Source: Nitrospira sp. (GTDB taxonomy: Bacteria > Nitrospirota > Nitrospiria > Nitrospirales > Nitrospiraceae). Taken from it: a stretch of DNA of 64,000 nucleotides. Made by a program: the position numbers and the translations under genes. Below are positions 1-64,000 of the stretch, piece after piece (positions within the stretch are counted from its first letter, which is position 1; each line of letters starts with the position of its first letter). The DNA is taken from positions 1,101,001 to 1,165,000 of the forward strand of contig CP054184.1 of the NCBI GenBank assembly GCA_015709715.1, given 5' to 3'. The notes beneath the pieces are model-generated. The model searched no databases. It was not told the origin of the DNA and worked only from the letters and a program-made list of their open reading frames with translations.

Positions 1-2
1 CC

Positions 3-389
3 AAGGACCCGGCGAAGACCGTCAAGGTCCTGCTCGTCGACGACCATGCCATGGTCCGCCAGGGGCTCCGCAGCATCTTGGACAGTTATGCCGACCTGAC
101 GGTGGTGGGGGAAGCCGCCGATGGGCAGGATGCCGTCGTCATGGCGCGTTCCCTCAACCCTGACGTGGTGGTCATGGATGTGAACCTTCCCCTCATCGAC
201 GGCATCGAGGCCACCCGGCTGTTGCACCGAGACCACCGTTCCATCGCCGTCATCGGCATTTCGGTCCGCAACGACCCTCAGGTCAAGCTGGCGATGACCG
301 AAGCCGGAGCCGTGGACTTTCTCCCGAAGGAATCCGCCGCCGTTCAACTCTACGACATCATTCTGCGACATTGCCCTATTAAGTTGTGA
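3..389 (+). CDS. Response-regulator receiver domain (C-terminal end of a gene cut by the window edge)
   Basis: The reading frame is open to the first base of the window, so the internal ATG at 51 is not the start. The visible part is a complete CheY-like receiver domain: the acidic pair is in LLVDDHAM, the phospho-acceptor Asp is in VVVMDVN, and the conserved Lys is in FLPKES. No output domain follows before the stop. It closely resembles the C-terminal receiver of the hybrid kinase that follows (both have DDHAMVRQGLRS, DGIEATR and AAVQLY). It is therefore probably the tail of a second, related hybrid kinase, although a stand-alone receiver protein is possible. Confidence 0.85.
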   Translation, partial: KDPAKTVKVLLVDDHAMVRQGLRSILDSYADLTVVGEAADGQDAVVMARSLNPDVVVMDVNLPLIDGIEATRLLHRDHRSIAVIGISVRNDPQVKLAMTEAGAVDFLPKESAAVQLYDIILRHCPIKL

Positions 390-409
390 TCTCAGTCAAC
401 TCTGAGAAA

Positions 410-425
410 CTAGGGGAATCCCCAG
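410..425. promoter_or_regulatory. CTAGG-N6-CCTAG-type inverted repeat, copy 1
   Basis: Reads CTAGGGGAATCCCCAG, one mismatch from the CTAGG-N6-CCTAG pattern seen at nine other sites in this window. It lies about 190 bp before the start of the hybrid kinase gene at 615. Binding by a regulator is inferred. Confidence 0.45.
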
Positions 426-614
426 TGTGCATTCAGCGCGCGCGTCGTTATCATATTCTGTGCACGTATCGCCTATAGCCGGTCGACGCCTCCCCCCGAA
501 ACTACGTTCCAGCCCTGAGCGCCTGGCAGTCCCGAGCGGCGCGGGCTGTCTTCGGCGGGGCTTGTCTCTCCGCAAGAATTCGCATCGTCCCTGCGAGAGG
601 GTGATCGGTCGTTC

Positions 615-3600
615 ATGATCCCGGCACATCTCACATTGCAGCGGGTCGCGGGTTTTGCCGCACTGGCGGCCATTGCCGTTCCCTTGCTCATTCTCCTGTC
701 GTGGGCCTACGAGGCCTCCTGGCTCACGGCGGTACATCCCTCCTTCGGCACCATCAAACCGATCACCCTGCTGTCAATCCTCTTGTGCGGCTTCTCCCTG
801 TGGCTCTTGTCGGACGAGGGAGCCGTGACCGTCACCGGTCGTCGAGCGGCCCAGGCCGGCGCCGGCCTGGCTTGCCTGCTGGCCGGCCTCACCTTGGCCG
901 AGTATCTGTTTGCGGTGGATGTGGGCATCGATCTCTGGTTCCTGGAAGGCCGGGACATCGACTCCTCCGCGCATCCCGGGCGCATGGCCCCTTCGACCGC
1001 GATTGTCTCCCTCTTGCTCGGCCTCGCGCTCCTGAGCCTGGATCATCCCTTGAGCAACGGTCACTATCCCTCCCAATATGCCGCCCTGCTCGGAGGGACC
1101 ATCGGCGGGATCGCGCTTGTTGGATACCTCTACGGGGTCCGGTCGCTCTACAAGGTGGGAAGCTTCGCCACGATCTCGATGTATAGTGCGACGCTGATGT
1201 TCCTGATTGGCCTCGGCATTCTGGCATCACGGCCGATGCGGGGGTTCATGGCCACTTTGATGAGCGAGGATTTGGGCGGTGTGATGTTGCGGCAGGTCTT
1301 GCCGTTCGCTGTCTTCCTGCCGATCCTCGCCGGATGGATTCGTATCACCGCTCAACGATCCGGGTATTACGAGTTCAACTTCGGTGTCGCCTTGGCCGTC
1401 GCGGCCGTGATGCTCATTATGCTCACGCTGCTCTGGTTCCTCGCCGCTCACCTGAACCGCACGGACGGTCAGAAAAAACACATCCTGCAGATCCTCCAAC
1501 AACGGGAAGCACGCCATCGATTGGCCTTGAAGGCCGGCCGCATGGGCACCTTTCATCAGGATCTCGATCAGCAGACCCTGATGTTCTCTCCCGAGCTGGA
1601 AGCAATGTTCGGCCTGTTACCCATGAGTTTCGGCAGCACCTTCGCCGCCTTTCTCGCGCTGGTTCACTCCGAGGACAAACAGCGCGTGGAACGTACCGTC
1701 GAGGAGGCTATCCGCAACCGGAGTGCCTATGAGTTCGAATGCCGTGTCCATCGCGCGTTGCCGCCGAGCGAGGCCTGGATCGCAGTCGCTGCGCAAGTGC
1801 TTCCCGATACGAGCGGCTCCCCTCGACAGATCACCGGCGTCATGTTCGACGTCACGGAGCGCAAGCGATCCGAAACTGCACTGCGGGAAAGCGAAGAACG
1901 GTTCCGCCACCTCTTCGAGCAGGCGTCCGACGGGATCGTGATGGCCGACATGACCGGACAGTATCTGGACGTGAACAGCCGCGCCTGCCACATGCTCGGC
2001 TATTCCCGAGACGAGCTTCTCTCAATGAAGATCGCCGACCTCTTCGCCCCGCACGAGCAGTCTCGATTGAGCGAGATCCTGATGGAACTGCTGGAGGGAC
2101 AGCGGCACTCCGGTGAATGGCGTTTGCAACGGAAGGACGGTACGGCCATATCCGTCGAAATGAGCGCCAAGCTCCAACCGGATGGACGGTGGCACGCCAT
2201 CCTTCGGGACATTACGGAGCGGAAGCGTGCGGAAGCCGGATTACGGGAAAGTGAAGCCCACTTTCGCATGCTGGCCGACGCCACGCCCGTGCTGGTCTGG
2301 ATGGCGGGCGCCGACCGCCTGCGCACCTGGCTGAATCGATCGTGGATCGAATATACGGGGCGCGATCTGGAGGACGAACTGGGCGACGGCTGGGCCGAGG
2401 GCATTCACCCCGACGATCGAGCGACGGCCCTGGCCCGTTATCGAAGTCACTTCGGCCGACTGGAGCCGTTCGAACTCGAGTATCGCCTGCGTCGCCATGA
2501 CGGTCGTTACGGTTGGATTCTGGATCGAGCCGTGCCCTTGACCACCGCAGACGGATCGATCACCGGCTACCTGGGGGCAGCCCTCGATATCACGGACCGG
2601 AAACATGCCGAGGAGCAGCTCCAACAGTGGACGGGGGAACTGGAGCAGCGCGTGCATGAGCGTACCGAAGCCCTCGTGAGGTCGCAGGCCCGGCTGCGCG
2701 CGCTCGCCTTGGACTTGAGCGCCACGGAGCAACAGGAACGACGCCGGCTGGCCACGGAGTTGCACGACTACCTGGCCCAACTGCTCGTCGTCGCCCGCAT
2801 GAAGTTGGGCCAAGCCAAACCGCAGGCCCGTGAACCGAAACTGCAGCAGCTCTTGAACGATGCGGACGACGTGCTCACGCAATCCCTGAACTACACGCGC
2901 TCTCTCGTGGCGGAGTTGAGCCCGCAAGTGCTGTACCAATTCGGGTTGCCCGCGGCGCTCAAGTGGCTCGCCGGGCAGATGAAAACCCATGGTCTCGCGG
3001 TGACCGTGACCACCGCGCTCGACCGATTACCTCTCGAAGAAGACCATGCGGTCATCATGTATCAAAGCGTGCGCGAGTTGCTGTTCAACGTCGTCAAACA
3101 TGCCGGCACGGATGAAGCGTCCATCGTGCTGTCGCGTAGCGTGGACGATCTGATCGTCGTCACCGTATCGGATCGAGGCCGCGGATTCGATCCGGCCTCC
3201 ATGACGGAAGCCGACCGCACCAGCCCGGGCCGCTTCGGTCTCTTCAACGTTCAGGAACGAATCGAGGCCGTAGGGGGACGGCTCGCCCTGGATTCTCACG
3301 AGGGCCGGGGAACGAGCATTACCTTGATGGTTCCCTTGAGCCACGCCCAGGACTCCGCCCGGGAGATGGGTTCGTCCCGTCCCACACAGCCGGATTCCCT
3401 GCCGAACCCGCCTTCGCAACGCCTGCGCGTACTACTCGTCGACGACCATGCGATGGTGCGGCAGGGGCTTCGGAGCGTGTTAGAAAATTATCAGGACTTG
3501 GAAGTCGTCGGAGAAGCCGGTGATGGCGAAACCGCCGTCAGCCTGGCCGCCTCGCTGAAACCGGACGTCGTGGTGATGGACATCAACATGCCTCGCGTGG

Positions 3601-3791
3601 ACGGCATCGAAGCCACGAGGCGCATCCTGTCTTCCGATCACACCGTCGTCGTGATCGGCCTCTCGGTCCAAAACGAGCACCATGTGGAAGAAGCCATGCT
3701 CGCCGCGGGGGCGGCGGTCTTTGTCACCAAAGAACGCGCCGCCGTGCAGTTATACGAAGCCATCGTAAGTACGGTTCGCGCCAGGACCTGA
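615..3791 (+). CDS. Hybrid sensor histidine kinase (membrane region, three PAS domains, HisKA_3, HATPase, receiver)
   Basis: This 1058-residue inner-membrane sensor starts with about eight hydrophobic segments (residues 1-280). Three PAS/PAC modules follow (about 300-420, 425-545 and 548-670), each ending in a DITERK-like or DVTERK-like signature. A HisKA_3 dimerisation domain of the NarX/DegS type has its phospho-acceptor at H717 (LATELHDYLAQ). Next come an ATPase domain (N box near LLFNVVKHAG, G box DRGRGFD) and a C-terminal receiver with D989 as acceptor. HisKA_3 kinases normally signal to NarL-family regulators, two of which lie at 11.8-13.1 kb. The signal is unknown. The ATG at 615 follows a GAGAGGGTG stretch. 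Confidence 0.92.
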   Translation: MIPAHLTLQRVAGFAALAAIAVPLLILLSWAYEASWLTAVHPSFGTIKPITLLSILLCGFSLWLLSDEGAVTVTGRRAAQAGAGLACLLAGLTLAEYLFAVDVGIDLWFLEGRDIDSSAHPGRMAPSTAIVSLLLGLALLSLDHPLSNGHYPSQYAALLGGTIGGIALVGYLYGVRSLYKVGSFATISMYSATLMFLIGLGILASRPMRGFMATLMSEDLGGVMLRQVLPFAVFLPILAGWIRITAQRSGYYEFNFGVALAVAAVMLIMLTLLWFLAAHLNRTDGQKKHILQILQQREARHRLALKAGRMGTFHQDLDQQTLMFSPELEAMFGLLPMSFGSTFAAFLALVHSEDKQRVERTVEEAIRNRSAYEFECRVHRALPPSEAWIAVAAQVLPDTSGSPRQITGVMFDVTERKRSETALRESEERFRHLFEQASDGIVMADMTGQYLDVNSRACHMLGYSRDELLSMKIADLFAPHEQSRLSEILMELLEGQRHSGEWRLQRKDGTAISVEMSAKLQPDGRWHAILRDITERKRAEAGLRESEAHFRMLADATPVLVWMAGADRLRTWLNRSWIEYTGRDLEDELGDGWAEGIHPDDRATALARYRSHFGRLEPFELEYRLRRHDGRYGWILDRAVPLTTADGSITGYLGAALDITDRKHAEEQLQQWTGELEQRVHERTEALVRSQARLRALALDLSATEQQERRRLATELHDYLAQLLVVARMKLGQAKPQAREPKLQQLLNDADDVLTQSLNYTRSLVAELSPQVLYQFGLPAALKWLAGQMKTHGLAVTVTTALDRLPLEEDHAVIMYQSVRELLFNVVKHAGTDEASIVLSRSVDDLIVVTVSDRGRGFDPASMTEADRTSPGRFGLFNVQERIEAVGGRLALDSHEGRGTSITLMVPLSHAQDSAREMGSSRPTQPDSLPNPPSQRLRVLLVDDHAMVRQGLRSVLENYQDLEVVGEAGDGETAVSLAASLKPDVVVMDINMPRVDGIEATRRILSSDHTVVVIGLSVQNEHHVEEAMLAAGAAVFVTKERAAVQLYEAIVSTVRART

Positions 3792-3801
3792 CGGATTCCA
3801 C

Positions 3802-3969
3802 CTAAGCGACAGGCGGTCGCCGCCCCATGACCATGCCGACCACGGCCAGAATCAGGAAAATCACAAAGAGCACGTAGGCGATATGGGTGGCGGTTCCAGC
3901 CACTCCGGAGACGCCCAACACACCGGCAATCAGTCCGATAACGAGGAAGGTCACTGCCCAGCTCAACAT
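3802..3969 (-). CDS. DUF1328 family small membrane protein (55 aa)
   Basis: Fifty-five residues beginning [19 protein letters not shown], with two hydrophobic helices separated by a short Gly/Ala turn and a basic tail (GRRPPVA). Length, N-terminus and two-helix layout match the DUF1328/YtjA family, which is common in stress-related gene groups and has no defined biochemical role. It converges on the hybrid kinase gene, leaving only about 10 bp between stops. A second tiny membrane protein lies just upstream on the same strand. Confidence 0.85.
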
Positions 3970-4016
3970 GATGGCACCTCATTCAAAAGGGTGAAGGATC
4001 CCGCTGCACTCGCGCT

Positions 4017-4103
4017 TCATGTCCTGACAATCCCGAACAGCCACAGGAGAAACACGATTCCCGCAGGCACGCCCAGCAACCACAACCCGATCAATCTCCA
4101 CAT
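4017..4103 (-). CDS. Very small hydrophobic membrane protein (28 aa)
   Basis: A 28-codon frame beginning MWRLIGLWLLGVPAGIVFL forms one long hydrophobic helix and ends in GIVRT. A strong ribosome-binding site (GGAGGTCACC) sits immediately before the ATG, which is the main support for expression. It lies between the DUF1328 gene and an outer-membrane protein gene, both on the same strand. No family is recognised; it looks like a single-pass inner-membrane peptide. Confidence 0.6.
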   Translation of the reverse strand: MWRLIGLWLLGVPAGIVFLLWLFGIVRT

Positions 4104-4130
4104 GGTGACCTCCTGCGTGTCGCTCCAGAC

Positions 4131-5231
4131 TTAGAACCACAGATGGACGCCCATCCCGATCCACTCCACTCGCTTCGTGAACAGCTGCCCGTCCGGGGTG
4201 GGGCCTGCGTAGTACTCCGCCAGCACCTGCAGTTTTCGATCACCAATCCTGGCATTCTCGAACTGTAGCCCCCCCATCAGGGATTGGCCGACCTCCCAGT
4301 TGGTTCGCGCGTTAGTTTGGAAGTCGGCATAGGCGACAGGTCGCACCTTGCCTCCCCAGAACAACCAGGGGCTTTTTATCTCCACTCCGCCCTGGGTCGT
4401 TGCTCGGCCCAACGTGCTCGGTTCCTTTCGTACGATCACACCGGCACCGCCGTAGAGGCGGAGCCACGCCGTCAGGTCGTAAGAGAGCTTCAGATCCAAC
4501 TCTTCGTAACTCAGATTGATGCGCTCGACCTGCGGGTTGTTCAACAAAAACTCATCCCCCAGATGAGAACTTTGATGCCGAATGCGGACGAACCCCGAGA
4601 ATCGATCCGCGCGATAGCTCGTCACCAGACCGACGGTGTAATCGGCATTGATCAGGTCGATGGAGCGGCGCTCCATATCAAAGACTCCAAACACACCGGC
4701 TTGAATGCCCAGTTCCCACTGCCCCCCAAAGGGAGCGGCATTCCGATACACAGCGAACGATTCCCCGAACGCGCTGGCAAATTTGTTGCCGGATGACAGC
4801 CAGTGGTATGCGGCGCCGAAGTGGGGCCATCGCTGGTCCGCATGCAGCGGCTCCACCAGGAGGCCGCGGGGCAAGAACTTCGAGTGTGAATCCGGTGTCG
4901 CAGCCCGTACCACCCCGGGCGCGACGCCTGCCGCCGGTTCAGGGACGGTGACAATATCGGCTTGGATCACGCCGGGAATGGCCTTGAGCGAGGTCACGAT
5001 TTTCTCAGGGTCTTCTGCCCCCAAGCGAGTGGCGTAGACCACCACCCTTCCCTCTTCGACATGCACGACCGCGCCGGATAGATGAAATTCATGCTCGAGC
5101 ATGGCGGCGGCGTAGCCCGCGATGTACTCATCCGAGCCTACAGCCGCCCCCGCGGGGCTCGCGGCAGACAGCCCCCACATCAGCAGGGCTGCGGCCCACC
5201 ACGTCCATAGTCGACACCCCGAGCCTCCCAT
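4131..5231 (-). CDS. DUF1207-type outer-membrane protein with a BON-like N-terminal segment
   Basis: A signal peptide (TWWAAALLMWGLSAASPAGA) leads into a BON-like segment of about 70 residues. The C-terminal 240 residues resemble DUF1207 proteins: alternating beta strands, the start RGLLVEPLHADQRWPHFGA and an aromatic end VHLWF typical of outer-membrane barrels. The function of DUF1207 is not established. The frame continues upstream to GTG codons at 5273 and 5258; the ATG at 5231 was chosen because the signal peptide begins at once, though its ribosome-binding site is weak. The next barrel gene is 59 bp upstream on the same strand. Confidence 0.75.
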   Translation of the reverse strand: MGGSGCRLWTWWAAALLMWGLSAASPAGAAVGSDEYIAGYAAAMLEHEFHLSGAVVHVEEGRVVVYATRLGAEDPEKIVTSLKAIPGVIQADIVTVPEPAAGVAPGVVRAATPDSHSKFLPRGLLVEPLHADQRWPHFGAAYHWLSSGNKFASAFGESFAVYRNAAPFGGQWELGIQAGVFGVFDMERRSIDLINADYTVGLVTSYRADRFSGFVRIRHQSSHLGDEFLLNNPQVERINLSYEELDLKLSYDLTAWLRLYGGAGVIVRKEPSTLGRATTQGGVEIKSPWLFWGGKVRPVAYADFQTNARTNWEVGQSLMGGLQFENARIGDRKLQVLAEYYAGPTPDGQLFTKRVEWIGMGVHLWF

Positions 5232-5290
5232 GCAGGATCTGCCAATTTCTCGCTCCACATCCCTCCACCTCACCGATCGGTCCGATCGAG

Positions 5291-5890
5291 TTAAAAGTGG
5301 AAGTTGAGACCGACCGTGACCATGTGGCCATTGTCCTGGAACTTCTTGTCGACGATGTTCCGGTCTCGTGACTCGATTTTCTCAAGCCAAATATACCGAT
5401 AGGTGCTGTCGATGGAGACATGCTTGCTGAGGAAGAACTGCAAGCCGCCGCCGGCGTGGGCGCCGAAGCGGTTCTGGGTATCGTCAAAGCCGCCCGGTCC
5501 CTTGACGGTGGTGTAATACCACCCGCCGCCTCCCAGCAGAAACGGCGCCAATCTGGTCGTGCCAAGCGGGTAAATCAAGGCCGACACCTGCACGGGATAC
5601 GTGTGGACGCGGGTGTCACCGATGTCGTTGCGGCGATAATCGACGGAACCCTCGAAGGCAAAATACCGCGAAGGATGCAGGCGGACTTGCCCGCCACCGA
5701 ACCACCGGCTCGACCCGTCCTTGGGATCGACATAGGTCGCGCGACCACCGATCGACAGCAAGCCGATCTCCACCTGTTCGAACAAACCCTTATCTTCAGC
5801 CGCCGCCACGGTCGAAGGCGCCGACAGGCCCCATACCGTCAAGGCGGTTCCCACTACTGCCGTCAATACCGGAACGGGCCATCGTTTCAT
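5291..5890 (-). CDS. Outer-membrane beta-barrel protein (OmpA-like N-domain/porin family)
   Basis: This 199-residue protein starts MKRWPVPVLTAVVGTALTV with a cleavable signal peptide ending near VAAAE. About eight amphipathic strands follow, and it ends in VTVGLNFHF, the aromatic C-terminus used for outer-membrane insertion. Size and layout fit small eight-stranded barrels of the OmpA/OmpX type. The frame runs upstream to a TTG, but the ATG at 5890 has a clear GAGGAGTT ribosome-binding site. The upstream in-frame codons belong to a CsbD fossil, described separately. The ligand or role is unknown. Confidence 0.8.
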   Translation of the reverse strand: MKRWPVPVLTAVVGTALTVWGLSAPSTVAAAEDKGLFEQVEIGLLSIGGRATYVDPKDGSSRWFGGGQVRLHPSRYFAFEGSVDYRRNDIGDTRVHTYPVQVSALIYPLGTTRLAPFLLGGGGWYYTTVKGPGGFDDTQNRFGAHAGGGLQFFLSKHVSIDSTYRYIWLEKIESRDRNIVDKKFQDNGHMVTVGLNFHF

Positions 5891-5905
5891 CGCAGAACTC
5901 CTCTT

Positions 5906-5968
5906 CTGATCGTCGGTGGACTCACCCCATTGCTTCTTCAATTTACCCTTACACTACTTTCACTTGCC
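5906..5968 (-). pseudogene. Fossil fragment of a CsbD-family gene
   Basis: Reading on the minus strand in frame with the downstream barrel gene gives G-K-stop-K-stop-C, then KGKLKKQWGESTDDQ. This aligns with the CsbD core (GKW-x-QFKG-x-VKKQWGKLTDDD) seen intact at 6345-6584. The two stops sit exactly where a Trp and a Gln codon are expected and each needs one base change (tgg to tga, cag to tag). No start codon and no C-terminal half remain. Confidence 0.65.
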
Positions 5969-5976
5969 CGTTGCCT

Positions 5977-6007
5977 GGCGTGCCGACCCATCACGAGTCG
6001 GCACGCC
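5977..6007 (-). terminator. Strong hairpin after the PepSY gene
   Basis: An 11-bp perfect stem (GGCGTGCCGAC/GTCGGCACGCC) encloses a 9-base loop, just beyond the stop of the PepSY gene on the minus strand. No U-tract follows, so intrinsic termination is plausible rather than certain. Confidence 0.5.
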
Positions 6008-6015
6008 CAGTTTCT

Positions 6016-6294
6016 TTAGCGGTCGATCTTGGTCTGTCCGCTCTGCGCGTCGACATAGACCTTCTGCGTCTTGTTGTTGACGTCGACGATCTCGACCTCG
6101 TAGACGGTCCGGCCGTCTTCCTTGCCGATTTCCGCCTCCACAGCCTTGCCCGGCACGGCAGTCAAGGCATGACGGACCGCCTCCTCCAAGGTCACGGTCG
6201 CCGTGGCCGCCAGCTGTTTGTTCGTTTCGAACAGAGCCCAGGCGGGGCTTGCAATCACACCCGACAACAATGCAATGGCGAGTAACTTCTTCAT
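6016..6294 (-). CDS. Secreted PepSY-domain protein
   Basis: The 92-residue product has a signal peptide (MKKLLAIALLSGVIASPAWA) and one PepSY domain: the helix TLEEAVRHALTAVPGKAVEAE, then strands YEVEIVD and QKVYVDAQSGQTKI. PepSY domains are periplasmic or extracellular modules thought to bind or inhibit partners such as proteases; no partner is evident. The start at 6294 was chosen over an earlier in-frame ATG (6417) because it has an AAGGAGGT ribosome-binding site and opens directly on the signal peptide. It lies in a same-strand run of stress-type genes. Confidence 0.85.
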   Translation of the reverse strand: MKKLLAIALLSGVIASPAWALFETNKQLAATATVTLEEAVRHALTAVPGKAVEAEIGKEDGRTVYEVEIVDVNNKTQKVYVDAQSGQTKIDR

Positions 6295-6344
6295 CGGTGA
6301 AACCTCCTTCTCTTCACAAGATGTGACGCGTACGGGTGTTCTGG

Positions 6345-6584
6345 TCAGCGTGCGCGCTGGGCTTGAGCCTGCTCCGTTCCCGGACGCCCTTGCCGGGCAT
6401 ACCAGTCGTCGGCCCACCGCACGACTTCGTCCTTTTTATCGCCGTACCGCTCCTGCACGCGGCCCACGAACTTGTCGTAGTTGCCTTCGATTTGCATAAG
6501 ATCGTCGTCTGTGAGCTTGCCCCACTGCTTTTTGACTTCGCCCTTGAACTGCACCCACTTGCCTTTGAATTGATCGGAATTCAT
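6345..6584 (-). CDS. CsbD family stress protein
   Basis: A 79-residue cytoplasmic protein beginning MNSDQFKGKWVQFKGEVKK, followed by QWGKLTDDDLMQIEGNYDKFVGRVQERYG. This is the complete conserved core of the CsbD family, small proteins induced by general stress in many bacteria with unknown biochemical function. The family is usually 60-75 residues; this one has an extra Gln/Ala/Arg-rich tail. Its ATG overlaps the stop of the upstream small gene by four bases (ATGA) and has an AAGGAGGA ribosome-binding site, so the two are probably co-transcribed. A decayed second copy lies at 5906-5968. Confidence 0.92.
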   Translation of the reverse strand: MNSDQFKGKWVQFKGEVKKQWGKLTDDDLMQIEGNYDKFVGRVQERYGDKKDEVVRWADDWYARQGRPGTEQAQAQRAR

Positions 6585-6808
6585 TGCGGTCCTCCTTGAT
6601 GGTGTAATGATGCGGCGGCGGAGGCCGGCGAGCTTGCCGCCGATCCCCCGGCCCGCCGCTGTTGGGCGGTTTGGTTCAGCACCCGATGGGCCGGAGTGCG
6701 AAAGGCGAGCCCGTTCTTGCCGCCGCGATAGAGGATGACCGTCTGCTCGCCTCGCTCATCAGCGACGGTGACGATCACGCGGCCTTTGACCCCAGGTGCC
6801 CGCTTCAT
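6581..6808 (-). CDS. Small protein of unknown function, upstream of csbD-like gene
   Basis: Seventy-five residues starting MKRAPGVKGRVIVTVADERG. The first 45 residues could form a small beta-rich fold (VIVTVAD, QTVILYRGG); the remainder is Ala/Ser-rich and looks disordered. It is not a recognised family. Support comes from the four-base overlap with the CsbD gene downstream and from an inverted-repeat regulatory site 61 bp upstream. Confidence 0.55.
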   Translation of the reverse strand: MKRAPGVKGRVIVTVADERGEQTVILYRGGKNGLAFRTPAHRVLNQTAQQRRAGGSAASSPASAAASLHHQGGPQ

Positions 6809-6868
6809 CTCTCCTACCTCCCATCCGTGTTACAGGTTTCTTATACCCCCTTCCCCGCCGCTCCAGGA

Positions 6869-6884
6869 CTGGATATACCCCTAG
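6869..6884. promoter_or_regulatory. CTAGG-N6-CCTAG-type inverted repeat, copy 2 (degenerate left half)
   Basis: CTGGATATACCCCTAG has a perfect right half and two mismatches in the left. It also sits in a wider inverted repeat, AGGACT/AGTCCT (6865-6870 and 6883-6888). It lies 61 bp upstream of the small-gene/csbD unit. Confidence 0.4.
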
Positions 6885-7023
6885 TCCTGTTCGGAGAGCC
6901 CCAGGTGGTACTTACCTTGGCATACGTACGTACGAATCGGTTTCGCCGATCGGATGCAAGAGCCTCACAGAGAGGTGAGACCTTGAGCGAAAGAAGGGGA
7001 TGGGCGGATCTGAATGATACTAC

Positions 7024-9156
<2,133 letters not shown>

Positions 9157-9212
9157 CGTACTTCCTTTCGGTTACGTCTTGCTGCAGTCCATCGCCGACC
9201 GATCGTCTGTGC

Positions 9213-9755
9213 CTATTTCAGCAGGCTGACCAAGTCCTCGGCATGTTCCTCCTCCTTGGCAAGGATCTCCTCCATCAACCGCCGCGTCGTGGGGTCGTCG
9301 TTGCCGACGAAGGCGATCATGTCGCGGTAACTTTCAATGGCAATCCGCTCGGCCACCAAATCTTCCTTGATCATGTCCTCGAGTCCGTTCCCCTCCACAT
9401 ATTCGGAATGGCTGCGATCCGCCAGACCCGTGGGCGAGAGGTCCGGCTCTCCTCCCAATTGGACGATCCGCTCCGCCAACTGATCGGCATGCGCCTGTTC
9501 TTCTCCGGCGTGGGTAAGGAATTCCGCCTTCACGCTTTCCGCATTCATCCCTTCCGCCATGAAGTAATGACGCCGATATCGCAAGACGCAGACGATCTCC
9601 GTCGCCAAGGCCTCGTTCAATAACTTGATCACGGTCTCCCGGTCTGCCTTGTAGTCGGCCGTGTAGGCCCCATCCTCGATATGTTGACGAGCACGCTCTC
9701 TGATGGCTTGCACATCTTTGACGAATGACGACTGGCCCTGTGCGGTTTTCATCAT
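9213..9755 (-). CDS. Ferritin-like/bacterioferritin-type protein
   Basis: A four-helix ferritin-like protein of 180 residues. Di-iron ligand motifs are visible: Glu in ATEIVCVLRYRRHYF, E-x-x-H in AGEEQAHADQLAERI, Glu in KEDLVAERIAIESYR, and E-x-x-H in AKEEEHAEDL. Such proteins oxidise and store iron or remove peroxide. The frame is open to 9893, but the ATG at 9755 follows GGAAAGGAATC and gives normal length. An inverted-repeat regulatory site lies about 170 bp upstream, as expected for an oxidative-stress gene. Ferritin-type storage versus Dps-like or rubrerythrin-like roles cannot be separated from sequence alone. Confidence 0.88.
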   Translation of the reverse strand: MMKTAQGQSSFVKDVQAIRERARQHIEDGAYTADYKADRETVIKLLNEALATEIVCVLRYRRHYFMAEGMNAESVKAEFLTHAGEEQAHADQLAERIVQLGGEPDLSPTGLADRSHSEYVEGNGLEDMIKEDLVAERIAIESYRDMIAFVGNDDPTTRRLMEEILAKEEEHAEDLVSLLK

Positions 9756-9920
9756 GATTCCTTTCCAGACAGGTGAGTGGTTCGCCGTCCTGGGAGGCGA
9801 CAGTTTACGCCCGGCAATCCGATCGGAGATGGGGCCAAGCAGATATCCAATTCCACCCCTTTCGCTTTTGGTCACCGGTTGTGTTGGCTTCACCTTAGGC
9901 GAGGGGGTGCTGAGAACGCG

Positions 9921-9936
9921 CTAGGTAGGCCCCTAG
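9921..9936. promoter_or_regulatory. CTAGG-N6-CCTAG inverted repeat, copy 3 (perfect)
   Basis: CTAGGTAGGCCCCTAG has both half-sites perfect. An extra half-site (CCTAG, 9954-9958) follows 22 bp away. It lies between the CBS-domain gene and the ferritin-like gene, upstream of the latter. Confidence 0.55.
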
Positions 9937-9967
9937 GCCGGCTGCACAAGCTCCCTAGTAGAATGGA

Positions 9968-10453
9968 TTATGGCGAGGCTGCATAAATGGAAAGCACGCC
10001 CACGAGGCGGTGGCGCCGATCCTGGACCGGCAGCCAATCCAGATGCGAGGCGCGCATCAGCGCGATGGCCTCCGCGAGCAGATCGTCTTGGTAGCAGGAC
10101 GGGATAGGGCTCCTCATGAACCGTTCGATCGCCGTTTCCGGCGGGGCTTCCCTGATGCGATGGCTCAGCCCCATGTCCCGCTCCGTGAGCATCCCGGACA
10201 ATCGCGCTCCGTCGTAGACGACCAGCACCGGCACGTCGAGCTTGTTCATCAAGCCGGCGGCGTCTTTCAGGCTGGTGCCGGGCGAGGCGATCGTCACCCT
10301 CGTGCTCATCGCCTCCCTGACTTGCTTCGCCTCGCCCGGCAACAACCCCAATTCTTCCTCTTTGGTCGATTCGAGATAGAGGCCTGCCACGCGCCGTGGT
10401 GTCGCGGTCCGAGGAGGGATGTCCGCACCCTGTTGCTTCCGGTGATCGCTCAT
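9968..10453 (-). CDS. CBS-domain pair protein
   Basis: The 161-residue cytoplasmic protein has an N-terminal linker of about 45 residues and two CBS motifs. The first is VREAMSTRVTIASPGTSLKDA...PVLVVYDGARLSGMLTERDM; the second is IERFMRSPIPSCYQDDLLAEA...LDWLPVQDRRHRLVGVLSI. Paired CBS motifs bind adenine nucleotides and act as energy sensors; as there is no catalytic domain, it probably acts on a partner. The start at 10453 has a GGAGGAAA ribosome-binding site; the open frame to 10498 has none. A short gene lies 19 bp upstream on the same strand, so an operon is likely. Confidence 0.88.
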   Translation of the reverse strand: MSDHRKQQGADIPPRTATPRRVAGLYLESTKEEELGLLPGEAKQVREAMSTRVTIASPGTSLKDAAGLMNKLDVPVLVVYDGARLSGMLTERDMGLSHRIREAPPETAIERFMRSPIPSCYQDDLLAEAIALMRASHLDWLPVQDRRHRLVGVLSIYAASP

Positions 10454-10472
10454 GCTGTTTCCTCCGCAAATG

Positions 10473-10769
10473 TCACACCACCTGCGGCCGGTTTTCATGC
10501 ACGACGAGACGGAGACGGCCGTACTGCAGGGGACGCTCCGGATTCCGCGTGTAGTGGCCCTTATCTTCTCCGATGGAGATCATGCTCAAGGGCAACGTCA
10601 GCTGCTGCTTATAGTGGGGAAACGCCGTCTCCAGCAGAACGGTGACCGTCTGGCCGTCACATTCGATGACCTCTGCGTTGAGCCCCCGCTCGTCTCGAAA
10701 ATCAACCGTCACACGTTCTTCCGGATCGATCCACGGGCGAATGCGCGCAGCCTTATTGGGAACGTCCAT
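10473..10769 (-). CDS. Conserved-looking small protein of unknown function (98 aa)
   Basis: Starts MDVPNKAARIRPWIDPEER with a GAGGAGGCTTCT ribosome-binding site. It is predicted mostly beta: VTVDFRDERG, AEVIECDGQTVTVLLET and QQLTLPLSMISIGED. The pattern resembles a small SH3-like or PilZ-like barrel, but no diagnostic motif is seen. It ends 19 bp before the CBS-domain gene, so it is probably its operon partner. Confidence 0.7.
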   Translation of the reverse strand: MDVPNKAARIRPWIDPEERVTVDFRDERGLNAEVIECDGQTVTVLLETAFPHYKQQLTLPLSMISIGEDKGHYTRNPERPLQYGRLRLVVHENRPQVV

Positions 10770-10903
10770 AGAAGCCTCCTCACCGTCGACGAATCATGGA
10801 TGTCTTCATAGACACCCGCGTCTTTGTCTTCATCATGCCACCGGATCGTCCCGTCGCCCACCGGCGATCCCCCTCATGGCCCGATCGACGCCTCCTCCCG
10901 GCG

Positions 10904-11539
10904 TCAGCGATACGCCAACAGGGAGGACGACCCGACCTGCAGCCGCTCCTCCACGGAATTCCATGCCACATTGCCGAAGAAGGCCTCGATGTAGTCCTTT
11001 CGTTCGTTGGGTTTGTAATCCAACAGATAGGCATGTTCCCACACGTCCATGACCAGCACCGGCAGGAACCCGGCTACGTTGCCATGTTCATGCAGACTCA
11101 CCCAGTGGTTGGACACCATCCCGCTTGATGGATCGACATTGCAGATCGCCCAGCCCACGCCTCGCATCATTCCGACGCTGCTGAAATCGGCCTTCCAACG
11201 TTCAAAGTTTCCGAACGTCCGCTCGATGGCTTGGCCGAATGACGATCCCGCAGCCGGCCGCTCCCCGCCATTGCGCGAAAGATTGCCGAAATAATATTCA
11301 TGCAGCACCATGCCGTTGTACTCGAACCCCAGCCGCCTGGTGAGTTCGGAATAGGCCGGCATCTCTTCTTGATCCACCTTGCCGTCCCGCCTCAGCTCCG
11401 TCAATTGCGCGCGCAGCGAATTGGCCGCCTTCACATACCCTTCATACAGGCCAAAATGCAGGCGGAGACTCTCATCGGAAATGCCGGATAATCCGAACAG
11501 GTCGTATGACTTCACGCGAAATACGTCGGGCGATTTCAT
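10904..11539 (-). CDS. Superoxide dismutase, Fe/Mn family
   Basis: A 211-residue enzyme dismutating superoxide to peroxide and oxygen. All four metal ligands are recognisable: His in LRLHFGLYEGYVKAAN, His in GMVLHEYYFGNL, and the Asp and His of DVWEHAYLLDY. The distal KDYIEAFFGNVAWNSVEER also fits. The N-terminal helix region is shorter than in E. coli enzymes, as in some divergent members. No signal peptide is seen, so it is cytoplasmic. The start at 11539 follows GAAGGAGGAGCC. Two inverted-repeat sites lie 74-113 bp upstream. Iron or manganese preference cannot be decided. Confidence 0.92.
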   Translation of the reverse strand: MKSPDVFRVKSYDLFGLSGISDESLRLHFGLYEGYVKAANSLRAQLTELRRDGKVDQEEMPAYSELTRRLGFEYNGMVLHEYYFGNLSRNGGERPAAGSSFGQAIERTFGNFERWKADFSSVGMMRGVGWAICNVDPSSGMVSNHWVSLHEHGNVAGFLPVLVMDVWEHAYLLDYKPNERKDYIEAFFGNVAWNSVEERLQVGSSSLLAYR

Positions 11540-11612
11540 GGCTCCTCCTTCCTCGATCTTGGTCGCATCCTCGACCTGGTCAAACGCTATCACGCCCTTT
11601 CCTCAGACCCAA

Positions 11613-11628
11613 CTAGGTGATGCCCTGG
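11613..11628. promoter_or_regulatory. CTAGG-N6-CCTAG-type inverted repeat, copy 4
   Basis: CTAGGTGATGCCCTGG, one mismatch. It lies in the divergent region between the superoxide dismutase gene (74 bp away) and the response-regulator gene at 11780. It is paired with copy 5, centre-to-centre distance 24 bp. Confidence 0.5.
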
Positions 11629-11636
11629 CGAGGCTC

Positions 11637-11652
11637 TCAGGGAGTTTCCTAG
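11637..11652. promoter_or_regulatory. CTAGG-N6-CCTAG-type inverted repeat, copy 5 (degenerate left half)
   Basis: TCAGGGAGTTTCCTAG has a perfect right half. It forms a tandem with copy 4 in the region shared by the superoxide dismutase gene and the NarL-type regulator, which would allow the regulator to control its own gene. Confidence 0.4.
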
Positions 11653-11779
11653 GCACGCAGAGGCGGCGACCATGTTATGCAGAAGGAAGAAGACGGTTTC
11701 TGCCGGGGGATACGGATGTATTGGATGGGCGGAACTGGTATGCTGATATGACTGCTGCTCACAGAGGAGGAATGCGTAC

Positions 11780-12436
11780 GTGGCTAAGGCGCGCCTGGTC
11801 CTTGCCGACGATCACAGTATCGTCCTGGAAGCCTATAAACAGTTGTTGGAACCGGAATATGACGTGGTGGGCACAGCCTCCAACGGCCAAGAATTGTTGG
11901 AGATCGCGCCGGCCCTGTCGCCTGACGTGATCCTGCTCGACATTTCCATGCCGACCATGAACGGATTGGACGTGACGCGGCAACTCCGAACCGCGGTCCC
12001 CCATGCCAAGCTCATCTTCGTCACGATGATGAGCGAGCCGTTCTACATCTCCCAGGCGTTCGACATGGGGGCGTCGGGGTATGTGCTCAAGCAGTCCGCC
12101 TCGACCGAGCTGCTGTCGGCGCTCGCCGCTGCCTTGAAGAATCAACGCTACATCTCGCCGCAGCTGTCGTTGGAAGTGCAGGATGCGATTGAGACACCGT
12201 GGGTAAAACCGGAAGGATTCTCCTCTAAGCTCACGCCGCGCCAGCAGGAGGTGTTACAGCTCCTGACGAAGGGGTGCTCGACGAAGGAGATCGCCTCGAC
12301 GCTCAACGTCTCGACGAAGGCCGTGGAATTTCACAAGGGCAACATCACCCGCCGCTTAGGCATTCGCACGACGGCCGAACTGACCCGGTTCGCCCTCTCC
12401 CAAGGCCTCACGACTCTCGACGAACAACACCCGTGA
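11780..12436 (+). CDS. NarL/FixJ-family response regulator
   Basis: The 218-residue protein has a receiver domain (acidic pair D10/D11, acceptor D54 in ILLDISMP, K105 in GYVLKQS) and a C-terminal LuxR-type HTH (LTPRQQEVLQLLTKGCSTKEIASTLNVSTKAVEFHKGNI, about 155-195). Phosphorylated NarL-type regulators dimerise on inverted repeats. No kinase gene adjoins it. The GTG start at 11780 has AGAGGAGG about ten bases upstream. It converges with a paralogous regulator whose recognition helix is nearly identical. Two inverted-repeat sites lie in its upstream region. Confidence 0.93.
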   Translation: MAKARLVLADDHSIVLEAYKQLLEPEYDVVGTASNGQELLEIAPALSPDVILLDISMPTMNGLDVTRQLRTAVPHAKLIFVTMMSEPFYISQAFDMGASGYVLKQSASTELLSALAAALKNQRYISPQLSLEVQDAIETPWVKPEGFSSKLTPRQQEVLQLLTKGCSTKEIASTLNVSTKAVEFHKGNITRRLGIRTTAELTRFALSQGLTTLDEQHP

Positions 12437-12439
12437 GGG

Positions 12440-13123
12440 TCACACCTGCGGCCCCGGCACGGTCGGTTGCTGCGGCATGGCAATCAGGCCGAGCGCGATG
12501 GCGTGTTTGGTGAGTTCAGCGGTGCTGTGCACGCCCAGTTGTTTCATGATGCGGGTTTTGTGAAATTCGACCGTTTTGATCGACACGTTCAGGGTCGACG
12601 CAATCTCCTTAGTCGACTGGCCTTCGGCGATCAGCTGCAGCACTTCCCGCTGGCGCGCGCTCAAACGATCGTCTCCTCTCATGGATCGAGACGCTCCCGC
12701 CTCGGACGGATTGAGCGCCTGCTCGACCAGATTTTCCGCCACGCTGGGAGAGACGTACAACCGCCCCTTCAACACTTCTTTGATGGCGAAGACCAGCTCT
12801 TCCGCCACCGATTGCTTCAGAATGTACCCGGAGACTCCCGCCCGGAACGCCTCCGTGACGAAATGCTGTTCGCCGTGCATGGTCAGGATGAGCAGTTTGA
12901 CCTGCGGCATGGATTTCTTGATCTGACGGCAGGCGTCGAGACCGTTGAGCAGCGGCAGCGCGATATCCACCAACGCGATATCGGGTTGTTCCTTTTCGAC
13001 AGCTCGAACGAGGGCGCGCCCGTCCGCCACCCGACCGCACAGCTGAAACTCCGGCTCGAGCAGCTTTTGGACACCCTCGGCGACAAGCGTATGGTCATCG
13101 GCGATGAGAACTCGTGGTTTCAT
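12440..13123 (-). CDS. NarL/FixJ-family response regulator (paralogue)
   Basis: A 227-residue regulator with a receiver (D9/D10, acceptor D53 in LVDIALP, Lys in GYILKQS) and a LuxR-type HTH (LSARQREVLQLIAEGQSTKEIASTLNVSIKTVEFHKTRI). A Ser/Arg-rich linker joins the domains. The open frame reaches 13234, but MKPRVLIADD at 13123 is the normal receiver start and follows CCGGAGCACAG. Its stop is three bases from that of the convergent paralogue. The shared STKEIASTLNVS..VEFHK segment suggests both recognise similar DNA. Confidence 0.93.
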   Translation of the reverse strand: MKPRVLIADDHTLVAEGVQKLLEPEFQLCGRVADGRALVRAVEKEQPDIALVDIALPLLNGLDACRQIKKSMPQVKLLILTMHGEQHFVTEAFRAGVSGYILKQSVAEELVFAIKEVLKGRLYVSPSVAENLVEQALNPSEAGASRSMRGDDRLSARQREVLQLIAEGQSTKEIASTLNVSIKTVEFHKTRIMKQLGVHSTAELTKHAIALGLIAMPQQPTVPGPQV

Positions 13124-13215
13124 GGCTGTGCTCCGGGCTAAGGGGAGAGGCTCAGTAGGAAATCGATACGAAATCCTACCACTGTCCTTGTACGATAGCG
13201 AGGGGACGTCTCCCG

Positions 13216-14541
13216 TTACAGTTCTTTGGACCAAAAAAAGATAAGGCCATGTCCGCCTTTGGTCGGCGGCGCCCCGCCTGGGTCTCGGTAGATACCGAAG
13301 TTATACGTGTAGTTCAACTCGATCTGGGATTTCCACGGCGCCCCGGTGATGAGGCCGCCGCCCAGGGCCGGCAGCGAATCCGTCACATATTTGATGGCTC
13401 CCTCGGTGGTGAAGCGCGGACGTTCCACCAATCCCCACGTCGCTTCCAGGTAGGGGTAGAGAAAAAACAGGGCCTCGTAGCGATATTGCAGATTGGCCAC
13501 GGCGTACCGGCGAGGAAACAGCTCGTTGAAGGCGACGCCATGGATCATGGGCATCGACACGGCCTCCCATTCATACCCGGTCGGGCGTCCGGGCAATCGG
13601 AAGGCGGAGAAGCGGTCCAGATCCTTGCCGATCCCTCCATGCAGGCTGCTGATGAGGCGATGTTTGTCGCTCTCGATAAACGGCAGACCGCTCGCCACCA
13701 GCGCATAGGCCGTCGCTTGCAGGTAGGTTCGCTCCTTGGTCGCATCCTGTCGATCGAACGGGGCGCCTCCCCACTGGTCCCATTTGGCGCGGTGCCCGTG
13801 GAGGAAATCGCCTCCCAGCGTGAACCCTTCATGCGGCAGTTCCATCAAGTTGCGTTTCAAGGCATCCGCCCGCACGCGAAGATGGATCCGGCCTTCATAG
13901 GTATCTTTGGGAACGATATAACCCGGCGCGGTCGAACCGGTGCCCTTGAACCAGCGGTACCCCGGTTCGTAGGTGAGAAACACGTTGACCGCGCTGTCTT
14001 GCTTGAACGGATGCACCGGCAGCCGGTACCCGACGCCGGCCCCGGCGAAGGCGTAACTCCACTCCAGTTCCGATTCTTTGATCCGTTGCCCCTGAACGTA
14101 TTCCGAGCGCCCCATGGGGAGGATGAAATTGTCCCACGTGAAGATCAGCGACCAATTGGGGTAGTCGCGCAGGCCAATGGTGTAGTCGACGTCGTTCACC
14201 ACGCCCGAAAAGGTCCCGCGCAAGCGGCGGTTATCGTCGTCCCAATTCCGCCACACATAGAGCGCCCCGAAGGGCAACACTTCCATTTGACTGGGCCCAT
14301 TAGGAATCGCCTGGATGCCGAAACTCATGGCCGTGACATTGCGCCGATCGCGCGGCGGCACGTTGACTTCTTCGCCCAAAATCGTCGTGTGGTGAGGCTC
14401 TCCCGCCAGAGGCGTCGGCTCTTCCGCCCGCGCCAGGGGCGTCGGGCCGGAGCACCATCCCACAAACACACCCACCAGCACCCATGACCAGAGCCCCCAT
14501 CTGCCGTGACGCCACCCGTTCCCTCCGTCGCAGTCGATCAT
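13216..14541 (-). CDS. Outer-membrane beta-barrel protein of unknown function
   Basis: This 441-residue protein has an N-terminal signal peptide (WSWVLVGVFVGWCSGPTPLARA). A long series of alternating aromatic/polar strands follows (for example GALYVWRNWDD, YTIGLRDYPNWSLIFTWDNF, YAVANLQYRYEALFFLYPYLEATWGL and QIELNYTYNFGIY). It ends GLIFFWSKEL. The layout is that of a 14-18-strand outer-membrane barrel; no known porin or receptor family is recognised. A perfect inverted-repeat regulatory site lies about 90 bp upstream. Confidence 0.75.
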   Translation of the reverse strand: MIDCDGGNGWRHGRWGLWSWVLVGVFVGWCSGPTPLARAEEPTPLAGEPHHTTILGEEVNVPPRDRRNVTAMSFGIQAIPNGPSQMEVLPFGALYVWRNWDDDNRRLRGTFSGVVNDVDYTIGLRDYPNWSLIFTWDNFILPMGRSEYVQGQRIKESELEWSYAFAGAGVGYRLPVHPFKQDSAVNVFLTYEPGYRWFKGTGSTAPGYIVPKDTYEGRIHLRVRADALKRNLMELPHEGFTLGGDFLHGHRAKWDQWGGAPFDRQDATKERTYLQATAYALVASGLPFIESDKHRLISSLHGGIGKDLDRFSAFRLPGRPTGYEWEAVSMPMIHGVAFNELFPRRYAVANLQYRYEALFFLYPYLEATWGLVERPRFTTEGAIKYVTDSLPALGGGLITGAPWKSQIELNYTYNFGIYRDPGGAPPTKGGHGLIFFWSKEL

Positions 14542-14630
14542 GACGGCTTCACAATCCCTTCTCCCTCGTTGATTGCTGTATCTGTGCCTTAGGGTGTCCT
14601 CTTATAAGACAGGCCTGGCCGGTCAACCTC

Positions 14631-14646
14631 CTAGGCAAACCCCTAG
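14631..14646. promoter_or_regulatory. CTAGG-N6-CCTAG inverted repeat, copy 6 (perfect)
   Basis: CTAGGCAAACCCCTAG, both half-sites perfect, 90 bp upstream of the outer-membrane protein gene. A 10-bp tandem duplication (cacgagtggt twice, 14663-14682) lies just beyond it. Confidence 0.55.
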
Positions 14647-14733
14647 ACGAGGGTCCAGAGTTCACGAGTGGTCACGAGTGGTGGCGTGGGCGAAAGGACG
14701 TACGGCTATCTCAGAGATGATGCAGGAGACGGG

Positions 14734-15444
14734 TCAGGGGATAGGAGACGGGAGTCGATCCAATGAGGGCTCCAGCGGAACCAATCGAGCCGCGTCATAC
14801 CCCATCGCGACCGCTTCGAGGGCCCGACCATACCTGTTCTCCGTCCCATTCCCGCGGACGGCGAGGCGTTGCCCCTCTCGGAAGGAATTGCGCAGGGTGG
14901 GGCTTGCATCGGGAGGCAGACGAACCTGCGTGCCATCGGACAACAGCAGGCCCTGAACGATCCCTTTGAGAGGATGGAACAGCAGAACCCGGACCGAACC
15001 GTTCGCCGTGAGTTCTCGAACGGACAGTTCCTGCTCCTGCGGGCGCATCGGCAGGTCGAGCCGCAGAGGTACGGCAAACGTCGTGCCGCGGGACAGGTTT
15101 TCGATCAGGTCCGGTTGCACCACCGGCGGCGCCTGGTGGCGCCGTCCCCGGACTCGCACGCGGTCCCCCGGTCGGAGCGCATGCAGAAGTTGCGCGGCCG
15201 CCCGCGACGTCACGGGCAACTGAGTGCCGTCGACTAAGAGAAGTCCTTCCACTTCCCCGCGCGGGTCGAGCAGATACCGCTCAATCACTCCTTCGACCAG
15301 CGGATCCTGCGCGAGAATCTCGAAGGATGCTCCGGCCTCCGGTCGGACGAGTGGCTCAAGGGCCTCCGCAACCGCCGGTTCCCAGGGTCCGGCCCACAGG
15401 CTACCGAAGCAGACAGCGAGGCCAATCCATCGCGTGATCTCCAT
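14734..15444 (-). CDS. Secreted protein with two tandem OB-like repeats
   Basis: A 236-residue exported protein with a signal peptide (MEITRWIGLAVCFGSLWAG) and two copies of a beta-rich unit of about 50 residues. Repeat 1 has VEGLLLVDGTQLPVT and ends GDRVRVRG; repeat 2 has VQGLLLSDGTQVRLP and ends GQRLAVRG. The pattern resembles small OB-like domains used for binding, but no ligand is indicated. The ATG at 15444 is eight bases from a GGAGG; the in-frame GTG at 15453 lies too close to it. It is divergent from the basic-protein gene at 15614. Confidence 0.7.
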   Translation of the reverse strand: MEITRWIGLAVCFGSLWAGPWEPAVAEALEPLVRPEAGASFEILAQDPLVEGVIERYLLDPRGEVEGLLLVDGTQLPVTSRAAAQLLHALRPGDRVRVRGRRHQAPPVVQPDLIENLSRGTTFAVPLRLDLPMRPQEQELSVRELTANGSVRVLLFHPLKGIVQGLLLSDGTQVRLPPDASPTLRNSFREGQRLAVRGNGTENRYGRALEAVAMGYDAARLVPLEPSLDRLPSPIP

Positions 15445-15613
15445 CCTATCCACCTCCGTCGCAGGCTCTCCTCAGACGCTTCGATTTACTGTACTCGGCG
15501 GATCGACACAACACAACCGCATCCGCCTCGCCGGATCGCACCTTGTCTCATCCACGCAAGCCTTGTATGCTCACCCCATACGCAGATTCACTTGTCGCAT
15601 GAAGGGAGATCCC

Positions 15614-15910
15614 ATGAAGAAGACGCCCCGCGCGACCGCTTCCACAGGCAAACCGGCCCGCAAGCCCTCCAAGAGCGGCGCCAAGGTGGGCTCGACGGTC
15701 CACGTCATCAAGCGCAAACAACGGGCTGCCGCCGCACCTTCGGAAAAGCAGACGAAGGCAGGAAAGACCAAGGGGCGCCGGACGGGAAAGAACAGCCAGG
15801 CAAAGAGAGTCGGCGAAGCCGTGGGCACCATTCTCGGGAAGGTGATCGGAACAGTCGAACAAGCGGTCGCGACCGTGGTGCCGTCGAAGAATTTAAAAGG
15901 CCACCGCTAG
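15614..15910 (+). CDS. Small lysine/arginine/alanine-rich basic protein
   Basis: A 98-residue, strongly basic protein: the first 65 residues are rich in Lys, Arg, Ala, Ser and Thr with no predicted fold, like histone-H1-type tails. A short amphipathic or hydrophobic stretch follows (VGEAVGTILGKVIGTVEQAV). No family is recognised; nucleic-acid binding or envelope association are both possible. The frame is open far upstream (15224) only because it is antisense to the neighbouring gene. The ATG at 15614 has AAGGGAGATCCC before it. Its stop codon overlaps the inverted-repeat site at 15907. Confidence 0.65.
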   Translation: MKKTPRATASTGKPARKPSKSGAKVGSTVHVIKRKQRAAAAPSEKQTKAGKTKGRRTGKNSQAKRVGEAVGTILGKVIGTVEQAVATVVPSKNLKGHR

Positions 15911-15922
15911 GGAGAGGCCTAG
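15907..15922. promoter_or_regulatory. CTAGG-N6-CCTAG inverted repeat, copy 7 (perfect)
   Basis: CTAGGGAGAGGCCTAG, both halves perfect. It overlaps the stop codon of the basic-protein gene and lies 71 bp before the proline-rich secreted protein gene at 15993. Confidence 0.55.
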
Positions 15923-15992
15923 TCCACACAGCGGAATGCGAGGGGTATGGTGAATCATGAGCGATTGAACCTTCAACAGGGGGAATCATGTC

Positions 15993-16322
15993 ATGGTGAC
16001 CAGGTCCTGCATCACCCTCGTGGCGACGGTGTTATGGTGCGTGTCACCCGCTACGCTCACGACCGCCGAAACCGGGACGCCTGCGCCGCCGAACGAATCA
16101 ACGCCGCCCCAGCAGCAGCCAGGCCTGTTGCCCCCTGCGCCCCCGCCGAAGCTCGACCCCGGCATTCTCAAACAGCCGGACCACTTGCCGCCTCCCAACC
16201 CTGAGGCGGTGGTGCCGCCCCCCGTGGTGGATCCTGAAATGGCCGTCGATCCGGAGAAGTCTCTGCGTGGCGGCTCCCCCCCTCCTACGCCACCCCCACC
16301 CCCTCCACTTTCACCTCGGTAG
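15993..16322 (+). CDS. Proline-rich exported protein
   Basis: The 109-residue product has a signal peptide (MVTRSCITLVATVLWCVSP...TTA). The mature part is roughly one third proline with runs such as PPAPPP and PPTPPPPPP. Such low-complexity Pro-rich proteins are usually periplasmic spacers or envelope-anchored; no enzymatic motif is present. A perfect inverted-repeat site lies 71 bp upstream. Confidence 0.65.
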   Translation: MVTRSCITLVATVLWCVSPATLTTAETGTPAPPNESTPPQQQPGLLPPAPPPKLDPGILKQPDHLPPPNPEAVVPPPVVDPEMAVDPEKSLRGGSPPPTPPPPPPLSPR

Positions 16323-16348
16323 GAATAGCGCAGACTCGTAAAAACCGC

Positions 16349-17194
16349 ATGACAAGACTCGTAGGACTTTCTAGAATGGCATTCGGTAAGCACCGATCGC
16401 CATGGGGAACAATGAGCGTTCGTAGCCGACTCATTTCCGGGCTCGCCCGGCCCTTCAAGTTCACCGCGCGCAAAGTCCTGGGCGACACCCTTTACCAGCA
16501 AGTCCGAGTGTCACTCCTCGGAGAACTCAACGGCCTGGGGTTGGATTGGCGCTGGGGTCATTCGTTACGGCGCGTCCACCCCGTTCGACGTGACTTCGGT
16601 TGGCAAGCCGGCCAACCGATCGACCGATACTATACGGAAGAACACTTCTTCCCCGCCCACCGCGCCGACATCCGCGGGAGCGTGTTAGAGATCGGCGACA
16701 ATCGCTACACGATGCAATTCGGCGACGACCGCGTCACCCGCTCCGAAGTCCTCCATCTCCACGCCGGCTCGCCCGGCTCGACGATCCACGGCGACCTGAC
16801 GCAGGCGCCGCACATTCCATCCGATAGCTTCGACTGCCTCATTCTCACCTTCACGCTGCAGTTCATTTACGACGTGCGGGCGGCGCTCCGCACGGTGGCG
16901 CGTATCCTGAAACCCGACGGAGTGGCGCTGGTAGTGGTCCCGGGCATCAGCCAAATTGCACGTTATGACATGGACACCTGGGGCGAGTATTGGCGCTTCA
17001 CGTCGCTGTCCGCCCGCCTCCTGTTCGAAGAAGTGTTTCGCCCTGAAGACGTCACCGTGTCCACATATGGCAATGTGTTATCCGCCACCGCGAGTCTGCA
17101 AGGGTTGATCAGCACGGAACTCCGCCGCGAAGAACTCGACTCTTACGATCGAGACTATCAGGTCCTGATCGGTATCCGAGCCGTCAAGCGATAG
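16349..17194 (+). CDS. Class I SAM-dependent methyltransferase
   Basis: A 281-residue cytoplasmic enzyme. The Rossmann-type core carries a motif I region (GSVLEIGDNRYTMQFG), an acidic motif II segment, motif IV (DSFDCLILTFTLQFIYD) and a motif V region (RTVARILKPDGVALVVVPG), as in Methyltransf_11 proteins often linked to cell-surface glycan or lipid modification. The substrate is unknown. A glycosyltransferase gene lies downstream on the same strand. The start is uncertain: ATG codons at 16349, 16376 and 16412 are all in frame and none has a strong ribosome-binding site. Confidence 0.8.
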   Translation: MTRLVGLSRMAFGKHRSPWGTMSVRSRLISGLARPFKFTARKVLGDTLYQQVRVSLLGELNGLGLDWRWGHSLRRVHPVRRDFGWQAGQPIDRYYTEEHFFPAHRADIRGSVLEIGDNRYTMQFGDDRVTRSEVLHLHAGSPGSTIHGDLTQAPHIPSDSFDCLILTFTLQFIYDVRAALRTVARILKPDGVALVVVPGISQIARYDMDTWGEYWRFTSLSARLLFEEVFRPEDVTVSTYGNVLSATASLQGLISTELRREELDSYDRDYQVLIGIRAVKR

Positions 17195-17244
17195 TCGCTT
17201 CCTCGATACCCCGCTCCCACCTTCAGGGATCGCAAAAGGGCCTG

Positions 17245-17260
17245 CTAGGGAGTCGCCTAG
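17245..17260. promoter_or_regulatory. CTAGG-N6-CCTAG inverted repeat, copy 8 (perfect)
   Basis: CTAGGGAGTCGCCTAG, both halves perfect, 129 bp upstream of the interrupted glycosyltransferase gene. Confidence 0.55.
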
Positions 17261-17388
17261 TACGGCAACCGCCCCTCGGCCATTTAAGATCGCACTGCCC
17301 GACACTGCATCATCTACAGCAGAAGGGCCATACATACTCTCAATATCCATCATTTCATCCATCGTACGGTCGTAACAAAGGAGTCATC

Positions 17389-18393
17389 ATGAGGATTGCG
17401 CAAATCGCACCACTCTGGGAGGCGGTTCCTCCGACCCTCTATGGGGGAACCGAGCGGGTCGTTTCGTTCATCACCGAAGAACTCGTTCGGCAGGGTCATG
17501 ACGTCACGCTGTTCGCGAGCGGCGATTCGGCCACCTCCGCCCGCTTGATCTCGACCTGTCCCGAAGCCCTGCGGCTCACTCGCGGTATTGCCAACTACGA
17601 CGCGCCGCTGGTCACGATGCTGGAACGAGCATTCGCTGCGACGGAGGAATTCGATCTCATCCATTCCCATCTGGAATTCCTGCCCTTCCCGCTCGCGCGC
17701 CGCTGTCGTCTGCCCGTGCTCACCACCCTCCATGCGAGGCTGGATCAGCCGGAATTGCTGCCCGTGTTCCGCAAATTCGCGGACCTGCCGTTGGTCTCCG
17801 TTTCCGACGCCCAGCGAGAACCGATGCTCTGGGCCAATTGGCACAAGACCATTCACCCCGGATTGCCAGCCACGCTGTATCGGCCCCACTTCGAACCCGG
17901 AAAGTACTTGGTCTTTCTCGGTCGTATTGCCCCTGAAAAGGGGTTGGAGCAGGCCATTGCCGTCGCGCAACGAGTGGGCATGCCGCTCCGAATCGGCGCC
18001 CGTATCGATCCGGCCCCTATGGACTATTATCGAGCGGTGATCGAACCGCTGCTCGATAACCCCTTGATCGAATTCGTGGGCGAAGTGACGGATGCGGAAA
18101 AAGACGACTTTCTCGGCGACGCCTATGCACTCATCGCGCCGTATGAACGGCCTGAGCCGTTCGGGCTGGTGTTCATCGAATCGCTTGCTTGCGGCACGCC
18201 GATTATCGCCTATCGACGCGGATCAGTACCGGAGGTGGTCGAACAGGGAACAACCGGGTTCTTGTGCCACAGTCTGGACCAGATGGCCCAAGCGATCGAT
18301 TTGATTCCGCTGCTTGATCGCACGGATTGCCGCCGATCCTTTGAGCGGCGCTTCACGGTCGAACGGATGGTGCAAGAATATGTAGGACCTTGA
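17389..18393 (+). pseudogene. Glycosyltransferase family 4, N-terminal part, interrupted by IS30 insertion
   Basis: Residues 1-332 form a GT-B-fold GT4 enzyme: the N-terminal domain starts MRIAQIAPLWEAVPPTLYGGTERV, and the C-terminal nucleotide-sugar domain has FLGRIAPEKGLEQAI, then PEPFGLVFIESLACGTPIIA and the Glu of GSVPEVVEQG. The natural frame runs to about MVQEYV; the last residues and stop derive from the inserted element. The missing C-terminus continues in frame at 19459-19572. Most of the catalytic fold is intact, so partial activity cannot be excluded. The ATG at 17389 follows AAAGGAG. Substrate unknown. Confidence 0.85.
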
Positions 18394-19462
18394 GGTCTAA
18401 CTCCAAGTGCAACACTGCCAGCCCGAATGGGCTACGGTGTTGCCATGCACACGAGAGCGTACACACACCTGAGTGCTGAAGAGCGTGAGACGTTGAGTCT
18501 GGGGCTGACCCATGGCCATTCGCTCCGAACAATGGCGCGGATCTTGGGACGAGCCCCGAGCACCGTGAGCCGCGAGGTAGCCCGGAACACCACACGCGGC
18601 TGTCCCTATCGGGCCTGTACAGCGCAGCGCCACGCAGGCATCCGAGCGCATCACCCACGGCGGCTTCGAAAACTCCTCGACCCGTGGTTGTGGCAGTACG
18701 TCCAGCGGCATCTGGCGGCAGGGTGCTCGCCCGAGCAGATTGCTGGACGCCTCCGCCGCATGTATCCTGACGACATGAGGAAGCGGCTGTCTGCCGAAAC
18801 CATCTATGCGGGCCTGTACGTGCTGCCACGTGGCGCCTTGCGGACCGAATTGTTGGCGGCCCTGCGTCAGGCACGCAAGACGCGTCGGCCGCGCGCACGG
18901 GGGGCCGACCGCCGCGGCCAGATTCCCAACATGACCCCGATTGCCGCACGCCCTGCTGAAGTGGCGACCCGGACGGTGCCCGGACACTGGGAAGGCGACT
19001 TGCTCAAAGGTGCTCGCAATAGATCGGCCGTTGGCACCCTGGTTGAGCGGACTACTCGCCTGGTCTTGTTGGCGAAAATGGAGGGCACCGATGCCGAGAG
19101 GGCCTATCGCGGGTTCTCCAAGAAGCTTCGGCACGTGCCAGCCGCGCTGCGCTCCACCCTGACCTATGATCGGGGCAAAGAGATGGCCGCTCACGAACGG
19201 TTGGCGAAGCGTCTGACGATCCGTATCTTTTTTGCCGATCCCCATTGCCCCTGGCAACGGGGAACCAACGAGAATACGAACGGACTCCTGCGTCAGTATT
19301 TGCCGAAGGGCACCGATCTGTCGCGCTATACCCAACGGGAATTGAACGCCATCGCCTATCGGCTGAACACCCGCCCACGGAAATGTCTCCACTTTGCCAC
19401 GCCCCTGGAGGTCTATGCGCAGCTGCGCCATCATTCACCCGTTGCACTTGGAACTTGAAACC
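18391..19462 (+). mobile_element. IS30-family insertion sequence (ends approximate)
   Basis: A single DDE transposase gene is bounded by a 12-bp inverted repeat: TCCAAGTGCAAC at 18402-18413 and its complement at 19441-19452, with weaker pairing outward. Target duplication and exact ends could not be fixed by eye. Insertion splits the glycosyltransferase gene. Confidence 0.85.
18445..19458 (+). CDS. IS30-family transposase
   Basis: An intact 337-residue transposase. The N-terminal HTH (YTHLSAEERETLSLGLTHGHS...RAPSTVSREV) is typical of IS30. The DDE catalytic core shows Asp in GHWEGDLL, Asp in LTYDRGKEM, and Glu in QRGTNENTNGLLRQ with the family tail PKGTDLS. The ATG at 18445 (MHTRAYTHLS) matches the usual IS30 start better than the in-frame ATG at 18427. 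With all catalytic residues and both inverted repeats present, the element looks recently active. Confidence 0.93.
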   Translation: MHTRAYTHLSAEERETLSLGLTHGHSLRTMARILGRAPSTVSREVARNTTRGCPYRACTAQRHAGIRAHHPRRLRKLLDPWLWQYVQRHLAAGCSPEQIAGRLRRMYPDDMRKRLSAETIYAGLYVLPRGALRTELLAALRQARKTRRPRARGADRRGQIPNMTPIAARPAEVATRTVPGHWEGDLLKGARNRSAVGTLVERTTRLVLLAKMEGTDAERAYRGFSKKLRHVPAALRSTLTYDRGKEMAAHERLAKRLTIRIFFADPHCPWQRGTNENTNGLLRQYLPKGTDLSRYTQRELNAIAYRLNTRPRKCLHFATPLEVYAQLRHHSPVALGT

Positions 19463-19572
19463 GCCGACTCTATCGGCAACTCACGGGGCAGACGGACGAG
19501 CCCCCTCTCCTCCGACCGCAGCCTTCTGTAGATGCGTCAGCCCTCAGTTCTGCCAGCGTCCCCATGGGCTAA
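19459..19572 (+). pseudogene. C-terminal remnant of the IS30-interrupted glycosyltransferase
   Basis: Directly after the right end of the element a frame encodes RRLYRQLTGQTDEPP and runs to a TAA at 19570. This is the expected continuation of the GT4 C-terminal helix (family members read ...MVxxYxxxYRRL). It has no start codon of its own. A terminator hairpin follows eight bases later, consistent with the true 3' end of the original gene. Confidence 0.75.
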
Positions 19573-19580
19573 AAGGAACA

Positions 19581-19608
19581 GGGCAGGCGCCCCATCGGAC
19601 GCCTGCCC
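19581..19608. terminator. Intrinsic-type terminator hairpin
   Basis: A perfect 9-bp stem (GGGCAGGCG/CGCCTGCCC) with a 10-base loop, preceded by AAAA and followed by TCTCGTT. It lies between the glycosyltransferase remnant and the convergent PRC-barrel gene, so it may serve both strands. Confidence 0.7.
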
Positions 19609-19632
19609 TCTCGTTACCGAACCGCTCCTCGC

Positions 19633-20340
19633 TTAGCGCTTACTGCTTGGCTGTCCCCCTTCGAAGCCAGGCGCTTGTCCGGACGGCAGACCGCTCGTGC
19701 CACTAGGGCCTCCCCCTCCGACACTCTCCTCACCCATCGAGCCGGTCGCTCCTCCGCTGTGCTGTCCCGGCACGCCAGGGTTACCGGGAGCCGTGGGGGC
19801 GGAACGCACCTGGTTGATCCGGTCCATATACTCCTGCAGATCAGGTGATTGATCCTTGCTGCTATTCATGCGCACTGCGTTTTGATACTCCTCCTTCTTC
19901 AAAGTTAGCTGCAGCTTGTCGTTCTTGGTCTGGAATTGGCTCCAGCGAAGCGGAATCGGCCGTTTAGATTCATCCGGCACGAAGACGGCATATTCGATCT
20001 CACCGGTCTTCGTATCCTTCAGCAGTTCCTTGATCTTGCCGATCGCTTCACCTTGACTGCTGTGCACCGTGGCATTTTTATACTTATGGTCTCTGGCCTC
20101 TACCAACTTTCCCTGTCGAACTGGGGTGTCGGCATAATTCTCAGGCACCCCTTCCTGGCCGCCGGTCAGGTCTGTCCGGTTATCGGCCTTGGTGCTCTCT
20201 TTCGGAGTGCTGGTGCCGGCCCCCTTACCCATCGTCGAATCCGGCGTACCTCCTTCCATGGATCCCTGGCTGAAGGCCGGAGAGCCGGCCGCGAGCAAGA
20301 AAGCGATGGTTCCTGCGTAGATGGCGATATTCCGTTTCAT
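19633..20340 (-). CDS. Secreted PRC-barrel domain protein
   Basis: 235 residues: signal peptide (MKRNIAIYAGTIAFLLAAGSPAFS), a disordered Gly/Thr/Ser-rich stretch, a PRC-barrel (about residues 80-145, NATVHSSQGEAIGKIKELL, then EIEYAVFVPD and IPLRWSQFQ), and a Gly/Pro/Ser-rich tail. PRC-barrels are small beta folds acting as binding modules in stress and photosynthesis-related proteins. Another PRC-barrel gene lies 54 bp upstream on the same strand. Role unknown; periplasmic. Confidence 0.82.
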   Translation of the reverse strand: MKRNIAIYAGTIAFLLAAGSPAFSQGSMEGGTPDSTMGKGAGTSTPKESTKADNRTDLTGGQEGVPENYADTPVRQGKLVEARDHKYKNATVHSSQGEAIGKIKELLKDTKTGEIEYAVFVPDESKRPIPLRWSQFQTKNDKLQLTLKKEEYQNAVRMNSSKDQSPDLQEYMDRINQVRSAPTAPGNPGVPGQHSGGATGSMGEESVGGGGPSGTSGLPSGQAPGFEGGQPSSKR

Positions 20341-20394
20341 ATCGACGCTCCTTTTCTTTGGTCGGATGAGATGACGTGCCTTGCGCAGCCGTGC

Positions 20395-20754
20395 TCACCA
20401 ATAGGGTTTGTAGCCGTAATAGGTATGCAGCCGTTCTCCCCAGGACGTGTCGGCCATGTCCGGCCAATGGTCCTTGTCGAACCCTTCGGCCTGTTCGAGA
20501 CGCTCGCGAGGCACATTGAGAATGAAAAAATCTCCGCCGGCCGAAATCGTAAGGGCTTCCCAGGGCAAGGCAAACAACTTGTCGCCCAACCCAAGAAATC
20601 CCCCGAAAGACAAGACCGCATAAGCAATCCGTCCCCGCTCAAGATCGATCATGAGAGAATGGATTTCTCCGAGATCCTCACCGGCCTGATTCTGTACCGG
20701 TGTCCCTTCGATGGTGGAAGCGGAGAGTAGTCGTCGACCTGTATGCAGCGCCAT
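20395..20754 (-). CDS. PRC-barrel domain protein
   Basis: A 119-residue protein without signal peptide. The PRC-barrel covers residues 5-85: STIEGTPVQNQAGEDLGEI, HSLMIDLERGRIAYAVLSF and GGFLGLGDKLFALPWEAL. The C-terminus is charged and aromatic (HTYYGYKPYW). The ATG at 20754 has AGAGGAGG before it, unlike the in-frame ATG at 20784. A perfect inverted-repeat site is 115 bp upstream. It probably forms an operon with the secreted PRC-barrel gene. Confidence 0.85.
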   Translation of the reverse strand: MALHTGRRLLSASTIEGTPVQNQAGEDLGEIHSLMIDLERGRIAYAVLSFGGFLGLGDKLFALPWEALTISAGGDFFILNVPRERLEQAEGFDKDHWPDMADTSWGERLHTYYGYKPYW

Positions 20755-20868
20755 TGCAAACCTCCTCTGGTGTGAATGGGACAAAGCCCTGTCGGTTTGG
20801 CTCTCTCTTCGAGGCGTTGTTCACGACCTCGTAGATTATTCTTATCGCCGCTTCCTCATGAGCGACAG

Positions 20869-20884
20869 CTAGGAATGCCCCTAG
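20869..20884. promoter_or_regulatory. CTAGG-N6-CCTAG inverted repeat, copy 9 (perfect)
   Basis: CTAGGAATGCCCCTAG, both halves perfect, 115 bp upstream of the PRC-barrel gene pair. Confidence 0.55.
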
Positions 20885-20930
20885 AAACGTTGGGGGGGGA
20901 GAATTCAGCGAAGGCGGGATGCCGAGCGCA

Positions 20931-23831
20931 TCACGATTCGCGCATCAGCAGAGCTGCCGGACAAGGGCTCAGCAACGGCCCGACAGGCAAGGCCTGTCGC
21001 TCACCCTGCGTCACCGTTTCAAATTGTTCGCCGGTAAAGAGATGGCGATAACGTGACCGCTCGCGCCAGGAGGGCACGGTGACCCAGGTGTCGGTCCAGA
21101 GGTGTCGGTCGGCCAATTCCTGCTCGCGCTCCGCAGTGAGCGTGGCCATGAGCCGCGGAACGATCGCCACCACGGCCTCATCGTGGTGCAGTCGGGCGAA
21201 GGCACAGAGATGCGCGTGGGCTCGCCCTTCCCCGGTCAGCGGCACATAGTCTCCATCCAAGTAGAGGGCGGCATGGGCGCGGCGGTGGCGCAAGGCCTCC
21301 TGCAGCACATAAAACTTGATCCGGCCATCCGGCCAGGCGGCCATGAGTCGATGCACCAGGTCGAGGCGGCCTCCATCGGCCCGACGGACCTCCCGATCGA
21401 GGTCTGCAGCGAGTCGGCTCCTGAGATCATAGTCCACCGGTCGCCGATTATCGGGATCCACCAGATTGAGATCCCATAACTCGGTGCCCTGGTAACAGTC
21501 TGCCACGCCGGGAGCCGCAACCCGCAACAACACCTGGGCCAACCCGTTCACCATGCCATACCGCGCGACGACGGCCTGCAGAGGAAGGAAGTCATCGAGA
21601 AACTGGTTGGGCCCCTTGCGTGCCAAGATGCCTCGGATAAAGCCACGCAGGGCCTGTTCGTAACCTTCCTGGGGATTGATCCAACTGCTGTGGACCTTGG
21701 CTTCCCGAACGGCCTTGACCATGTACGCTTCGATTCGCTCTTGAAAGGACCGGTGCTGCGCCTCCTCCATCGGACCGAGCGGCCACGCCCCCACCAGCGT
21801 CTGATAGAGGAGATACTCATCGTTGCGATCCGGCGCTGGTACTCCCTCGATGGCGGTGCGATGCCGTTTATTCAATTTGGCCCAGCGTAGCGTCGCCGAT
21901 CGCCAACGGTCCGGCAGCTCCGAGAGCACGTTGATTCTGGCCCGCACATCCTCCCCGCGCTTCGTATCGTGGGTAGAGGTGGTCAGCATGGAATGGGGCC
22001 AGCCCGCTTGCCGTTCCCGCACCGTTTTGTGAAACCCCTCCACCGAGGTGCCGAACCGGGTCGATTCCCCTCCCACCTCGTTTAAGGAGACCAGCCGGTT
22101 ATAGAGGTAGCACGCGGTGTCTTCCATCCCCTTCGCCATGACCGGGCCGGTGGTCTGTTGAAATTTTGTGACAAACCGGATTTGCTCCTCCCTCGCCATG
22201 CCGGCCGAATGGTCCAGCGTTCCCCATAAGAGATCGCGGACGAAATCAAACACATGACTGCTCAACGCCGGGTTGCGCCGTTTCGCGCGCGCCACCGCCA
22301 TTCCGATGTACGCATGATCACGATCCGACAGCGTGTCTCGGTCCGCCGTCACATAGGTCCGATACACCGGGAAACAGGCGATGATTTCCCGGATGGCGTG
22401 GGTCAAACTATTGAGCGTGAAGTCCCGGTAGTGCCGATCGCGCTCGGAGAGCCCGTTCAGTTGATGGCCGAGCACATTGAGTTCGCTCGACATCGACACT
22501 CGCATAATGAGCTTCTTGCATTGATATACCAGCTCCTCGAAGGGCAGATGCGGCCCCGCAAACCTGGTGTAGAGCGCCTCCATCGCCCGCTCCTGGTCGC
22601 TGCGCACAAAGAGCCCGTTGACCATGTTCAAGAAGTCATACCCGGTCGTTCCTGCCACCGACCAGGTGTGGGGTAACTGCTCGCCCTTGCCGAGAATCTT
22701 CTCCACGACGATGAACAAGGACGCCGCATCCTGGCCGTCGCGCGATAGATTCCGAGCCGCCCACACCTGTAATTGGCGCAGGTAATGTTCGGGATCGTAG
22801 AGCCCGTCCACATGGTCGATCCGCAGGCCTGTTACCACCCCTGCCTTGAGCAACCGAAACACGAGTCGATGGGATTCGTCGAAGACGGCTGGTAGCTCCG
22901 TCCGTATCGCAGCCAGCTCGTTGACATCGAAGAAGCGCCGGTAATTGATCTCTTCGGATGCCACGCGCCACGAGGCCAGGCGATAGCTCTGCTGGTTCAA
23001 CAGCCCGTCGAGGCGATCGAAACTCGCCGACTCGCCCTTCATGCCGTTGTAGGCTTCCACATTGGCCATGACCTGCTCGCGCACATCGCTGCTGTCTTTC
23101 ATCAACGACGCCAAGCGCCGCCGAATGATGGCTTGTTCACGGTACCGTTCAGCGACCACTTCCGGTACACGTTCATGGCGAGGAGGCACATTGCGCAATG
23201 CGGTGAGGATGCTCCGGAGTTCCTGTATGGCGCCATGCTCTTCGCCCAAGCGCGCTGCCAGTTCCGAAAGTCCAAGGGACAGAATACCGACCCACGACGT
23301 GGCCGCCACCGGCAGGCGGTGGTGATAGTAGGTCAGCACGAACCCCTGGTTCTCATAGACCAGGCGGATGTCCTGATTCTCCAACACCGTCCCATATTGC
23401 TCGCCGAGGATCGGGAGCAGCACCTTATCTTCCAGCTCCCGCTTCAGCGGATGCCAATCGATGTCGAAGAACGGGGCGTATCGCGCGCCAGGACCCTGTT
23501 CCAAGACATCCCACCACCAGCGATTGTCGGCGGCGGCGATGCCCATATGGTTGGGAACCACGTCGAGCACGAGTCCCATCCCATGTTCCCGCAGAGCCGC
23601 CGTGAAGGCTTCGAAATCCTCTTCGGACCCGAGTTCCGGATTGAGGACCGTCGGATCGATCACGTCGTACCCGTGCAGGCTCCCGGGGACCGCCTTGAGG
23701 AACGAGGAAGCATAACAGTCCGTGATCCCCACCCCATGCAGATACGGCACGATGCGCGCCGCATCCCGAAAGGTGAACACATGATTGAACTGGAGTCGAT
23801 AGGTGGAGAGCGGAATCCGCGGCATGGTCAT
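20931..23831 (-). CDS. treY: Malto-oligosyltrehalose synthase TreY
   Basis: A 966-residue GH13_26 enzyme that rearranges the reducing end of maltodextrins to a trehalosyl unit. The N-terminus PRIPLSTYRLQFNHVFTF is diagnostic. Barrel motifs are visible: GLVLDVVPNHMG, nucleophile Asp in GLRIDHVDGLYDP, Glu in IVVEKILGKGEQLP, and STHDTKRGEDVRAR. Length fits the family (about 930-1000). The ATG at 23831 was preferred over the TTG just before it. It starts 15 bp after the glgC stop, so the two are co-transcribed. TreZ, which releases trehalose, is not found in this window. Confidence 0.96.
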   Translation of the reverse strand: MTMPRIPLSTYRLQFNHVFTFRDAARIVPYLHGVGITDCYASSFLKAVPGSLHGYDVIDPTVLNPELGSEEDFEAFTAALREHGMGLVLDVVPNHMGIAAADNRWWWDVLEQGPGARYAPFFDIDWHPLKRELEDKVLLPILGEQYGTVLENQDIRLVYENQGFVLTYYHHRLPVAATSWVGILSLGLSELAARLGEEHGAIQELRSILTALRNVPPRHERVPEVVAERYREQAIIRRRLASLMKDSSDVREQVMANVEAYNGMKGESASFDRLDGLLNQQSYRLASWRVASEEINYRRFFDVNELAAIRTELPAVFDESHRLVFRLLKAGVVTGLRIDHVDGLYDPEHYLRQLQVWAARNLSRDGQDAASLFIVVEKILGKGEQLPHTWSVAGTTGYDFLNMVNGLFVRSDQERAMEALYTRFAGPHLPFEELVYQCKKLIMRVSMSSELNVLGHQLNGLSERDRHYRDFTLNSLTHAIREIIACFPVYRTYVTADRDTLSDRDHAYIGMAVARAKRRNPALSSHVFDFVRDLLWGTLDHSAGMAREEQIRFVTKFQQTTGPVMAKGMEDTACYLYNRLVSLNEVGGESTRFGTSVEGFHKTVRERQAGWPHSMLTTSTHDTKRGEDVRARINVLSELPDRWRSATLRWAKLNKRHRTAIEGVPAPDRNDEYLLYQTLVGAWPLGPMEEAQHRSFQERIEAYMVKAVREAKVHSSWINPQEGYEQALRGFIRGILARKGPNQFLDDFLPLQAVVARYGMVNGLAQVLLRVAAPGVADCYQGTELWDLNLVDPDNRRPVDYDLRSRLAADLDREVRRADGGRLDLVHRLMAAWPDGRIKFYVLQEALRHRRAHAALYLDGDYVPLTGEGRAHAHLCAFARLHHDEAVVAIVPRLMATLTAEREQELADRHLWTDTWVTVPSWRERSRYRHLFTGEQFETVTQGERQALPVGPLLSPCPAALLMRES

Positions 23832-23846
23832 CAACCTCGACGCTCC

Positions 23847-25103
23847 TCAGTGGGAGATCCGAGGGGCCGACGGCTCGTTGCGCGAGGAGCGTTTGGGGAA
23901 CACCGTGATCCCTGAGGCGGTCCAAGGCACTGTGCTGTCCATACCGCTGTCTTGGTGGCCCCAGTCTGCGCCGGCGGGAATTTCGTTCTCTCGGTCGATG
24001 ATGACGCGGCGCAGTCGTGTCTTCGCGCCAATGTAAGCGTGGTCGAAGATGACGGAGTCCTCGATCTGAGCCCCGGCGTCGATGCGGACATGGCGGCCGA
24101 TGATACTGCGCCGGACGTCCGCCTCGATGATCCGGCTGCCCTCGCCGATGACGGCATGGTCCAGGTATGAGTTGACGACGCCGGCCGGCGGACCGCTCGA
24201 ATGGGCCGTGCGGATCGGCCAATGGGGATTGCGCAGGTCGTTCACCGGCATGTCACCGAGCAAATCCATATTCGCCTGCCAGTAAGCCGGAATGGTCCCC
24301 ACATCGCGCCAGTAGCCCGGCTCTTCGTAATAGGCGAGGCCCGGGATCTCGTTGTCTTGAAAATTGTAAGCCATTACGCGCTCACGATGAAGCAGGCGAG
24401 GAAGGATATCCTTCCCAAAATCATGCGCTCGTTCTTCGCTCGCATTTTCCTCCAACGCTCTGAGCAGGACGTCGGTGTTGAACAGATAGTTGCCCATGGA
24501 CGACAGGGCTCGGTCCGGTCGGCCCGGCATGGGCTTCGGGAAGGCAGGCTTCTCGTCGAACCCCACGATGCGGCTGTTGCGGTCGACGTCGACGATGCCG
24601 AAGCCCCGCGCCTCCGGGAGCGGGACGGGCAGCGTCGCGACGGAGAGATCCGCCTCGCGTTCCAGATGGAAGCGGATCATTTGACGGATATCCATGCGAT
24701 AAATGTGGTCCGCGCCGAACACCGCCACGAGGTCCGGCGCGAAATCCCGGATCAAATTCATGTTCTGATACACCGCATCGGCCGTGCCCTGGTACCAGCC
24801 GTCGCGCAGGTTCATCTGGGGCGGAACCACGGTGACGAACTGTCGGTCGCCGTCGCCGATCCGCCAGGCTCGGCGCAGGTGCTCGATCAACGACTGCGAG
24901 CGGTATTGCACCATCACATGCATGGCGGTAATGCCCGAGTTGTAGAAATTGCTGAGCACGAAGTCGACGATTCGATAGGTCCCTCCGAACGGGACCGCCG
25001 GTTTACTGCGGACCTCGGTCAAGGGCATCAATCGTTCCCCCTTTCCTCCCGCCAGAATCAACGCCAACACCTTCGGCTCGCTGGCTCGCCCCTCTCGACT
25101 CAT
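23847..25103 (-). CDS. glgC: Glucose-1-phosphate adenylyltransferase GlgC
   Basis: A 418-residue enzyme making ADP-glucose from glucose-1-phosphate and ATP for glycogen synthesis. The nucleotidyltransferase signature is ALILAGGKGERLMPLTEVRSKPAVPFGG; other family motifs are VFGADHIYRMD, FDEKP and YWRDVGTIPAYWQANMDLL. The C-terminal half is a left-handed beta-helix (DHAVIGEGSRI, DSVIFDHAYIGAKTRL). The C-terminus has a Ser/Asn-rich extension after GITVFPK. The start at 25103 (MSREGRAS) follows AGAAGCGGAG; the frame upstream to 25181 is Arg-rich and unlikely to be coding. First gene of a glgC-treY unit. Confidence 0.96.
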   Translation of the reverse strand: MSREGRASEPKVLALILAGGKGERLMPLTEVRSKPAVPFGGTYRIVDFVLSNFYNSGITAMHVMVQYRSQSLIEHLRRAWRIGDGDRQFVTVVPPQMNLRDGWYQGTADAVYQNMNLIRDFAPDLVAVFGADHIYRMDIRQMIRFHLEREADLSVATLPVPLPEARGFGIVDVDRNSRIVGFDEKPAFPKPMPGRPDRALSSMGNYLFNTDVLLRALEENASEERAHDFGKDILPRLLHRERVMAYNFQDNEIPGLAYYEEPGYWRDVGTIPAYWQANMDLLGDMPVNDLRNPHWPIRTAHSSGPPAGVVNSYLDHAVIGEGSRIIEADVRRSIIGRHVRIDAGAQIEDSVIFDHAYIGAKTRLRRVIIDRENEIPAGADWGHQDSGMDSTVPWTASGITVFPKRSSRNEPSAPRISH

Positions 25104-25134
25104 GCCACGCTCCGCTTCTCCTTGCCGGACTGCG

Positions 25135-26589
25135 CTACAAGGCTCGCATGAAGGCCGCCAAGGCCGCCTTCTCCTCCGCATTCAACTTGAGGCCTCCGAC
25201 GACGTTGAAAAACTCCACGGTATCTTCTAAGGTGGGCAATCTCCCGTCATGGAGGTAAGGCGGCGAATCCTTGATGCCCCGCAGGACAAACGTCTTGATG
25301 GGCCCGTCCGCCTTTGCGCCGAAGCGCTCCAGAAACAGGTCGTGCATCATGTGGTCCGTATAAGCCGGCGGCTGATGACAGACGGCGCAACGCGCCTTGC
25401 CGAAGAAAAGATCCTCTCCGGCGATTTCCTGTTTGTCGGCGCGGGACCGATCCAGTCGTCCCGTCATCGGGTCCAATTTGGGTGCCGGCGGGAAGTCGAT
25501 CATGTTTTGTATCTGCGCCATGTGCGTCACTTGAAGACGATCGATGATGTTCATGCCCTTCTTGGCCGCGCGGATATGGTCGCCGTTAAAGTAGGCCGTG
25601 CGTTGCTCGAACTCCGTGAAATCTTCCACGGACCGCAGGCTCCGCTTCGACCCATGAATCTGCTGGTTGAACAGGCCCCTCAGACTCACCGTGTCGAGGC
25701 GCAACCGATCACGTTGCGGCCGCGTGTCCGGATTCAGATGAAACTGCCCGGTCGTATGGAAATTGACATGACAATCCAGGCAAGCCACGCCCAGGCTCGG
25801 TTTCGCCGACTTACGGTCCGGCGTCAAGTTGAACTCTTCCTGCGGGAACTGCGTCACCAGCATCCGCAACCCATCCAACTGCACCGGCGTAACCAATCCA
25901 CGGAACAGCCGGTCGAAATTTTCCGCGCTCAGGACTTCGCCTTGTGAGACATCGCCCAATTCGGGATGCGTGGTGAGGAAAATGGGAGGCGGGAATTCCG
26001 GCAGGAAACACTCCGGCAGATCGAAGTCCACGTCAAATCGTTCGAGACGAGGAAACTGCTCGATCTGTTGCTTGGGAAACACCATGCCCCCCACCTCATG
26101 CTTCACATGGGGCAATCGCGTGAATCCTTGAGGAAAGGCCTGCTGTGTGCGAATTTCTTCTGCGTTCATCTGCGCCAACTTTTCCCACGTCAAACCATCC
26201 TTCAACAGTACGGTTGGCCCGATGGGTTGTGGTTTGCCTTTGGTCATCGTCACGGATGAATTGCCTTTGCAATCCAACTTGTATCGCTCTTTGAGCAGCG
26301 CAGCCTGCTTGGCCATCACTCCCGGCTTGTCCTTTACGTCTTTGGCCTTCGCTTCCTCTGCCAACTGGGTGGCCGATTGCCCCGGAGGACCGCCGAACAA
26401 GTCATACGAGAAGTCCACACCGTCAAATCCTTTTTTTTGGGTTTCTTCGATGGCAGCGCTACCCGTGCGCTCTTTGTCATGTCCCGGCTTGGCCTGCACC
26501 ACTTGGTGCCCACCGCCGAATAAGAGGGCGGCTACGTACGCCCCGCCGATTCCACTGAGCAGGATCCATACCTGTCTGGGTCTGTTCAC
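25135..26589 (-). CDS. Di-heme cytochrome c peroxidase/MauG-like protein with long N-terminal extension
   Basis: 484 residues with an N-terminal membrane or signal segment (VWILLSGIGGAYVAALLFG). Two c-type heme motifs are visible, CLDCH near residue 268 and CAVCH near 400. The end (FVLRGIKDSPPYLHDGRLPTLEDTVEFFN) is the hallmark of the cytochrome c peroxidase/MauG superfamily. Classical enzymes are about 320-350 residues; here some 150 extra residues precede the first heme. Substrate unproven: peroxide reduction or another oxidation are possible. Periplasmic. It ends 31 bp before the glgC start on the same strand and is divergent from a hydrolase gene. Confidence 0.88.
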   Translation of the reverse strand: MNRPRQVWILLSGIGGAYVAALLFGGGHQVVQAKPGHDKERTGSAAIEETQKKGFDGVDFSYDLFGGPPGQSATQLAEEAKAKDVKDKPGVMAKQAALLKERYKLDCKGNSSVTMTKGKPQPIGPTVLLKDGLTWEKLAQMNAEEIRTQQAFPQGFTRLPHVKHEVGGMVFPKQQIEQFPRLERFDVDFDLPECFLPEFPPPIFLTTHPELGDVSQGEVLSAENFDRLFRGLVTPVQLDGLRMLVTQFPQEEFNLTPDRKSAKPSLGVACLDCHVNFHTTGQFHLNPDTRPQRDRLRLDTVSLRGLFNQQIHGSKRSLRSVEDFTEFEQRTAYFNGDHIRAAKKGMNIIDRLQVTHMAQIQNMIDFPPAPKLDPMTGRLDRSRADKQEIAGEDLFFGKARCAVCHQPPAYTDHMMHDLFLERFGAKADGPIKTFVLRGIKDSPPYLHDGRLPTLEDTVEFFNVVGGLKLNAEEKAALAAFMRAL

Positions 26590-26678
26590 GGAGCACCTCG
26601 CTGTGAATCATTACATGGGGAAGCGTCTCGACCTCTTCCCTGTAGGGGTACGCTACAGAGTTGACAAAAGGCTGCCCA

Positions 26679-26694
26679 CTAGGCATATCCCTGG
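26679..26694. promoter_or_regulatory. CTAGG-N6-CCTAG-type inverted repeat, copy 10, overlapping a possible promoter
   Basis: CTAGGCATATCCCTGG, one mismatch, in the divergent region between the cytochrome gene (90 bp) and the hydrolase gene (27 bp). A TTGACA at 26661-26666 lies 17 bp before CATATC (26684-26689), so for the hydrolase the motif would cover a weak -10 element. Nearby, CTGTAG-N7-CTACAG (26639-26657) is a second inverted repeat. Confidence 0.45.
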
Positions 26695-26720
26695 CAAATT
26701 CATTCACGGGAGGCAGTCAC

Positions 26721-27444
26721 ATGACCGAGTTCAGCGATCGGGATCTAACAGAGCGCACGGTGCAGTATCCCAGCGAGGGGGTGACGGTGAAGGCCTATGT
26801 CGTGATGCCTCGCTCGGAGACGCCGCGAGCCGCGACCGGCAATCATCGTCATACAGGAATGGTGGGGGTTGAGCGAGCAGATCAAGGCTGTGGCTCGGCG
26901 CTATGCGCGTGAAGGGTATGTCGCCGTCGCCCCCGACCTCTATTCCCGCCTGGGGCACAAGCTGACAGCGGATCCCAACGAAGCCAGCAAGCTGATGAAC
27001 CTGTTGAAGCAAGAGGACGGTTTAAAAGATTTGAACGCCACCGTCGCGTACCTGAAGACCATGCCGGAAGTGGAGGCGACCCGCATCGGCGTCACCGGCT
27101 TCTGCATGGGCGGGTCCTATGCGCTGATGCTGCCCTGTGTGAATCCCTCGATCAAAGCGGCGGTCCCCTTTTACGGATGGATCCCCGACCCGGATACCCC
27201 GTTGCAAAGGCTGGCCTGTCCCGTCCTCTATTTTTACGGCGAGAACGATGCCTTCATTCCCAAATCGGAGCCCCACCGGTTGACCCAAGCCCTGAAGAAA
27301 TACAACAAGCCTGGCGAGGTGAAAACCTATCCTGGTGCCGGACATGCGTTTTTCAGGGATGGCGACCCCAGCACCTACAGACCGGCGGAGGCGCAGGATG
27401 CGTGGAACCGGACGCTGGTGTTCCTCCGGCAGCATCTCTCATAG
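26721..27444 (+). pseudogene. Dienelactone hydrolase-family protein, frameshifted
   Basis: The N-terminal part (MTEFSDRDLTERTVQYPSE...KAYVVMPRSE) is in one frame from 26721. From about 26836 the rest continues one base out of phase: PAIIVIQEWWGLSEQI, the nucleophile motif GVTGFCMGGSYAL (Cys in place of Ser is normal for this family), an Asp in YGENDAFIP and His in GAGHAFF. Total length would be about 240 residues, normal for DLH. The shift lies in the G+C-rich stretch 26821-26836. It is either a true frameshift or a one-base sequencing error. Downstream ribosome-binding signals for a shorter product are not evident. Confidence 0.8.
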
Positions 27445-27501
27445 GTGGAGCGAGGCTCCCACGGAGAAAAACGGAACCCCGGCTATCGAGTGCGACAGCC
27501 G

Positions 27502-27966
27502 TTAGAACGAGAGGGCGGCCCGCTCGTCTTGATCCTTCATCGCCGCCGCAAAACGTTTCATGCGTTCGACCAACGCCTTTTCTTCCGGGTCCAGCTTGTC
27601 TTCGCTCTTGAGGGGGAGCAGGACCGCATAGGGGACCGATTTGACCACAGCGGCAAAAATCTTGTGCGCCGCGTCGGCGCTGATCCCGCCTTCCTTCGTT
27701 TCCAACATTTCCAGGAAACGGTTCATTCCCTTTCGTTTCCCGTTGTACTCTCCCTTCACGGCCGCCTCACTGACCGTCTCCAATTGCTTGAAGTAGGGCT
27801 CAAAGTTCCCGCTCTTAGACAGGTTTTTTTGTTCCATCACAACCAACGCGATTTTGTCGATCCAAGGCGGCGCGACCCAGGCGCTCACGTCGAGGGGGGC
27901 AAGACAAAGAGCCGTCAATGCCGGGATGAGCATCATCAACGCCACATGTTTGAGGGGTTGTGTCAT
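27502..27966 (-). CDS. Exported alpha-helical protein of unknown function
   Basis: 154 residues with a signal peptide (MTQPLKHVALMMLIPALTALCLAPLDVSA) and a charged, helical mature part containing several Lys/Glu-rich segments (FEPYFKQLETVSEAAVKGEYNGKRK). No known domain is recognised. The ATG at 27966 is preceded by GAAAGGAGTTCATC, a good ribosome-binding site. Confidence 0.65.
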   Translation of the reverse strand: MTQPLKHVALMMLIPALTALCLAPLDVSAWVAPPWIDKIALVVMEQKNLSKSGNFEPYFKQLETVSEAAVKGEYNGKRKGMNRFLEMLETKEGGISADAAHKIFAAVVKSVPYAVLLPLKSEDKLDPEEKALVERMKRFAAAMKDQDERAALSF

Positions 27967-28166
27967 GATGAACTCCTTTCAGTTTGAAGGTTTGCCGCGC
28001 CGGTTGACTGCTGTCTGGTGGCACTCATGCAGGAGCAACAGGGGTGCCAGCGGAAGACTGCGCCGGAATCCATAAAAAAGTCCTCCGTGTCGGAGAAGAA
28101 AGCCGAATGTTGCATTGAATCGCACCGAGTGCTGTGTGCGGGACCGCTCGGTTCTACCTAGGTAGA

Positions 28167-28255
28167 CTGCACGGAATCGCTGGTCTGATGCTCAACCGGC
28201 AGGTGACCGGACGGCCGTGATGATTTCTCACGGTCAGCGGCATTCGGCGCTTGGG
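28167..28255 (+). pseudogene. Fossil of an integrase C-terminal tail
   Basis: This stretch is similar at DNA level to the decayed integrase at 38319-38640: TGCACGGAATCGCTG matches TGCACGGAGTCGCTG, and 28227-28254 matches 38592-38619 at most positions (both contain CATTCGGCGCTTG). Stops interrupt every frame. The rest of 27967-28315 holds no gene; a perfect 12-bp palindrome (CTACCTAGGTAG, 28154-28165) adjoins the fossil. Confidence 0.4.
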
Positions 28256-28315
28256 GAATCGGGGCAGGCGTGGACGGCACCGACGATCTCGCAGCACTAT
28301 CAGGATGAACCCAGG

Positions 28316-28648
28316 CTAATGGGGCCCTCCAACGGCATCGTTTGCGCGGCATGGTCCCAGAATCGTCATCAGCACCACGGCGCGGCGCGCCTCGCGAAGG
28401 GTCAGCGGTCGAAAGCTGCGTGACGGCGCCGTCGGCACAGAGAGTACCGGCGCATGCCGTAGGCCTTGCGGAACTGGCGTCGCCTTCTCGACAGGGATGA
28501 TCCGCCGCCGAACCTCCACGGTCGGACTCCTCGTCTCAGGCCGCTCGCGCTCTTGTTCCTGCAGCATGCGTCTCAGCACGGGCACCACGAAGTTGATCAG
28601 CAGCACCAGCAGGACCAGCAATGCGATTAGAGCCTGTTCGATGGTCAT
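28316..28648 (-). CDS. Small membrane-anchored protein in the nfeD-floA operon
   Basis: A 110-residue protein with one N-terminal transmembrane helix ([23 protein letters not shown]), then a basic, Pro-rich cytoplasmic tail with [18 protein letters not shown] near the end. No family is recognised. Its ATG overlaps the floA stop by four bases (ATGA), indicating translational coupling and a role linked to the flotillin/NfeD pair. Confidence 0.75.
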
Positions 28649-29637
28649 GGCCGTTCCTCCCTCTTCGGACCAGCTGACGGCGGCTCCTCAGTCCCGGCGA
28701 TCGCCTCCCGCATCGTCGTATCCGCCTGCACGTTCTTCATCCGGTAGTAGTCCATGATGCCCAGGTTCCCTTGCCGGAACGCCTCGGCCATGGCCTTCGG
28801 TACCTCCGCTTCGGCCTCCACCACCCTGGCACGCATCTCCTGCTCCAGCGCCACGGCCATGGCGCGGCGCTGCTCCGCTCTGGCTTGCGCAATCTGCTTG
28901 TCGGCGTTGGCCTGATCGATCTGGAGTTTCGCCCCGATGTTCTCGCCGACGTCCACGTCTGCGATATCGATCGACAAGATTTCGAACGCGGTACCCGCGT
29001 CGAGGCCTTTGCTGAGCACGTGCTTGGAAATGTGATCAGGGTTTTCCAGCACATCTTTGTGCGTCACGGCCGAGCCGATTGTGCTCACGATGCCTTCCCC
29101 CACCCGCGCGAGCACGGTTTCTTCGCCCGCCCCACCGACGAGCCGATCGAGATTCGTGCGCACGGTCACCCGGCAGATCGCATGGAGCTGAATGCCGTCC
29201 TTGGCCACCGCCGCAATGCGCGGCGTTTCAATCACCTTGGGGAGCACCGACATCTTCACCGCCCCGAGCACGTCGCGCCCCGCCAAATCGATCGCGGCCG
29301 CACGCTTGAAGGGCATCGGAATGTTCGCCTTGTCGGCGGAGATCATCGCATTGACGACGTTCACGACGTTGCCGCCGGCCAGGTAGTGGGCTTCCAAGTC
29401 GTTTAATGGAATGTTCAGCCCGGCCTTCACGGCGCTGATCTGCGCGGTGACGACGGTGCCGGGCGGGACGCGCCGCAGTCGCATGCCGATCAGGGTCAGG
29501 AGCCCGACGTAGGCGCCGGAGGCCCACGCAGCCACCCACAGGCGGAGCGGAATCAGATACAGCAACAGGGCGCTCCCGGCAAACACGAGGATCAGGGTTG
29601 CCAGGATTCCCACGAGACCGGTTTCCACTCCGTTCAT
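28645..29637 (-). CDS. floA: Flotillin-like protein FloA
   Basis: A 330-residue UPF0365/FloA protein. Two N-terminal hydrophobic segments ([39 protein letters not shown]) are followed by the SPFH-type core ([50 protein letters not shown]). A helical Ala/Glu-rich C-terminus follows ([25 protein letters not shown]). FloA organises membrane microdomains and is normally encoded with NfeD, as here: its start overlaps the nfeD-like stop by four bases. Confidence 0.94.
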
Positions 29638-31025
29638 GACTCGCTCCTTTCGCGGTCCTGCTCAATGCGCCGGACGACGATGCGGTTGCCCTCCACCCGC
29701 AGCACCTCGATCGGGTCTCCGGGTTCGATGTATTCGCCGTCGGCGACCACATCCACGCGTTCGTGGTCGAAATGGGCGATTCCGGCTGGTCGCAACGTCG
29801 AGGCGGCCACTCCCCGTTTCCCGAGCCAACGCCGGTCCGCTTCGGGCGCAGAGGCATATCCCGCTTCAGCCTGCAGCCCGGTCTCCAGCACCAGCCTTCG
29901 GCCGAACGGCAGGCGCGGCACGGCTCGCAGCAGAGCGAGCGCCGCCACAATGGCCAGGAGCAGGGCCCCCAACACCTGCCCGAGCGCAGCCAGCACGACC
30001 TCCCACGTCGCACCGGTTCCTACCAAGCTCAATCCCAGCCCTCCGAGCAGGGCAGCAATCCCGAGGGCCCCGAGGATCCCGAACCCGGGTGTGACAAACA
30101 TCTCGATTGCCAGGAGCAGGAGCCCCCCGGCGATCAGCAACAGTTCTTCCCAGCCCGCAAGCTGAACCAGCCAGTGCCCCCACAGAAACAGCGCCAGACA
30201 GACCACGCCGAAACCGCCGGGCACGCCAAAGCCGGGCGTTTGGATCTCCACGATCAGTCCCAGCACGCCCAGCGCCATGAGGAGCGAACTCACGATCGGA
30301 TGCGTCAGGACGCGCACGAGTGATTCGGCCCAGGTCTCCGACATCCGACGGACTTCGACGTCCGGAAGATTCAAGGCCGTCAGCAGCGCATCCAGCGTCT
30401 CGGCGCGCACATCCGCCAGCTTGTGCTGCAACGCTTCGTCGGTCGTCAGCGTCAGGAGTTTCCCTTTCTCGATCACGCCAGGGATCTCCACATCCGCATC
30501 CACCATCGCTTCCGCCAGCAACGGCGGGCGCTTGCGGCTCTCGGCCGTCGCGCGGAACTCTTTCCGCATGTACGAGACCGTCTTTTCCTCGACCGGTTGC
30601 GCCGGCCCGCCCGGCAGGCCGATCTGGACCGGCGTGGCCGCGCCGATCGTCCCGCCACCGGCCATGACAATCGTCTCGGCCGCCAGACAGATCAGCGCGC
30701 CGGCCGAAATCGCCCGCCGATTGACAAACGCGACGGTCTTGACCTTGGCCCGTAGCAGGGCGTCGCGGATCAGCACCGCCGCATCCACACGCCCGCCGAA
30801 CGTATCGATGTCAAGAACGACCGCTGCCGCATGAGCCTGCGTCGCTTCCGTCAGCACTCGTTCGATAAAGGGGGCAAGCCCCAGATCGATGACGCCTTCG
30901 ACCGGGATCACATAGACCACGGGCCGCGCGGTCTCGGCAGAAGATACCCCCGCGAGAAATAGAACGAGGAATACCAGGATGCCACCCGTGATTCCCAGGA
31001 GAGCTCTGTCTTCTCTCGCGATCAT
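29634..31025 (-). CDS. NfeD-family membrane-bound serine protease (long form)
   Basis: 463 residues: signal/TM, a ClpP/crotonase-like protease domain (about 30-220, [20 protein letters not shown], catalytic Ser in [10 protein letters not shown], likely catalytic Lys in the [12 protein letters not shown] helix), four to five TM helices (about 250-385) and a C-terminal OB-like NfeD domain ([37 protein letters not shown]). Such proteases cleave stomatin/flotillin-type partners, here presumably FloA. It is first in a tightly overlapping three-gene operon. Confidence 0.93.
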
Positions 31026-31131
31026 AAATAAGGCGTGGACGGCGAGTGAGCCGGATTATTCGGCACACACCTCGCTGAAGGAACGCCGATGGAGTTTATC
31101 GATCATGCGCTTGGTCGCGACTCGCAAGCGG

Positions 31132-31755
31132 TCAAAGGTGTTGCCACCGCTTGTCTTGCTCGAGTTTCCCGAACAAGTCGTTGAGGGCCGCGCGGACCGC
31201 TCGGTTGATTGGCTCCCGATCATCTTCCTGACCGCCCCGGCTCACCGCGCCGACCGCTTGCCCTGTGCCGACATAGTCGAGCAGGACCCTGCCGGAGTGA
31301 GGGTCCCGCAGCGCACCATCGACCTTCGCCACATAGATATGATTGAACGTAAAGGACGTGCTGGGGTCAACGTAGATGAATACCCGCAGCGTCATTGACA
31401 GATCGGCGGGCCCCTCCTTTACGACCTGCCGAAACGTGCGGCGCCCGAGAACGTACTCCCGGATGGCCTCTTCCCATTGAGGCTGTGCTCGCTCGGCAGA
31501 GGGAACCTTTGCGATGACATGGTTCTGCAGGCTGGGGTCCGCGATCATGGTCGCGCCAGATTGAACCAGATACGCTCCCACCTCGGCGAGCTGGACTCGC
31601 GCTGAATAGGGAACCGGCTGGTTCGTCGGCACGACGAGAATCGGCTCCAGCACGAGATGATTGCACCCACTCAGTGCCCACCCAACGACGAGGGTGAGAA
31701 GTCGGCATCCGAGGGGGCGACGCGTAGGCCCATGCGTTCGACACATGCGTTCCAT
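31132..31755 (-). CDS. Lipoprotein of unknown function
   Basis: 207 residues with a lipoprotein signal ending in the lipobox LSGC. The mature part is mixed alpha/beta (VGAYLVQSGATMIADPSLQ, LSMTLRVFIYVDPS, FNHIYVAKVDGALRDPHSGRVLLDYVGTG), with a layout like small periplasmic or outer-membrane lipoproteins that carry FlgO-like or curli-type folds; no firm family. The ATG at 31755 has GGAGGTGCAAG before it, so the upstream in-frame ATG (31788) was not used. Confidence 0.72.
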   Translation of the reverse strand: MERMCRTHGPTRRPLGCRLLTLVVGWALSGCNHLVLEPILVVPTNQPVPYSARVQLAEVGAYLVQSGATMIADPSLQNHVIAKVPSAERAQPQWEEAIREYVLGRRTFRQVVKEGPADLSMTLRVFIYVDPSTSFTFNHIYVAKVDGALRDPHSGRVLLDYVGTGQAVGAVSRGGQEDDREPINRAVRAALNDLFGKLEQDKRWQHL

Positions 31756-31818
31756 CTTGCACCTCCGCGACAACAGATGTCTCTTCACGCCCGTTTCCGA
31801 TCAGCGCGATAGCGATTC

Positions 31819-32676
31819 CTATCTCGGGTGATCGGGACCAGGACTGACAAGCAGTGGAACATTGAGCGTTTCGGGCACAATGATCATTTTCGCATTGGGG
31901 CTTTCATATAACTTGAACCGCAGATAGTCCGGAGTCAGCGTCTTGGTGATGATTTCCTGCGCTTGAGACTGTCCCGTGGCCCGAATCCTGAGGCTGTCGG
32001 CTTCGCCGTCCGCGCGGATCTTCAACGAATCGCCCTCACCTTTCGCTTGAATCCGCGCAATCTCGGCATTCCGCTGTGCGATGACCACCTCGAACTCCTT
32101 CTGTTCCTTCTCCTGCTCCTTCGCCTGCTTCTGTTCGATGGCCTTCAACACCATTTGGGAAAATTCCATTTCCGAGAGCGCCACGCTATAGACGTCCAGA
32201 TGGCGCCCCTTCAGCGCTTCGACCACGACGGCCTCGATCTTGTTCCCGATTTCGCTGCTGCGTTCCGGGAGGGTGACCATCGTGTAGTTGGCCACGACGC
32301 CGCGCACGGCCGACAAAAATTGCGGGCGCACCAACTGCTTGTACCAGTCCGGCCCTACTTCCTGGGCCAGAAAATAGATTTCGTCCGCGATCGGGCGCAT
32401 CGTGATCGCGGCGTACACCGTGACCGGCAGGTCGTCCGCAGTCAGTGCGTCTACCTTTTCCGTAAAACTCTGCCATCTCGCCTCGTACACGAGGACATCG
32501 TTCCACGGCGCCCGCCAGTAGAACCCATCCTTGAGCGATTCCTTCATCAGCCCGGCGGTGAGGGGACGCCAGCGCAGTCCCCGCTTCCCCGGATCAACTG
32601 CCCGGCCACAGCTCTGAAGAACCATCAGTAACGGGATCAGTAAGAGAAGTGCGCGAACTGGCAGAGAGTGTGTCAT
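31819..32676 (-). CDS. SPFH/prohibitin-type lipoprotein
   Basis: 285 residues. The signal peptide ends in a lipobox (LMVLQSC), so the protein should be lipid-anchored outside the inner membrane. An SPFH/Band 7 domain follows (DGFYWRAPWNDVLVYEARWQSFTEKVDALTADDLPVTVYAAI), then a Gln/Glu/Lys-rich coiled coil (AIEQKQAKEQEKEQKEFEV) and a typical prohibitin C-terminus (ITKTLTPDYLRFKLYE). The start at 32676 has ACAGGAGGATGTT. A second SPFH lipoprotein is encoded at 62960-63793. Confidence 0.85.
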   Translation of the reverse strand: MTHSLPVRALLLLIPLLMVLQSCGRAVDPGKRGLRWRPLTAGLMKESLKDGFYWRAPWNDVLVYEARWQSFTEKVDALTADDLPVTVYAAITMRPIADEIYFLAQEVGPDWYKQLVRPQFLSAVRGVVANYTMVTLPERSSEIGNKIEAVVVEALKGRHLDVYSVALSEMEFSQMVLKAIEQKQAKEQEKEQKEFEVVIAQRNAEIARIQAKGEGDSLKIRADGEADSLRIRATGQSQAQEIITKTLTPDYLRFKLYESPNAKMIIVPETLNVPLLVSPGPDHPR

Positions 32677-32750
32677 AACATCCTCCTGTCTGTATCGCGT
32701 GCGCAACGCTGAGGCTCTGAAGCTCAATGAGCTACTGGGCGCGTGGGCCG

Positions 32751-33128
32751 TTACCTGGTTCCGGCCACGGCCGCATGATCCTCGGCCACGCGATCGAGTT
32801 CCAGCGCGGTCTGTTCATAGTAACGTGCCAACAGCCGTGCCCCTGAAACCAAGTCCGAGTCAGGCCCGAAGAGCTCCTCGTAGCGAACGGCTGCGGTGGC
32901 TTGTGCAGCAGCTTTCTCGCGCATCGCGAAGGCCCGATGCCGGTAGTAGTCGGCAATAGCCCGCTGATCGTGCGACGGATCATACGACCCCATATCGATC
33001 GGTGCGTGTGAAGCGCAACCGACGATCTCCAGCAGGCACACCAGGAGCAGGCTCCGGGCCACCTGCCCCCGGACGCGTTTCCGGCGACAGTCTCGCGATG
33101 CCTTCAACGACGCGTCGCGGAATGTCAC
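32751..33128 (-). CDS. Small lipoprotein, translationally coupled to the upstream glycosyltransferase
   Basis: 125 residues from a GTG start at 33128 with GGGAGGGAGG upstream. A basic N-terminus and hydrophobic stretch lead to the lipobox EIVGC; the mature part is one long helical region (DYYRHRAFAMREKAAAQATAAVRYEELF). The start overlaps the glycosyltransferase stop by four bases (GTGA). The frame upstream to 33239 is antisense to nothing but lacks a start signal. No family is recognised. Confidence 0.65.
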   Translation of the reverse strand: MTFRDASLKASRDCRRKRVRGQVARSLLLVCLLEIVGCASHAPIDMGSYDPSHDQRAIADYYRHRAFAMREKAAAQATAAVRYEELFGPDSDLVSGARLLARYYEQTALELDRVAEDHAAVAGTR

Positions 33129-34555
33129 GATTTCGCCTCCCTCCCTAGCCCACTCGCCGGTTCCCACGCCTGGTCCTCCTCCACTGCTATGACGAGCCGT
33201 CTGAAGATATCGGGAGACGCATGCGCCACCCGGCTCCAATTCGAAATCATGGGGACGCCGAGCGGATCGACAAGGAACGTGTCAGTGGCCAGTTTGATGC
33301 CCGTCAGGAACGCTTCAACCGCCTTCCGCTCCTGGTGCCGGTCGAAATGCAGGCTGTTGATGGCGGCATCATCCTCATAGCGGCGAATGGCTTCTTGGGC
33401 AGACTGCAGATAGGTGGCACGCAACGTCTTTAAGACCGCCTCCGACAACACCACCCCTTGGCTGGCCAGGTTCCGGAAGAGGGATTTCGCGATATCCACG
33501 GTCATTTTCAACAGACCGGCCTCGGGGTTGTCGGCGGACAGCGCCTGATGCTTGTGCTCGTAAGCATCGGCGAGATCGACCTGGCAAATTCGCCGCAGTG
33601 CACAGTTGCGAAAGACTTCGGCCAACACCCCGATTTCCAACCCCCAGTCTCCCGGGATCCGATTGATCCACGCCAACTCGCATACCATGGCAAACTCTCC
33701 AGCCAGGGGATACCGGAAGCTGTCCAAGAACGTCAGGAGCGGCTGAGGGCCCACCAGTTCCCCCAGGCTGCGGATCAGCGGCGTCATGAACAGCCTGGTC
33801 ACACGCCCGTGAAGACGATCCGTCACGCGGCTATAGTAGCCCTTGCTGAACTCATAGCCGAGATTGGGGTTGGCGACGGGATAACAGAGCCGTGCGAGAT
33901 ACTCGCGCTGGTAGCTCACGATATCGGCATCGTGTAGCGCGATGACGTTGCTGCGCCCGCGCGCCAGAACGTACCCGAAGGCCAGCCAACAGGACTGGCC
34001 TTTCCCGGGAAGCCCCACATCGATACCCAGGCTCGTGAGGTCTCGCAAAGTCTCCTGCATGCGCGGGCCATCCACCCACACGAGCCGCACATGTTGAGGC
34101 AGGCATTTGAAATAGTCCTTCGCCCGGCGAAACTCGAGCGCCGAGGCCCGGCCAAGCGCCACCACGATCTCGTTGAGGTAGCCGATCCGCCCAAGCTGCT
34201 GGACGATTCCGCCAAGGGCTGGCCCCTCTAACTCGGAATAGAGCGCCGGCAGCACCAACGCGATGGGGTTGATCTGAGCATGACGCGTCAACTCAGCTTC
34301 AAGTTGGTCGACGTTCGGCCGGCCGAGCCGATGGAGCACCGTCACGACGCCGTTTTGCAGAAAATCCGACAACGCGAACCTCCTTCCTCTTTGCCAACTG
34401 GTGGACCGGGTCGCCGCCGCGCCTCCCTCTTCCTCCATCCGACCTGTCGCCAACACGACGATCCCGTCGGCCCGCTCGATCACGTGTTCCGCAACTTCGA
34501 AACGGCTTTGCGTGCCACAATCCCCCTCCACAACTTTCGAATGACCTAGAGACAA
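33125..34555 (-). CDS. Glucosyl-3-phosphoglycerate synthase-like glycosyltransferase
   Basis: A cytoplasmic GT-A enzyme resembling GpgS/GT81-type proteins. It has the family start FALSDFLQNGVVTVLHRLGRP, strands ALVLPALYSELEGPALGGIV, a metal-binding DxD in VIALHDADIVSYQ, and the acceptor region AGEFAMVCELAWINRIPGDWGLEIGVLAEVF with YEHKHQAL. GpgS makes the precursor of glucosylglycerate, a compatible solute; the substrate here is inferred. The true start is uncertain: TTG at 34555, GTG near 34532 or ATG at 34438 (MEEEGG) are possible. It is upstream of, and coupled to, a small lipoprotein gene. Confidence 0.8.
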   Translation of the reverse strand: MSLGHSKVVEGDCGTQSRFEVAEHVIERADGIVVLATGRMEEEGGAAATRSTSWQRGRRFALSDFLQNGVVTVLHRLGRPNVDQLEAELTRHAQINPIALVLPALYSELEGPALGGIVQQLGRIGYLNEIVVALGRASALEFRRAKDYFKCLPQHVRLVWVDGPRMQETLRDLTSLGIDVGLPGKGQSCWLAFGYVLARGRSNVIALHDADIVSYQREYLARLCYPVANPNLGYEFSKGYYSRVTDRLHGRVTRLFMTPLIRSLGELVGPQPLLTFLDSFRYPLAGEFAMVCELAWINRIPGDWGLEIGVLAEVFRNCALRRICQVDLADAYEHKHQALSADNPEAGLLKMTVDIAKSLFRNLASQGVVLSEAVLKTLRATYLQSAQEAIRRYEDDAAINSLHFDRHQERKAVEAFLTGIKLATDTFLVDPLGVPMISNWSRVAHASPDIFRRLVIAVEEDQAWEPASGLGREAKS

Positions 34556-34568
34556 CCACCGGTCTCAG

Positions 34569-35170
34569 CTAGGAGTCGAGAAGACCCTCACCGGCACACC
34601 AGAACCGAGTGTGTTGTGCCGATTCCTCGGTTGCCTCAAACGGCATTGGCGGCACCACACCTACAGCCGTAACACGGACCTCGCGCGGCAGGGGCAAACG
34701 CAGCAGACACTCAACGGCCGCCCGCGCCATAGGCGACCCGTCGATCCCGACCATCACGCGAGCCGACACATCGATCGAGTTCTTCACGGCAAGGACCGAA
34801 CAGGGCGCGTGCATCGCCACCCGGCGCGACACGCTGCCTGTCAGGAAATGCACAACGTCCGGCACCCCATGCGCGCCGCGCGAAGGATGATGTCTCCCAC
34901 CGGACGGCCACGGAGGACGTCGTAGCGGACCTGCTTCCAGCCGGATGAGACAACCTTCCGTTTCAGGCGGTCGAAGAGCGCCTCGCTCCGCTCTTCTCCG
35001 AGTTCCAGCGCCTCGATCCCCTTGGTCGGAAACGGGATGCCGTACGCGACAACCTTCAGAAGGATGAGACGGGACTCGCGAAGCGAACAAAAACCTTGGA
35101 GAGCTGTCACCGCCCATTGCGCATGCGGCGAGTCGTCAACGGCACAGAGAACGTCCATGCAAGCGCTCAC
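34569..35170 (-). pseudogene. Tandem universal stress protein gene with internal deletion and truncated end
   Basis: The N-terminal Usp half starts at a GTG at 35170 (MSACMDVLCAVDDSPHAQWAVTAL) and runs to RPVGDIILRAARMG. There the frame breaks, about ten expected residues (the ADLVVxG segment) are missing, and the protein resumes in the next frame as AHGVPDVVHFLTGSVSRRVAMHAPCSVLAV. A second Usp domain then begins (VMVGIDGSPMARAAVECLL) but stops after about 55 residues. The junction lies in a GCGCGC-rich stretch near 34880, suggesting deletion between short repeats. Confidence 0.75.
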
Positions 35171-35445
35171 AAATGATGAAGATCATGCGATACTCCACAC
35201 AGTTGCATTGCAAGTGCCAGCAGGCGATTACGCTCACAACCCTGGTAAGGATGCAGAAGAACAGCCAGTTCGAGTCGAGGAATTCGGGAGCGGAATGATG
35301 GGCCATTTCAAGCGGTGGGGAATTATGGACTTCGAACAGGCTTCTGCTGTGGCCTAATGCCCCTGAGGACGTTTCTGCAGTGGCATTGTCAAAGAGACGC
35401 GCGAGTATCTCTCGCGGGTGCTTGACGGGAGTTTTCGACACTCGC

Positions 35446-36975
35446 TCATAGTGCAGCCCGTGAGGCCGCCTCTTCTTGCCGACGGTTCGAGACATCTACT
35501 GTCCGGCCCCCCTGATGCCCCGCGTGGAACATCGAGCGCAGCCGCATGGCGGAGGGATGGTCGGCAAACACCAAGAGCGAATCCCCCGCCTCCAGCACGG
35601 TGCCGCCGTCCGGAACGAAGGAGCGGCCCTGTCTGGCGATCAGCAACACATACCCCGATTTGGGCAAGCCGAGATCCACGAGGCGCTTGCCGATCGCTGT
35701 CGACGAGGCCGGCACACTGACTTCCATAAGGCCGCTCTTCAGGCTCGTCGGCGCATCCCACACCGGTGACGCCTCCAGACGAGGCTGCCAGGGCTCATCC
35801 ACCCCCAGCCACCGCGCCACCAACGGAATCGAGGTGCCCTGCAGCAGGACTGAGGTCAGGACGATGAAGAACACCAGATTGAAGATGAAGCCGGCCTGCG
35901 GCACCCCGGCGAGCAACGGGAACGTGGCAAGAATGATCGGCACGGCGCCCCGCAGGCCGACCCAGGCCACCATCGTCTTTTCCTGGAAGGTCAGCTTCGT
36001 GAACACCAGCGTCACGAAGACGGCAACGGGCCGGGCGACGACCATGAGGAACAGCGCCAGCAACAGGCCCGACCCCGCGATCGGCACGAGCTGCGTCGGG
36101 AACACTTGCAAGCCGAGCGTGAGGAACATGGCAATTTGCATCAGCCAGGCCAAGCCGTCGTGGAACCGCACGAGGCTCCGCTTATGGATGAATTCGCTGT
36201 TGCCCATCATGAGACCGGCCACATACACGGCGAGAAATCCGTTGCCGCCCAGCCATGCGCTTCCGCTGTAGGTGAGGAGCACCAGCGACAGGGTCAGTAC
36301 CGAATAGAGTCCGTCGTATTCGAGGCGCAGGCGGTTGACCGACAACACCATCAGCTTCCCCGCGCCGTACCCGATGACTGCCCCGAGAGTCATCTGCCGC
36401 ACGAACATCGGGATCAGCTCCAGAGGCGAATGGGAGGCGCCCGTGATCAGCGTGATCAGTCCCAGCGTCAGGAACACTGCCATCGGATCGTTGCTACCGG
36501 ACTCCAGCTCGAGCAGCGGCTTCAGGGGGCTGCGCAGGCTGACGTAGCGCGACCGCATCACGGCAAAGACTGCCGCGGCATCCGTGGAGGAAACGATGGC
36601 GCCGATCAGCGGCCCTTCCACCCAGGACATGTCTAGCACCGCAATGGCGAACCAGCCGACGAGCGCGGCGGTCAAGGCGACGCCGAGCGTGGACAGCGCG
36701 ATGCCGGGCCCCAGCACGGGCTTCACCTGCGACCAGATCGTGTCCATCCCGCCCGCGAACAAAATAAACGTCAGCGCCACGACGCCCAGCGATTGCGCCA
36801 GCCAGGGGTTGTCGAAATGGATGCCCCCGGGCCCGTCGGATCCTGCGAGCATCCCAATGACCAGAAACAGCAGCAGCGCGGGCACCCCAATACGACCGGA
36901 CGCTTTGCTGGCGATGACGCTGAGCAGCAAAAGGCCGGAGGCACCGAGCAATAGATATTCGATCGTTACGGCCAT
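35446..36975 (-). CDS. K+/H+ antiporter, NhaP2/CvrA type (CPA1) with TrkA_C domain
   Basis: A 509-residue inner-membrane transporter with about 12 helices in a Na_H_Exchanger domain (residues 1-390). Family motifs are visible: [39 protein letters not shown], and [14 protein letters not shown] with the paired acidic residues of the transport site. The C-terminus has a cytosolic TrkA_C domain (about 405-485, [30 protein letters not shown]). This architecture is that of potassium/proton antiporters. The 35171-35445 gap upstream of the stress-protein pseudogene holds no confident gene. Confidence 0.92.
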
Positions 36976-37103
36976 GCGTGCTTGTCCTGGCGACTCCTGG
37001 GTGAGAGTGTGAGGACCGACCAGCCAGCCCGGCTCAGCAGGTCCTCCGCCACGCTGCCGAGCGCGCTTCTCCGCCCCCGTGTACTGTCAACCGGTCCGCA
37101 GCC

Positions 37104-37202
37104 TCAGCGGACATTTTTTTTCCTGCCTTTCATCAGCACGATCACACCCACGATGCCGATGATCACGGCAAGCACGCCCAGTATGGCCAGAGAATCCATC
37201 AT
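37104..37202 (-). CDS. Very small single-pass membrane protein (32 aa)
   Basis: A 32-residue frame, MMDSLAILGVLAVIIGIVG, then VIVLMKGRKKNVR: one transmembrane helix with a positively charged cytoplasmic end. A clear ribosome-binding site (AAGGAGAACG) precedes the ATG at 37202. It lies between the antiporter and a universal stress protein gene on the same strand. No family assignment. Confidence 0.6.
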   Translation of the reverse strand: MMDSLAILGVLAVIIGIVGVIVLMKGRKKNVR

Positions 37203-37321
37203 CGTTCTCCTTCGGCGAGGGCGTCACCGCCCGTTCATCCACGGAAGCTCCGCCTCTGCTCCGAATGCAGCCCGTCCCTCTCGCATCAGGCCGTGATCCG
37301 CACTGCACTCATGAGTCGCCC

Positions 37322-37990
37322 TCACTGCGCGCCCAGGCCCAGGGCGACCGTGGTCGGGATCAGTCGGTCCTGCCGAGGTAGCAAGAGGCTCCGAACGGTC
37401 CACACAGGACAGGACGCGCGACGCAAGACCGCCTCCGCGACGCTGCCCGTCATCAGGTGAGGCAGGCCTCGTCTGCCGTGCGTCCCCATCACAATCACAT
37501 CACAGGGACCTGCTTGCGCATCCGCGAGGATCGAATCGGCGAGGAGCCCTCCGCTGACTGTGGTCCGCACCGCCAGCCCTTGCTGAGCGAGCGCGTTATG
37601 CACATCGGCCAGCCGGGACTCCGCATCCGCCCGTGCCCGCTCGTACTCCGGCGCTGCACCGAGTCCCAATTCCAAATCAAAGAAGACCGCTGCGTTGATC
37701 TGCTGGCTGGGGATGCCAAACCTCTGGCGCAACGTCGCCACCGCGCCAGCCGAGGCGAGGCGCCGGACCAACCGCTCCATTGGCTCTTCCGCCTCTTTCC
37801 GGCGCTGCTCGAAGAATCGACCGGCCGCGGCTTCCTCCGAATCCATGTCCGGCGGGATCTCCACGGCGTGCAGGATGTCAAGCGGCGCGGAGCAGGCTTC
37901 GGCAAGGAAGGCGGCGTACTCCAGCGCCCGGTCCGCGCAGACGGAAAAGTCCGTCGCGGCAAGGATGTGGGTGATTGGCTTCGGCTTCAT
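37322..37990 (-). CDS. Universal stress protein (UspA family) with a central insertion
   Basis: 222 residues. The Usp start (HILAATDFSVCADRALEYAAFLAEA) and ATP-binding end (DVIVMGTHGRRGLPHLMTGSVAEAVLRRASCPVWTV, the G-x2-G-x9-GS pattern) are intact. Between them are about 60 more residues than a normal 140-160-residue UspA, including GIPSQQINAAVFFDLELGLG. A C-terminal extension (LLLPRQDRLIPTTVALGLGAQ) is also unusual. Cytoplasmic; stress resistance by inference from family. Confidence 0.88.
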   Translation of the reverse strand: MKPKPITHILAATDFSVCADRALEYAAFLAEACSAPLDILHAVEIPPDMDSEEAAAGRFFEQRRKEAEEPMERLVRRLASAGAVATLRQRFGIPSQQINAAVFFDLELGLGAAPEYERARADAESRLADVHNALAQQGLAVRTTVSGGLLADSILADAQAGPCDVIVMGTHGRRGLPHLMTGSVAEAVLRRASCPVWTVRSLLLPRQDRLIPTTVALGLGAQ

Positions 37991-38318
37991 CGGTTCTCCT
38001 GTGGCGCCGGCTTGCCCGGCATGCGTTCGATGTTGCCCACTCCCTCCGGCCGGCCGCCGGCCTCGGTGGTCGTAGGCGGTACCGTCAGCCGGTCTACCTC
38101 GACCTTGACTGCATCAGCAATGAAGATACCGTGAGAGCCTACAAGTCAACCCCCAATGTTGCAGCGCCTTGCGTGAAGATTAAGGCCCCGAGCAGCTTAG
38201 TGAGAGGGGAATTGGGACACAGAGGGGGCCTTAGCGGTGTCCGTTCTCTCCTCTGCTCTGCTCGCCTCGCTCCTCGAACAGGTGATGGCCTTGATCTTCG
38301 GCCTGCCGGCGGTTTACT
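37991..38318. other. Intergenic stretch without a recognisable gene
   Basis: No frame here has a plausible start, ribosome-binding site or family resemblance. It separates the stress-protein gene from the fossil integrase and may contain further decayed integrase sequence. Confidence 0.4.
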
Positions 38319-38640
38319 CGGAATCGCTGGCTGCGAGACGACGAGGAACGATGGCTGCTGGCGACCTGTCCGACTTGGCTCCGCGACTTCGTTGGGTGAA
38401 ACCCTGCCCCCCAGTGGCCGCACGTCGATCTGAATCAGGCATGATCTGCGGCACACGTTCGCAACGCGGCCGTGCCAGGAGGGCGTTGCTCCCTACACGG
38501 TCCAACGCTGCATGCACCATTGCACGGAGTCGCTGCGGTGGGGCATCGCGGCGCTCAATCGGCACGGGACCTGGCGGCTGTCACGGTTTTGTCACGGTGA
38601 GCCACATTCGGCGCTTGAGAGATCTGAAGCTGTCGTGTAA
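38319..38640 (+). pseudogene. Decayed tyrosine integrase
   Basis: Frame 1 reads NRWLRDDEERWLLATCPTWL, then RDFV and a stop. This parallels DRWLTCEEERRLLAASAPWL in the intact integrase of element 2. After a gap that loses the catalytic core, another frame reads HDLRHTFATRPCQEGVAPY, TVQR, then HHCTESLRWGIAALN to a TAA at 38638, matching the HxxR and Y-box-to-tail region (YAHHYPESLRDGVAIFD). It ends 22 bp before the left half-tRNA, exactly where an integrase of an earlier insertion would lie. Confidence 0.7.
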
Positions 38641-38661
38641 GGTACCGAAAAACCTTTCAAT

Positions 38662-38703
38662 GCCCCCGTAGCTCAGTTGGATAGAGCAGCGGTTTCCTAA
38701 ACC
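38662..38703 (+). repeat. Left attachment site: 5' half of tRNA-Arg(CCT)
   Basis: Forty-two bases identical to the first 42 bases of the complete tRNA at 45773, ending in the core gtttcctaaacc and then diverging. This is the chromosomal 5' half left by integration of element 1; it can no longer form a tRNA. Confidence 0.9.
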
Positions 38704-38832
38704 TTCCTACTTATTCTTACAACTTCTTGTCAAATCAACAGAACCCCGCTTCAGTAGCGGAGTTGCGTCGCTTTGACGAGCTAGTGGAGCTTGGGCCTAT
38801 TAGGGGCTAATTAGACTGTTTTTGTCGTAGAA

Positions 38833-38851
38833 CTAACACGCCCCTAACATT
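38833..38851. repeat. Putative integrase arm sites, left end of element 1
   Basis: Direct repeat CTAACAC/CTAACAT spaced 11 bp, about 130 bp inside the left end. It resembles the TTAACACC pair at the right end (45702-45720), with the same period. Confidence 0.4.
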
Positions 38852-38987
38852 TAGGCTATTTCTCTGGCAGGGCTTGATGAGGAACTCTCAGAAGTCGTGC
38901 GAGAGGTATCGAAAAAAGGGCGGCGCTTATAGCTGAGGCGCACCCAACAGTCAACAAAATGTGTTGACAAGAAAAGCGCACTCCCAT

Positions 38988-39030
38988 AAAAAGAGGAGAC
39001 CCCCTGAAGCTGTAACTTCAGAGGGCCTCC
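38988..39030 (-). terminator. Intrinsic terminator for the 45-aa gene
   Basis: On the minus strand a long stem (pairing GAGGCCCTCTGAAG with CTTCAGGGGGTCTC) is followed by CTCTTTTT. It lies 14 bp after the stop of the small gene. A separate perfect 7-bp hairpin (GTCAACA/TGTTGAC, 38950-38968) lies beyond it. Confidence 0.75.
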
Positions 39031-39043
39031 CGGTCCTAGGCTC

Positions 39044-39181
39044 TACTTTCTCTTGCGTCGGTTCTTCAGGCGAAATGCCTTCAGACCGTAATGAGAAGCG
39101 TAGATCCGCCTACCGTTCCTGGTTGTGATATACGCGACGTACACGTATTCACCAGGCTCCTCAGGCTTCTGCTTTTCCATA
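39044..39181 (-). CDS. Small basic protein of element 1 (45 aa)
   Basis: MEKQKPEEPGEYVYVAYITT, then RNGRRIYASHYGLKAFRLKNRRKRK. The ribosome-binding site GGAAAGGAGG and the good terminator downstream support a real transcript. The beta-like middle and very basic C-terminus suggest nucleic-acid binding; no family is recognised. Confidence 0.65.
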
Positions 39182-39342
39182 GGCCAGTCCTCCTTTCCGG
39201 GGAGCAATCAAACACCCCCCTCGCATGGGGTGAATTGATTCTCTGGTGGAGGCTTGCCTACCGGAAACGCCGCCTAGGACATTATTCCACTAATGTTTTC
39301 GCCTCATAAAGTCAACTGGAAAACAGTGAGGTCTACATGATC

Positions 39343-39540
39343 CTAGTGCAGACCCTTAAGGAGTTGACTGAGCCCTATCAAGATATGAACCACCTTCTTG
39401 AGAGCAGAAAGGATGGCATTAGTAGTACTTAACGCCTTCTCAGTTCTGCTGATTGGGACTGACTTCCTTCCCGCTCCGGCTTCCTTGTTTAGAATACATT
39501 GTGCTCCCCCTCTTATGGCCTGGGTAATCTTGATGAACAT
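39343..39540 (-). CDS. Possible small protein of element 1 (65 aa)
   Basis: Starts MFIKITQAIRGGAQCILNKE with AAAGGGGTGCTCCC upstream, and ends in a mildly hydrophobic helix (ALKKVVHILIGLSQLLKGLH). No family. A similar leader (ctaaaggggg) precedes the gene at 40531, which slightly supports both. Confidence 0.45.
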   Translation of the reverse strand: MFIKITQAIRGGAQCILNKEAGAGRKSVPISRTEKALSTTNAILSALKKVVHILIGLSQLLKGLH

Positions 39541-40309
39541 GGGAGCACCCCTTTAGTTAGTGTGAGCGTTCGCTCTTCTCAGAGCAGTGAATCATCTCCA
39601 CCAGGCCGACGAGGTATAAGTAGCACAACGCGGCTATATGTGTACCAACTTGGGGCGAAGCGGTCAAGGTAAGTGGTCGGGGCCTGAGAATGGGGTAGCT
39701 GCTCTAGGTGAGAATGTGCAGTCAGCGCATGAGGATCAAAGCACAAGCATACTTACTAACGAACAGGTTGAGACCCTTGAACAGATCTCCAGTGGGAACG
39801 CCTTACGGTCTTTGATGATCTCACACGTTCCGCCAGTTACCAACCAGCGCTCGTCTTGGATATCCTTCCATGACTTGTCCATCTCGCTCTGCGTAGGGGT
39901 AAGGACAAAGGGGGTGCTTGCTAGGCGGCTTTGGGATTGAGGGGCGGCCTCTCTGAACAACTTGTGATCGATCATGCACAGGAGAAGCACCGTAGGTTTC
40001 ATAGTTTTGAGGGAATACCACAGCCCAGAAATGCTAGTAACGTAGGGCGCAATAAAAAGCGGGAATAATCAGAAGAAAAAATATCTGAGGGTATTGCTAT
40101 GGGAGCATCTCACCGTTTCCCCCCATGGCCTCCCCTGCTGGGAAACTTAAGAAGGTAGGGGGTAGGGCGAGCGCAACAGAAACCTCCTAACATTCTCTCT
40201 CCCTCCTAGCGTGCTCTACCTCCTCCTCTGATTGAAACACCAAGGCCCCCACCACGCACAGAAAGGCGGTTGGTAAGGGCCTTGTGCCTCTGTCGATTTC
40301 CTAGGGGCC
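39541..40309. other. Part of element 1 without a confident gene
   Basis: Short overlapping frames exist on both strands (for example 39638-39940 plus and 39736-40002 minus), but none has a convincing ribosome-binding site or recognisable motif. The region may hold decayed or non-coding sequence. Confidence 0.4.
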
Positions 40310-40531
40310 TTAGGCAGGCCAGTACGACCCCACACTTCCCAGCTGGAACCGCAAGAAAGAAGTCTCAAGAAGAAGGAAACGCCCTTCTGACGCTCCCCAT
40401 TGAAAGAGCCGACCGCCTACGTAGAGCGCCCCACGCTCTTGCTGATACCACACAAACGGCTTCCCCTTCAGCTTCCCTTCCTGCCATGTTTGAAAGTGGA
40501 AGAGGAACGGGACATTGAGGCGAATTGACAT
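40310..40531 (-). CDS. Small Trp/Phe-rich protein of element 1 (73 aa)
   Basis: MSIRLNVPFLFHFQTWQEGK, then a beta-like segment (KPFVWYQQERGALYVGGRLFQWG) and a Leu/Phe-rich end. The ATG at 40531 has AAAGGGGGTCTGT upstream; an earlier in-frame ATG (40582) lacks this. Function unknown. Confidence 0.5.
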   Translation of the reverse strand: MSIRLNVPFLFHFQTWQEGKLKGKPFVWYQQERGALYVGGRLFQWGASEGRFLLLETSFLRFQLGSVGSYWPA

Positions 40532-40788
40532 ACAGACCCCCTTTAGTTGATTGGTGAATTCCCAATGAACGTGCCACATCAATCATACAGTACCAACAAC
40601 TCTATGTCTACGTGTTATCAACTAGTGCATGTGATCCACTCTTAGCGCTTTCGTTGACTCTTGGCTGTATCCGTCCTCTCTGCCAAAACCGCCTAGGCTA
40701 TCCGAGTAAGCCTCATTCTCCCTCTTGTTCTGTTCATCAAACGGTGATATGATGTATGTACACCGACTGAACAACAGGAGGATTGAAC

Positions 40789-41496
40789 ATGCACACCGAT
40801 CACCCCACCACTTCACCAGCTAGGAAACCGGCCTTGGCCTATCTGCGAGTCTCGACAGCAGACCAGGGCAGAAGCGGGAACGGCCTGGAGGCTCAGGAAG
40901 AAGCCATTCGGCGCTTTGTTGAACTGGAAGGTTTTGAGATTGTGCGATGGGTGCGGGAGGTCGAAACGGGGAAGGGTGCCGATGCCCTCAGCCGTCGCCC
41001 ACAATTGGCTGGTGCGCTGAAGGAGGCCAAGAAGCGCAAGGCCCCTGTCCTGGTGTCAAAGCTGGATAGGCTTTCAAGGGATGTGGCCTTTATTTCCGGC
41101 CTAATGTCTGAAGGCGTTCCATTCATTGTTACTGAACTAGGCGCGGATGTTGACCCGTTTGTACTGCATCTCTTTGCAGCGTTGAGCGAGAAGGAAAGGA
41201 AACTCATTTCCAGCAGGACCAGGGAAGCTCTTCAGGCACTCAAGCGGAGGGGCGTGAAACTTGGAAACCCTAGCCACAAAGGGCTTGTTGCAGCCTCACG
41301 AAAGGCCGCTGAAACACGGCAGGCTATGTCAGACCACTTTGCCGCTTCAGTCATTCCCATCATTCGCGGGTATCAACAAGCAGGGCTGACACTTCGCAAG
41401 ATTGCTGAGGAACTCAACAAGAGGAACGAACGGACCATGAGGGATGGTGAATGGCATGCTTCGACAGTGGCGAATGCCCTTAAGAGGGCCTCTTAA
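40789..41496 (+). CDS. Serine recombinase (resolvase/invertase family)
   Basis: 235 residues. The N-terminal catalytic domain has the Ser nucleophile S22 in ALAYLRVSTADQ, then VLVSKLDRLSRDVAFISGLM and ALSEKERKLISSRTREALQ. The C-terminal part is an HTH region (AGLTLRKIAEELNKRNE...WHASTVANALKR). It has no long zinc-ribbon/Recombinase domain, so it is a small resolvase-like enzyme. The ATG at 40789 has CAGGAGG upstream. It could resolve dimers or invert DNA within the element; a second recombinase, the tyrosine integrase, serves integration. Confidence 0.9.
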   Translation: MHTDHPTTSPARKPALAYLRVSTADQGRSGNGLEAQEEAIRRFVELEGFEIVRWVREVETGKGADALSRRPQLAGALKEAKKRKAPVLVSKLDRLSRDVAFISGLMSEGVPFIVTELGADVDPFVLHLFAALSEKERKLISSRTREALQALKRRGVKLGNPSHKGLVAASRKAAETRQAMSDHFAASVIPIIRGYQQAGLTLRKIAEELNKRNERTMRDGEWHASTVANALKRAS

Positions 41497-41526
41497 GTTC
41501 GCGTTAAGGGCTGCTTCTAACAGGAA

Positions 41527-41709
41527 CCATCTATTGATATGGTCCACCTTAGTACAAATGGGTCTGACCTAAGCTGACCCCGAATGATTTCAAGCGCTTA
41601 GTAATACCAGTGACCTCAGTACCGCTGCCGTCAGCCACGATTCCCCACCAACAGCGACTTGATACCATGCATCTATTGAAGGAATTGATATCCCCCACCT
41701 ATTGATAGA
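41527..41709. repeat. CTATTGAT repeats upstream of the RHH-like gene
   Basis: CTATTGAT or CTATTGAA occurs at 41531, 41673 and 41699, with AATTGATATC and GATAGATCAATTC around them. One copy lies in CCAT-CTATTGAT-ATGG. They could be operators for the downstream DNA-binding protein or recombination sites for the upstream serine recombinase. Confidence 0.3.
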
Positions 41710-41769
41710 TCAATTCTTTGCAATCGCGTTCACGCCCTCTGTTGACCACAAAAACCAGGAGACCCGCCT

Positions 41770-42066
41770 ATGAATACCGCTGATATGTGCCCGCTTGCGC
41801 GGCGACTTCCTCGCCAAACCGCCTTGAAGTCTCATAACATCCGCTTAGACCGCACAGCTGAATGTCTTCTTACGGAGATCAAAGACCGCCTGAGGGGAAA
41901 AAAGGAGCACGATATTCCGTCTTCCTCAGTAATCTTTCGACATGCGTTGACTCGGTACGGGCGGTATTGCCTCAACCTCACCGAATCGGCACTAACCCAG
42001 GAGCGAAAGGAGGTAACCAGAGGAACCTACTTACCCCACAAAAGACAGCATCATGAAACGGCCTAG
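41770..42066 (+). CDS. Putative ribbon-helix-helix DNA-binding protein
   Basis: 98 residues. Positions 24-70 (IRLDRTAECLLTEIKDRLRG, IPSSSVIFRHALTRYGRYC) show the pattern of a ribbon-helix-helix domain: a short strand, two helices and an S-x-x-x-R-x-A-L helix-2 start. The ATG at 41770 has CCAGGAGACCCGCC upstream. Repeats at 41527-41709 just before it may be its own operators. Autoregulator or accessory factor of element 1, by inference. Confidence 0.55.
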   Translation: MNTADMCPLARRLPRQTALKSHNIRLDRTAECLLTEIKDRLRGKKEHDIPSSSVIFRHALTRYGRYCLNLTESALTQERKEVTRGTYLPHKRQHHETA

Positions 42067-42203
42067 GAAGCCCTAGGAGCGACGATCTCCCGTAGCCTTA
42101 CCCGTTTCACCCCCCTCAATTTTCACAAAATCACACCCCAGCAAAATCAATGCGTTAGCGTTTGAGAACATCGAATGCGACGCAAAGTCAGGAGCATCTC
42201 ACC

Positions 42204-42422
42204 ATGTCGGTGATCCGTATTTCCACAAGATGGGCGCAATGCCCTATGCAGACTCCTATCAAAGCAACGCCGAGAATGAATTGGAATGACAACATCGCCG
42301 AGTTTATCTCTACTACTCGCCTCGCAACCACACGACCAAAAGAGCCTAAGGTTTCAGATGTCGTAGTAGCTGGGCCATGTACGGAAGTCCCCTGGTGGTG
42401 GGGACATGGAAGGGGTGAATGA
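42204..42422 (+). CDS. Small unknown protein of element 1 (72 aa)
   Basis: MSVIRISTRWAQCPMQTPIK and onward, ending VPWWWGHGRGE. Support is limited to CAGGAGCATCTCACC before the ATG and an overlap of three bases with the next gene start. No family. Confidence 0.4.
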   Translation: MSVIRISTRWAQCPMQTPIKATPRMNWNDNIAEFISTTRLATTRPKEPKVSDVVVAGPCTEVPWWWGHGRGE

Positions 42423-42721
42423 TGAAGGGCCACATCTTGTTAAAAGACATTGCACACGCGATCAAAGCGCGACGATTCAAGACGCCAAAAGCAGTGGCCC
42501 AAAGACTAGGGACTACGGAGAGATTCGTACGCTGCAAGCTCAGGATGGTACTTGCCTACTTGCAGCTGATTGAGTGGAATCTGTGGTCTCAGTGCTTCCC
42601 TGGCCCCCCTTCTAGAAAGAGCGCTGCACAGTCAACGAAGCGTCAGGCAAACGGTGAACAGCATATTCAACACCTCAAGGAGACACATGACAAAGGTTAC
42701 AACCCCATTCAATCCCAATGA
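42419..42721 (+). CDS. Putative HTH protein of element 1
   Basis: 100 residues. The N-terminal part (GHILLKDIAHAIKARRFKTPKAVAQRLGTTERFVRCKLRMVLAYLQL) has the helix-turn-helix look of KorB/ParB-like or sigma-type HTH proteins. The C-terminal 40 residues are polar and probably disordered. AAGGGGTGA precedes the start, which overlaps the stop of the upstream gene. The 3' end overlaps the next gene. Confidence 0.5.
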   Translation: MMKGHILLKDIAHAIKARRFKTPKAVAQRLGTTERFVRCKLRMVLAYLQLIEWNLWSQCFPGPPSRKSAAQSTKRQANGEQHIQHLKETHDKGYNPIQSQ

Positions 42722-43139
42722 CGACAATAAGTACATAAGCGATAAGGACAGCTTTGATTCCCAAGAAGATATGCTTTTACATATGAGCGATCCGCGCTAC
42801 CAACACGAACAAGGGTATCGGGATGCAGTGGCGAAAATGATAGCGAATAGCGATGCAGGCCTTCTGGGTCTTACTCCACCACGCATCGGAGACGAAGGCT
42901 CAGATGATGTGGAGATAGTAAATGACTGGGTCAAGCAGACCTTTGGAAACCCTCTCTATAAAACCTCAGCAATCTATCGCCGTCAGGTCGCTGAAGCTGT
43001 CGCAAGTCAGGACTACGACCATTTGATAGAGGGCCGGATTAACCATAGAGGTGGCTGTACGCGTGTGAGTATTCCGTCTACGGACGAAACGGGACCAAAC
43101 GCACCTCAACGAACACCCCAAAGCAATCCCCAAGAGTAA
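42687..43139 (+). CDS. Unknown acidic protein of element 1 (150 aa)
   Basis: MTKVTTPFNPNDDNKYISDK, then a mostly helical, acidic region (DPRYQHEQGYRDAVAKMIANSD, VEIVNDWVKQTFGNPLYKTSAIYRRQVAEAVASQDY). The ATG at 42687 has AAGGAGACAC immediately upstream. It overlaps the preceding gene by 35 bp and is followed by a strong terminator, so it closes the unit that begins at 42204. No known family. Confidence 0.6.
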   Translation: MTKVTTPFNPNDDNKYISDKDSFDSQEDMLLHMSDPRYQHEQGYRDAVAKMIANSDAGLLGLTPPRIGDEGSDDVEIVNDWVKQTFGNPLYKTSAIYRRQVAEAVASQDYDHLIEGRINHRGGCTRVSIPSTDETGPNAPQRTPQSNPQE

Positions 43140-43255
43140 ACAACGCATCCGGCCAGGCCCCCTCTCCCGCCTCTTTCTCTAGCCCAATCAATCAGTAGCT
43201 GCGGCGAACATTGCGCGGATAACTATGCGGCAGAGGTGGGGGGTGTGACTTGGAG

Positions 43256-43331
43256 GGCTCTTGTCTCGGGGTTCTGTGGTGGTGGGATGATCCCCATTAC
43301 TTAAGGAACCCCAGACAAGGGCCTTTTTATT
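43256..43331 (+). terminator. Long-stem intrinsic terminator
   Basis: The arm 43256-43274 (GGCTCTTGTCTCGGGGTTC) pairs with 43306-43323 with a single bulge around a 31-base loop, and TTTTTATTTAT follows. It ends the 42204-43139 gene group and insulates the ParB-like gene. Confidence 0.75.
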
Positions 43332-43412
43332 TATAGAGATGAAACAACTTCAGCAGGGTCTCTCTATACCGCCTACAGCCGTCATGAGCTACGAGCAAGG
43401 ACGAAATTAAGA

Positions 43413-44234
43413 ATGAACACTACTCGGTGGTACGCAGCTTTCCAAGAGTTTCAGGGTAAGAAGATTGCTCCCCTATCCCCTGAAGAAGCAGCCTTACGAA
43501 GGTTGCCCATACACGATGTGCGCACAGTGGAAGCCCTCTTTCAACCTCGACAGCTAGAGGAGGGAACAGCGCAAAGCGGGCAGCATCTAGAAGAGCTGAA
43601 ACGGGCCTTACAGGCCAGAAGCCGCCTTGACCCCATCACGGTGTTTAAGATCGGTGGGGAGTGGGTGTGCATTGATGGGCACCATAGGCTAGAGGCCTAT
43701 AGACAAGCTGGCCGAAAGCGACTCACGCACATACCTGTCAAAATCTTCATTGGGTCTCTAGAGGAGGCCCTGTGCTTTTCCATTGCGGCCAATGCCCCCG
43801 ACAAGCTCAACCTCTCACGTGCCGACAAGTACGAAGCCGCTTGGCGTTTGGTACTGCTAGGTCGTTTTTCTGCATCACAAATCAGCCGGACTTCTACAGT
43901 CTCAGAGCGCACAGTACACAACATGCGGAACAATCTACAGCGGTTGAGACATGAATACCCAGCCCTGAAGGGGGAAGAATGGACGTGGCAGAACGTGAAA
44001 GAGGTGTTCAGAGGTGTGGGTAGTGAGTATGGCGAACATTGGGAGGAAACGAAGGCTAAAGAAATCGCCAATGAATTAGCAAGGCGTTTCCATGGGGTGC
44101 CAGCAAAGAGGCCCAGAGTATTTGCAAAGGCTCTGTATCAGTATGACCCTCTGACCGCTCAGGCAATCTGCCAAGAGTTAACGGTTTTGTGCCGCAACCA
44201 CCAAAATACTGCAGAGGAGAACCCTGATTTCTAA
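43413..44234 (+). CDS. ParB/Srx-like nuclease-domain protein
   Basis: 273 residues. The N-terminal domain (about 25-120) is ParB/sulfiredoxin-like: LPIHDVRTVEALFQPRQ, RSRLDPITVFKIGGEWVCIDGHHRLEAYRQAG (the G-x-H-R nucleotide-binding motif) and IPVKIFIGSLEEALCFSIAANA. A KorB-like HTH follows (LSRADKYEAAWRLVLLGRFSASQISRTSTVSERTVHNMR). Such proteins in mobile elements serve partition, regulation or DNA nicking. No ParA gene is nearby, so partition is doubtful. No adequate ribosome-binding site decides the start. Confidence 0.82.
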   Translation: MNTTRWYAAFQEFQGKKIAPLSPEEAALRRLPIHDVRTVEALFQPRQLEEGTAQSGQHLEELKRALQARSRLDPITVFKIGGEWVCIDGHHRLEAYRQAGRKRLTHIPVKIFIGSLEEALCFSIAANAPDKLNLSRADKYEAAWRLVLLGRFSASQISRTSTVSERTVHNMRNNLQRLRHEYPALKGEEWTWQNVKEVFRGVGSEYGEHWEETKAKEIANELARRFHGVPAKRPRVFAKALYQYDPLTAQAICQELTVLCRNHQNTAEENPDF

Positions 44235-44399
44235 GTACTGCAACCCATAGGGGGGTGCATTTGCACCTCCCGCCTCACCCCTGCCAAATCATTTAAAGCG
44301 TTGTTTTACCAACATTCTTGCATCATTTTTCGGCCCAATCGAGCGTAACAATTTTCACGCTGATTTCAGGCCCCTTTCGTCTCTCAAGGAGCATAGCTT

Positions 44400-44615
44400 A
44401 TGGTTCATGCACAAACACACGGAGAACGCCTCTTGACCGTTGCCGAAGCAGCGGCCTATCTTGGCCTCGCTAAACTCACCATCTACGATTGGGTTAGCCA
44501 GAGAAAGATTCGACACGTAAAAGTCGGCAGATTGACACGATTCAAACAACAAGACCTAGATAGCTGGGTAGCCGCCCACACCATCATGCCTATACCGCAC
44601 GCCTCAAACTCTTGA
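44400..44615 (+). CDS. Excisionase/AlpA-like HTH protein
   Basis: 71 residues of the HTH_17 type: LLTVAEAAAYLGLAKLTIYDWVSQRKIRHVKVGRLTRFKQQDLDSWV. This MerR-like winged helix is the usual recombination-directionality factor beside tyrosine integrases; it starts 233 bp before the integrase and ends 17 bp before it. CAAGGAGCATAGCTT precedes the ATG. Confidence 0.85.
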   Translation: MVHAQTHGERLLTVAEAAAYLGLAKLTIYDWVSQRKIRHVKVGRLTRFKQQDLDSWVAAHTIMPIPHASNS

Positions 44616-44632
44616 GTGGGGTACTTTGATCC

Positions 44633-45745
44633 ATGGGACTTACCAAACGCAAAGACAGCTACTATGTGGAGTTTCCCGTTTTGGATGATGGAAAGGTATT
44701 GAAATTGGCGCGCGGCATCAAAGGCGCAAAGCTGAAGCGATGGAAGGTTGGCTGTCTCAACAAGGGCGTTGCCCGCAACATGGAAGCAAAAATCAGAACC
44801 GATCTTCTGTTAGGAAAGATGGAAAGCCAGGAAGCTAAGCCCATTCTCTTCGGCGAGTGGGCCAAGACCTATCTAGCATTGGAAGAGGTTTCACGCTTAA
44901 GAAGTTACCAGGATCGAGTCGAAATTATGGAGCGACAACTTGTACCGTTCTTTGGGAAGCGGCTATTGACCCAGATCAAGCCAGAAGACGTGCGGGCATT
45001 CCGCGCCCAGCGTAAGCGCAGGGACGGAAAACCGGCTAGCCTTCAGACTGTGAACAATGACCATATTGTGTTGAAACACTGCCTCAATGTGGCAGCAAAA
45101 CGCGGCCTCTTGGTCAGTAATCCCGCCGCTCTCGTGCCTCTACCCAATCCGCACAATGAGCGAGATCGCGTACTGAACGATGAAGAGTGGCAAAACCTTT
45201 TTCAAGCTGCTAAGCCCCATCTTCGGCCCATCCTCCTCGTTGCCTATCACCTAGGACAACGGCTGGGGGAAATCGTTCAGCTGACGTGGGATCGTGTGGA
45301 TTTGAAAAGAGGGTTCATTACCTTGCGGGGAATGGACACGAAGACCAAGAAGCCGCGCCAGGTGCCGATGACTCCCGATGTGCGGACTACCCTACAGCAG
45401 CTAGCGCGGTTGAGAAGCCTTGCAACAAAGCATGTGTTCTTGTACAAGGGAAAGCCGATCAAGCGTATCAGTCGGGCTTTTAGAACTGCGATGGAAGGCG
45501 CAAAGGTGGAAAACTTCCGCTTCCATGATCTCCGACACTGCGCGGCAACCAATCTCAGACGCGCTGGGATAGACACAGCAACGGCTATGAATATCGTGGG
45601 GCACCAATCAGAGAAGATGTGGAAGCGGTATAATGCCATTCAAGAAGCCGACCTGGTGAAAGCTGCGCAAACCCTTCACAGTTACTTGCAGACTGCGGAG
45701 CTTAACACCTCTTTAACACCACGGACTGAAACGAAAACGGGTTAA
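44633..45745 (+). CDS. Tyrosine integrase of element 1
   Basis: 370 residues. An N-terminal arm-binding region and a core-binding SAM-like domain (about 70-165) precede the catalytic domain. Catalytic residues visible: R210 (HLGQRLGE), H298 and R301 (FHDLRHCAATNL), H324 (IVGHQS) and Y333 (WKRYNAI); all are intact. Its 3' end contains TTAACACC repeated with an 11-bp period, probable arm sites, and it stops 27 bp before the tRNA used as attachment site. Confidence 0.95.
   Translation: MGLTKRKDSYYVEFPVLDDGKVLKLARGIKGAKLKRWKVGCLNKGVARNMEAKIRTDLLLGKMESQEAKPILFGEWAKTYLALEEVSRLRSYQDRVEIMERQLVPFFGKRLLTQIKPEDVRAFRAQRKRRDGKPASLQTVNNDHIVLKHCLNVAAKRGLLVSNPAALVPLPNPHNERDRVLNDEEWQNLFQAAKPHLRPILLVAYHLGQRLGEIVQLTWDRVDLKRGFITLRGMDTKTKKPRQVPMTPDVRTTLQQLARLRSLATKHVFLYKGKPIKRISRAFRTAMEGAKVENFRFHDLRHCAATNLRRAGIDTATAMNIVGHQSEKMWKRYNAIQEADLVKAAQTLHSYLQTAELNTSLTPRTETKTG
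45702..45720. repeat. Putative integrase arm sites, right end of element 1
   Basis: TTAACACC at 45702-45709 and again at 45713-45720 (11-bp period), inside the integrase 3' end and about 85 bp from the core. Confidence 0.45.
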
Positions 45746-45772
45746 CCAACTAACCCATTGAAAAATAGGATC

Positions 45773-45849
45773 GCCCCCGTAGCTCAGTTGGATAGAGCAG
45801 CGGTTTCCTAAACCGCGGGTCGCACGTTCAATTCGTGTCGGGGGCACCA
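45773..45849 (+). tRNA. tRNA-Arg (anticodon CCT)
   Basis: A 77-base cloverleaf. Acceptor GCCCCCG pairs with CGGGGGC; the D arm is GCTC...GAGC; the anticodon arm GCGGT-TTCCTAA-ACCGC gives anticodon CCT at positions 34-36; the T arm has TTCAATT. CCA is encoded. It is the only complete copy in the window; its 5' half comes with element 1 and its 3' half with element 2, and it lies between their two integrase genes. Confidence 0.95.
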
Positions 45850-45854
45850 ATTTT

Positions 45855-46925
45855 TCAACAGGTTAGCGAAACCTGCTCTGGTCGAATCCCCGCTTGTGCT
45901 AAATTTGTGCTAAACGGCCTTCCCGCATCGAAAATCGCCACCCCATCCCGCAAACTTTCCGGATAATGGTGCGCATACCGCTGCGTCATCATCGGCGACT
46001 TATGCCCCAGAATCCGTTGGACCTTGTACAAGTCCACACCCGCCTGCACCATGCGAGTCGCACAGGTATGGCGCAGATCATGGAACCGGAAATCCGACAC
46101 CTGGCCATGCTTCAGCGCCAATCGGAAACTTCGGCGTAGGTTGGGAGCATCCAACGGTGTGTGAGCTGCGCTCGTAAACACTAAATCCGAATCCATACGC
46201 CGACCACGGGCTTTGTTCTGAAGCGCCTGCACGAGCGTGTGACTGAGTGGAATCGTCCTCCGCTCCCCGTTCTTCGATTTAAACACCGTAGCGGTTCGTC
46301 GATTAAGGTCCACACCGGCCCATGTGAGATTCAGAATTTCCCCACATCGCATACCAGTATGGAGCGCGAACACAATCACTTCCTGTAGCCACGGCGCTGA
46401 AGCCGCAAGGAGACGTCGTTCCTCCTCACACGTCAGCCATCGATCCCTCGTATTGTTCTCCCGTTCCATGGACACCCGGCACACCGGATTGTCCTTGGTC
46501 CATTCCCATTCGCGACACGCCAAATTGAAGGCCTTCTTCAGGAGCGCCAATTCGCGATTGATCGTGGCCGGTGTAACCCCATCCGCATACCGTTTGTTCT
46601 TAAAGGCTACGATCGTTTTGGGTGTCACTTGTTCCAACTTGGGATTGCCAAAATGCGCGGTCAGATTCGTGACCATGTTCACATAGCGCCGGTAGCCCGA
46701 CCGTCGGCTGGCATGCTCGCGCAAATACCGATCCATCAACTCTCGAAATGTCCTGGCTTCCTCTTTGGGCTTGTCAAAGTACTTTCCTTCCACAATCTGC
46801 ACCCTGACTTTACTGAGGATAGCTTCGGCCAACTTTTTGTCCGAGGTTTCGGTCGATCGGCGCACTTGCTGCCCTTGAAACGTAAATGACATCCACCAGA
46901 TATTGTTCCGTTTAACGAGCCCCAT
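45855..46925 (-). CDS. Tyrosine integrase of element 2
   Basis: 356 residues, all catalytic residues present: R193 (HTGMRCGE), H282 and R285 (FHDLRHTCAT), H308 (ILGHKS) and Y317 (TQRYAHH). Core-binding domain at about 58-150. The C-terminal tail FSTNLAQAG is encoded by the tandem arm-type repeat at 45895-45914. The ATG at 46925 has GAAGGAGGAGCAGC upstream and is the family start (MGLVKR...); the frame to 47072 is not needed. It overlaps the excisionase gene by 14 bases and ends 5 bp from the tRNA. Confidence 0.95.
   Translation of the reverse strand: MGLVKRNNIWWMSFTFQGQQVRRSTETSDKKLAEAILSKVRVQIVEGKYFDKPKEEARTFRELMDRYLREHASRRSGYRRYVNMVTNLTAHFGNPKLEQVTPKTIVAFKNKRYADGVTPATINRELALLKKAFNLACREWEWTKDNPVCRVSMERENNTRDRWLTCEEERRLLAASAPWLQEVIVFALHTGMRCGEILNLTWAGVDLNRRTATVFKSKNGERRTIPLSHTLVQALQNKARGRRMDSDLVFTSAAHTPLDAPNLRRSFRLALKHGQVSDFRFHDLRHTCATRMVQAGVDLYKVQRILGHKSPMMTQRYAHHYPESLRDGVAIFDAGRPFSTNLAQAGIRPEQVSLTC
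45895..45914. repeat. Arm-type repeat of element 2, copy 1
   Basis: tgtgctaaatttgtgctaaa: two tgtgctaaa units with an 11-bp period, inside the integrase 3' end, 80 bp from the core. Identical 20-bp copies lie at 49620 and 50505. Confidence 0.65.
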
Positions 46926-47220
46926 GCTGCTCCTCCTTCGTGCGTGGGCTCGGTGTGATGGTTTCCCCGCCGCGAGTATAGACCTCGGATTTGGCCGCTT
47001 CAATGAGCTGGTCCACGTCGCGGGTGTCGTCATGAGTCGGCCCTGGGAAGGGCTTTCCAGGACTGGCCTCAAAACTGTTTAGCCAGGCCTCAATCGCCTC
47101 AGGTTCAAACCTGACGAGGCCATGAATGCGACGGCACGGAATCTTATTTTTGGAAACCCAGAGATAGAGTGTGGATTCTTTGATGTTGAGCCAAGCCGAA
47201 AGTTCTTTGACGGTAAGCAT
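46912..47220 (-). CDS. Excisionase-like HTH protein of element 2
   Basis: 102 residues. The N-terminal HTH_17 domain (MLTVKELSAWLNIKESTLYLWVSKNKIPCRRIHGLVRFEPEAIEAWL) is typical of recombination-directionality factors. A polar tail of about 45 residues follows. Its 3' end overlaps the integrase start, so the two are co-expressed. An in-frame GTG at 47232 is an alternative start; neither has a good ribosome-binding site. Confidence 0.83.
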   Translation of the reverse strand: MLTVKELSAWLNIKESTLYLWVSKNKIPCRRIHGLVRFEPEAIEAWLNSFEASPGKPFPGPTHDDTRDVDQLIEAAKSEVYTRGGETITPSPRTKEEQHGAR

Positions 47221-47262
47221 GTGCAGATACACCGGGGGAGTCTGCCGACACCCCCAGTCCCC

Positions 47263-48267
47263 CTAACATGGGCTGCCCGCGTGACCGCCGGCAGACCGGT
47301 GAAACCGAGTGGGTTGCTTGAGCAAATTGCGGTGTCGGTCTTTCCACCGAGCAATGCCCCTGACAATTTCGTTCAGTAGCCATTCTTCCCCTCCAGGGGT
47401 GGCACAAATGACCGCCAACATCGGCGTCAGGGTGTCACTCACCCATCGTTTCACGTTCTGCAGGGTCTGCACCTGCTGCTCCTGGGCTAATCGCCCCTTC
47501 TGAAATCCCTCCGTCAAGAGGGCGTACCACTCCAAGACTGGAGCCCGGTACCGTTCTTCATCCTCGGCATCCTTCGGGATCTGCCGGAAATCCACATACG
47601 ATCTCAGTAAGCCGACCACCAACTCCTTCCAGTCGGCTTCGTCTAACGTGGCCAATGCTCGGGCACACTGTTCCGCCCGATCCTTCTTGAGCTCTAATTC
47701 CCACCGTGTCCCGTAGTCCTGCCAGTTCTCCTGGCCTTTGCTCTGGAGTTCCAATCGTTTGTCATAAATCCGCAACAGGGTCTGACTCTGTGGACTCCCG
47801 AAGTACATCGTCTCGCCAGTCGTGGCCCCTGTCCCGTGCGTCAGGTTCGAGACGATATGCCGGACCTGAGCCGCACGTGTGACACATTGGCCTATCGATA
47901 CTGCTTCACGAATTGTCGCTACCGGCACCGTACCTGCTCGGTCATCCAAAGCACAGTCAATGCGTGTGACATGCCCCTGTTGGTCATGCACCCACTGCAG
48001 GAGCCCTCGGATTTGATCCAGTGTCAGGGCGGACGCCAGGCCGCCCGACAGATCCACATGGATTTCATTCGGACGCCGAGGGGCATTGGTGCCCAGTTTG
48101 CCGACCCCGCGCAGACCGTCCACCCTCATCCACGACAAGGGATAGCCTCGGAAGCCGCCTTTGGCTTTACCCCAATCACCACCGAGGACCTTCATGGTCT
48201 CTTGCGGATTGCTGGCCAGGACCGTAAACGCCAGCCAATCAATCGTCAGGGTGAAGCCAGAATCCAT
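47263..48267 (-). CDS. Replication initiation factor (Rep_trans-like)
   Basis: 334 residues. It starts with a beta-rich segment (FTLTIDWLAFTVLASNP), then HVTRIDCALDDRAG (an RxDxxxD-type motif) and the diagnostic MYFGSPQSQTLLRIYDKRLE. This combination is typical of the Rep_trans/NicK-type initiators of small plasmids, filamentous phages and some ICEs, which nick an origin and start rolling-circle replication. The catalytic Tyr is not assigned. It suggests element 2 can replicate when excised. The origin is probably within or near this gene. Confidence 0.75.
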   Translation of the reverse strand: MDSGFTLTIDWLAFTVLASNPQETMKVLGGDWGKAKGGFRGYPLSWMRVDGLRGVGKLGTNAPRRPNEIHVDLSGGLASALTLDQIRGLLQWVHDQQGHVTRIDCALDDRAGTVPVATIREAVSIGQCVTRAAQVRHIVSNLTHGTGATTGETMYFGSPQSQTLLRIYDKRLELQSKGQENWQDYGTRWELELKKDRAEQCARALATLDEADWKELVVGLLRSYVDFRQIPKDAEDEERYRAPVLEWYALLTEGFQKGRLAQEQQVQTLQNVKRWVSDTLTPMLAVICATPGGEEWLLNEIVRGIARWKDRHRNLLKQPTRFHRSAGGHAGSPC

Positions 48268-48594
48268 GGAACCTATCGAACTCCTGTACGGAGCGCTGTA
48301 GGTAGCGCCCCCGTGTTACCAAGACGGGGGCCATTCCGCTCCGCCCCGCAGCCTGTCGGCATGCGGCGCGGACCGGCTTTGCCTCCCACAGACGGACGAC
48401 AGTGTTGCTGTGTGACGCGCTCCAACTCGGACATCGTTTCCTCTGTTTGGCCCTGTTTCCGTTCGTCTCACCCTATGCCAATCACCAGACCGAAGCAAAG
48501 GCCCCGGAAGGGGTCAGTAAGGGTCACGAGGGGACAGGAGAGGACAGATTTTCGAACAGATGAGACACGAAAGGAAGTAGGCATAAGGAGGCGT
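48268..48594. other. Non-coding region upstream of the replication gene
   Basis: No convincing protein gene. A 15-codon frame (48595-48642, MWALLRWWRQLCAWS) with AAGGAGGCGT before it follows on the plus strand and could be a leader peptide; this is weak. The region probably holds promoter and perhaps origin functions for element 2. Confidence 0.35.
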
Positions 48595-48650
48595 ATGTGG
48601 GCTTTACTGCGCTGGTGGCGGCAATTGTGTGCATGGTCCTGAGCCGGAAC

Positions 48651-48770
48651 ATGCAGCAATCAAAAATCGACTGGTTTTGGGGCCGTGCGCGAAAAAAATT
48701 TCGGAGGGCATTGCCGTCGTTCTGGGAAAGGATCAAAGGAGAGGGAAGCCGTGAATTCAGCTCATCGTAA
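48651..48770 (+). CDS. Possible small basic protein (39 aa)
   Basis: MQQSKIDWFWGRARKKFRRA, then LPSFWERIKGEGSREFSSS. Trp/Arg-rich and amphipathic. There is no good ribosome-binding site, but it may be coupled to the 15-codon frame that ends nine bases earlier. Low confidence. Confidence 0.3.
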   Translation: MQQSKIDWFWGRARKKFRRALPSFWERIKGEGSREFSSS

Positions 48771-48788
48771 GGAAGCAGGATCGCTTGG

Positions 48789-49205
48789 TTAGGCTGACCG
48801 TTTCCAGCTTTCGACGATGAGGCCAGGAATGCGCTGGAAGTGCGCGAGGTTGTTCGTAATCAAAGGACGCTGCGCGTCCAAGGCGGTAGCGGCAATGAGC
48901 AGGTCTGCATCGGGCAACAAGGCCCCCTGTCGATGGAGATCGCCGTATAACGTCGCCGCACGCTCGACGACTTGGTCAGTGATCGGGAGAATGAGACTGG
49001 CTTGGCAGAGCAACGTGAAAGCCGCCTCTTGAGTCCGTGCCTGTTTCGCCTTCAGTCCCCGCAGGAGTTCGTAGCGCGTGATGATCGAGAAGGCCAGCCG
49101 CTGGTGCTCCCCCAGATAGTTCCGTACCCGCTGCACGACGAGGGGATGTTGTTTGAGAAGTTCGGAGAGAATATCGGTATCAAGGAGGACAGCCGGTTGC
49201 GGCAT
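48789..49205 (-). CDS. vapC: PIN-domain toxin (VapC-like ribonuclease)
   Basis: 138 residues with the PIN acidic residues: Asp pair in AVLLDTDILSELL, Glu in IITRYELLRGL, Asp residues in LLPDADLLIAATAL, and the end PLITNNLAHFQRIPGL. VapC toxins are Mg-dependent RNases that cleave tRNA or rRNA. Its ATG overlaps the antitoxin stop (TGATG), the usual coupling. It is cargo of element 2 and may stabilise it. Confidence 0.92.
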   Translation of the reverse strand: MPQPAVLLDTDILSELLKQHPLVVQRVRNYLGEHQRLAFSIITRYELLRGLKAKQARTQEAAFTLLCQASLILPITDQVVERAATLYGDLHRQGALLPDADLLIAATALDAQRPLITNNLAHFQRIPGLIVESWKRSA

Positions 49206-49441
49206 CAGGCAGCCGGCTCACGGAAGAAGTGTTGCCGATCTAACGCGATGGACTCGACCTGCGTGATCTCGTCGGCGCTCAGCCCTTGATAGACCAGCGC
49301 CGCACGCCGCAGAATTTCGTCCGCACCGAGCGCAAGGTCGGTGTCGACGGTGACCTGCACTTCGGCGTCATCAGCCAACGCAAGAGGTTCCAACGGCTGT
49401 AACACTCCGTCATGATAGCGGGCCTTGATTGTTTGTCGCAT
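49205..49441 (-). CDS. DUF104 (AF2212-like) antitoxin
   Basis: 78 residues. It starts MRQTIKARYHDGVLQPLEPLAL, the AF2212/DUF104 signature, followed by EVQVTVDTD and a helical C-terminus that would wrap the toxin. GGGAGGGTTTTCCG precedes the ATG at 49441; the open frame to 49537 is not supported. DUF104 antitoxins typically pair with PIN toxins, as here. Confidence 0.85.
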   Translation of the reverse strand: MRQTIKARYHDGVLQPLEPLALADDAEVQVTVDTDLALGADEILRRAALVYQGLSADEITQVESIALDRQHFFREPAA

Positions 49442-49759
49442 CGGAAAACCCTCCCCCTGCATTCGCCCATTGGCGGCAGTGCATCGGTAGATGCCTATTC
49501 TACTCAAACGGCGTCCAAATCTCACCACTTGTCGCAAGAACGCCCATTAGCCTGCAAAATGAGTTGGGCCGTCGCTGGCCCTGACTGACGGTCTCAGGGA
49601 AGGGAGGCACTCCAAATCCTGTGCTAAATTTGTGCTAAATAGTTTCAAGAAAGGATTCAATTTCTTGCACCAACTGACGGGACAGAATCTCCTCGAAGCG
49701 TTAGAAGCACCAAGAGTCCCCCAAATGTTCTTTCTCGATTTCTAATTCCAGCAAGTCAA
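49442..49759. other. Intergenic region between antitoxin and lipoprotein genes
   Basis: No gene seen. Besides presumed promoters for the flanking divergent genes, it contains the 20-bp arm-type repeat at 49620-49639. Confidence 0.5.
49620..49639. repeat. Arm-type repeat of element 2, copy 2
   Basis: tgtgctaaatttgtgctaaa, identical to 45895-45914 and 50505-50524. It lies about 1 kb inside the right end, before the lipoprotein gene. Confidence 0.65.
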
Positions 49760-50461
49760 ATGAACGCCATGAATTACAAAGGTGCATCCCCGATTTATTG
49801 GAAGGCCTTTTTGATCCTTTTGACGATAGGCAGTCTTTTTAACATTGGAGGCTGTGTTGCGATTGGCCATGGCACATACAGCTGGCCAACTTTTGTTGGA
49901 GGTAGCGATGATGATGATGATGGGAAAAAGTATCCCATTCTCAATCTGCCAGGAATAGCGATTCAAGTAGTTGCTCACAATGGTGATTCATTCGGCTTGG
50001 TCGGACCTGTGGTCCCTTTCATTCCCATTTGGGAGCACACTGGTGGTTCTCCATTTTGGATAGGCGTCCATCTTAACCCGGAGGTTAAGGAATTCGTTTT
50101 CGATCCATTTCAGGTCGGTCTAGAGCTGGAGGGAGGGCAACTATTGCTTCCTGAAAGATTCACCGGACCATTCATGGCCACAGAAGACGATCCTACGATG
50201 TTTTGCTCCGGAATTTTTAATCCTGAATTTCACAAAAGCGAGCACGCCACTTTTTTCGTGATCGGCGAGATGTGCTTTGGGATTGCGTTCAACATCATCG
50301 CTCCAAAACCAGATGCCAAGTTTTCTGTGCTAATTGACGGTCTTGAGCAGAAAGAACGGTCTGTGAGTGTCCCGAAAATTACATTTGGCAAGAAGGAGCG
50401 AGGAGGCTGGTCCGTTTGCCTCAACGGCTCAATTTGCACAGAGCATTGGACAATGAGATGA
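49760..50461 (+). CDS. Lipoprotein cargo gene of element 2
   Basis: 233 residues with a lipoprotein signal (FLILLTIGSLFNIGGC). The mature part contains an acidic run (GGSDDDDDGKK) and a beta-rich region (FVFDPFQVGLELEGGQLLLPERF) with several Cys (CSG, MCFG, CLNGSIC). No family recognised. Base composition is clearly lower in G+C than the chromosome. The gene is bracketed by two identical 20-bp arm-type repeats. The start at 49760 lacks a good ribosome-binding site; ATG at 49769 is an alternative. Confidence 0.7.
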   Translation: MNAMNYKGASPIYWKAFLILLTIGSLFNIGGCVAIGHGTYSWPTFVGGSDDDDDGKKYPILNLPGIAIQVVAHNGDSFGLVGPVVPFIPIWEHTGGSPFWIGVHLNPEVKEFVFDPFQVGLELEGGQLLLPERFTGPFMATEDDPTMFCSGIFNPEFHKSEHATFFVIGEMCFGIAFNIIAPKPDAKFSVLIDGLEQKERSVSVPKITFGKKERGGWSVCLNGSICTEHWTMR

Positions 50462-50504
50462 AAGCCATTTGAGCAGTAGCAGCCTGAAAATTCGATTCGC
50501 ATGC

Positions 50505-50524
50505 TGTGCTAAATTTGTGCTAAA
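50505..50524. repeat. Arm-type repeat of element 2, copy 3
   Basis: tgtgctaaatttgtgctaaa, 128 bp from the right core. Together with copy 1 on the other side of the core in the circular form, it gives the arm-core-arm layout expected of attP. Confidence 0.65.
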
Positions 50525-50651
50525 AATTTTCAAAACCCACCTATACTCCTCGAATCCATCGAATCAATGGAAAGCGTCCAAGCACCTGTTTTCGCAGTTA
50601 AAATTGGGGAAACCATTGATACACCGAGCGTTTCAAAAACTGCCCAGGCCT

Positions 50652-50699
50652 GTTTCCTAAACCGCGGGTCGCACGTTCAATTCGTGTCGGGGGCACCAA
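50652..50699 (+). repeat. Right attachment site: 3' half of tRNA-Arg(CCT)
   Basis: Forty-eight bases identical to 45803-45850 (core, anticodon 3' arm, T arm, acceptor, CCA). This is the original chromosomal 3' half displaced by element 2. It cannot form a tRNA alone. Confidence 0.9.
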
Positions 50700-50718
50700 C
50701 TCCCCAATCTGTTCGCAG

Positions 50719-51093
50719 CTATTCCTTCTGTGCAGGAGTGGCCAGCCTGCGTCCAGCAGAGCCTCTCCTCATCTGATCTTCCAGCATGGTCAGCCGCCGT
50801 TCAAGGCGTTCGATGATGGTCAACAACTGCCGGTGGGACTGGCTGACGCTGTCTGGGGTGGGTTCGGTGGCGACGCTTTCCCTGTTCGAAAGCGTAGATT
50901 GTGTTGAGACCTTCGATTGTTCCAATTCCGCAATACGGCGCTGCAACTCCGCAATGACCTTCGCGGCATCCTGTCCAAACGCCTCCTGTTGGGCCGAACG
51001 TGTCACCTCTTCGACCCGTCTCTTCAGATCGGGGTGTGACGCCAGAAACGCCGGATAGTCGATCTCCAAGCTTCGTTCAGCATACCCGAACAA
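50719..51093 (-). CDS. Coiled-coil protein, possibly lacking its N-terminus
   Basis: From a TTG at 51093 it reads LFGYAERSLEIDYPAFLASH, then a long heptad-rich coil (AAKVIAELQRRIAELEQSK, LLTIIERLERRLTMLEDQM). The frame is open upstream to 51177 (GEQDFAIFLDDPAHQHQTRRGE), which looks like real protein but contains no ATG or GTG. The gene may therefore have been truncated near the integration region. Function unknown. Confidence 0.55.
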   Translation of the reverse strand: MFGYAERSLEIDYPAFLASHPDLKRRVEEVTRSAQQEAFGQDAAKVIAELQRRIAELEQSKVSTQSTLSNRESVATEPTPDSVSQSHRQLLTIIERLERRLTMLEDQMRRGSAGRRLATPAQKE

Positions 51094-51379
51094 TTCGCCT
51101 CGACGGGTTTGGTGTTGATGAGCCGGATCATCGAGGAAGATGGCAAAGTCCTGCTCACCGACGCTCTCCTCTTCACCCTATAGCCCTTAGGCCTTCCGGC
51201 TCAGCGCAAATTGTTCAGGCTGCACAGTTCTTTCCCCGTCCTTTCACCGAAGCTAGGAGGGCCGACGAAGCCCTCACCGCTTCCAACTGGTGAATCAACA
51301 GGTTAGCGCCGCCGTTTCCATCGCCCCAGCAGGTACTGGGCTTGCACTACCTGCCGTCCATAACAAAGGAGTGGCTGCC

Positions 51380-51511
51380 ATGATTGAAGTACCTCTGATC
51401 CTTATAGCCTATGCGGTTGTGCCGTTCATTGCCATCCAGTTGATGGTGCAAGTTGACCGCCCGCATTCAAACGCGGATCAAAACGCATTTCCTCAGGTTG
51501 AAATCCTGTAA
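51380..51511 (+). CDS. Very small membrane protein (43 aa)
   Basis: MIEVPLILIAYAVVPFIAIQ, then LMVQVDRPHSNADQNAFPQVEIL: one hydrophobic helix and a polar tail. AAAGGAGTGGCTGCC precedes the ATG at 51380. It is similar in style to the tiny membrane proteins at 4017 and 37104, without sequence similarity. No family. Confidence 0.5.
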   Translation: MIEVPLILIAYAVVPFIAIQLMVQVDRPHSNADQNAFPQVEIL

Positions 51512-51722
51512 GCCGGCAGCGGCCGCCTTCTTCCCCTCACGTCTCCCGCTCCGGCCTCCATCACGAGACCAAGGTGATGTCCATCGGGCGTCTTACTGGG
51601 CTGCCTCTCTGGGCAGCCTCTCTGGAAGCTGCAGACGCGCTAGAAGGCTTCCTGTATAATGCAACCGTCCGATAGGCTGTGACGGTTCACGATATTCATC
51701 TCCGTAGTCTTTGACAACCTCT

Positions 51723-52436
51723 ATGCAGCACATGCGCACGCAATCGATGACTTGGACGAAGGCCTTCTCCATCATCTTTCTCTGTATGGTCTTTACAACA
51801 GGCTGCCGAGGCTATGCCTTCACAGAGACGCCCATTACGGACGGCTTTCATGCGAAGCTTCCTGCTCCCTATACACGCGCGGTGGTGTGGGGTGGACGAC
51901 CCGATACGGTCCAAAGTGTCAGCACTTGGCTCTTGAAGCGGGGTGTCTTGGTCGTGGACCAAACCAAGGTCCTGCAGGCGGCTGCCGATCAGAAGGTGAG
52001 TCTGTCGGGTTACCAATACATTGAAACCGACGTCTTGCGTATGGCGAAGTCGGTCGGGGCACGATTGGTCGTATTCACTAACGCCGATGTAGGTTCCTGG
52101 GAAGCCGTCAATTGGAGTTCGGGCCTGCCGCACGGGCAACGTGTCTATTCAGCGACAATTGCTCTTCGGGCCGTCGACGTCAATACCGGTGAGATCGAAT
52201 GGAGCGGCAAGGCGCAGTCCACCGAACGATTCGGCAATCTGGAAGAAGGCATCGGTCTTCTGGCCTGTCACGCGTTGGCCACATCCTGGGGCCTGCGCAA
52301 TCCCGGGTCGGTTGCCCCGGAAAGTGTCTGTCCGCCCGGCTCCGGCGTTATGGTGGTGCAAGGGGGCGCCACGAAATCCCAGTCTCCTGCCACCGGGCAA
52401 GCCAATCCGAACGCCACCCACCCCACAAACTACTGA
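51723..52436 (+). CDS. Lipoprotein of unknown function
   Basis: 237 residues. The signal (WTKAFSIIFLCMVFTTGC) ends in a lipobox. The mature domain is alpha/beta (VQSVSTWLLKRGVLVVDQTKVLQAA, VLRMAKSVGARLVVFTNADVG, YSATIALRAVDVNTGEIEWSGKA), resembling FlgO/CsgG-like lipoprotein domains, with a Gly/Ser/Pro-rich tail. The first ATG is at 51723; 51732 is equally possible and no ribosome-binding site decides. Confidence 0.75.
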   Translation: MQHMRTQSMTWTKAFSIIFLCMVFTTGCRGYAFTETPITDGFHAKLPAPYTRAVVWGGRPDTVQSVSTWLLKRGVLVVDQTKVLQAAADQKVSLSGYQYIETDVLRMAKSVGARLVVFTNADVGSWEAVNWSSGLPHGQRVYSATIALRAVDVNTGEIEWSGKAQSTERFGNLEEGIGLLACHALATSWGLRNPGSVAPESVCPPGSGVMVVQGGATKSQSPATGQANPNATHPTNY

Positions 52437-52559
52437 TCCACTCTCCGATCCGTATCTCCTCGCTCAAACTCACTCTTTTCTCGATTTCGCCGATCCGCGC
52501 GATATACTGATGAAGGTACGTAGATCATTCTCGACTATCGTCGCCCATCGGATCGATCC

Positions 52560-53408
52560 ATGCGTTCTCCCTTGGCAGCAGTAATCGTGTGCCTCACGGT
52601 CTCCGCCGCGATGGCTTCGATGCCGGCCGACACCCGCCCCTTCTGGACGGAGCAGGCCCTCTTCCATTTCGGCGATGATGTGTTTTTTACCGGCCGGGCA
52701 TCCTGCGCCCCCAGCGTGGAAGACGGACGGCAACGTGCGTTTGTGGCCGCCGTTCAAGAAATCAAAAACTTCACCCGTGCGCAGGAAATCAGTGGTTTCC
52801 CGCTGACCACCCAGATGATCTTCGAGGATCCTCATCCGTCGGATTGTGCGGCAGGTTCAGTGACGGTCTGGCGCCTGGTGCGCGCCCCCCAGGCAGCCTT
52901 AGAGTCTCTGGCAAAACGGTCCGGCCCTCGTCGACAAGAAGACCTTTCGCCGATCGTCGCGCAGATCCGCGCCATTCGAAACCTCACGCCCAGGATCGGC
53001 ATGCTGCGAGACGAAGTCTGGCATCGTTATGGCCTCCCCCGCTCCATTTTGGCTTATCCCGACCGCGGCGAACTCGTGTGGGACTACTCGCAATTCGGAC
53101 TGACCGTCGTCTTCAACCAAGAAGACGTCCTGACGCGCTGGCGTCTGCATGGCCCCAATCCACGCTCCAGCGACGACAAGGCAACTGACGCACAGGAGAA
53201 GGTCCACGGCGAGCAGACCTTGCCGACCATCGACCTCACCGCACGATTGCAACAACTTGAGGAGCAATTAGACCTCGATCGCCAACATCAAGCGCAGCGC
53301 TATTGCGCCCTCCGCTTTGCGAACGTACCGGACCAATATCGCCCTAAAGAAGGCAGTTGCGAGCAACGGGAATATGAACGGTTGAAAACGACCCCTCGCC
53401 CATACTAG
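52560..53408 (+). CDS. Exported protein of unknown function
   Basis: 282 residues with a signal peptide (MRSPLAAVIVCLTVSAAMAS). The mature part has a segment on periplasmic exposure (FHFGDDVFFTGRASCAPSVEDGRQRAFVAAVQEIKNF), an LPP20-like pattern, and a SmpA/OmlA-like segment (GMLRDEVWHRYGLPRSILAYPDRGELVWDY), then a coiled coil. Same strand as, and 124 bp after, the lipoprotein gene; a functional pair is possible. Confidence 0.7.
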   Translation: MRSPLAAVIVCLTVSAAMASMPADTRPFWTEQALFHFGDDVFFTGRASCAPSVEDGRQRAFVAAVQEIKNFTRAQEISGFPLTTQMIFEDPHPSDCAAGSVTVWRLVRAPQAALESLAKRSGPRRQEDLSPIVAQIRAIRNLTPRIGMLRDEVWHRYGLPRSILAYPDRGELVWDYSQFGLTVVFNQEDVLTRWRLHGPNPRSSDDKATDAQEKVHGEQTLPTIDLTARLQQLEEQLDLDRQHQAQRYCALRFANVPDQYRPKEGSCEQREYERLKTTPRPY

Positions 53409-53463
53409 CGCCCCTATCGAAGCCCGGGGCGGTCACGCCCTCAAAACCGCACGGAGGAATGCC

Positions 53464-53958
53464 ATGGCCCCGACACCTGAGAAACCCACCACCATTCTCC
53501 TTGTCGACGACGATCCGACCACGCTCCTGCTCTGCGCAAAACCCTTGCAGCAGGCCGGATATCATGTACTGCAGGCGCCGGGAAGTGCCGAAGGCCTTAA
53601 GCTGTATGCCCAACATCCCTCGCCGATCCACCTGGTACTGGCAGATATTTTTCTCCCCCCACCGGGCTTCCAGCTCTCACGCGACAAGAACCCTTATCCC
53701 CGTGTGAACGGCCAGGAGATGGTTGAGCGCCTGCTGGATGGAAAACGTGAGGTGCGCATCGTTCTCATGTCCAGCACCCCGGCCCTCACGCTGATCGATC
53801 GCGGACTCATGCGCAGCGGTTTCTCCTTTCTGAAAAAGCCGTTTAGCAGCGAAGCCCTGCTGACGGCCGTACGAGAGGTGTTGGCCGGTCCACCCACCGC
53901 CGTTGCGGCCCCAAAGAAGGCGCCATCCGGAGGCGGAGAGGTTGAGTGGGTGGGATAA
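53464..53958 (+). CDS. Single-domain response regulator
   Basis: 164 residues: a receiver domain (acidic triad in ILLVDDDPTT, acceptor Asp in LVLADIFLPP, Lys in FLKKPFSS) and a short Ala/Pro/Lys tail without an output domain. An insertion of about 20 residues follows the acceptor (PPPGFQLSRDKNPYPRVNGQ), unusual for CheY-like proteins. ACGGAGGAATGCC precedes the ATG. No adjacent kinase; an NtrC-type pair lies 2.2 kb downstream. Confidence 0.88.
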   Translation: MAPTPEKPTTILLVDDDPTTLLLCAKPLQQAGYHVLQAPGSAEGLKLYAQHPSPIHLVLADIFLPPPGFQLSRDKNPYPRVNGQEMVERLLDGKREVRIVLMSSTPALTLIDRGLMRSGFSFLKKPFSSEALLTAVREVLAGPPTAVAAPKKAPSGGGEVEWVG

Positions 53959-53998
53959 GTCCATCACCGGCACCCGGTTCAAACAGAGGGTAATAACC

Positions 53999-55348
53999 AT
54001 GGCCCGAGCCAAATCCGCCGAGCAGTCACGTCAGCGAGTGAAACCGACCCTGGTGGAGGAGCTGTCGCGCGGGATCGACAAACTGCGTGAGCTGAGCACC
54101 CAAATCGACGATCTCAGCCGCGATGGGTTTCCTTACGGCGATGCAGTTCGTAGCCGGACGGAGTTATCCCTTCGAGAAACCATTCGGCGGCTGTTCGGCG
54201 AAAAATCGCCCGAATATCAAGCCCACAGACAACATGTGCTGCGCGTGGGAACACAGGCGGAGTCGAGCGAAAGCCTCGCGCTGTTGAAGGAATTGATCGG
54301 CCGACTGGAGCGGCAAAAAGCCGAACTCCTGGGCCTGACGCCTGACGTTGCGCCCTTGCCTCCTGCGTCCCCCCGGCTGACAGTCGCCACAGCCACGTCG
54401 GACGCTCCGCTTTCGACAGCCAACACGCCGACGGCGGAAACACAATCCTCCTCTCCACCCCGCTCATCCGATCTTCATTCCAATCTCGACACACCGCAAC
54501 CCGCGCAGACGGACAAACCGGCTCCGTCACCAGCCCCCCCATCGTCCAACGCAGCACCACCTGCGCCCCAACCTCCTGCCGCGCCTGAACCCCTTGCGAC
54601 AAGGGACACGCCTTCCCTTTCCGTCATGCCGCCCACGACCACACCTGCGGCTCCACCTGCTTCCACCTGTGAAGCAGCCACGCGCGCATCTGCACCCATT
54701 GCCCAAGACCTCAGCACACCTCCTTCCCTTGAGGGTTCGGCTACAACGCCCTCGGTCGCAACCGTCGTCGCCACTCAGCCGCAGTCAACGGCGGCTGCAG
54801 AAACCACCGAAAGTCCCTCACGGATTTCCCCTCCCCCCTCAACACCTCTCGCATCCCCACCTCCCATTACTCCTGCTGGAGAACCGCCTGACTCCACACT
54901 CGAACTGCTTCGAAAAACCTGCGGACGCTTCCATTTGATTGCACGGCAACTGCGCTTGCGAGGTGAATACCGCCCCACGTTAGAGATCAATGACGAATAC
55001 GACCTTCAAGATCTCTTTTACGCCCTGCTCCGATTGCAGTTCGACGAAGTCGGCACGGAAGAGTGGAGTCCGCCCTACGCCAACGGTACGCAACGGACCA
55101 CGTTTTTGTTGGATTGGGGGCAAACGGCCGTGGTCGTGAAACAAACACGTTCGGGGTTGAGCACGAAGGAACTCGTGGAACAGGTCAAGGCTGATACCGC
55201 TCAATATGCCGCTCGGCCCAACGGTCGGACGCTCGTCTGCTTCATCTACGATCCTGAAGGACGTGTCGGTAATCCGCGTGGACTGGAGGCGGACCTCACG
55301 AAGACCACCGATCGATTCACGGTGGAAGTCATCGTGGCCCCTAAATAA
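53999..55348 (+). CDS. PD-(D/E)XK-like (DpnII-MboI-type) protein with long Pro/Ala/Ser/Thr linker, acidic catalytic residues apparently lost
   Basis: 449 residues. The N-terminal helical domain (1-115) contains DGFPYGDAVRSRTELSLRETIRRLFGEKSPEYQAH. Residues 120-300 are a low-complexity Pro/Ala/Ser/Thr linker. The C-terminal domain (about 310-449) follows the DpnII-MboI-type fold: YRPTLEINDEYDLQDLFYALLRL, EEWSPPYANG, TLVCFIYDPEGRVGNPRGLEADL. At the active site, where relatives read MDFLL...EVKKTR, this protein has T368 (TTFLLD) and V379 (AVVVKQTR), keeping only K381. AGAGGGTAATAACC precedes the ATG. Host-like codon use. Confidence 0.75.
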   Translation: MARAKSAEQSRQRVKPTLVEELSRGIDKLRELSTQIDDLSRDGFPYGDAVRSRTELSLRETIRRLFGEKSPEYQAHRQHVLRVGTQAESSESLALLKELIGRLERQKAELLGLTPDVAPLPPASPRLTVATATSDAPLSTANTPTAETQSSSPPRSSDLHSNLDTPQPAQTDKPAPSPAPPSSNAAPPAPQPPAAPEPLATRDTPSLSVMPPTTTPAAPPASTCEAATRASAPIAQDLSTPPSLEGSATTPSVATVVATQPQSTAAAETTESPSRISPPPSTPLASPPPITPAGEPPDSTLELLRKTCGRFHLIARQLRLRGEYRPTLEINDEYDLQDLFYALLRLQFDEVGTEEWSPPYANGTQRTTFLLDWGQTAVVVKQTRSGLSTKELVEQVKADTAQYAARPNGRTLVCFIYDPEGRVGNPRGLEADLTKTTDRFTVEVIVAPK

Positions 55349-55413
55349 GCGATTCTGTTGACAGGCCTCGAACCAATCCGCTAGGTTGCTGAAGCTTACG
55401 GGAGATTTCATCC

Positions 55414-55668
55414 ATGTCCGATCGAGCCTATGTCCTGATCAATGTTCATCCCGGACGAACGGTCGATGTCGTCAAAGCGCTCGGCGCGATCAAAGAGATC
55501 AAGCAGATCGATCCCTGCTGGGGCAAACCCGATATTTTTACCATCGTCGAGATTCCCCATCAGGATGCGTTGACTCAATTGGTGATCGACAAGATCCACG
55601 CGATCCCGGGCGTCGAACACACGGACACGCATATGGTGTATCGCCTCCAAGAAGGGAAACCCAAGTGA
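55414..55668 (+). CDS. Stand-alone Lrp/AsnC effector (RAM) domain protein
   Basis: 84 residues: AYVLINVHPGRTVDVVKALGAI, then IFTIVEIPHQDALTQLVIDKIHAIPGVEHTDTHMVY, an alpha-beta sandwich of the AsnC_trans_reg type without the DNA-binding HTH. Such proteins oligomerise and bind small molecules, often amino acids. GGGAGATTTCATCC precedes the ATG. Its stop overlaps the next gene start by four bases (GTGA). Confidence 0.88.
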   Translation: MSDRAYVLINVHPGRTVDVVKALGAIKEIKQIDPCWGKPDIFTIVEIPHQDALTQLVIDKIHAIPGVEHTDTHMVYRLQEGKPK

Positions 55669-56111
55669 GACCGATCGCCTCTACCGGTCTGGCTCTCCTG
55701 GCCGTCTCCTGGATCACAGCCTGCGCCGGGGCTCCCGCTCATTCCGAACCGGACCTCATGGAAGTCACGCTCCCGGTTCCGGCTGAGCGCGTATCAACCG
55801 CCGTGGTCGATGTTTTGACGGAGGGAGGCTATCGGGTCGAGCGGGACGACGCCGGCAATATCACCACCGGGATGCGGCGTGAAATTCGGAGCCCCTGGAA
55901 CGGGCTGTTGCGTTGGCGCTTCGGGGTCGGCAAGAACCGCGTGGAGGCGAGAGTGATTCCGCAAGATGAGGCGAACACTCGGTTACGACTTCAGGTCTTT
56001 CACCGCGGGAAAGACGGACTCTTCGATTCCTGGGAAGAGGCGGAAACGCCCCTCCCGCAAAGCGCCGAGAACGAAATCCGCTTGATCAAGAAGTCCCTTC
56101 GGCTGCTGTAG
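55665..56111 (+). CDS. Lipoprotein of unknown function
   Basis: 148 residues from a GTG at 55665. The signal (STGLALLAVSWITAC) ends in a lipobox. The mature part resembles small periplasmic alpha/beta domains (LMEVTLPVPAERVSTAVVDVLTEGGYRVERDDAG, RVEARVIPQDEANTRLRLQVF). The overlap with the AsnC-type gene implies co-expression. It converges on the NtrC-type regulator gene with only six bases between. Confidence 0.75.
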   Translation: MRPIASTGLALLAVSWITACAGAPAHSEPDLMEVTLPVPAERVSTAVVDVLTEGGYRVERDDAGNITTGMRREIRSPWNGLLRWRFGVGKNRVEARVIPQDEANTRLRLQVFHRGKDGLFDSWEEAETPLPQSAENEIRLIKKSLRLL

Positions 56112-56117
56112 CCGTTC

Positions 56118-57521
56118 TCACTTCTCCTCGGCCTCCTCCCCCAGATCCAGTCCAAACCGTTCCGCCATCCGATAGAGGGTCCGCCGATCGATGCCCAAGA
56201 TTTTCGCCGCCTTGACCTTGTTGCCCTTGGTCTCTTTGAGCACCCGCGCCAGATGGCGCTTTTCCACTTCATCCAACGTCAGGAGCACGTTCTGATCGGT
56301 GCCGACAAGGGAATCCTGCGAGACCGTCGTGGAGGCTGATTCGTTGCGAACGGCCTCAGGCAAGTCTTCCGGCAGCAACAACGGGCCGTGGCTCAGCGAC
56401 ACCGCCCGCTCAACCGCGTTTTCCAACTCTCGCACATTGCCCGGCCACCGATATCGCTTCAACAGCGCCATCGTTTCCGGCAGGAACCCTTTCACATGAA
56501 GCGATTGTTTGGCGTACTTCTGTAAGAAATGCTGGGCCAGCATGGGAATGTCCTCACGGCGCTCCGCCAAGGACGGCAACACGATACGCACGACATTGAG
56601 GCGATAATAGAGGTCGTCGCGAAACTTTCCCTCTTTCACCAGCGTGGCCAAATCCCGGTTGGTGGCGGCGATGATACGGACATCGACCTTGACCGACGCG
56701 GTACTGCCCACCCGACGAACCTCCTGCTCCTGCATGACTCGGAGCAGCTTCACTTGAAGCGAGGGTCCGAGATCGCCGATTTCATCCAGGAATAGGGTTC
56801 CCCCGTTGGCCGCCTCGAACAGACCGGCTTTCGACCCGACTGCGCCCGTAAACGCGCCCTTCTCATACCCGAACATTTCCGACTCCAACAGATGGTCTGG
56901 TAAGGCTCCGCAATTGACCGGGATGAAAGGTTTGTCGCGGCGAAGGCTGTTCGAGTGGACGGCCCGCGCAATCAACTCCTTGCCCGTGCCACTTTCTCCT
57001 TCAATGAGGACCGTACTTCGCCCTTCGGACACGCGGGCCACCAGCTTATAGACCTCCAGCATCGCCGGACTGCTGCCCACCAGCTGCGACCAGGGCTCAC
57101 GCGAACGGGCCTCGTCGCGATAGCGCGCGTTCTCCCGCACCAGACGAGCATGGTCGAGACTGCGTTGCACGACGAGGCGGATTTCTTCTTTCTTGAACGG
57201 TTTGGCCAGATAGTCGTAGGCACCCTGCTTGATGGCCGCGATGGCACCTTCCAACGATCCGAACGCGGTCAGCAGAACGATGGCAGTATCGGGACTGAAT
57301 CGTTTGAATTCCTTGAGCAGCATCAGACCATCACCCTGCTCCATCCGGAGATCCGTCAACACCAGATCGGGCGCCACCTGCCGACCTCGCTCCACCGCCG
57401 CCTGGCCGCCGGAAAAGGCTTCGACCTCATACCCTTCCTTGACCAGCGCCTCCACGAGCAACGTCCGCGCAGCCTCGTCGTCATCAACCACGAATATTTT
57501 CGCCCGATTTATCGGCCTCAT
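56118..57521 (-). CDS. NtrC-family sigma-54-dependent response regulator
   Basis: 467 residues: receiver (acceptor D57 in LVLTDLRM), AAA+ domain with Walker A GESGTGKE (175-182), GAFTGA (222-227, sigma-54 contact), Walker [13 protein letters not shown] and R-finger region, and a Fis-type HTH ([23 protein letters not shown]) at the C-terminus. It activates sigma-54 promoters. The sensor kinase gene lies upstream and overlaps its start by 38 bases, so the two form a ZraSR/HydHG-like pair. Confidence 0.95.
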
Positions 57522-58680
57522 GCTCCTCGGTTGCTTCGCCGTTCGTCCGCAGGCCTGGTAGGGCCACCGTCACGGTCGTTCCCTTCCCGATGTCGCTCTC
57601 CAACGTCAATCGTCCGCCGTGGGCGGTCACGGCCTCTCGACTCAAGAACAGCCCCAACCCGCTGCCTTGCCCCACCGCCTTCGTCGTGAAGAACGGCTGC
57701 ATGGCTCGCTCGACATCCTCCGGCGGCATGCCGCAGCCGGTGTCGTGCACCGTTACGGTGACCATCAACTCGATATCGGAGCGCCCGGTACAGGCCGCCT
57801 GTTCGGTCTCCTCCGCGGAGGCCTGCCGGGTCGCCAAAACCACGGTCACCACCCCACCGGCCGACGTCGCCGCCAAGGCATTCGCCAGCAGATTGACCAG
57901 CACTTGGTGAATTTTTTCAGGATCAGCCCACACAAGCGCCGCCGGCGCTTCCTGCTCGCGATGCAGGTCCACTCCTTTGGCCTGATAGGCGGCTTCCATC
58001 AACGCCACCACCGGCTCGATCAACCGCTCGACGGGGTACCAGGTCGGCTCAGGCTTCCGTTGCCTGGTCGACGACAACAGATCCTGAATGATACGCACCA
58101 CCCGATTCAACTGTTCGTTGATGATGCCGATTCGCCGCTTCATCTCCGGCGTGACTCCCGGCTCCTCCGCCAAGGCCTCCACGTGCCAGGCAATCGAATG
58201 CAACGGCGTCCCCACCTCGTGGGCCACGGAAGCCACCAGCTGTCCCACGGCCGCCAGCCGTTCGGAGCGCGCCAGCTTGTCTTTGACCTCCACGAGCTGG
58301 GTATTGGCACGGAGCAAATGCTCGGTCTGCGTGGCCAACGCCGCTCTCGCCGCCTCCTCCCTCGCCTTGCGCTCTTCCCACGTCATTCCGATATAGGCCA
58401 CCCCGGCCAGGACACAGACGACCAAGGTCCGGTTGACCACGACGGTCGTGAAGCGTTCCTTTTTCTTCCCCGGCTGAAACAGCCCCATGAAGGTCACGAC
58501 AATGCAGAGAGCCAAGGTCACGAACATCAGCGGCCGACTCCGGACGGTCGCCACCATGAGAATCGGCAGGACGAACCCGAACGCTCCCACCACATTCAAT
58601 GGGAACATCCATTCCATGACGGCGATGAGAAGGAAGAGGGCGGCGGCGAAGGCAAGAACGAGATGGTTGCGGCTCTTCAT
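57484..58680 (-). CDS. Sensor histidine kinase, partner of the NtrC-type regulator
   Basis: 398 residues. Three to four N-terminal hydrophobic helices (LVLAFAAALFLLIAVMEWMF, VGAFGFVLPILMVATV, LMFVTLALCIVVTFMGLF, LVVCVLAGVAYIG) precede a coiled linker and the HisKA domain with acceptor H154 (VASVAHEVGTPLHS). The ATPase domain has N box NLLANALAA, DTGCGMPPEDVERAMQPFFTT and GSGLGLFLSREAV. There is no periplasmic sensor loop of any size, so it may sense within the membrane. The ATG at 58680 was preferred to 58704 on N-terminus shape. It overlaps the regulator gene by 38 bases. Confidence 0.94.
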   Translation of the reverse strand: MKSRNHLVLAFAAALFLLIAVMEWMFPLNVVGAFGFVLPILMVATVRSRPLMFVTLALCIVVTFMGLFQPGKKKERFTTVVVNRTLVVCVLAGVAYIGMTWEERKAREEAARAALATQTEHLLRANTQLVEVKDKLARSERLAAVGQLVASVAHEVGTPLHSIAWHVEALAEEPGVTPEMKRRIGIINEQLNRVVRIIQDLLSSTRQRKPEPTWYPVERLIEPVVALMEAAYQAKGVDLHREQEAPAALVWADPEKIHQVLVNLLANALAATSAGGVVTVVLATRQASAEETEQAACTGRSDIELMVTVTVHDTGCGMPPEDVERAMQPFFTTKAVGQGSGLGLFLSREAVTAHGGRLTLESDIGKGTTVTVALPGLRTNGEATEEHEADKSGENIRG

Positions 58681-58710
58681 CGCATTCCCGCGGCCGGCTC
58701 GCACCGCAGC

Positions 58711-60972
58711 CTAGGACCCGGCGGCCGGAGGGCGAAGGGTCCGCAACGCCGCCGCGAGTGCGTGCACCCGTTCATCTTGTTGCAGGTCCTCCAGCGACAG
58801 CGACAACTTCCTGGACCAGTTCGGATAGGCGTCCAGCGTACCGGGCAGGTTCATTTGTGTCACTTCCCCGATCATGTCGTCAAGGTTGGCCATCACAATC
58901 CAGGCAGGCGATGACGCCAGGTAAGCGTGGATGGCTTGGGCCAGATCGGCCGTCATAACCGGGACCGCTTCAGGACGATCAGCCGTACCCGGGGGCAGTT
59001 GCCCGGCCTGCCGCAGCGCGGCAAGAATATGGGCCTTGTCGCCTGTTCGTTCCTCAAAGGCCCGCCGCACGGACGTCTCGTCGGAATAGAGGCCCAAACC
59101 GGCCCGAAGTCTGATGTCCTCCCCCGTCCAATACCCGGCAAGGGTGGGGAGATCGTGGGTGGTAACGACCGCCAACGATTGCGTGGGATAGTCGGAAGGC
59201 GGCTTACAGGCTCCATCCCACTGGCGCTCGAAATAAAAGACGCGATAGGACAGGATCTTGTACCGCGCCAATTGCTCGCGCACGTAATCGGGAACGGTAC
59301 CGAGATCTTCCCCGATGACCAGCGTCCCGGCACGTACGCTCTCCAGCGCAAGAATCTTCAACAGGTCCTCTGCCGGATAGTACACATAGGCACCGGCTGC
59401 TGCGCTCATTCCACGGGGCACCCAAAATAGCCGGAACAGCATCATCACATGGTCGATCCGAATCGCCCCGCCTTGGCGAAATGTTTTTCGAATCAACTCG
59501 ATGAACGGACGGTAGCCCGCCGCCTTCAGCCGCAACGGATGGAACGGCGCGAATCCCCAATTTTGACCTTGCGGAGCAAACGCATCCGGCGGAGCGCCGC
59601 AATCTGCCTCCAACGCCAAGACCTCTTGCAACATCCAGGCTTCGGCGCCATTACGGTCGCTCCCAAGCGCCAAATCAGGGTAGAGGCCCACGGCCATGTC
59701 GGCTTTCGCGGCCTTGGCCTTCGCCTGCCCCAGCTGCTCGGCCGCAACCCACTGCACGTACTGCACAAACCGAATGCGGTCGCGATGCCGTCGGTAATAG
59801 TCGTCCGACGCCGGTCCGTTGGGACGGCGATACTCAGCCTGCCACGACGGCCACAGCGCGGGCGCAGGATCGAGACGACTCCGCTCTTCTTCCAACACGT
59901 GAAACAGCGCAAACTGCTTCAGCGGTTCTCCCTCATCCCGAATAAAGGCTTCCAGCAACCGCCCACGCTCGCTCGAAGGTCTCCAGATGCCGTCGACCTC
60001 AGCGTAATTGTCTTGCAGGAATTGCCGATAGGCGCAGTGGAGGAGCCGGCGCTTTACTTGCACCACCGTTTCCGCATCCACGCGATCGGAACGGCGCGCA
60101 CGTTCCACCGCCTCTTGGACCTCCGGGCTCTTCCGTAACGCTTGCGCCTCGTCCGACCGGAGATATTCCGGCAACTGCTCCAGATCGATGTACAGATCAT
60201 TCAAGAATAGGCGACTGTTCGGGGAATAGGGACTGAGATGATGCGGCCGGGTGTTCTTGAGGGCGTGGAGGGGGTTGAGCCCGATAATGCCGGCTCCCAG
60301 GTCGCGACCGGCCCATTCCACAAGGCGCGAGAGATCGCCGAAGTCACCCACCCCCCAATTGGTTTGAGAGCGCAGAGCATACAACTGTACCGCGAGGCCC
60401 CAGACTCGCCCGCCGCGTTGCAGCGACTCAGGCACATAGCATTGCGTGGGAGCCACCACCAGGCGAAGGGCGCCCGTGATTCCTACTCGATGACCGGTCG
60501 TAACGACCGCCAAGTCGTAGTACCCGAGCCCCAACTTCTCACGGAGCGGCAACTCCAGCCGCACCATACGTCGTCCATCGACCTCGCGGACTTCCCGAAT
60601 CGGCAGATGGGGACCGACCTCGTCCCGATGTACAACAGTGCCCTGCTCGTCCACGATACTCCAGGCCACGACCACCCTCTGCTCTTCCTCGACCTCCACC
60701 GGAACGCGGAGTGACCAGGAGACCGCTTGATACCCCTCGTGGAGCAGCAGAATGGGATCGCAGGGTTGTTGCCAAGCGGCATCATCCAAGGCACGCAGGG
60801 AGGCGACCAGGCCATCGCGCGACCCCGCGCGAAATCCCATCGCCGAGAGGATTGCCCGTGCGGTTTCGTCACCGGTGACGTGATGGGTGCCGGCGATGTC
60901 GTGATAATCAGGAGCGATTCCAACCCGAGACGCGAGGAGGCGGAGGAGTTCTGGCTCTGTGCCGTCATACAT
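58711..60972 (-). CDS. malQ: 4-alpha-glucanotransferase MalQ (amylomaltase)
   Basis: 753 residues, the long bacterial form. An N-terminal accessory region (1-190) precedes the GH77 barrel: VWGLAVQLYALRSQTNWGVGDFGDL, nucleophile Asp in GAIRIDHVMMLFRLFW, acid/base Glu in TLVIGEDLGTVPDYV, and TTHDLPTLAGYW. It transfers glucan chains between maltodextrins and supplies substrates to GlgX/TreY-type reactions. The ATG at 60972 (MYDGTEPELLRLLAS) is the natural start; the TTG/ATG region to 61008 is antisense to the divergent gene's leader. Confidence 0.95.
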   Translation of the reverse strand: MYDGTEPELLRLLASRVGIAPDYHDIAGTHHVTGDETARAILSAMGFRAGSRDGLVASLRALDDAAWQQPCDPILLLHEGYQAVSWSLRVPVEVEEEQRVVVAWSIVDEQGTVVHRDEVGPHLPIREVREVDGRRMVRLELPLREKLGLGYYDLAVVTTGHRVGITGALRLVVAPTQCYVPESLQRGGRVWGLAVQLYALRSQTNWGVGDFGDLSRLVEWAGRDLGAGIIGLNPLHALKNTRPHHLSPYSPNSRLFLNDLYIDLEQLPEYLRSDEAQALRKSPEVQEAVERARRSDRVDAETVVQVKRRLLHCAYRQFLQDNYAEVDGIWRPSSERGRLLEAFIRDEGEPLKQFALFHVLEEERSRLDPAPALWPSWQAEYRRPNGPASDDYYRRHRDRIRFVQYVQWVAAEQLGQAKAKAAKADMAVGLYPDLALGSDRNGAEAWMLQEVLALEADCGAPPDAFAPQGQNWGFAPFHPLRLKAAGYRPFIELIRKTFRQGGAIRIDHVMMLFRLFWVPRGMSAAAGAYVYYPAEDLLKILALESVRAGTLVIGEDLGTVPDYVREQLARYKILSYRVFYFERQWDGACKPPSDYPTQSLAVVTTHDLPTLAGYWTGEDIRLRAGLGLYSDETSVRRAFEERTGDKAHILAALRQAGQLPPGTADRPEAVPVMTADLAQAIHAYLASSPAWIVMANLDDMIGEVTQMNLPGTLDAYPNWSRKLSLSLEDLQQDERVHALAAALRTLRPPAAGS

Positions 60973-61090
60973 ACGTAGCGTTCGAGTGTGAGTGAAGACC
61001 ACCATCAAGTCAAGGCATCCTGGGGTTTCTCACAGAATTGCGGTAAAATTCCGGCGCAACGGGCGTAGCTATCGCCTGCCTCATGGCTTC

Positions 61091-62047
61091 GTGGAGTCAC
61101 TGGTGCCTCAGACCTCTCTGTTTTCGCTGCTCGAACCGGAACGGCCTCCCGACAACCGGACACTTGTGCGGTTCGGGACCAGCTCTTGGGCTTACGAAGG
61201 GTGGCGCGATCAGATTTACCGCCGCGCCTATACCGCCAGCCGATTCTCCAAAGACAGCCTCGCTGAATACGCCGCCTATCCGCCGGGGCAGCCTCCGTTG
61301 TTCCGAACCGTCGGCATTGATCACACCTTCTATCGACCGGCCACCGCCGCGCAACTCGCGCATTACGGCACGCAGGTACCGGCCCACTTTCGGTTTTGCT
61401 CAAAGGTGTGGGAAGAGTTGACCATCCCCACGTACGCCGCCCTTCCTCGCTATGGGGCCAAAGGCGGAAAATCCAATCCCCATTTCTTGGACGAGGCGCT
61501 CTTTCGCGACCTGGTGCTGACGCCCTTCGTCGAATCCTTACCCGATCGCATCGGCCCCTTCATTTTCGAGTTCCAGCAGTCGGGGTTGGAAGCAGCCCGC
61601 TTTCTTGACGCCCTGGATCGATTTCTGGGCGGACTCCCTTCGGGCTACCCCTATGCAGTGGAAGTCCGAAACCCCGCAGTGCTCGGGCATCGCTATCGCG
61701 ACACCCTTCGCGCGCATAGGGTGGCCCATACCTACAACCACTGGACAGGCATGCCACCGCTCCTCACGCAGCACAACCTGCTGGGGCAGGCTTTCACCGC
61801 TCCCTTTCTCGTCATGCGGCTCCTCACACCGCTGGGACTCCCTTATGCGATGGCGGTGGAACGGTACGCGCCGTATAATCGCATCGTCCTGCCGCAACCC
61901 CAAATGCGCCGTGAAGCGGCAGACCTCATCCACCGGGCCTCATCCGAAGAGGTCGAATCCTTCGTGCTCGTGAACAACCGGGCGGAGGGCAATTCTCCCC
62001 TAACGATTCAAGCCATCCTCGAACAATTGGCCCAATTGCCCGCCTGA
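61091..62047 (+). CDS. DUF72 family protein
   Basis: About 318 residues, TIM-barrel DUF72: RFGTSSWAYEGWRDQIYR, FRTVGIDHTFYRPATAAQLAHYGTQVPAHFRFCSKVWEELT, then IGPFIFEFQQSG, YAVEVRNPAVLG, and VLVNNRAEGNSPLTIQAI near the end. DUF72 proteins occur widely with no proven activity. The start is uncertain: the frame is open to a GTG at 60992, but that would leave only 19 bp between divergent starts, so the GTG at 61091 was chosen. Divergent from malQ. Confidence 0.85.
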   Translation: MESLVPQTSLFSLLEPERPPDNRTLVRFGTSSWAYEGWRDQIYRRAYTASRFSKDSLAEYAAYPPGQPPLFRTVGIDHTFYRPATAAQLAHYGTQVPAHFRFCSKVWEELTIPTYAALPRYGAKGGKSNPHFLDEALFRDLVLTPFVESLPDRIGPFIFEFQQSGLEAARFLDALDRFLGGLPSGYPYAVEVRNPAVLGHRYRDTLRAHRVAHTYNHWTGMPPLLTQHNLLGQAFTAPFLVMRLLTPLGLPYAMAVERYAPYNRIVLPQPQMRREAADLIHRASSEEVESFVLVNNRAEGNSPLTIQAILEQLAQLPA

Positions 62048-62154
62048 GCCTGTTTGTTCGCACCCGACGCGCGTGGTAGCATAGATCATCCCGATACCGC
62101 CGACGAAACCGTCTCTGTGCCCCTCCAAGCGGTGAGGAAAGGGAGGAATGCTCC

Positions 62155-62886
62155 ATGATCCCGCGACTTGCCATACCTGGAAGCAGCCTGTTGCTGCTGG
62201 TGACCGCTCACGCCTTCGTCTTCGCAGCCCCGCACATGACCGTCGGAAACAACGGCCCTACCGAAATCAGCGGTGACTACCGCTACGCCTACCATGAGCC
62301 TGAGACGGCAGCGGAAGCCCGAGAAACGGCTTGCACCGAAGCGCTCTTTCAAGCGCTGAGCCGCCACCCCACCGTCCGTGAACAGACAGCGCCGATCGTC
62401 GACTCACGCCTAATCCGCAGCGTCATCCAGACCCTTGCCAAACAGCACGTCCACGATCAGCGCATCGTGCAGCAAAGTGAACAGGGGCGTACCATCTACT
62501 GCAAGGTCAGCGGGCGCTTTGACGTCGACGACGTCCAACGGGTCCTCCTCGCGCACACGACCGGGAGCGGCGAACAGGCTCTGGACCAAAACCGGGCACT
62601 AAGGATCATCAGTGCGCGTGAAGCCCCGGATGGGACGGTCGTCGTGGTCTACCAAGCCCTCAAACGACTCGATTGGTTGGGAACGGCGTATCAGGGCAGC
62701 TTGCGGGAAGCAGCCGACGTGATGGTGGACTTTTACGATGAGCAGGGCACATTGCTCCGCAGCACGCGGCATCCGGCGAGGAAAACGCCCGGCGGGGAAG
62801 ACATCATGAACCCAGGAGAAATCGCCACGCTGAAAATCGCGAAGCCGCTTAACGCGAAGACCTACCGCGTGTGGCTCGTGAAGTAA
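62155..62886 (+). CDS. Exported protein of unknown function
   Basis: 243 residues with a signal peptide (GSSLLLLVTAHAFVFA). The mature part includes a segment similar to LPP20/FlgT-N type domains (GDYRYAYHEPETAAEARETACTEALFQAL), then beta strands VVVVYQALKRLDWLG and DVMVDFYDEQGTLLR, an Ig-like end. AAAGGGAGGAATGCTCC precedes the ATG. It converges on an SPFH lipoprotein gene with a shared hairpin. Confidence 0.7.
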   Translation: MIPRLAIPGSSLLLLVTAHAFVFAAPHMTVGNNGPTEISGDYRYAYHEPETAAEARETACTEALFQALSRHPTVREQTAPIVDSRLIRSVIQTLAKQHVHDQRIVQQSEQGRTIYCKVSGRFDVDDVQRVLLAHTTGSGEQALDQNRALRIISAREAPDGTVVVVYQALKRLDWLGTAYQGSLREAADVMVDFYDEQGTLLRSTRHPARKTPGGEDIMNPGEIATLKIAKPLNAKTYRVWLVK

Positions 62887-62899
62887 CCGAGCACCCCGG

Positions 62900-62925
62900 A
62901 AGGGGCCGACAGATGCCGGCCTCTT
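62900..62925. terminator. Bidirectional hairpin between convergent genes
   Basis: AAGGGGCCG pairs with CGGCCTCTT (one G:T-type mismatch) around an 8-base loop, in the 73-bp gap between the convergent genes at 62886 and 62960. Confidence 0.5.
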
Positions 62926-62959
62926 CTACGGTCTCTATCTCGACAGTCTCTCTCCAGCC

Positions 62960-63793
62960 TCATCGATCGGTGGCAAGCGGAGGCATATTGATGCCCACCC
63001 GTTCCAGCCCCATGATCACGGTCAAGGCGGACGGCGAATGCTGCACGATTTCCTTCTGCACTTCGATGCGCCGCAGATCCACGAATTCCGGCGCGGTCAG
63101 CCCCAGTGATTCCCGATAGGCCCGATCGGCGATACCCCGCTGCCGCTCTGCCTTTTCCCTCGCCTCTTCCGCCTTCTGAAACTCGACCATCGTGATCTTG
63201 CGCTGTTCTTGCACGATGGTCTGAGTCGTCTGTTCGACGACGCCCTTCGGCGGCAGTATGCTGCCGACGACCACCCGATTGAGGCGGATAGGCAGATTCT
63301 GTTTCTCGATGAGTTTATTTTGAACCTCTCGGGCGATGGCATCCTGCAGCTTGGTTCTGGTCGTTGGGTCGGTCGTCAATTGGAAGAGGGGATACTTCTG
63401 CACCTCTTCGCGAACGAAGGTTCGAAAGGCCTCCTTCACGTTGTTCTGGTACCAATTGGAGCCGTATCGGCTGATCAACTCCGGTGAGCGGCCTTCGATC
63501 ACATTCGCGATGAGAAAGGCATCGAACGAGACGGGGGCGTTTTCGGCCGAGATGATGTCAAAATGCTCCGAATACTGCACCGGTCGGATGTCCACTTCCT
63601 GCACCTTCGTGGTCGGTGCGATCCAGACCCGGCCGGTTTTCGCCGGCACCTCGTCGACGCCGCCATGACCGAAAAAGAACGGTTGGACGATCAAGACTCC
63701 CTCATGCCCGGCCTCAATGGCCGCACAGCCTGAGGTCAACAGCCAGGTAGCCGCCGCTAGGCCCCTCACCACACACCAGGTTCCCTGTCTCAT
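62960..63793 (-). CDS. SPFH/Band 7 lipoprotein
   Basis: 277 residues. The signal peptide ends in a lipobox (WLLTSGC). The SPFH domain spans about 30-190 (HEGVLIVQPFFFGHGGVDEVP, KVQEVDIRPVQYSEHFDIISAENAPVSFDAFLIANV), then a coiled coil (MVEFQKAEEAREKAERQRG). Unlike membrane-spanning flotillins it should be lipid-anchored outside the cytoplasm. It parallels the SPFH lipoprotein at 31819-32676 in layout with little sequence identity. The 63794-64000 tail of the window contains no gene. Confidence 0.85.
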   Translation of the reverse strand: MRQGTWCVVRGLAAATWLLTSGCAAIEAGHEGVLIVQPFFFGHGGVDEVPAKTGRVWIAPTTKVQEVDIRPVQYSEHFDIISAENAPVSFDAFLIANVIEGRSPELISRYGSNWYQNNVKEAFRTFVREEVQKYPLFQLTTDPTTRTKLQDAIAREVQNKLIEKQNLPIRLNRVVVGSILPPKGVVEQTTQTIVQEQRKITMVEFQKAEEAREKAERQRGIADRAYRESLGLTAPEFVDLRRIEVQKEIVQHSPSALTVIMGLERVGINMPPLATDR

Positions 63794-64000
63794 AGGTTCC
63801 TCCTGTGATTAGCTGGGGCCAACGAGCGCGGCGCCACCCGAGGCAAGCGTTCCGACGGGCCCGTCGGTCCACGCCTGTACCTTACGAACCGCAGAGGCGG
63901 GTTGTCAAACAACAGGTAGAGGGGGCTCCGGAAATTCGGACAGTGTGATCAGTGGTAGCCTGGCTTCAGCAAAGCCACCGCGAGGTGGCGACACAAAGGA

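Follow-up and report, generated by a model that had tools for sequence, protein, structure and literature searches.

A complete tRNA-Arg(CCT) gene in the genome of a Nitrospira sp. lies between two tyrosine integrase genes that converge on it, and this locus raises the question of where the parts of the gene came from, what transcribes it now, and whether the host depends on the mobile DNA on its two sides. The stretch of DNA analyzed here (hereafter the window; 64,000 nt of contig CP054184.1) is part of a one-contig genome of 4.16 Mb (G000). It was compared with relatives in the genus and the order, both groups being used as the genome search tool defines them.

The tRNA-Arg(CCT) gene and its displaced stubs

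ARAGORN detected one tRNA in the window, tRNA-Arg(cct) at 45773-45849 (+). Infernal located 44 tRNAs in the whole genome, one of them CCT, and the other arginine tRNAs are ACG, CCG, TCG, and TCT. The original prediction had called this gene the only complete tRNA-Arg(CCT), which agrees with the genome-wide count, where no second intact CCT gene was found. The strongest genome-wide matches to the gene are itself and two stubs (2.3e-34, 4.1e-18, and 2.1e-15), followed by a match of 86% identity (1.3e-11) inside a Thr(CGT) tRNA gene. The gene, the stubs, and the segment that they share are as follows.

45773..45849, + strand: complete tRNA-Arg(CCT) gene, a chimera (ARAGORN; sole CCT among the 44 tRNAs of the genome)
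38662..38703, + strand: displaced 5' stub, tRNA positions 1-42, left end of element 1 (42/42 identical)
50652..50699, + strand: displaced 3' stub, tRNA positions 31-77 followed by one A; marks the right end of element 2 (48/48 identical)
45803..45814, + strand: core common to the three att copies (GTTTCCTAAACC), tRNA positions 31-42 (overlap of the two stubs)
45805-45811, + strand: 7-nt anticodon loop, the likely strand-exchange segment (from the stub ends in relatives)

Chance or paralogous matches were ruled out as the source of the stubs, which are exact, whereas the next match reaches 86% and lies in another tRNA gene. Chance in particular is excluded because the perfect 42-nt and 48-nt matches are ordered, lie on the same strand, and each enclose an integrase gene pointing at the tRNA. 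Read from the sequence, the gene is a chimera of two mobile elements, as had been proposed, and the exact 5' and 3' stubs bound element 1 and element 2, respectively. The proposal that its first 42 bases came with element 1 stands for the 5' part, but the figure of 42 is slightly too high, since positions 31-42 are common to all three sites.

A 5' stub, a complete gene, and a 3' stub occur together in at least 5 of 61 genomes (G000, G010, G015, G024, and G057), although the arrangement is split across two contigs in both G010 and G015. Homology to the chromosomes of relatives restarts at approximately 51170, some 470 nt downstream of the 3' stub in the window. An exact 14-nt copy of the element 2 flank (TCAACAGGTTAGCG) was also observed at 51295-51308, approximately 600 nt past the 3' stub; it is possibly a chance match or an older att scar.

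Elements on the two sides of the gene

Element 1 lies on the 5' side of the complete gene and has the following features.

38704..45772, + strand: element 1 (5'-side, approximately 7.1 kb), bounded by the 5' stub and the complete tRNA
40783..41496, + strand: serine recombinase/resolvase gene (Pfam Resolvase, 4.3e-23)
43413..44234, + strand: ParB-like gene (PHROG 1033, 2e-13; no Pfam match)
44400..44615, + strand: HTH_17/excisionase-like gene (Pfam HTH_17, 2e-15; PHROG 66 excisionase, 1e-10)
44633..45745, + strand: tyrosine integrase Int1 (Pfam Phage_integrase, 8.6e-28)
45702..45720, + strand: arm-type direct repeat pair TTAACACC-TCT-TTAACACC at the 3' end of int1 (from sequence; a mirror-equivalent pair lies on the element 2 side)

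The GC content of element 1 is approximately 0.50-0.53, compared with 0.59 for the window. Its integrase gene is an intact ORF of 370 amino acids, and its stop codon precedes the tRNA, which has the same orientation, by 27 nt; the TTAACACC pair probably represents integrase arm sites. With a 5' stub upstream, a complete tRNA downstream, and an integrase inside, element 1 has the organization of a 5'-type tRNA element, and the DNA upstream of the tRNA indeed belongs to it, as originally predicted. Comparable layouts were found in G010 (with the stub on a separate contig), G015, G024 (with only a remnant of int1), and G057. The ORF at 42570-43139 has a weak match to a T7-type capsid assembly protein (Pfam, 6.7e-07; PHROG head assembly, 9.1e-09), and no other capsid gene was recognized among the ORFs of element 1 that were searched.

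Element 2 lies on the 3' side.

45850..50651, - strand: element 2 (3'-side, approximately 4.8 kb), bounded by the complete tRNA and the 3' stub
45855..47072, - strand: tyrosine integrase Int2, converging on the tRNA 3' end (Pfam Phage_integrase, 3.1e-39)
45895..45914, - strand: arm-type repeat pair TGTGCTAAATTTGTGCTAAA (from sequence; putative arm role)
46912..47232, - strand: HTH_17 (excisionase-like) gene (Pfam, 2.8e-11)
47263..48267, - strand: Rep_trans/MobT-like relaxase gene (Pfam Rep_trans, 2.6e-33; NCBIfam MobT, 1.4e-14, far below the model cut-off)

A complete tRNA at one end, a 3' stub at the other, and an integrase inside indicate that element 2 is an ordinary 3'-half tRNA integrative element. 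Full-length copies with 90% identity are present in G025 (L097) and G005 (L102), and Int2 copies with 91-97% identity occupy the same place in 11 relatives (partial in G021). Int1 and Int2 share 32% identity; both genes are open reading frames that converge on the tRNA and have an HTH_17 gene upstream, and both integrases are presumably active. With its own integrase and a relaxase-like gene, element 2 is a candidate integrative and mobilizable element; among its proteins searched, no conjugation genes were found. A PIN-domain protein with an overlapping AF2212-like partner is encoded at 48789-49537, likely a toxin-antitoxin pair. The TGTGCTAAATTTGTGCTAAA pair recurs near the far end of element 2, at 49620-49639 and 50505-50524, and these two distal pairs flank a stretch of 0.9 kb with one ORF (49760-50461; no PHROG match), possibly an accretion.

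Probable crossover sites, in silico resealing, and empty sites

In the relatives, the 5' stubs match the tRNA up to position 38, 39, 40, or 42, two of these stubs having a single mismatch close to the end; the 3' stubs start to match between positions 27 and 37. Within the anticodon region, these stub ends, as a sequence comparison, are compatible with exchange at positions 33-39, which would place both crossovers in or beside the 7-nt anticodon loop, the stem-flanked segment where anticodon-sublocation integrases exchange strands. Element 1 would then have given approximately the first 32-38 nt of the tRNA and element 2 the remainder, and the complete gene need contain no host base outside the anticodon loop, whichever element entered first. 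Gene conversion could have rewritten parts of the tract, because it is identical in all copies.

In silico deletion of element 1, element 2, or both regained the exact tRNA-Arg(CCT), and the loss of a single element gave the exact gene at every crossover point within the shared core. The prediction that the loss of either element would reseal the gene exactly is thus borne out in silico: because all three sites share the core, excision of one element, or of both as a block, would restore a perfect gene.

Empty sites were identified for both elements. For element 1, the complete tRNA in G001 and G006 follows DNA that is 84-86% identical to the DNA preceding the 5' stub in the window. For element 2, the DNA directly past the tRNA in G019, which does not have the element 2 flank, matches the DNA past the 3' stub in G018 (loci L070 and L091). 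This match bears on the alternative that the 3' half is host DNA, the flank of element 2 being native and 50652-50699 a stray copy. Of 23 genus genomes, 15 carry the ATTTTTCAACA flank, which a native flank could also do, but the other eight continue into other DNA, and Int2 ends 9 nt from the tRNA in all 12 wide-fetched regions with this flank (11 relatives and the window). Together with the G018-G019 match, these observations make a native 3' half highly improbable, and we retain the reading in which element 2 supplied it. At one locus (L060; G027, C12), the element 2 flank extends for approximately 40 nt past a complete tRNA before giving way to unrelated DNA, which is possibly a deleted element 2 or a native flank without Int2.

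Displacement of the native promoter

Of the 22 genus genomes in which DNA upstream of the tRNA was available, 16 have a genus-conserved promoter there, TAGACA-N17-TATCGT or near it (by a loose pattern); the other six, including our own, have other sequence. In G010, G015, and G024, the 5' stub retains this native promoter and the complete gene is preceded by element DNA, with the qualification that the G010 stub is on another contig and that the G024 tRNA is preceded by an integrase remnant only. The native promoter has therefore been parted from the complete gene in these three relatives, as far as their sequences can be read. A native-type promoter was not seen at the 5' stub of G057, which belongs to another family.

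The position of the native promoter in these relatives also bears on whether the locus is an ordinary tandem array, built by two entries from the 3' side, with the 5' stub left over or duplicated. Such arrays are frequent at single tRNAs (Islander counts 125 tandems of two or more and 3919 islands in all, in an excerpt of PMC4383910), and G024 carries two 3' stubs. However, a 3'-side element leaves a 3' stub and not a 5' stub, Int1 is encoded upstream of the tRNA in the same orientation, and the three 5' stubs hold the native promoter, so that we regard a tandem array as extremely improbable here. Entry of element 1 from the 5' side is the reading that we follow below.

In the window itself, the genus-conserved promoter was not found, nor was it found beside the native neighbor elsewhere in the genome; the suggested check for a retained original promoter thus came out in favor of its loss. 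Two features were found upstream of the 5' stub instead.

38615..38643, + strand: promoter-like TTGAGA-N17-TAAGGT, separated from the 5' stub by 18 nt and no longer joined to the complete tRNA (sigma-70 matrix score 9.12)
38440..38598, + strand: putative remnant of a decayed tyrosine integrase gene, the third at this locus (element 0), directed toward the 5' stub (reads HDLRHTFATR...; Pfam Phage_integrase, E=0.0013, which does not reach the gathering score)

The score of 9.12 was reached by 0.95% of 2000 random window positions, and the site was not among the matches of a stricter consensus scan. The same promoter type is common to G001, G006, and G011, where DNA 83-86% identical to the pre-stub region precedes the complete tRNA (G001 and G006) or the 5' stub (G011). 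The stub promoter of the window therefore appears to derive from an older, decayed 5'-side element.

The native upstream neighbor of the tRNA ends at C1:1059654, approximately 80 kb upstream of the 5' stub, and neither a promoter nor a stub was found beside it. In our genome, G001, G006, and G011, the match to the native upstream stretch starts only 105-112 bp from the tRNA; the sequence beside the native neighbor was read for our own genome among these four sites. We take this shared breakpoint to be one old event, with a rearrangement without element 0 as the alternative. The native promoter was probably lost earlier than the entry of element 1, most simply through the older 5'-side element 0. 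The assumption behind the original prediction, a one-step move of the gene from a chromosomal promoter to that of an element, was therefore revised: the stub carries another promoter, and the native one was not found. The tract of approximately 80 kb between the native neighbor and the 5' stub (C1:1059655-1139661 of G000), of which window positions 1-38661 form the right part, may represent a large island that has lost its left att site. In G006 the native neighbor is approximately 15 kb away from the tRNA, and in G001 approximately 99 kb.

Transcription of the complete gene

Upstream regions of 80 nt were scored with a sigma-70 matrix of assumed base frequencies. The median scores were 6.34 for the tRNAs of the genome itself (n=43), 6.9 for the int-to-tRNA stretches of 5'-type loci (n=55), and 4.88 for 3'-type loci (n=22); the controls gave 4.45 for shuffled 5'-type stretches (n=1100) and 1.83 for random window positions (n=2000). 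Here the 5'-type loci had been reduced from 65 to 55 and the 3'-type loci from 24 to 22 by the removal of identical 80-nt upstream sequences and loci that were too short. No recognizable sigma-70 promoter was found within 80 nt upstream of the complete tRNA in the window, where the score was 2.88, a value reached by 33% of random windows and below the median of shuffled 5'-type stretches. The matrix is imperfect, because some host tRNAs also score low.

Taken together, the 55 5'-type loci showed a weak promoter excess over the 3'-type loci (p=0.04), and composition by itself raises the 5'-type scores, as seen in the shuffled and random controls. The 5'-type loci at CCT and TGT tRNAs scored above the 3'-type loci (n=18 versus 22, p=6.9e-6, a value that overstates independence because the CCT/TGT rows are related). 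At 16 of these 18 unique loci, we found TTGAC[CG] or TTGCCG, a spacer of 17 nt, and TA[AG]Axx, a -10 element that contains the stop codon of int; the two loci without such an int-tail promoter are the window copy and L128. By contrast, the idea that every 5'-type element has an int-tail promoter was rejected, because the Arg(TCT) loci (n=25) score no higher than the 3'-type control (p=0.88).

No terminator-like site was found on the + strand from 43863 to the tRNA, so that read-through from int1 is feasible; our best guess is that the window tRNA is transcribed in this way. The original prediction that expression depends on an element-borne promoter holds in that the upstream DNA is element-borne, but no sigma-70-like promoter lies within 80 nt. 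Alternatively, the tRNA may have its own promoter within element 1 that the matrix missed near the gene, such as TAGACA-N16-TATCGT at 45570-45597 within int1. Its hexamers are the same as those of the native promoter, and the TATCGT half is present in the window alone among seven sequences compared (the window and six relatives; two more fell outside the search pattern). Against this candidate, it was picked post hoc, lies 175 nt upstream in coding sequence, and is one of two such sites on both strands of 43300-45780, where 1.5 are expected. We therefore consider a separate promoter in element 1 rather unlikely and continue with read-through from int1.

Polarity of the Int1 family

Of the 235 genomes of the order, 61, our own included, have a relative of Int1 at E<=1e-70. 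Each locus was typed by the relative order and orientation of its int and tRNA genes. The 99 loci, which include some between-collection duplicates (e.g., L115/L139) and leave out G057 and G024, examined separately, comprise 65 5'-type loci, 24 3'-type loci, and 10 without a tRNA nearby (some at contig ends). The 5'-type thus accounts for 65 of the 89 loci having a tRNA, and its targets are Arg TCT (26), Thr TGT (13), Arg CCT (12), Leu TAA (5), Gly CCC (4), Arg ACG (4), and Pro TGG (1). Both Thr(TGT) and Arg(CCT) are targeted from the two sides, and these classes are readable from gene order. 5' stubs were observed at CCT loci, and L113 (Thr TGT) has a 3' stub; ten long loci (two CCT, one 3'-type) were searched for stubs of their own tRNA, and no convincing far 5' stub was found within the available flanks.

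A tree was built from 76 of the 99 rows, after removal of integrases that were shorter than 250 aa, contained stops, or were identical. It shows three or four polarity changes, and the strongly supported branches alone force one or two. An AU test, which kept 69 labelled rows, rejected a single 3'-type clade (p=0.0025, with the caveat of long branches). These results indicate that polarity has switched more than once in the Int1 family.

At no fewer than 13 of the 55 unique 5'-type loci, another integrase on the 3' side is directed toward the tRNA; this search used two queries, the flank was shorter than 700 nt at three loci, and the integrase at L130 is 547 nt away. At L176 (G179, C128; tRNA at approximately 1286-1362), a broken Int1 relative with 72% identity over 248 aa lies on the 3' side of a tRNA-Arg(CCT) that retains a native-type promoter, with a near-identical TTGAAAAAT flank and a polarity opposite to that of Int1. 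This locus as a recent polarity flip was not supported, because it lies outside the 35-row 5' clade (support 80).

Five flanks were aligned outward from the tRNA: element 1, L176, two other 5'-type elements, and the reverse complement of element 2. They have in common A[AG]CAC-N6-A[AG]CAC, TAA, TTGA, and the end of the acceptor stem. The att layout thus looks like one design used mirror-image around a tRNA with a dyad anticodon arm, where the arm and core roles of the repeats are those that we assume on a lambda-type model. Because the TAA also occurs on the 3' side, its conservation alone is no evidence of a promoter.

AGG decoding and host dependence

The original prediction also held that the host relies on the elements if AGG is decoded only by this tRNA. 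The genome has an intact tRNA-Arg(TCT), which presumably reads AGG by wobble, as well as MnmG- and MnmE-family genes, and the claim was not upheld. As far as the genes tell, the host need not depend wholly on tRNA-Arg(CCT). AGG accounts for 33 of the 729 Arg codons (4.5%) in 17 chromosomal ORFs and is commoner in six element ORFs (40783-48267, 48789-49205), with 26 of 174; these counts cover large ORFs of the window chosen by size and presumed to be coding.

The presence of tRNA-Arg(TCT), MnmE, and MnmG and the rarity of AGG in the chromosomal ORFs both speak for a reading in which the replaced promoter is neutral, the tRNA being dispensable and its expression decayed. However, among the matches listed, 23 of the 29 genus genomes, our own included, carry an identical copy of the 77-nt gene (two of the rest have a full-length match of 91%, and four have none), although att function may add constraint. 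The higher AGG use of the elements also weighs against neutrality. We judge this reading unlikely and prefer that of a gene still supplied through element 1.

Discussion

We consider it highly likely that two opposite-polarity elements at one attB rebuilt tRNA-Arg(CCT). Under this proposal, two site-specific integrative elements would use the anticodon arm of the gene as a shared attB. Int1 would cross over in the anticodon loop, and element 1 would bring a new 5' half together with the tail of its integrase gene, pushing the old 5' half and its promoter 7.1 kb upstream. Int2 would cross over in the same loop, element 2 bringing a new 3' half and displacing the old one 4.8 kb downstream, which would leave the complete gene flanked by element DNA on both sides. 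Entry from both sides would be possible because the arm is a dyad and both elements carry the mirror-image att arm layout. Transcription of the tRNA would now be supplied by element 1; most sister elements at CCT and TGT tRNAs would do so through a sigma-70-like promoter in the last int codons, which is unrecognizable in the window copy.

A broader reading, which we offer as possible but doubtful, is that the tRNA promoter was permanently lost in this lineage to serial 5'-side elements, that the gene is now the last in an integrase operon in our genome, and that one integrase family uses the anticodon arm as a reversible two-way socket with repeated polarity switches. If so, the supply of tRNA-Arg(CCT), and hence AGG decoding, would track int1 transcription and integrase binding at the adjacent arm sites. 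Members of the Int1 family are more often on the promoter side (65/89 loci with a tRNA), at several tRNAs, and they offer natural pairs of native and replaced promoters on an identical tRNA, with the 3'-type relatives as controls. Both the tolerance of a host for element control over a translation gene and the switching of sides by an integrase at a symmetric target thereby become testable.

The following comparisons draw on excerpts of the cited sources. Element 2 and element 1 resemble the 3'-half tRNA elements (genomic islands, ICEs, and IMEs; Islander) in having a tyrosine integrase, a tRNA attB, and ends formed by a gene and a stub, but element 1 differs from them in restoring the 5' half. 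In Islander, a 5' fragment is recorded for 159 of the 3919 islands (PMC4383910). According to a review, rebuilt bacterial tRNA genes keep the original promoter with very few exceptions, and 5'-half cases transcribed from the element are known from pTN3-like archaeal elements and seldom from bacteria (PMC8371274). In pTN3, the regenerated tRNA gene is separated from its original promoter (PMC5495485). The pTN3-like integrases of Thermococcales are thus alike in using the tRNA 5' half as attB and in parting the gene from its promoter (PMC5495485, PMC8371274). Integration of pTN3 splits the integrase gene, whereas int1 shows no such split and lies whole, directly upstream of the tRNA; here, moreover, a second element lies on the other side of the tRNA. 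A bacterial precedent of reversed polarity, cited for 5'-distal recombination (PMC6563490), is likened here by its title and citation.

The mechanism is therefore known in its parts, and 5'-half entry is known and rare in bacteria. Among the best-ranked open-access literature matches, we found no study that describes the rebuilding of a tRNA from both sides or the Int1 integrase family, and we have not seen the two-sided rebuild, the serial promoter loss, or a polarity-switching integrase family described. In tRNA-dependent lysogeny (Guerrero-Bustamante and Hatfull 2024), a phage-borne tRNA takes the place of a host tRNA that is destroyed (PMC10865867, in excerpt). The likeness is that host tRNA function comes to rest on an integrated element; by contrast, tRNA-Arg(CCT) is regenerated in place. 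Promoter switching in ICEKp1 is similar in that integration rewires transcription between tRNA and int, but there, by the excerpted account, the host tRNA promoter drives int (PMC13023037), whereas here the int-side DNA precedes the tRNA.
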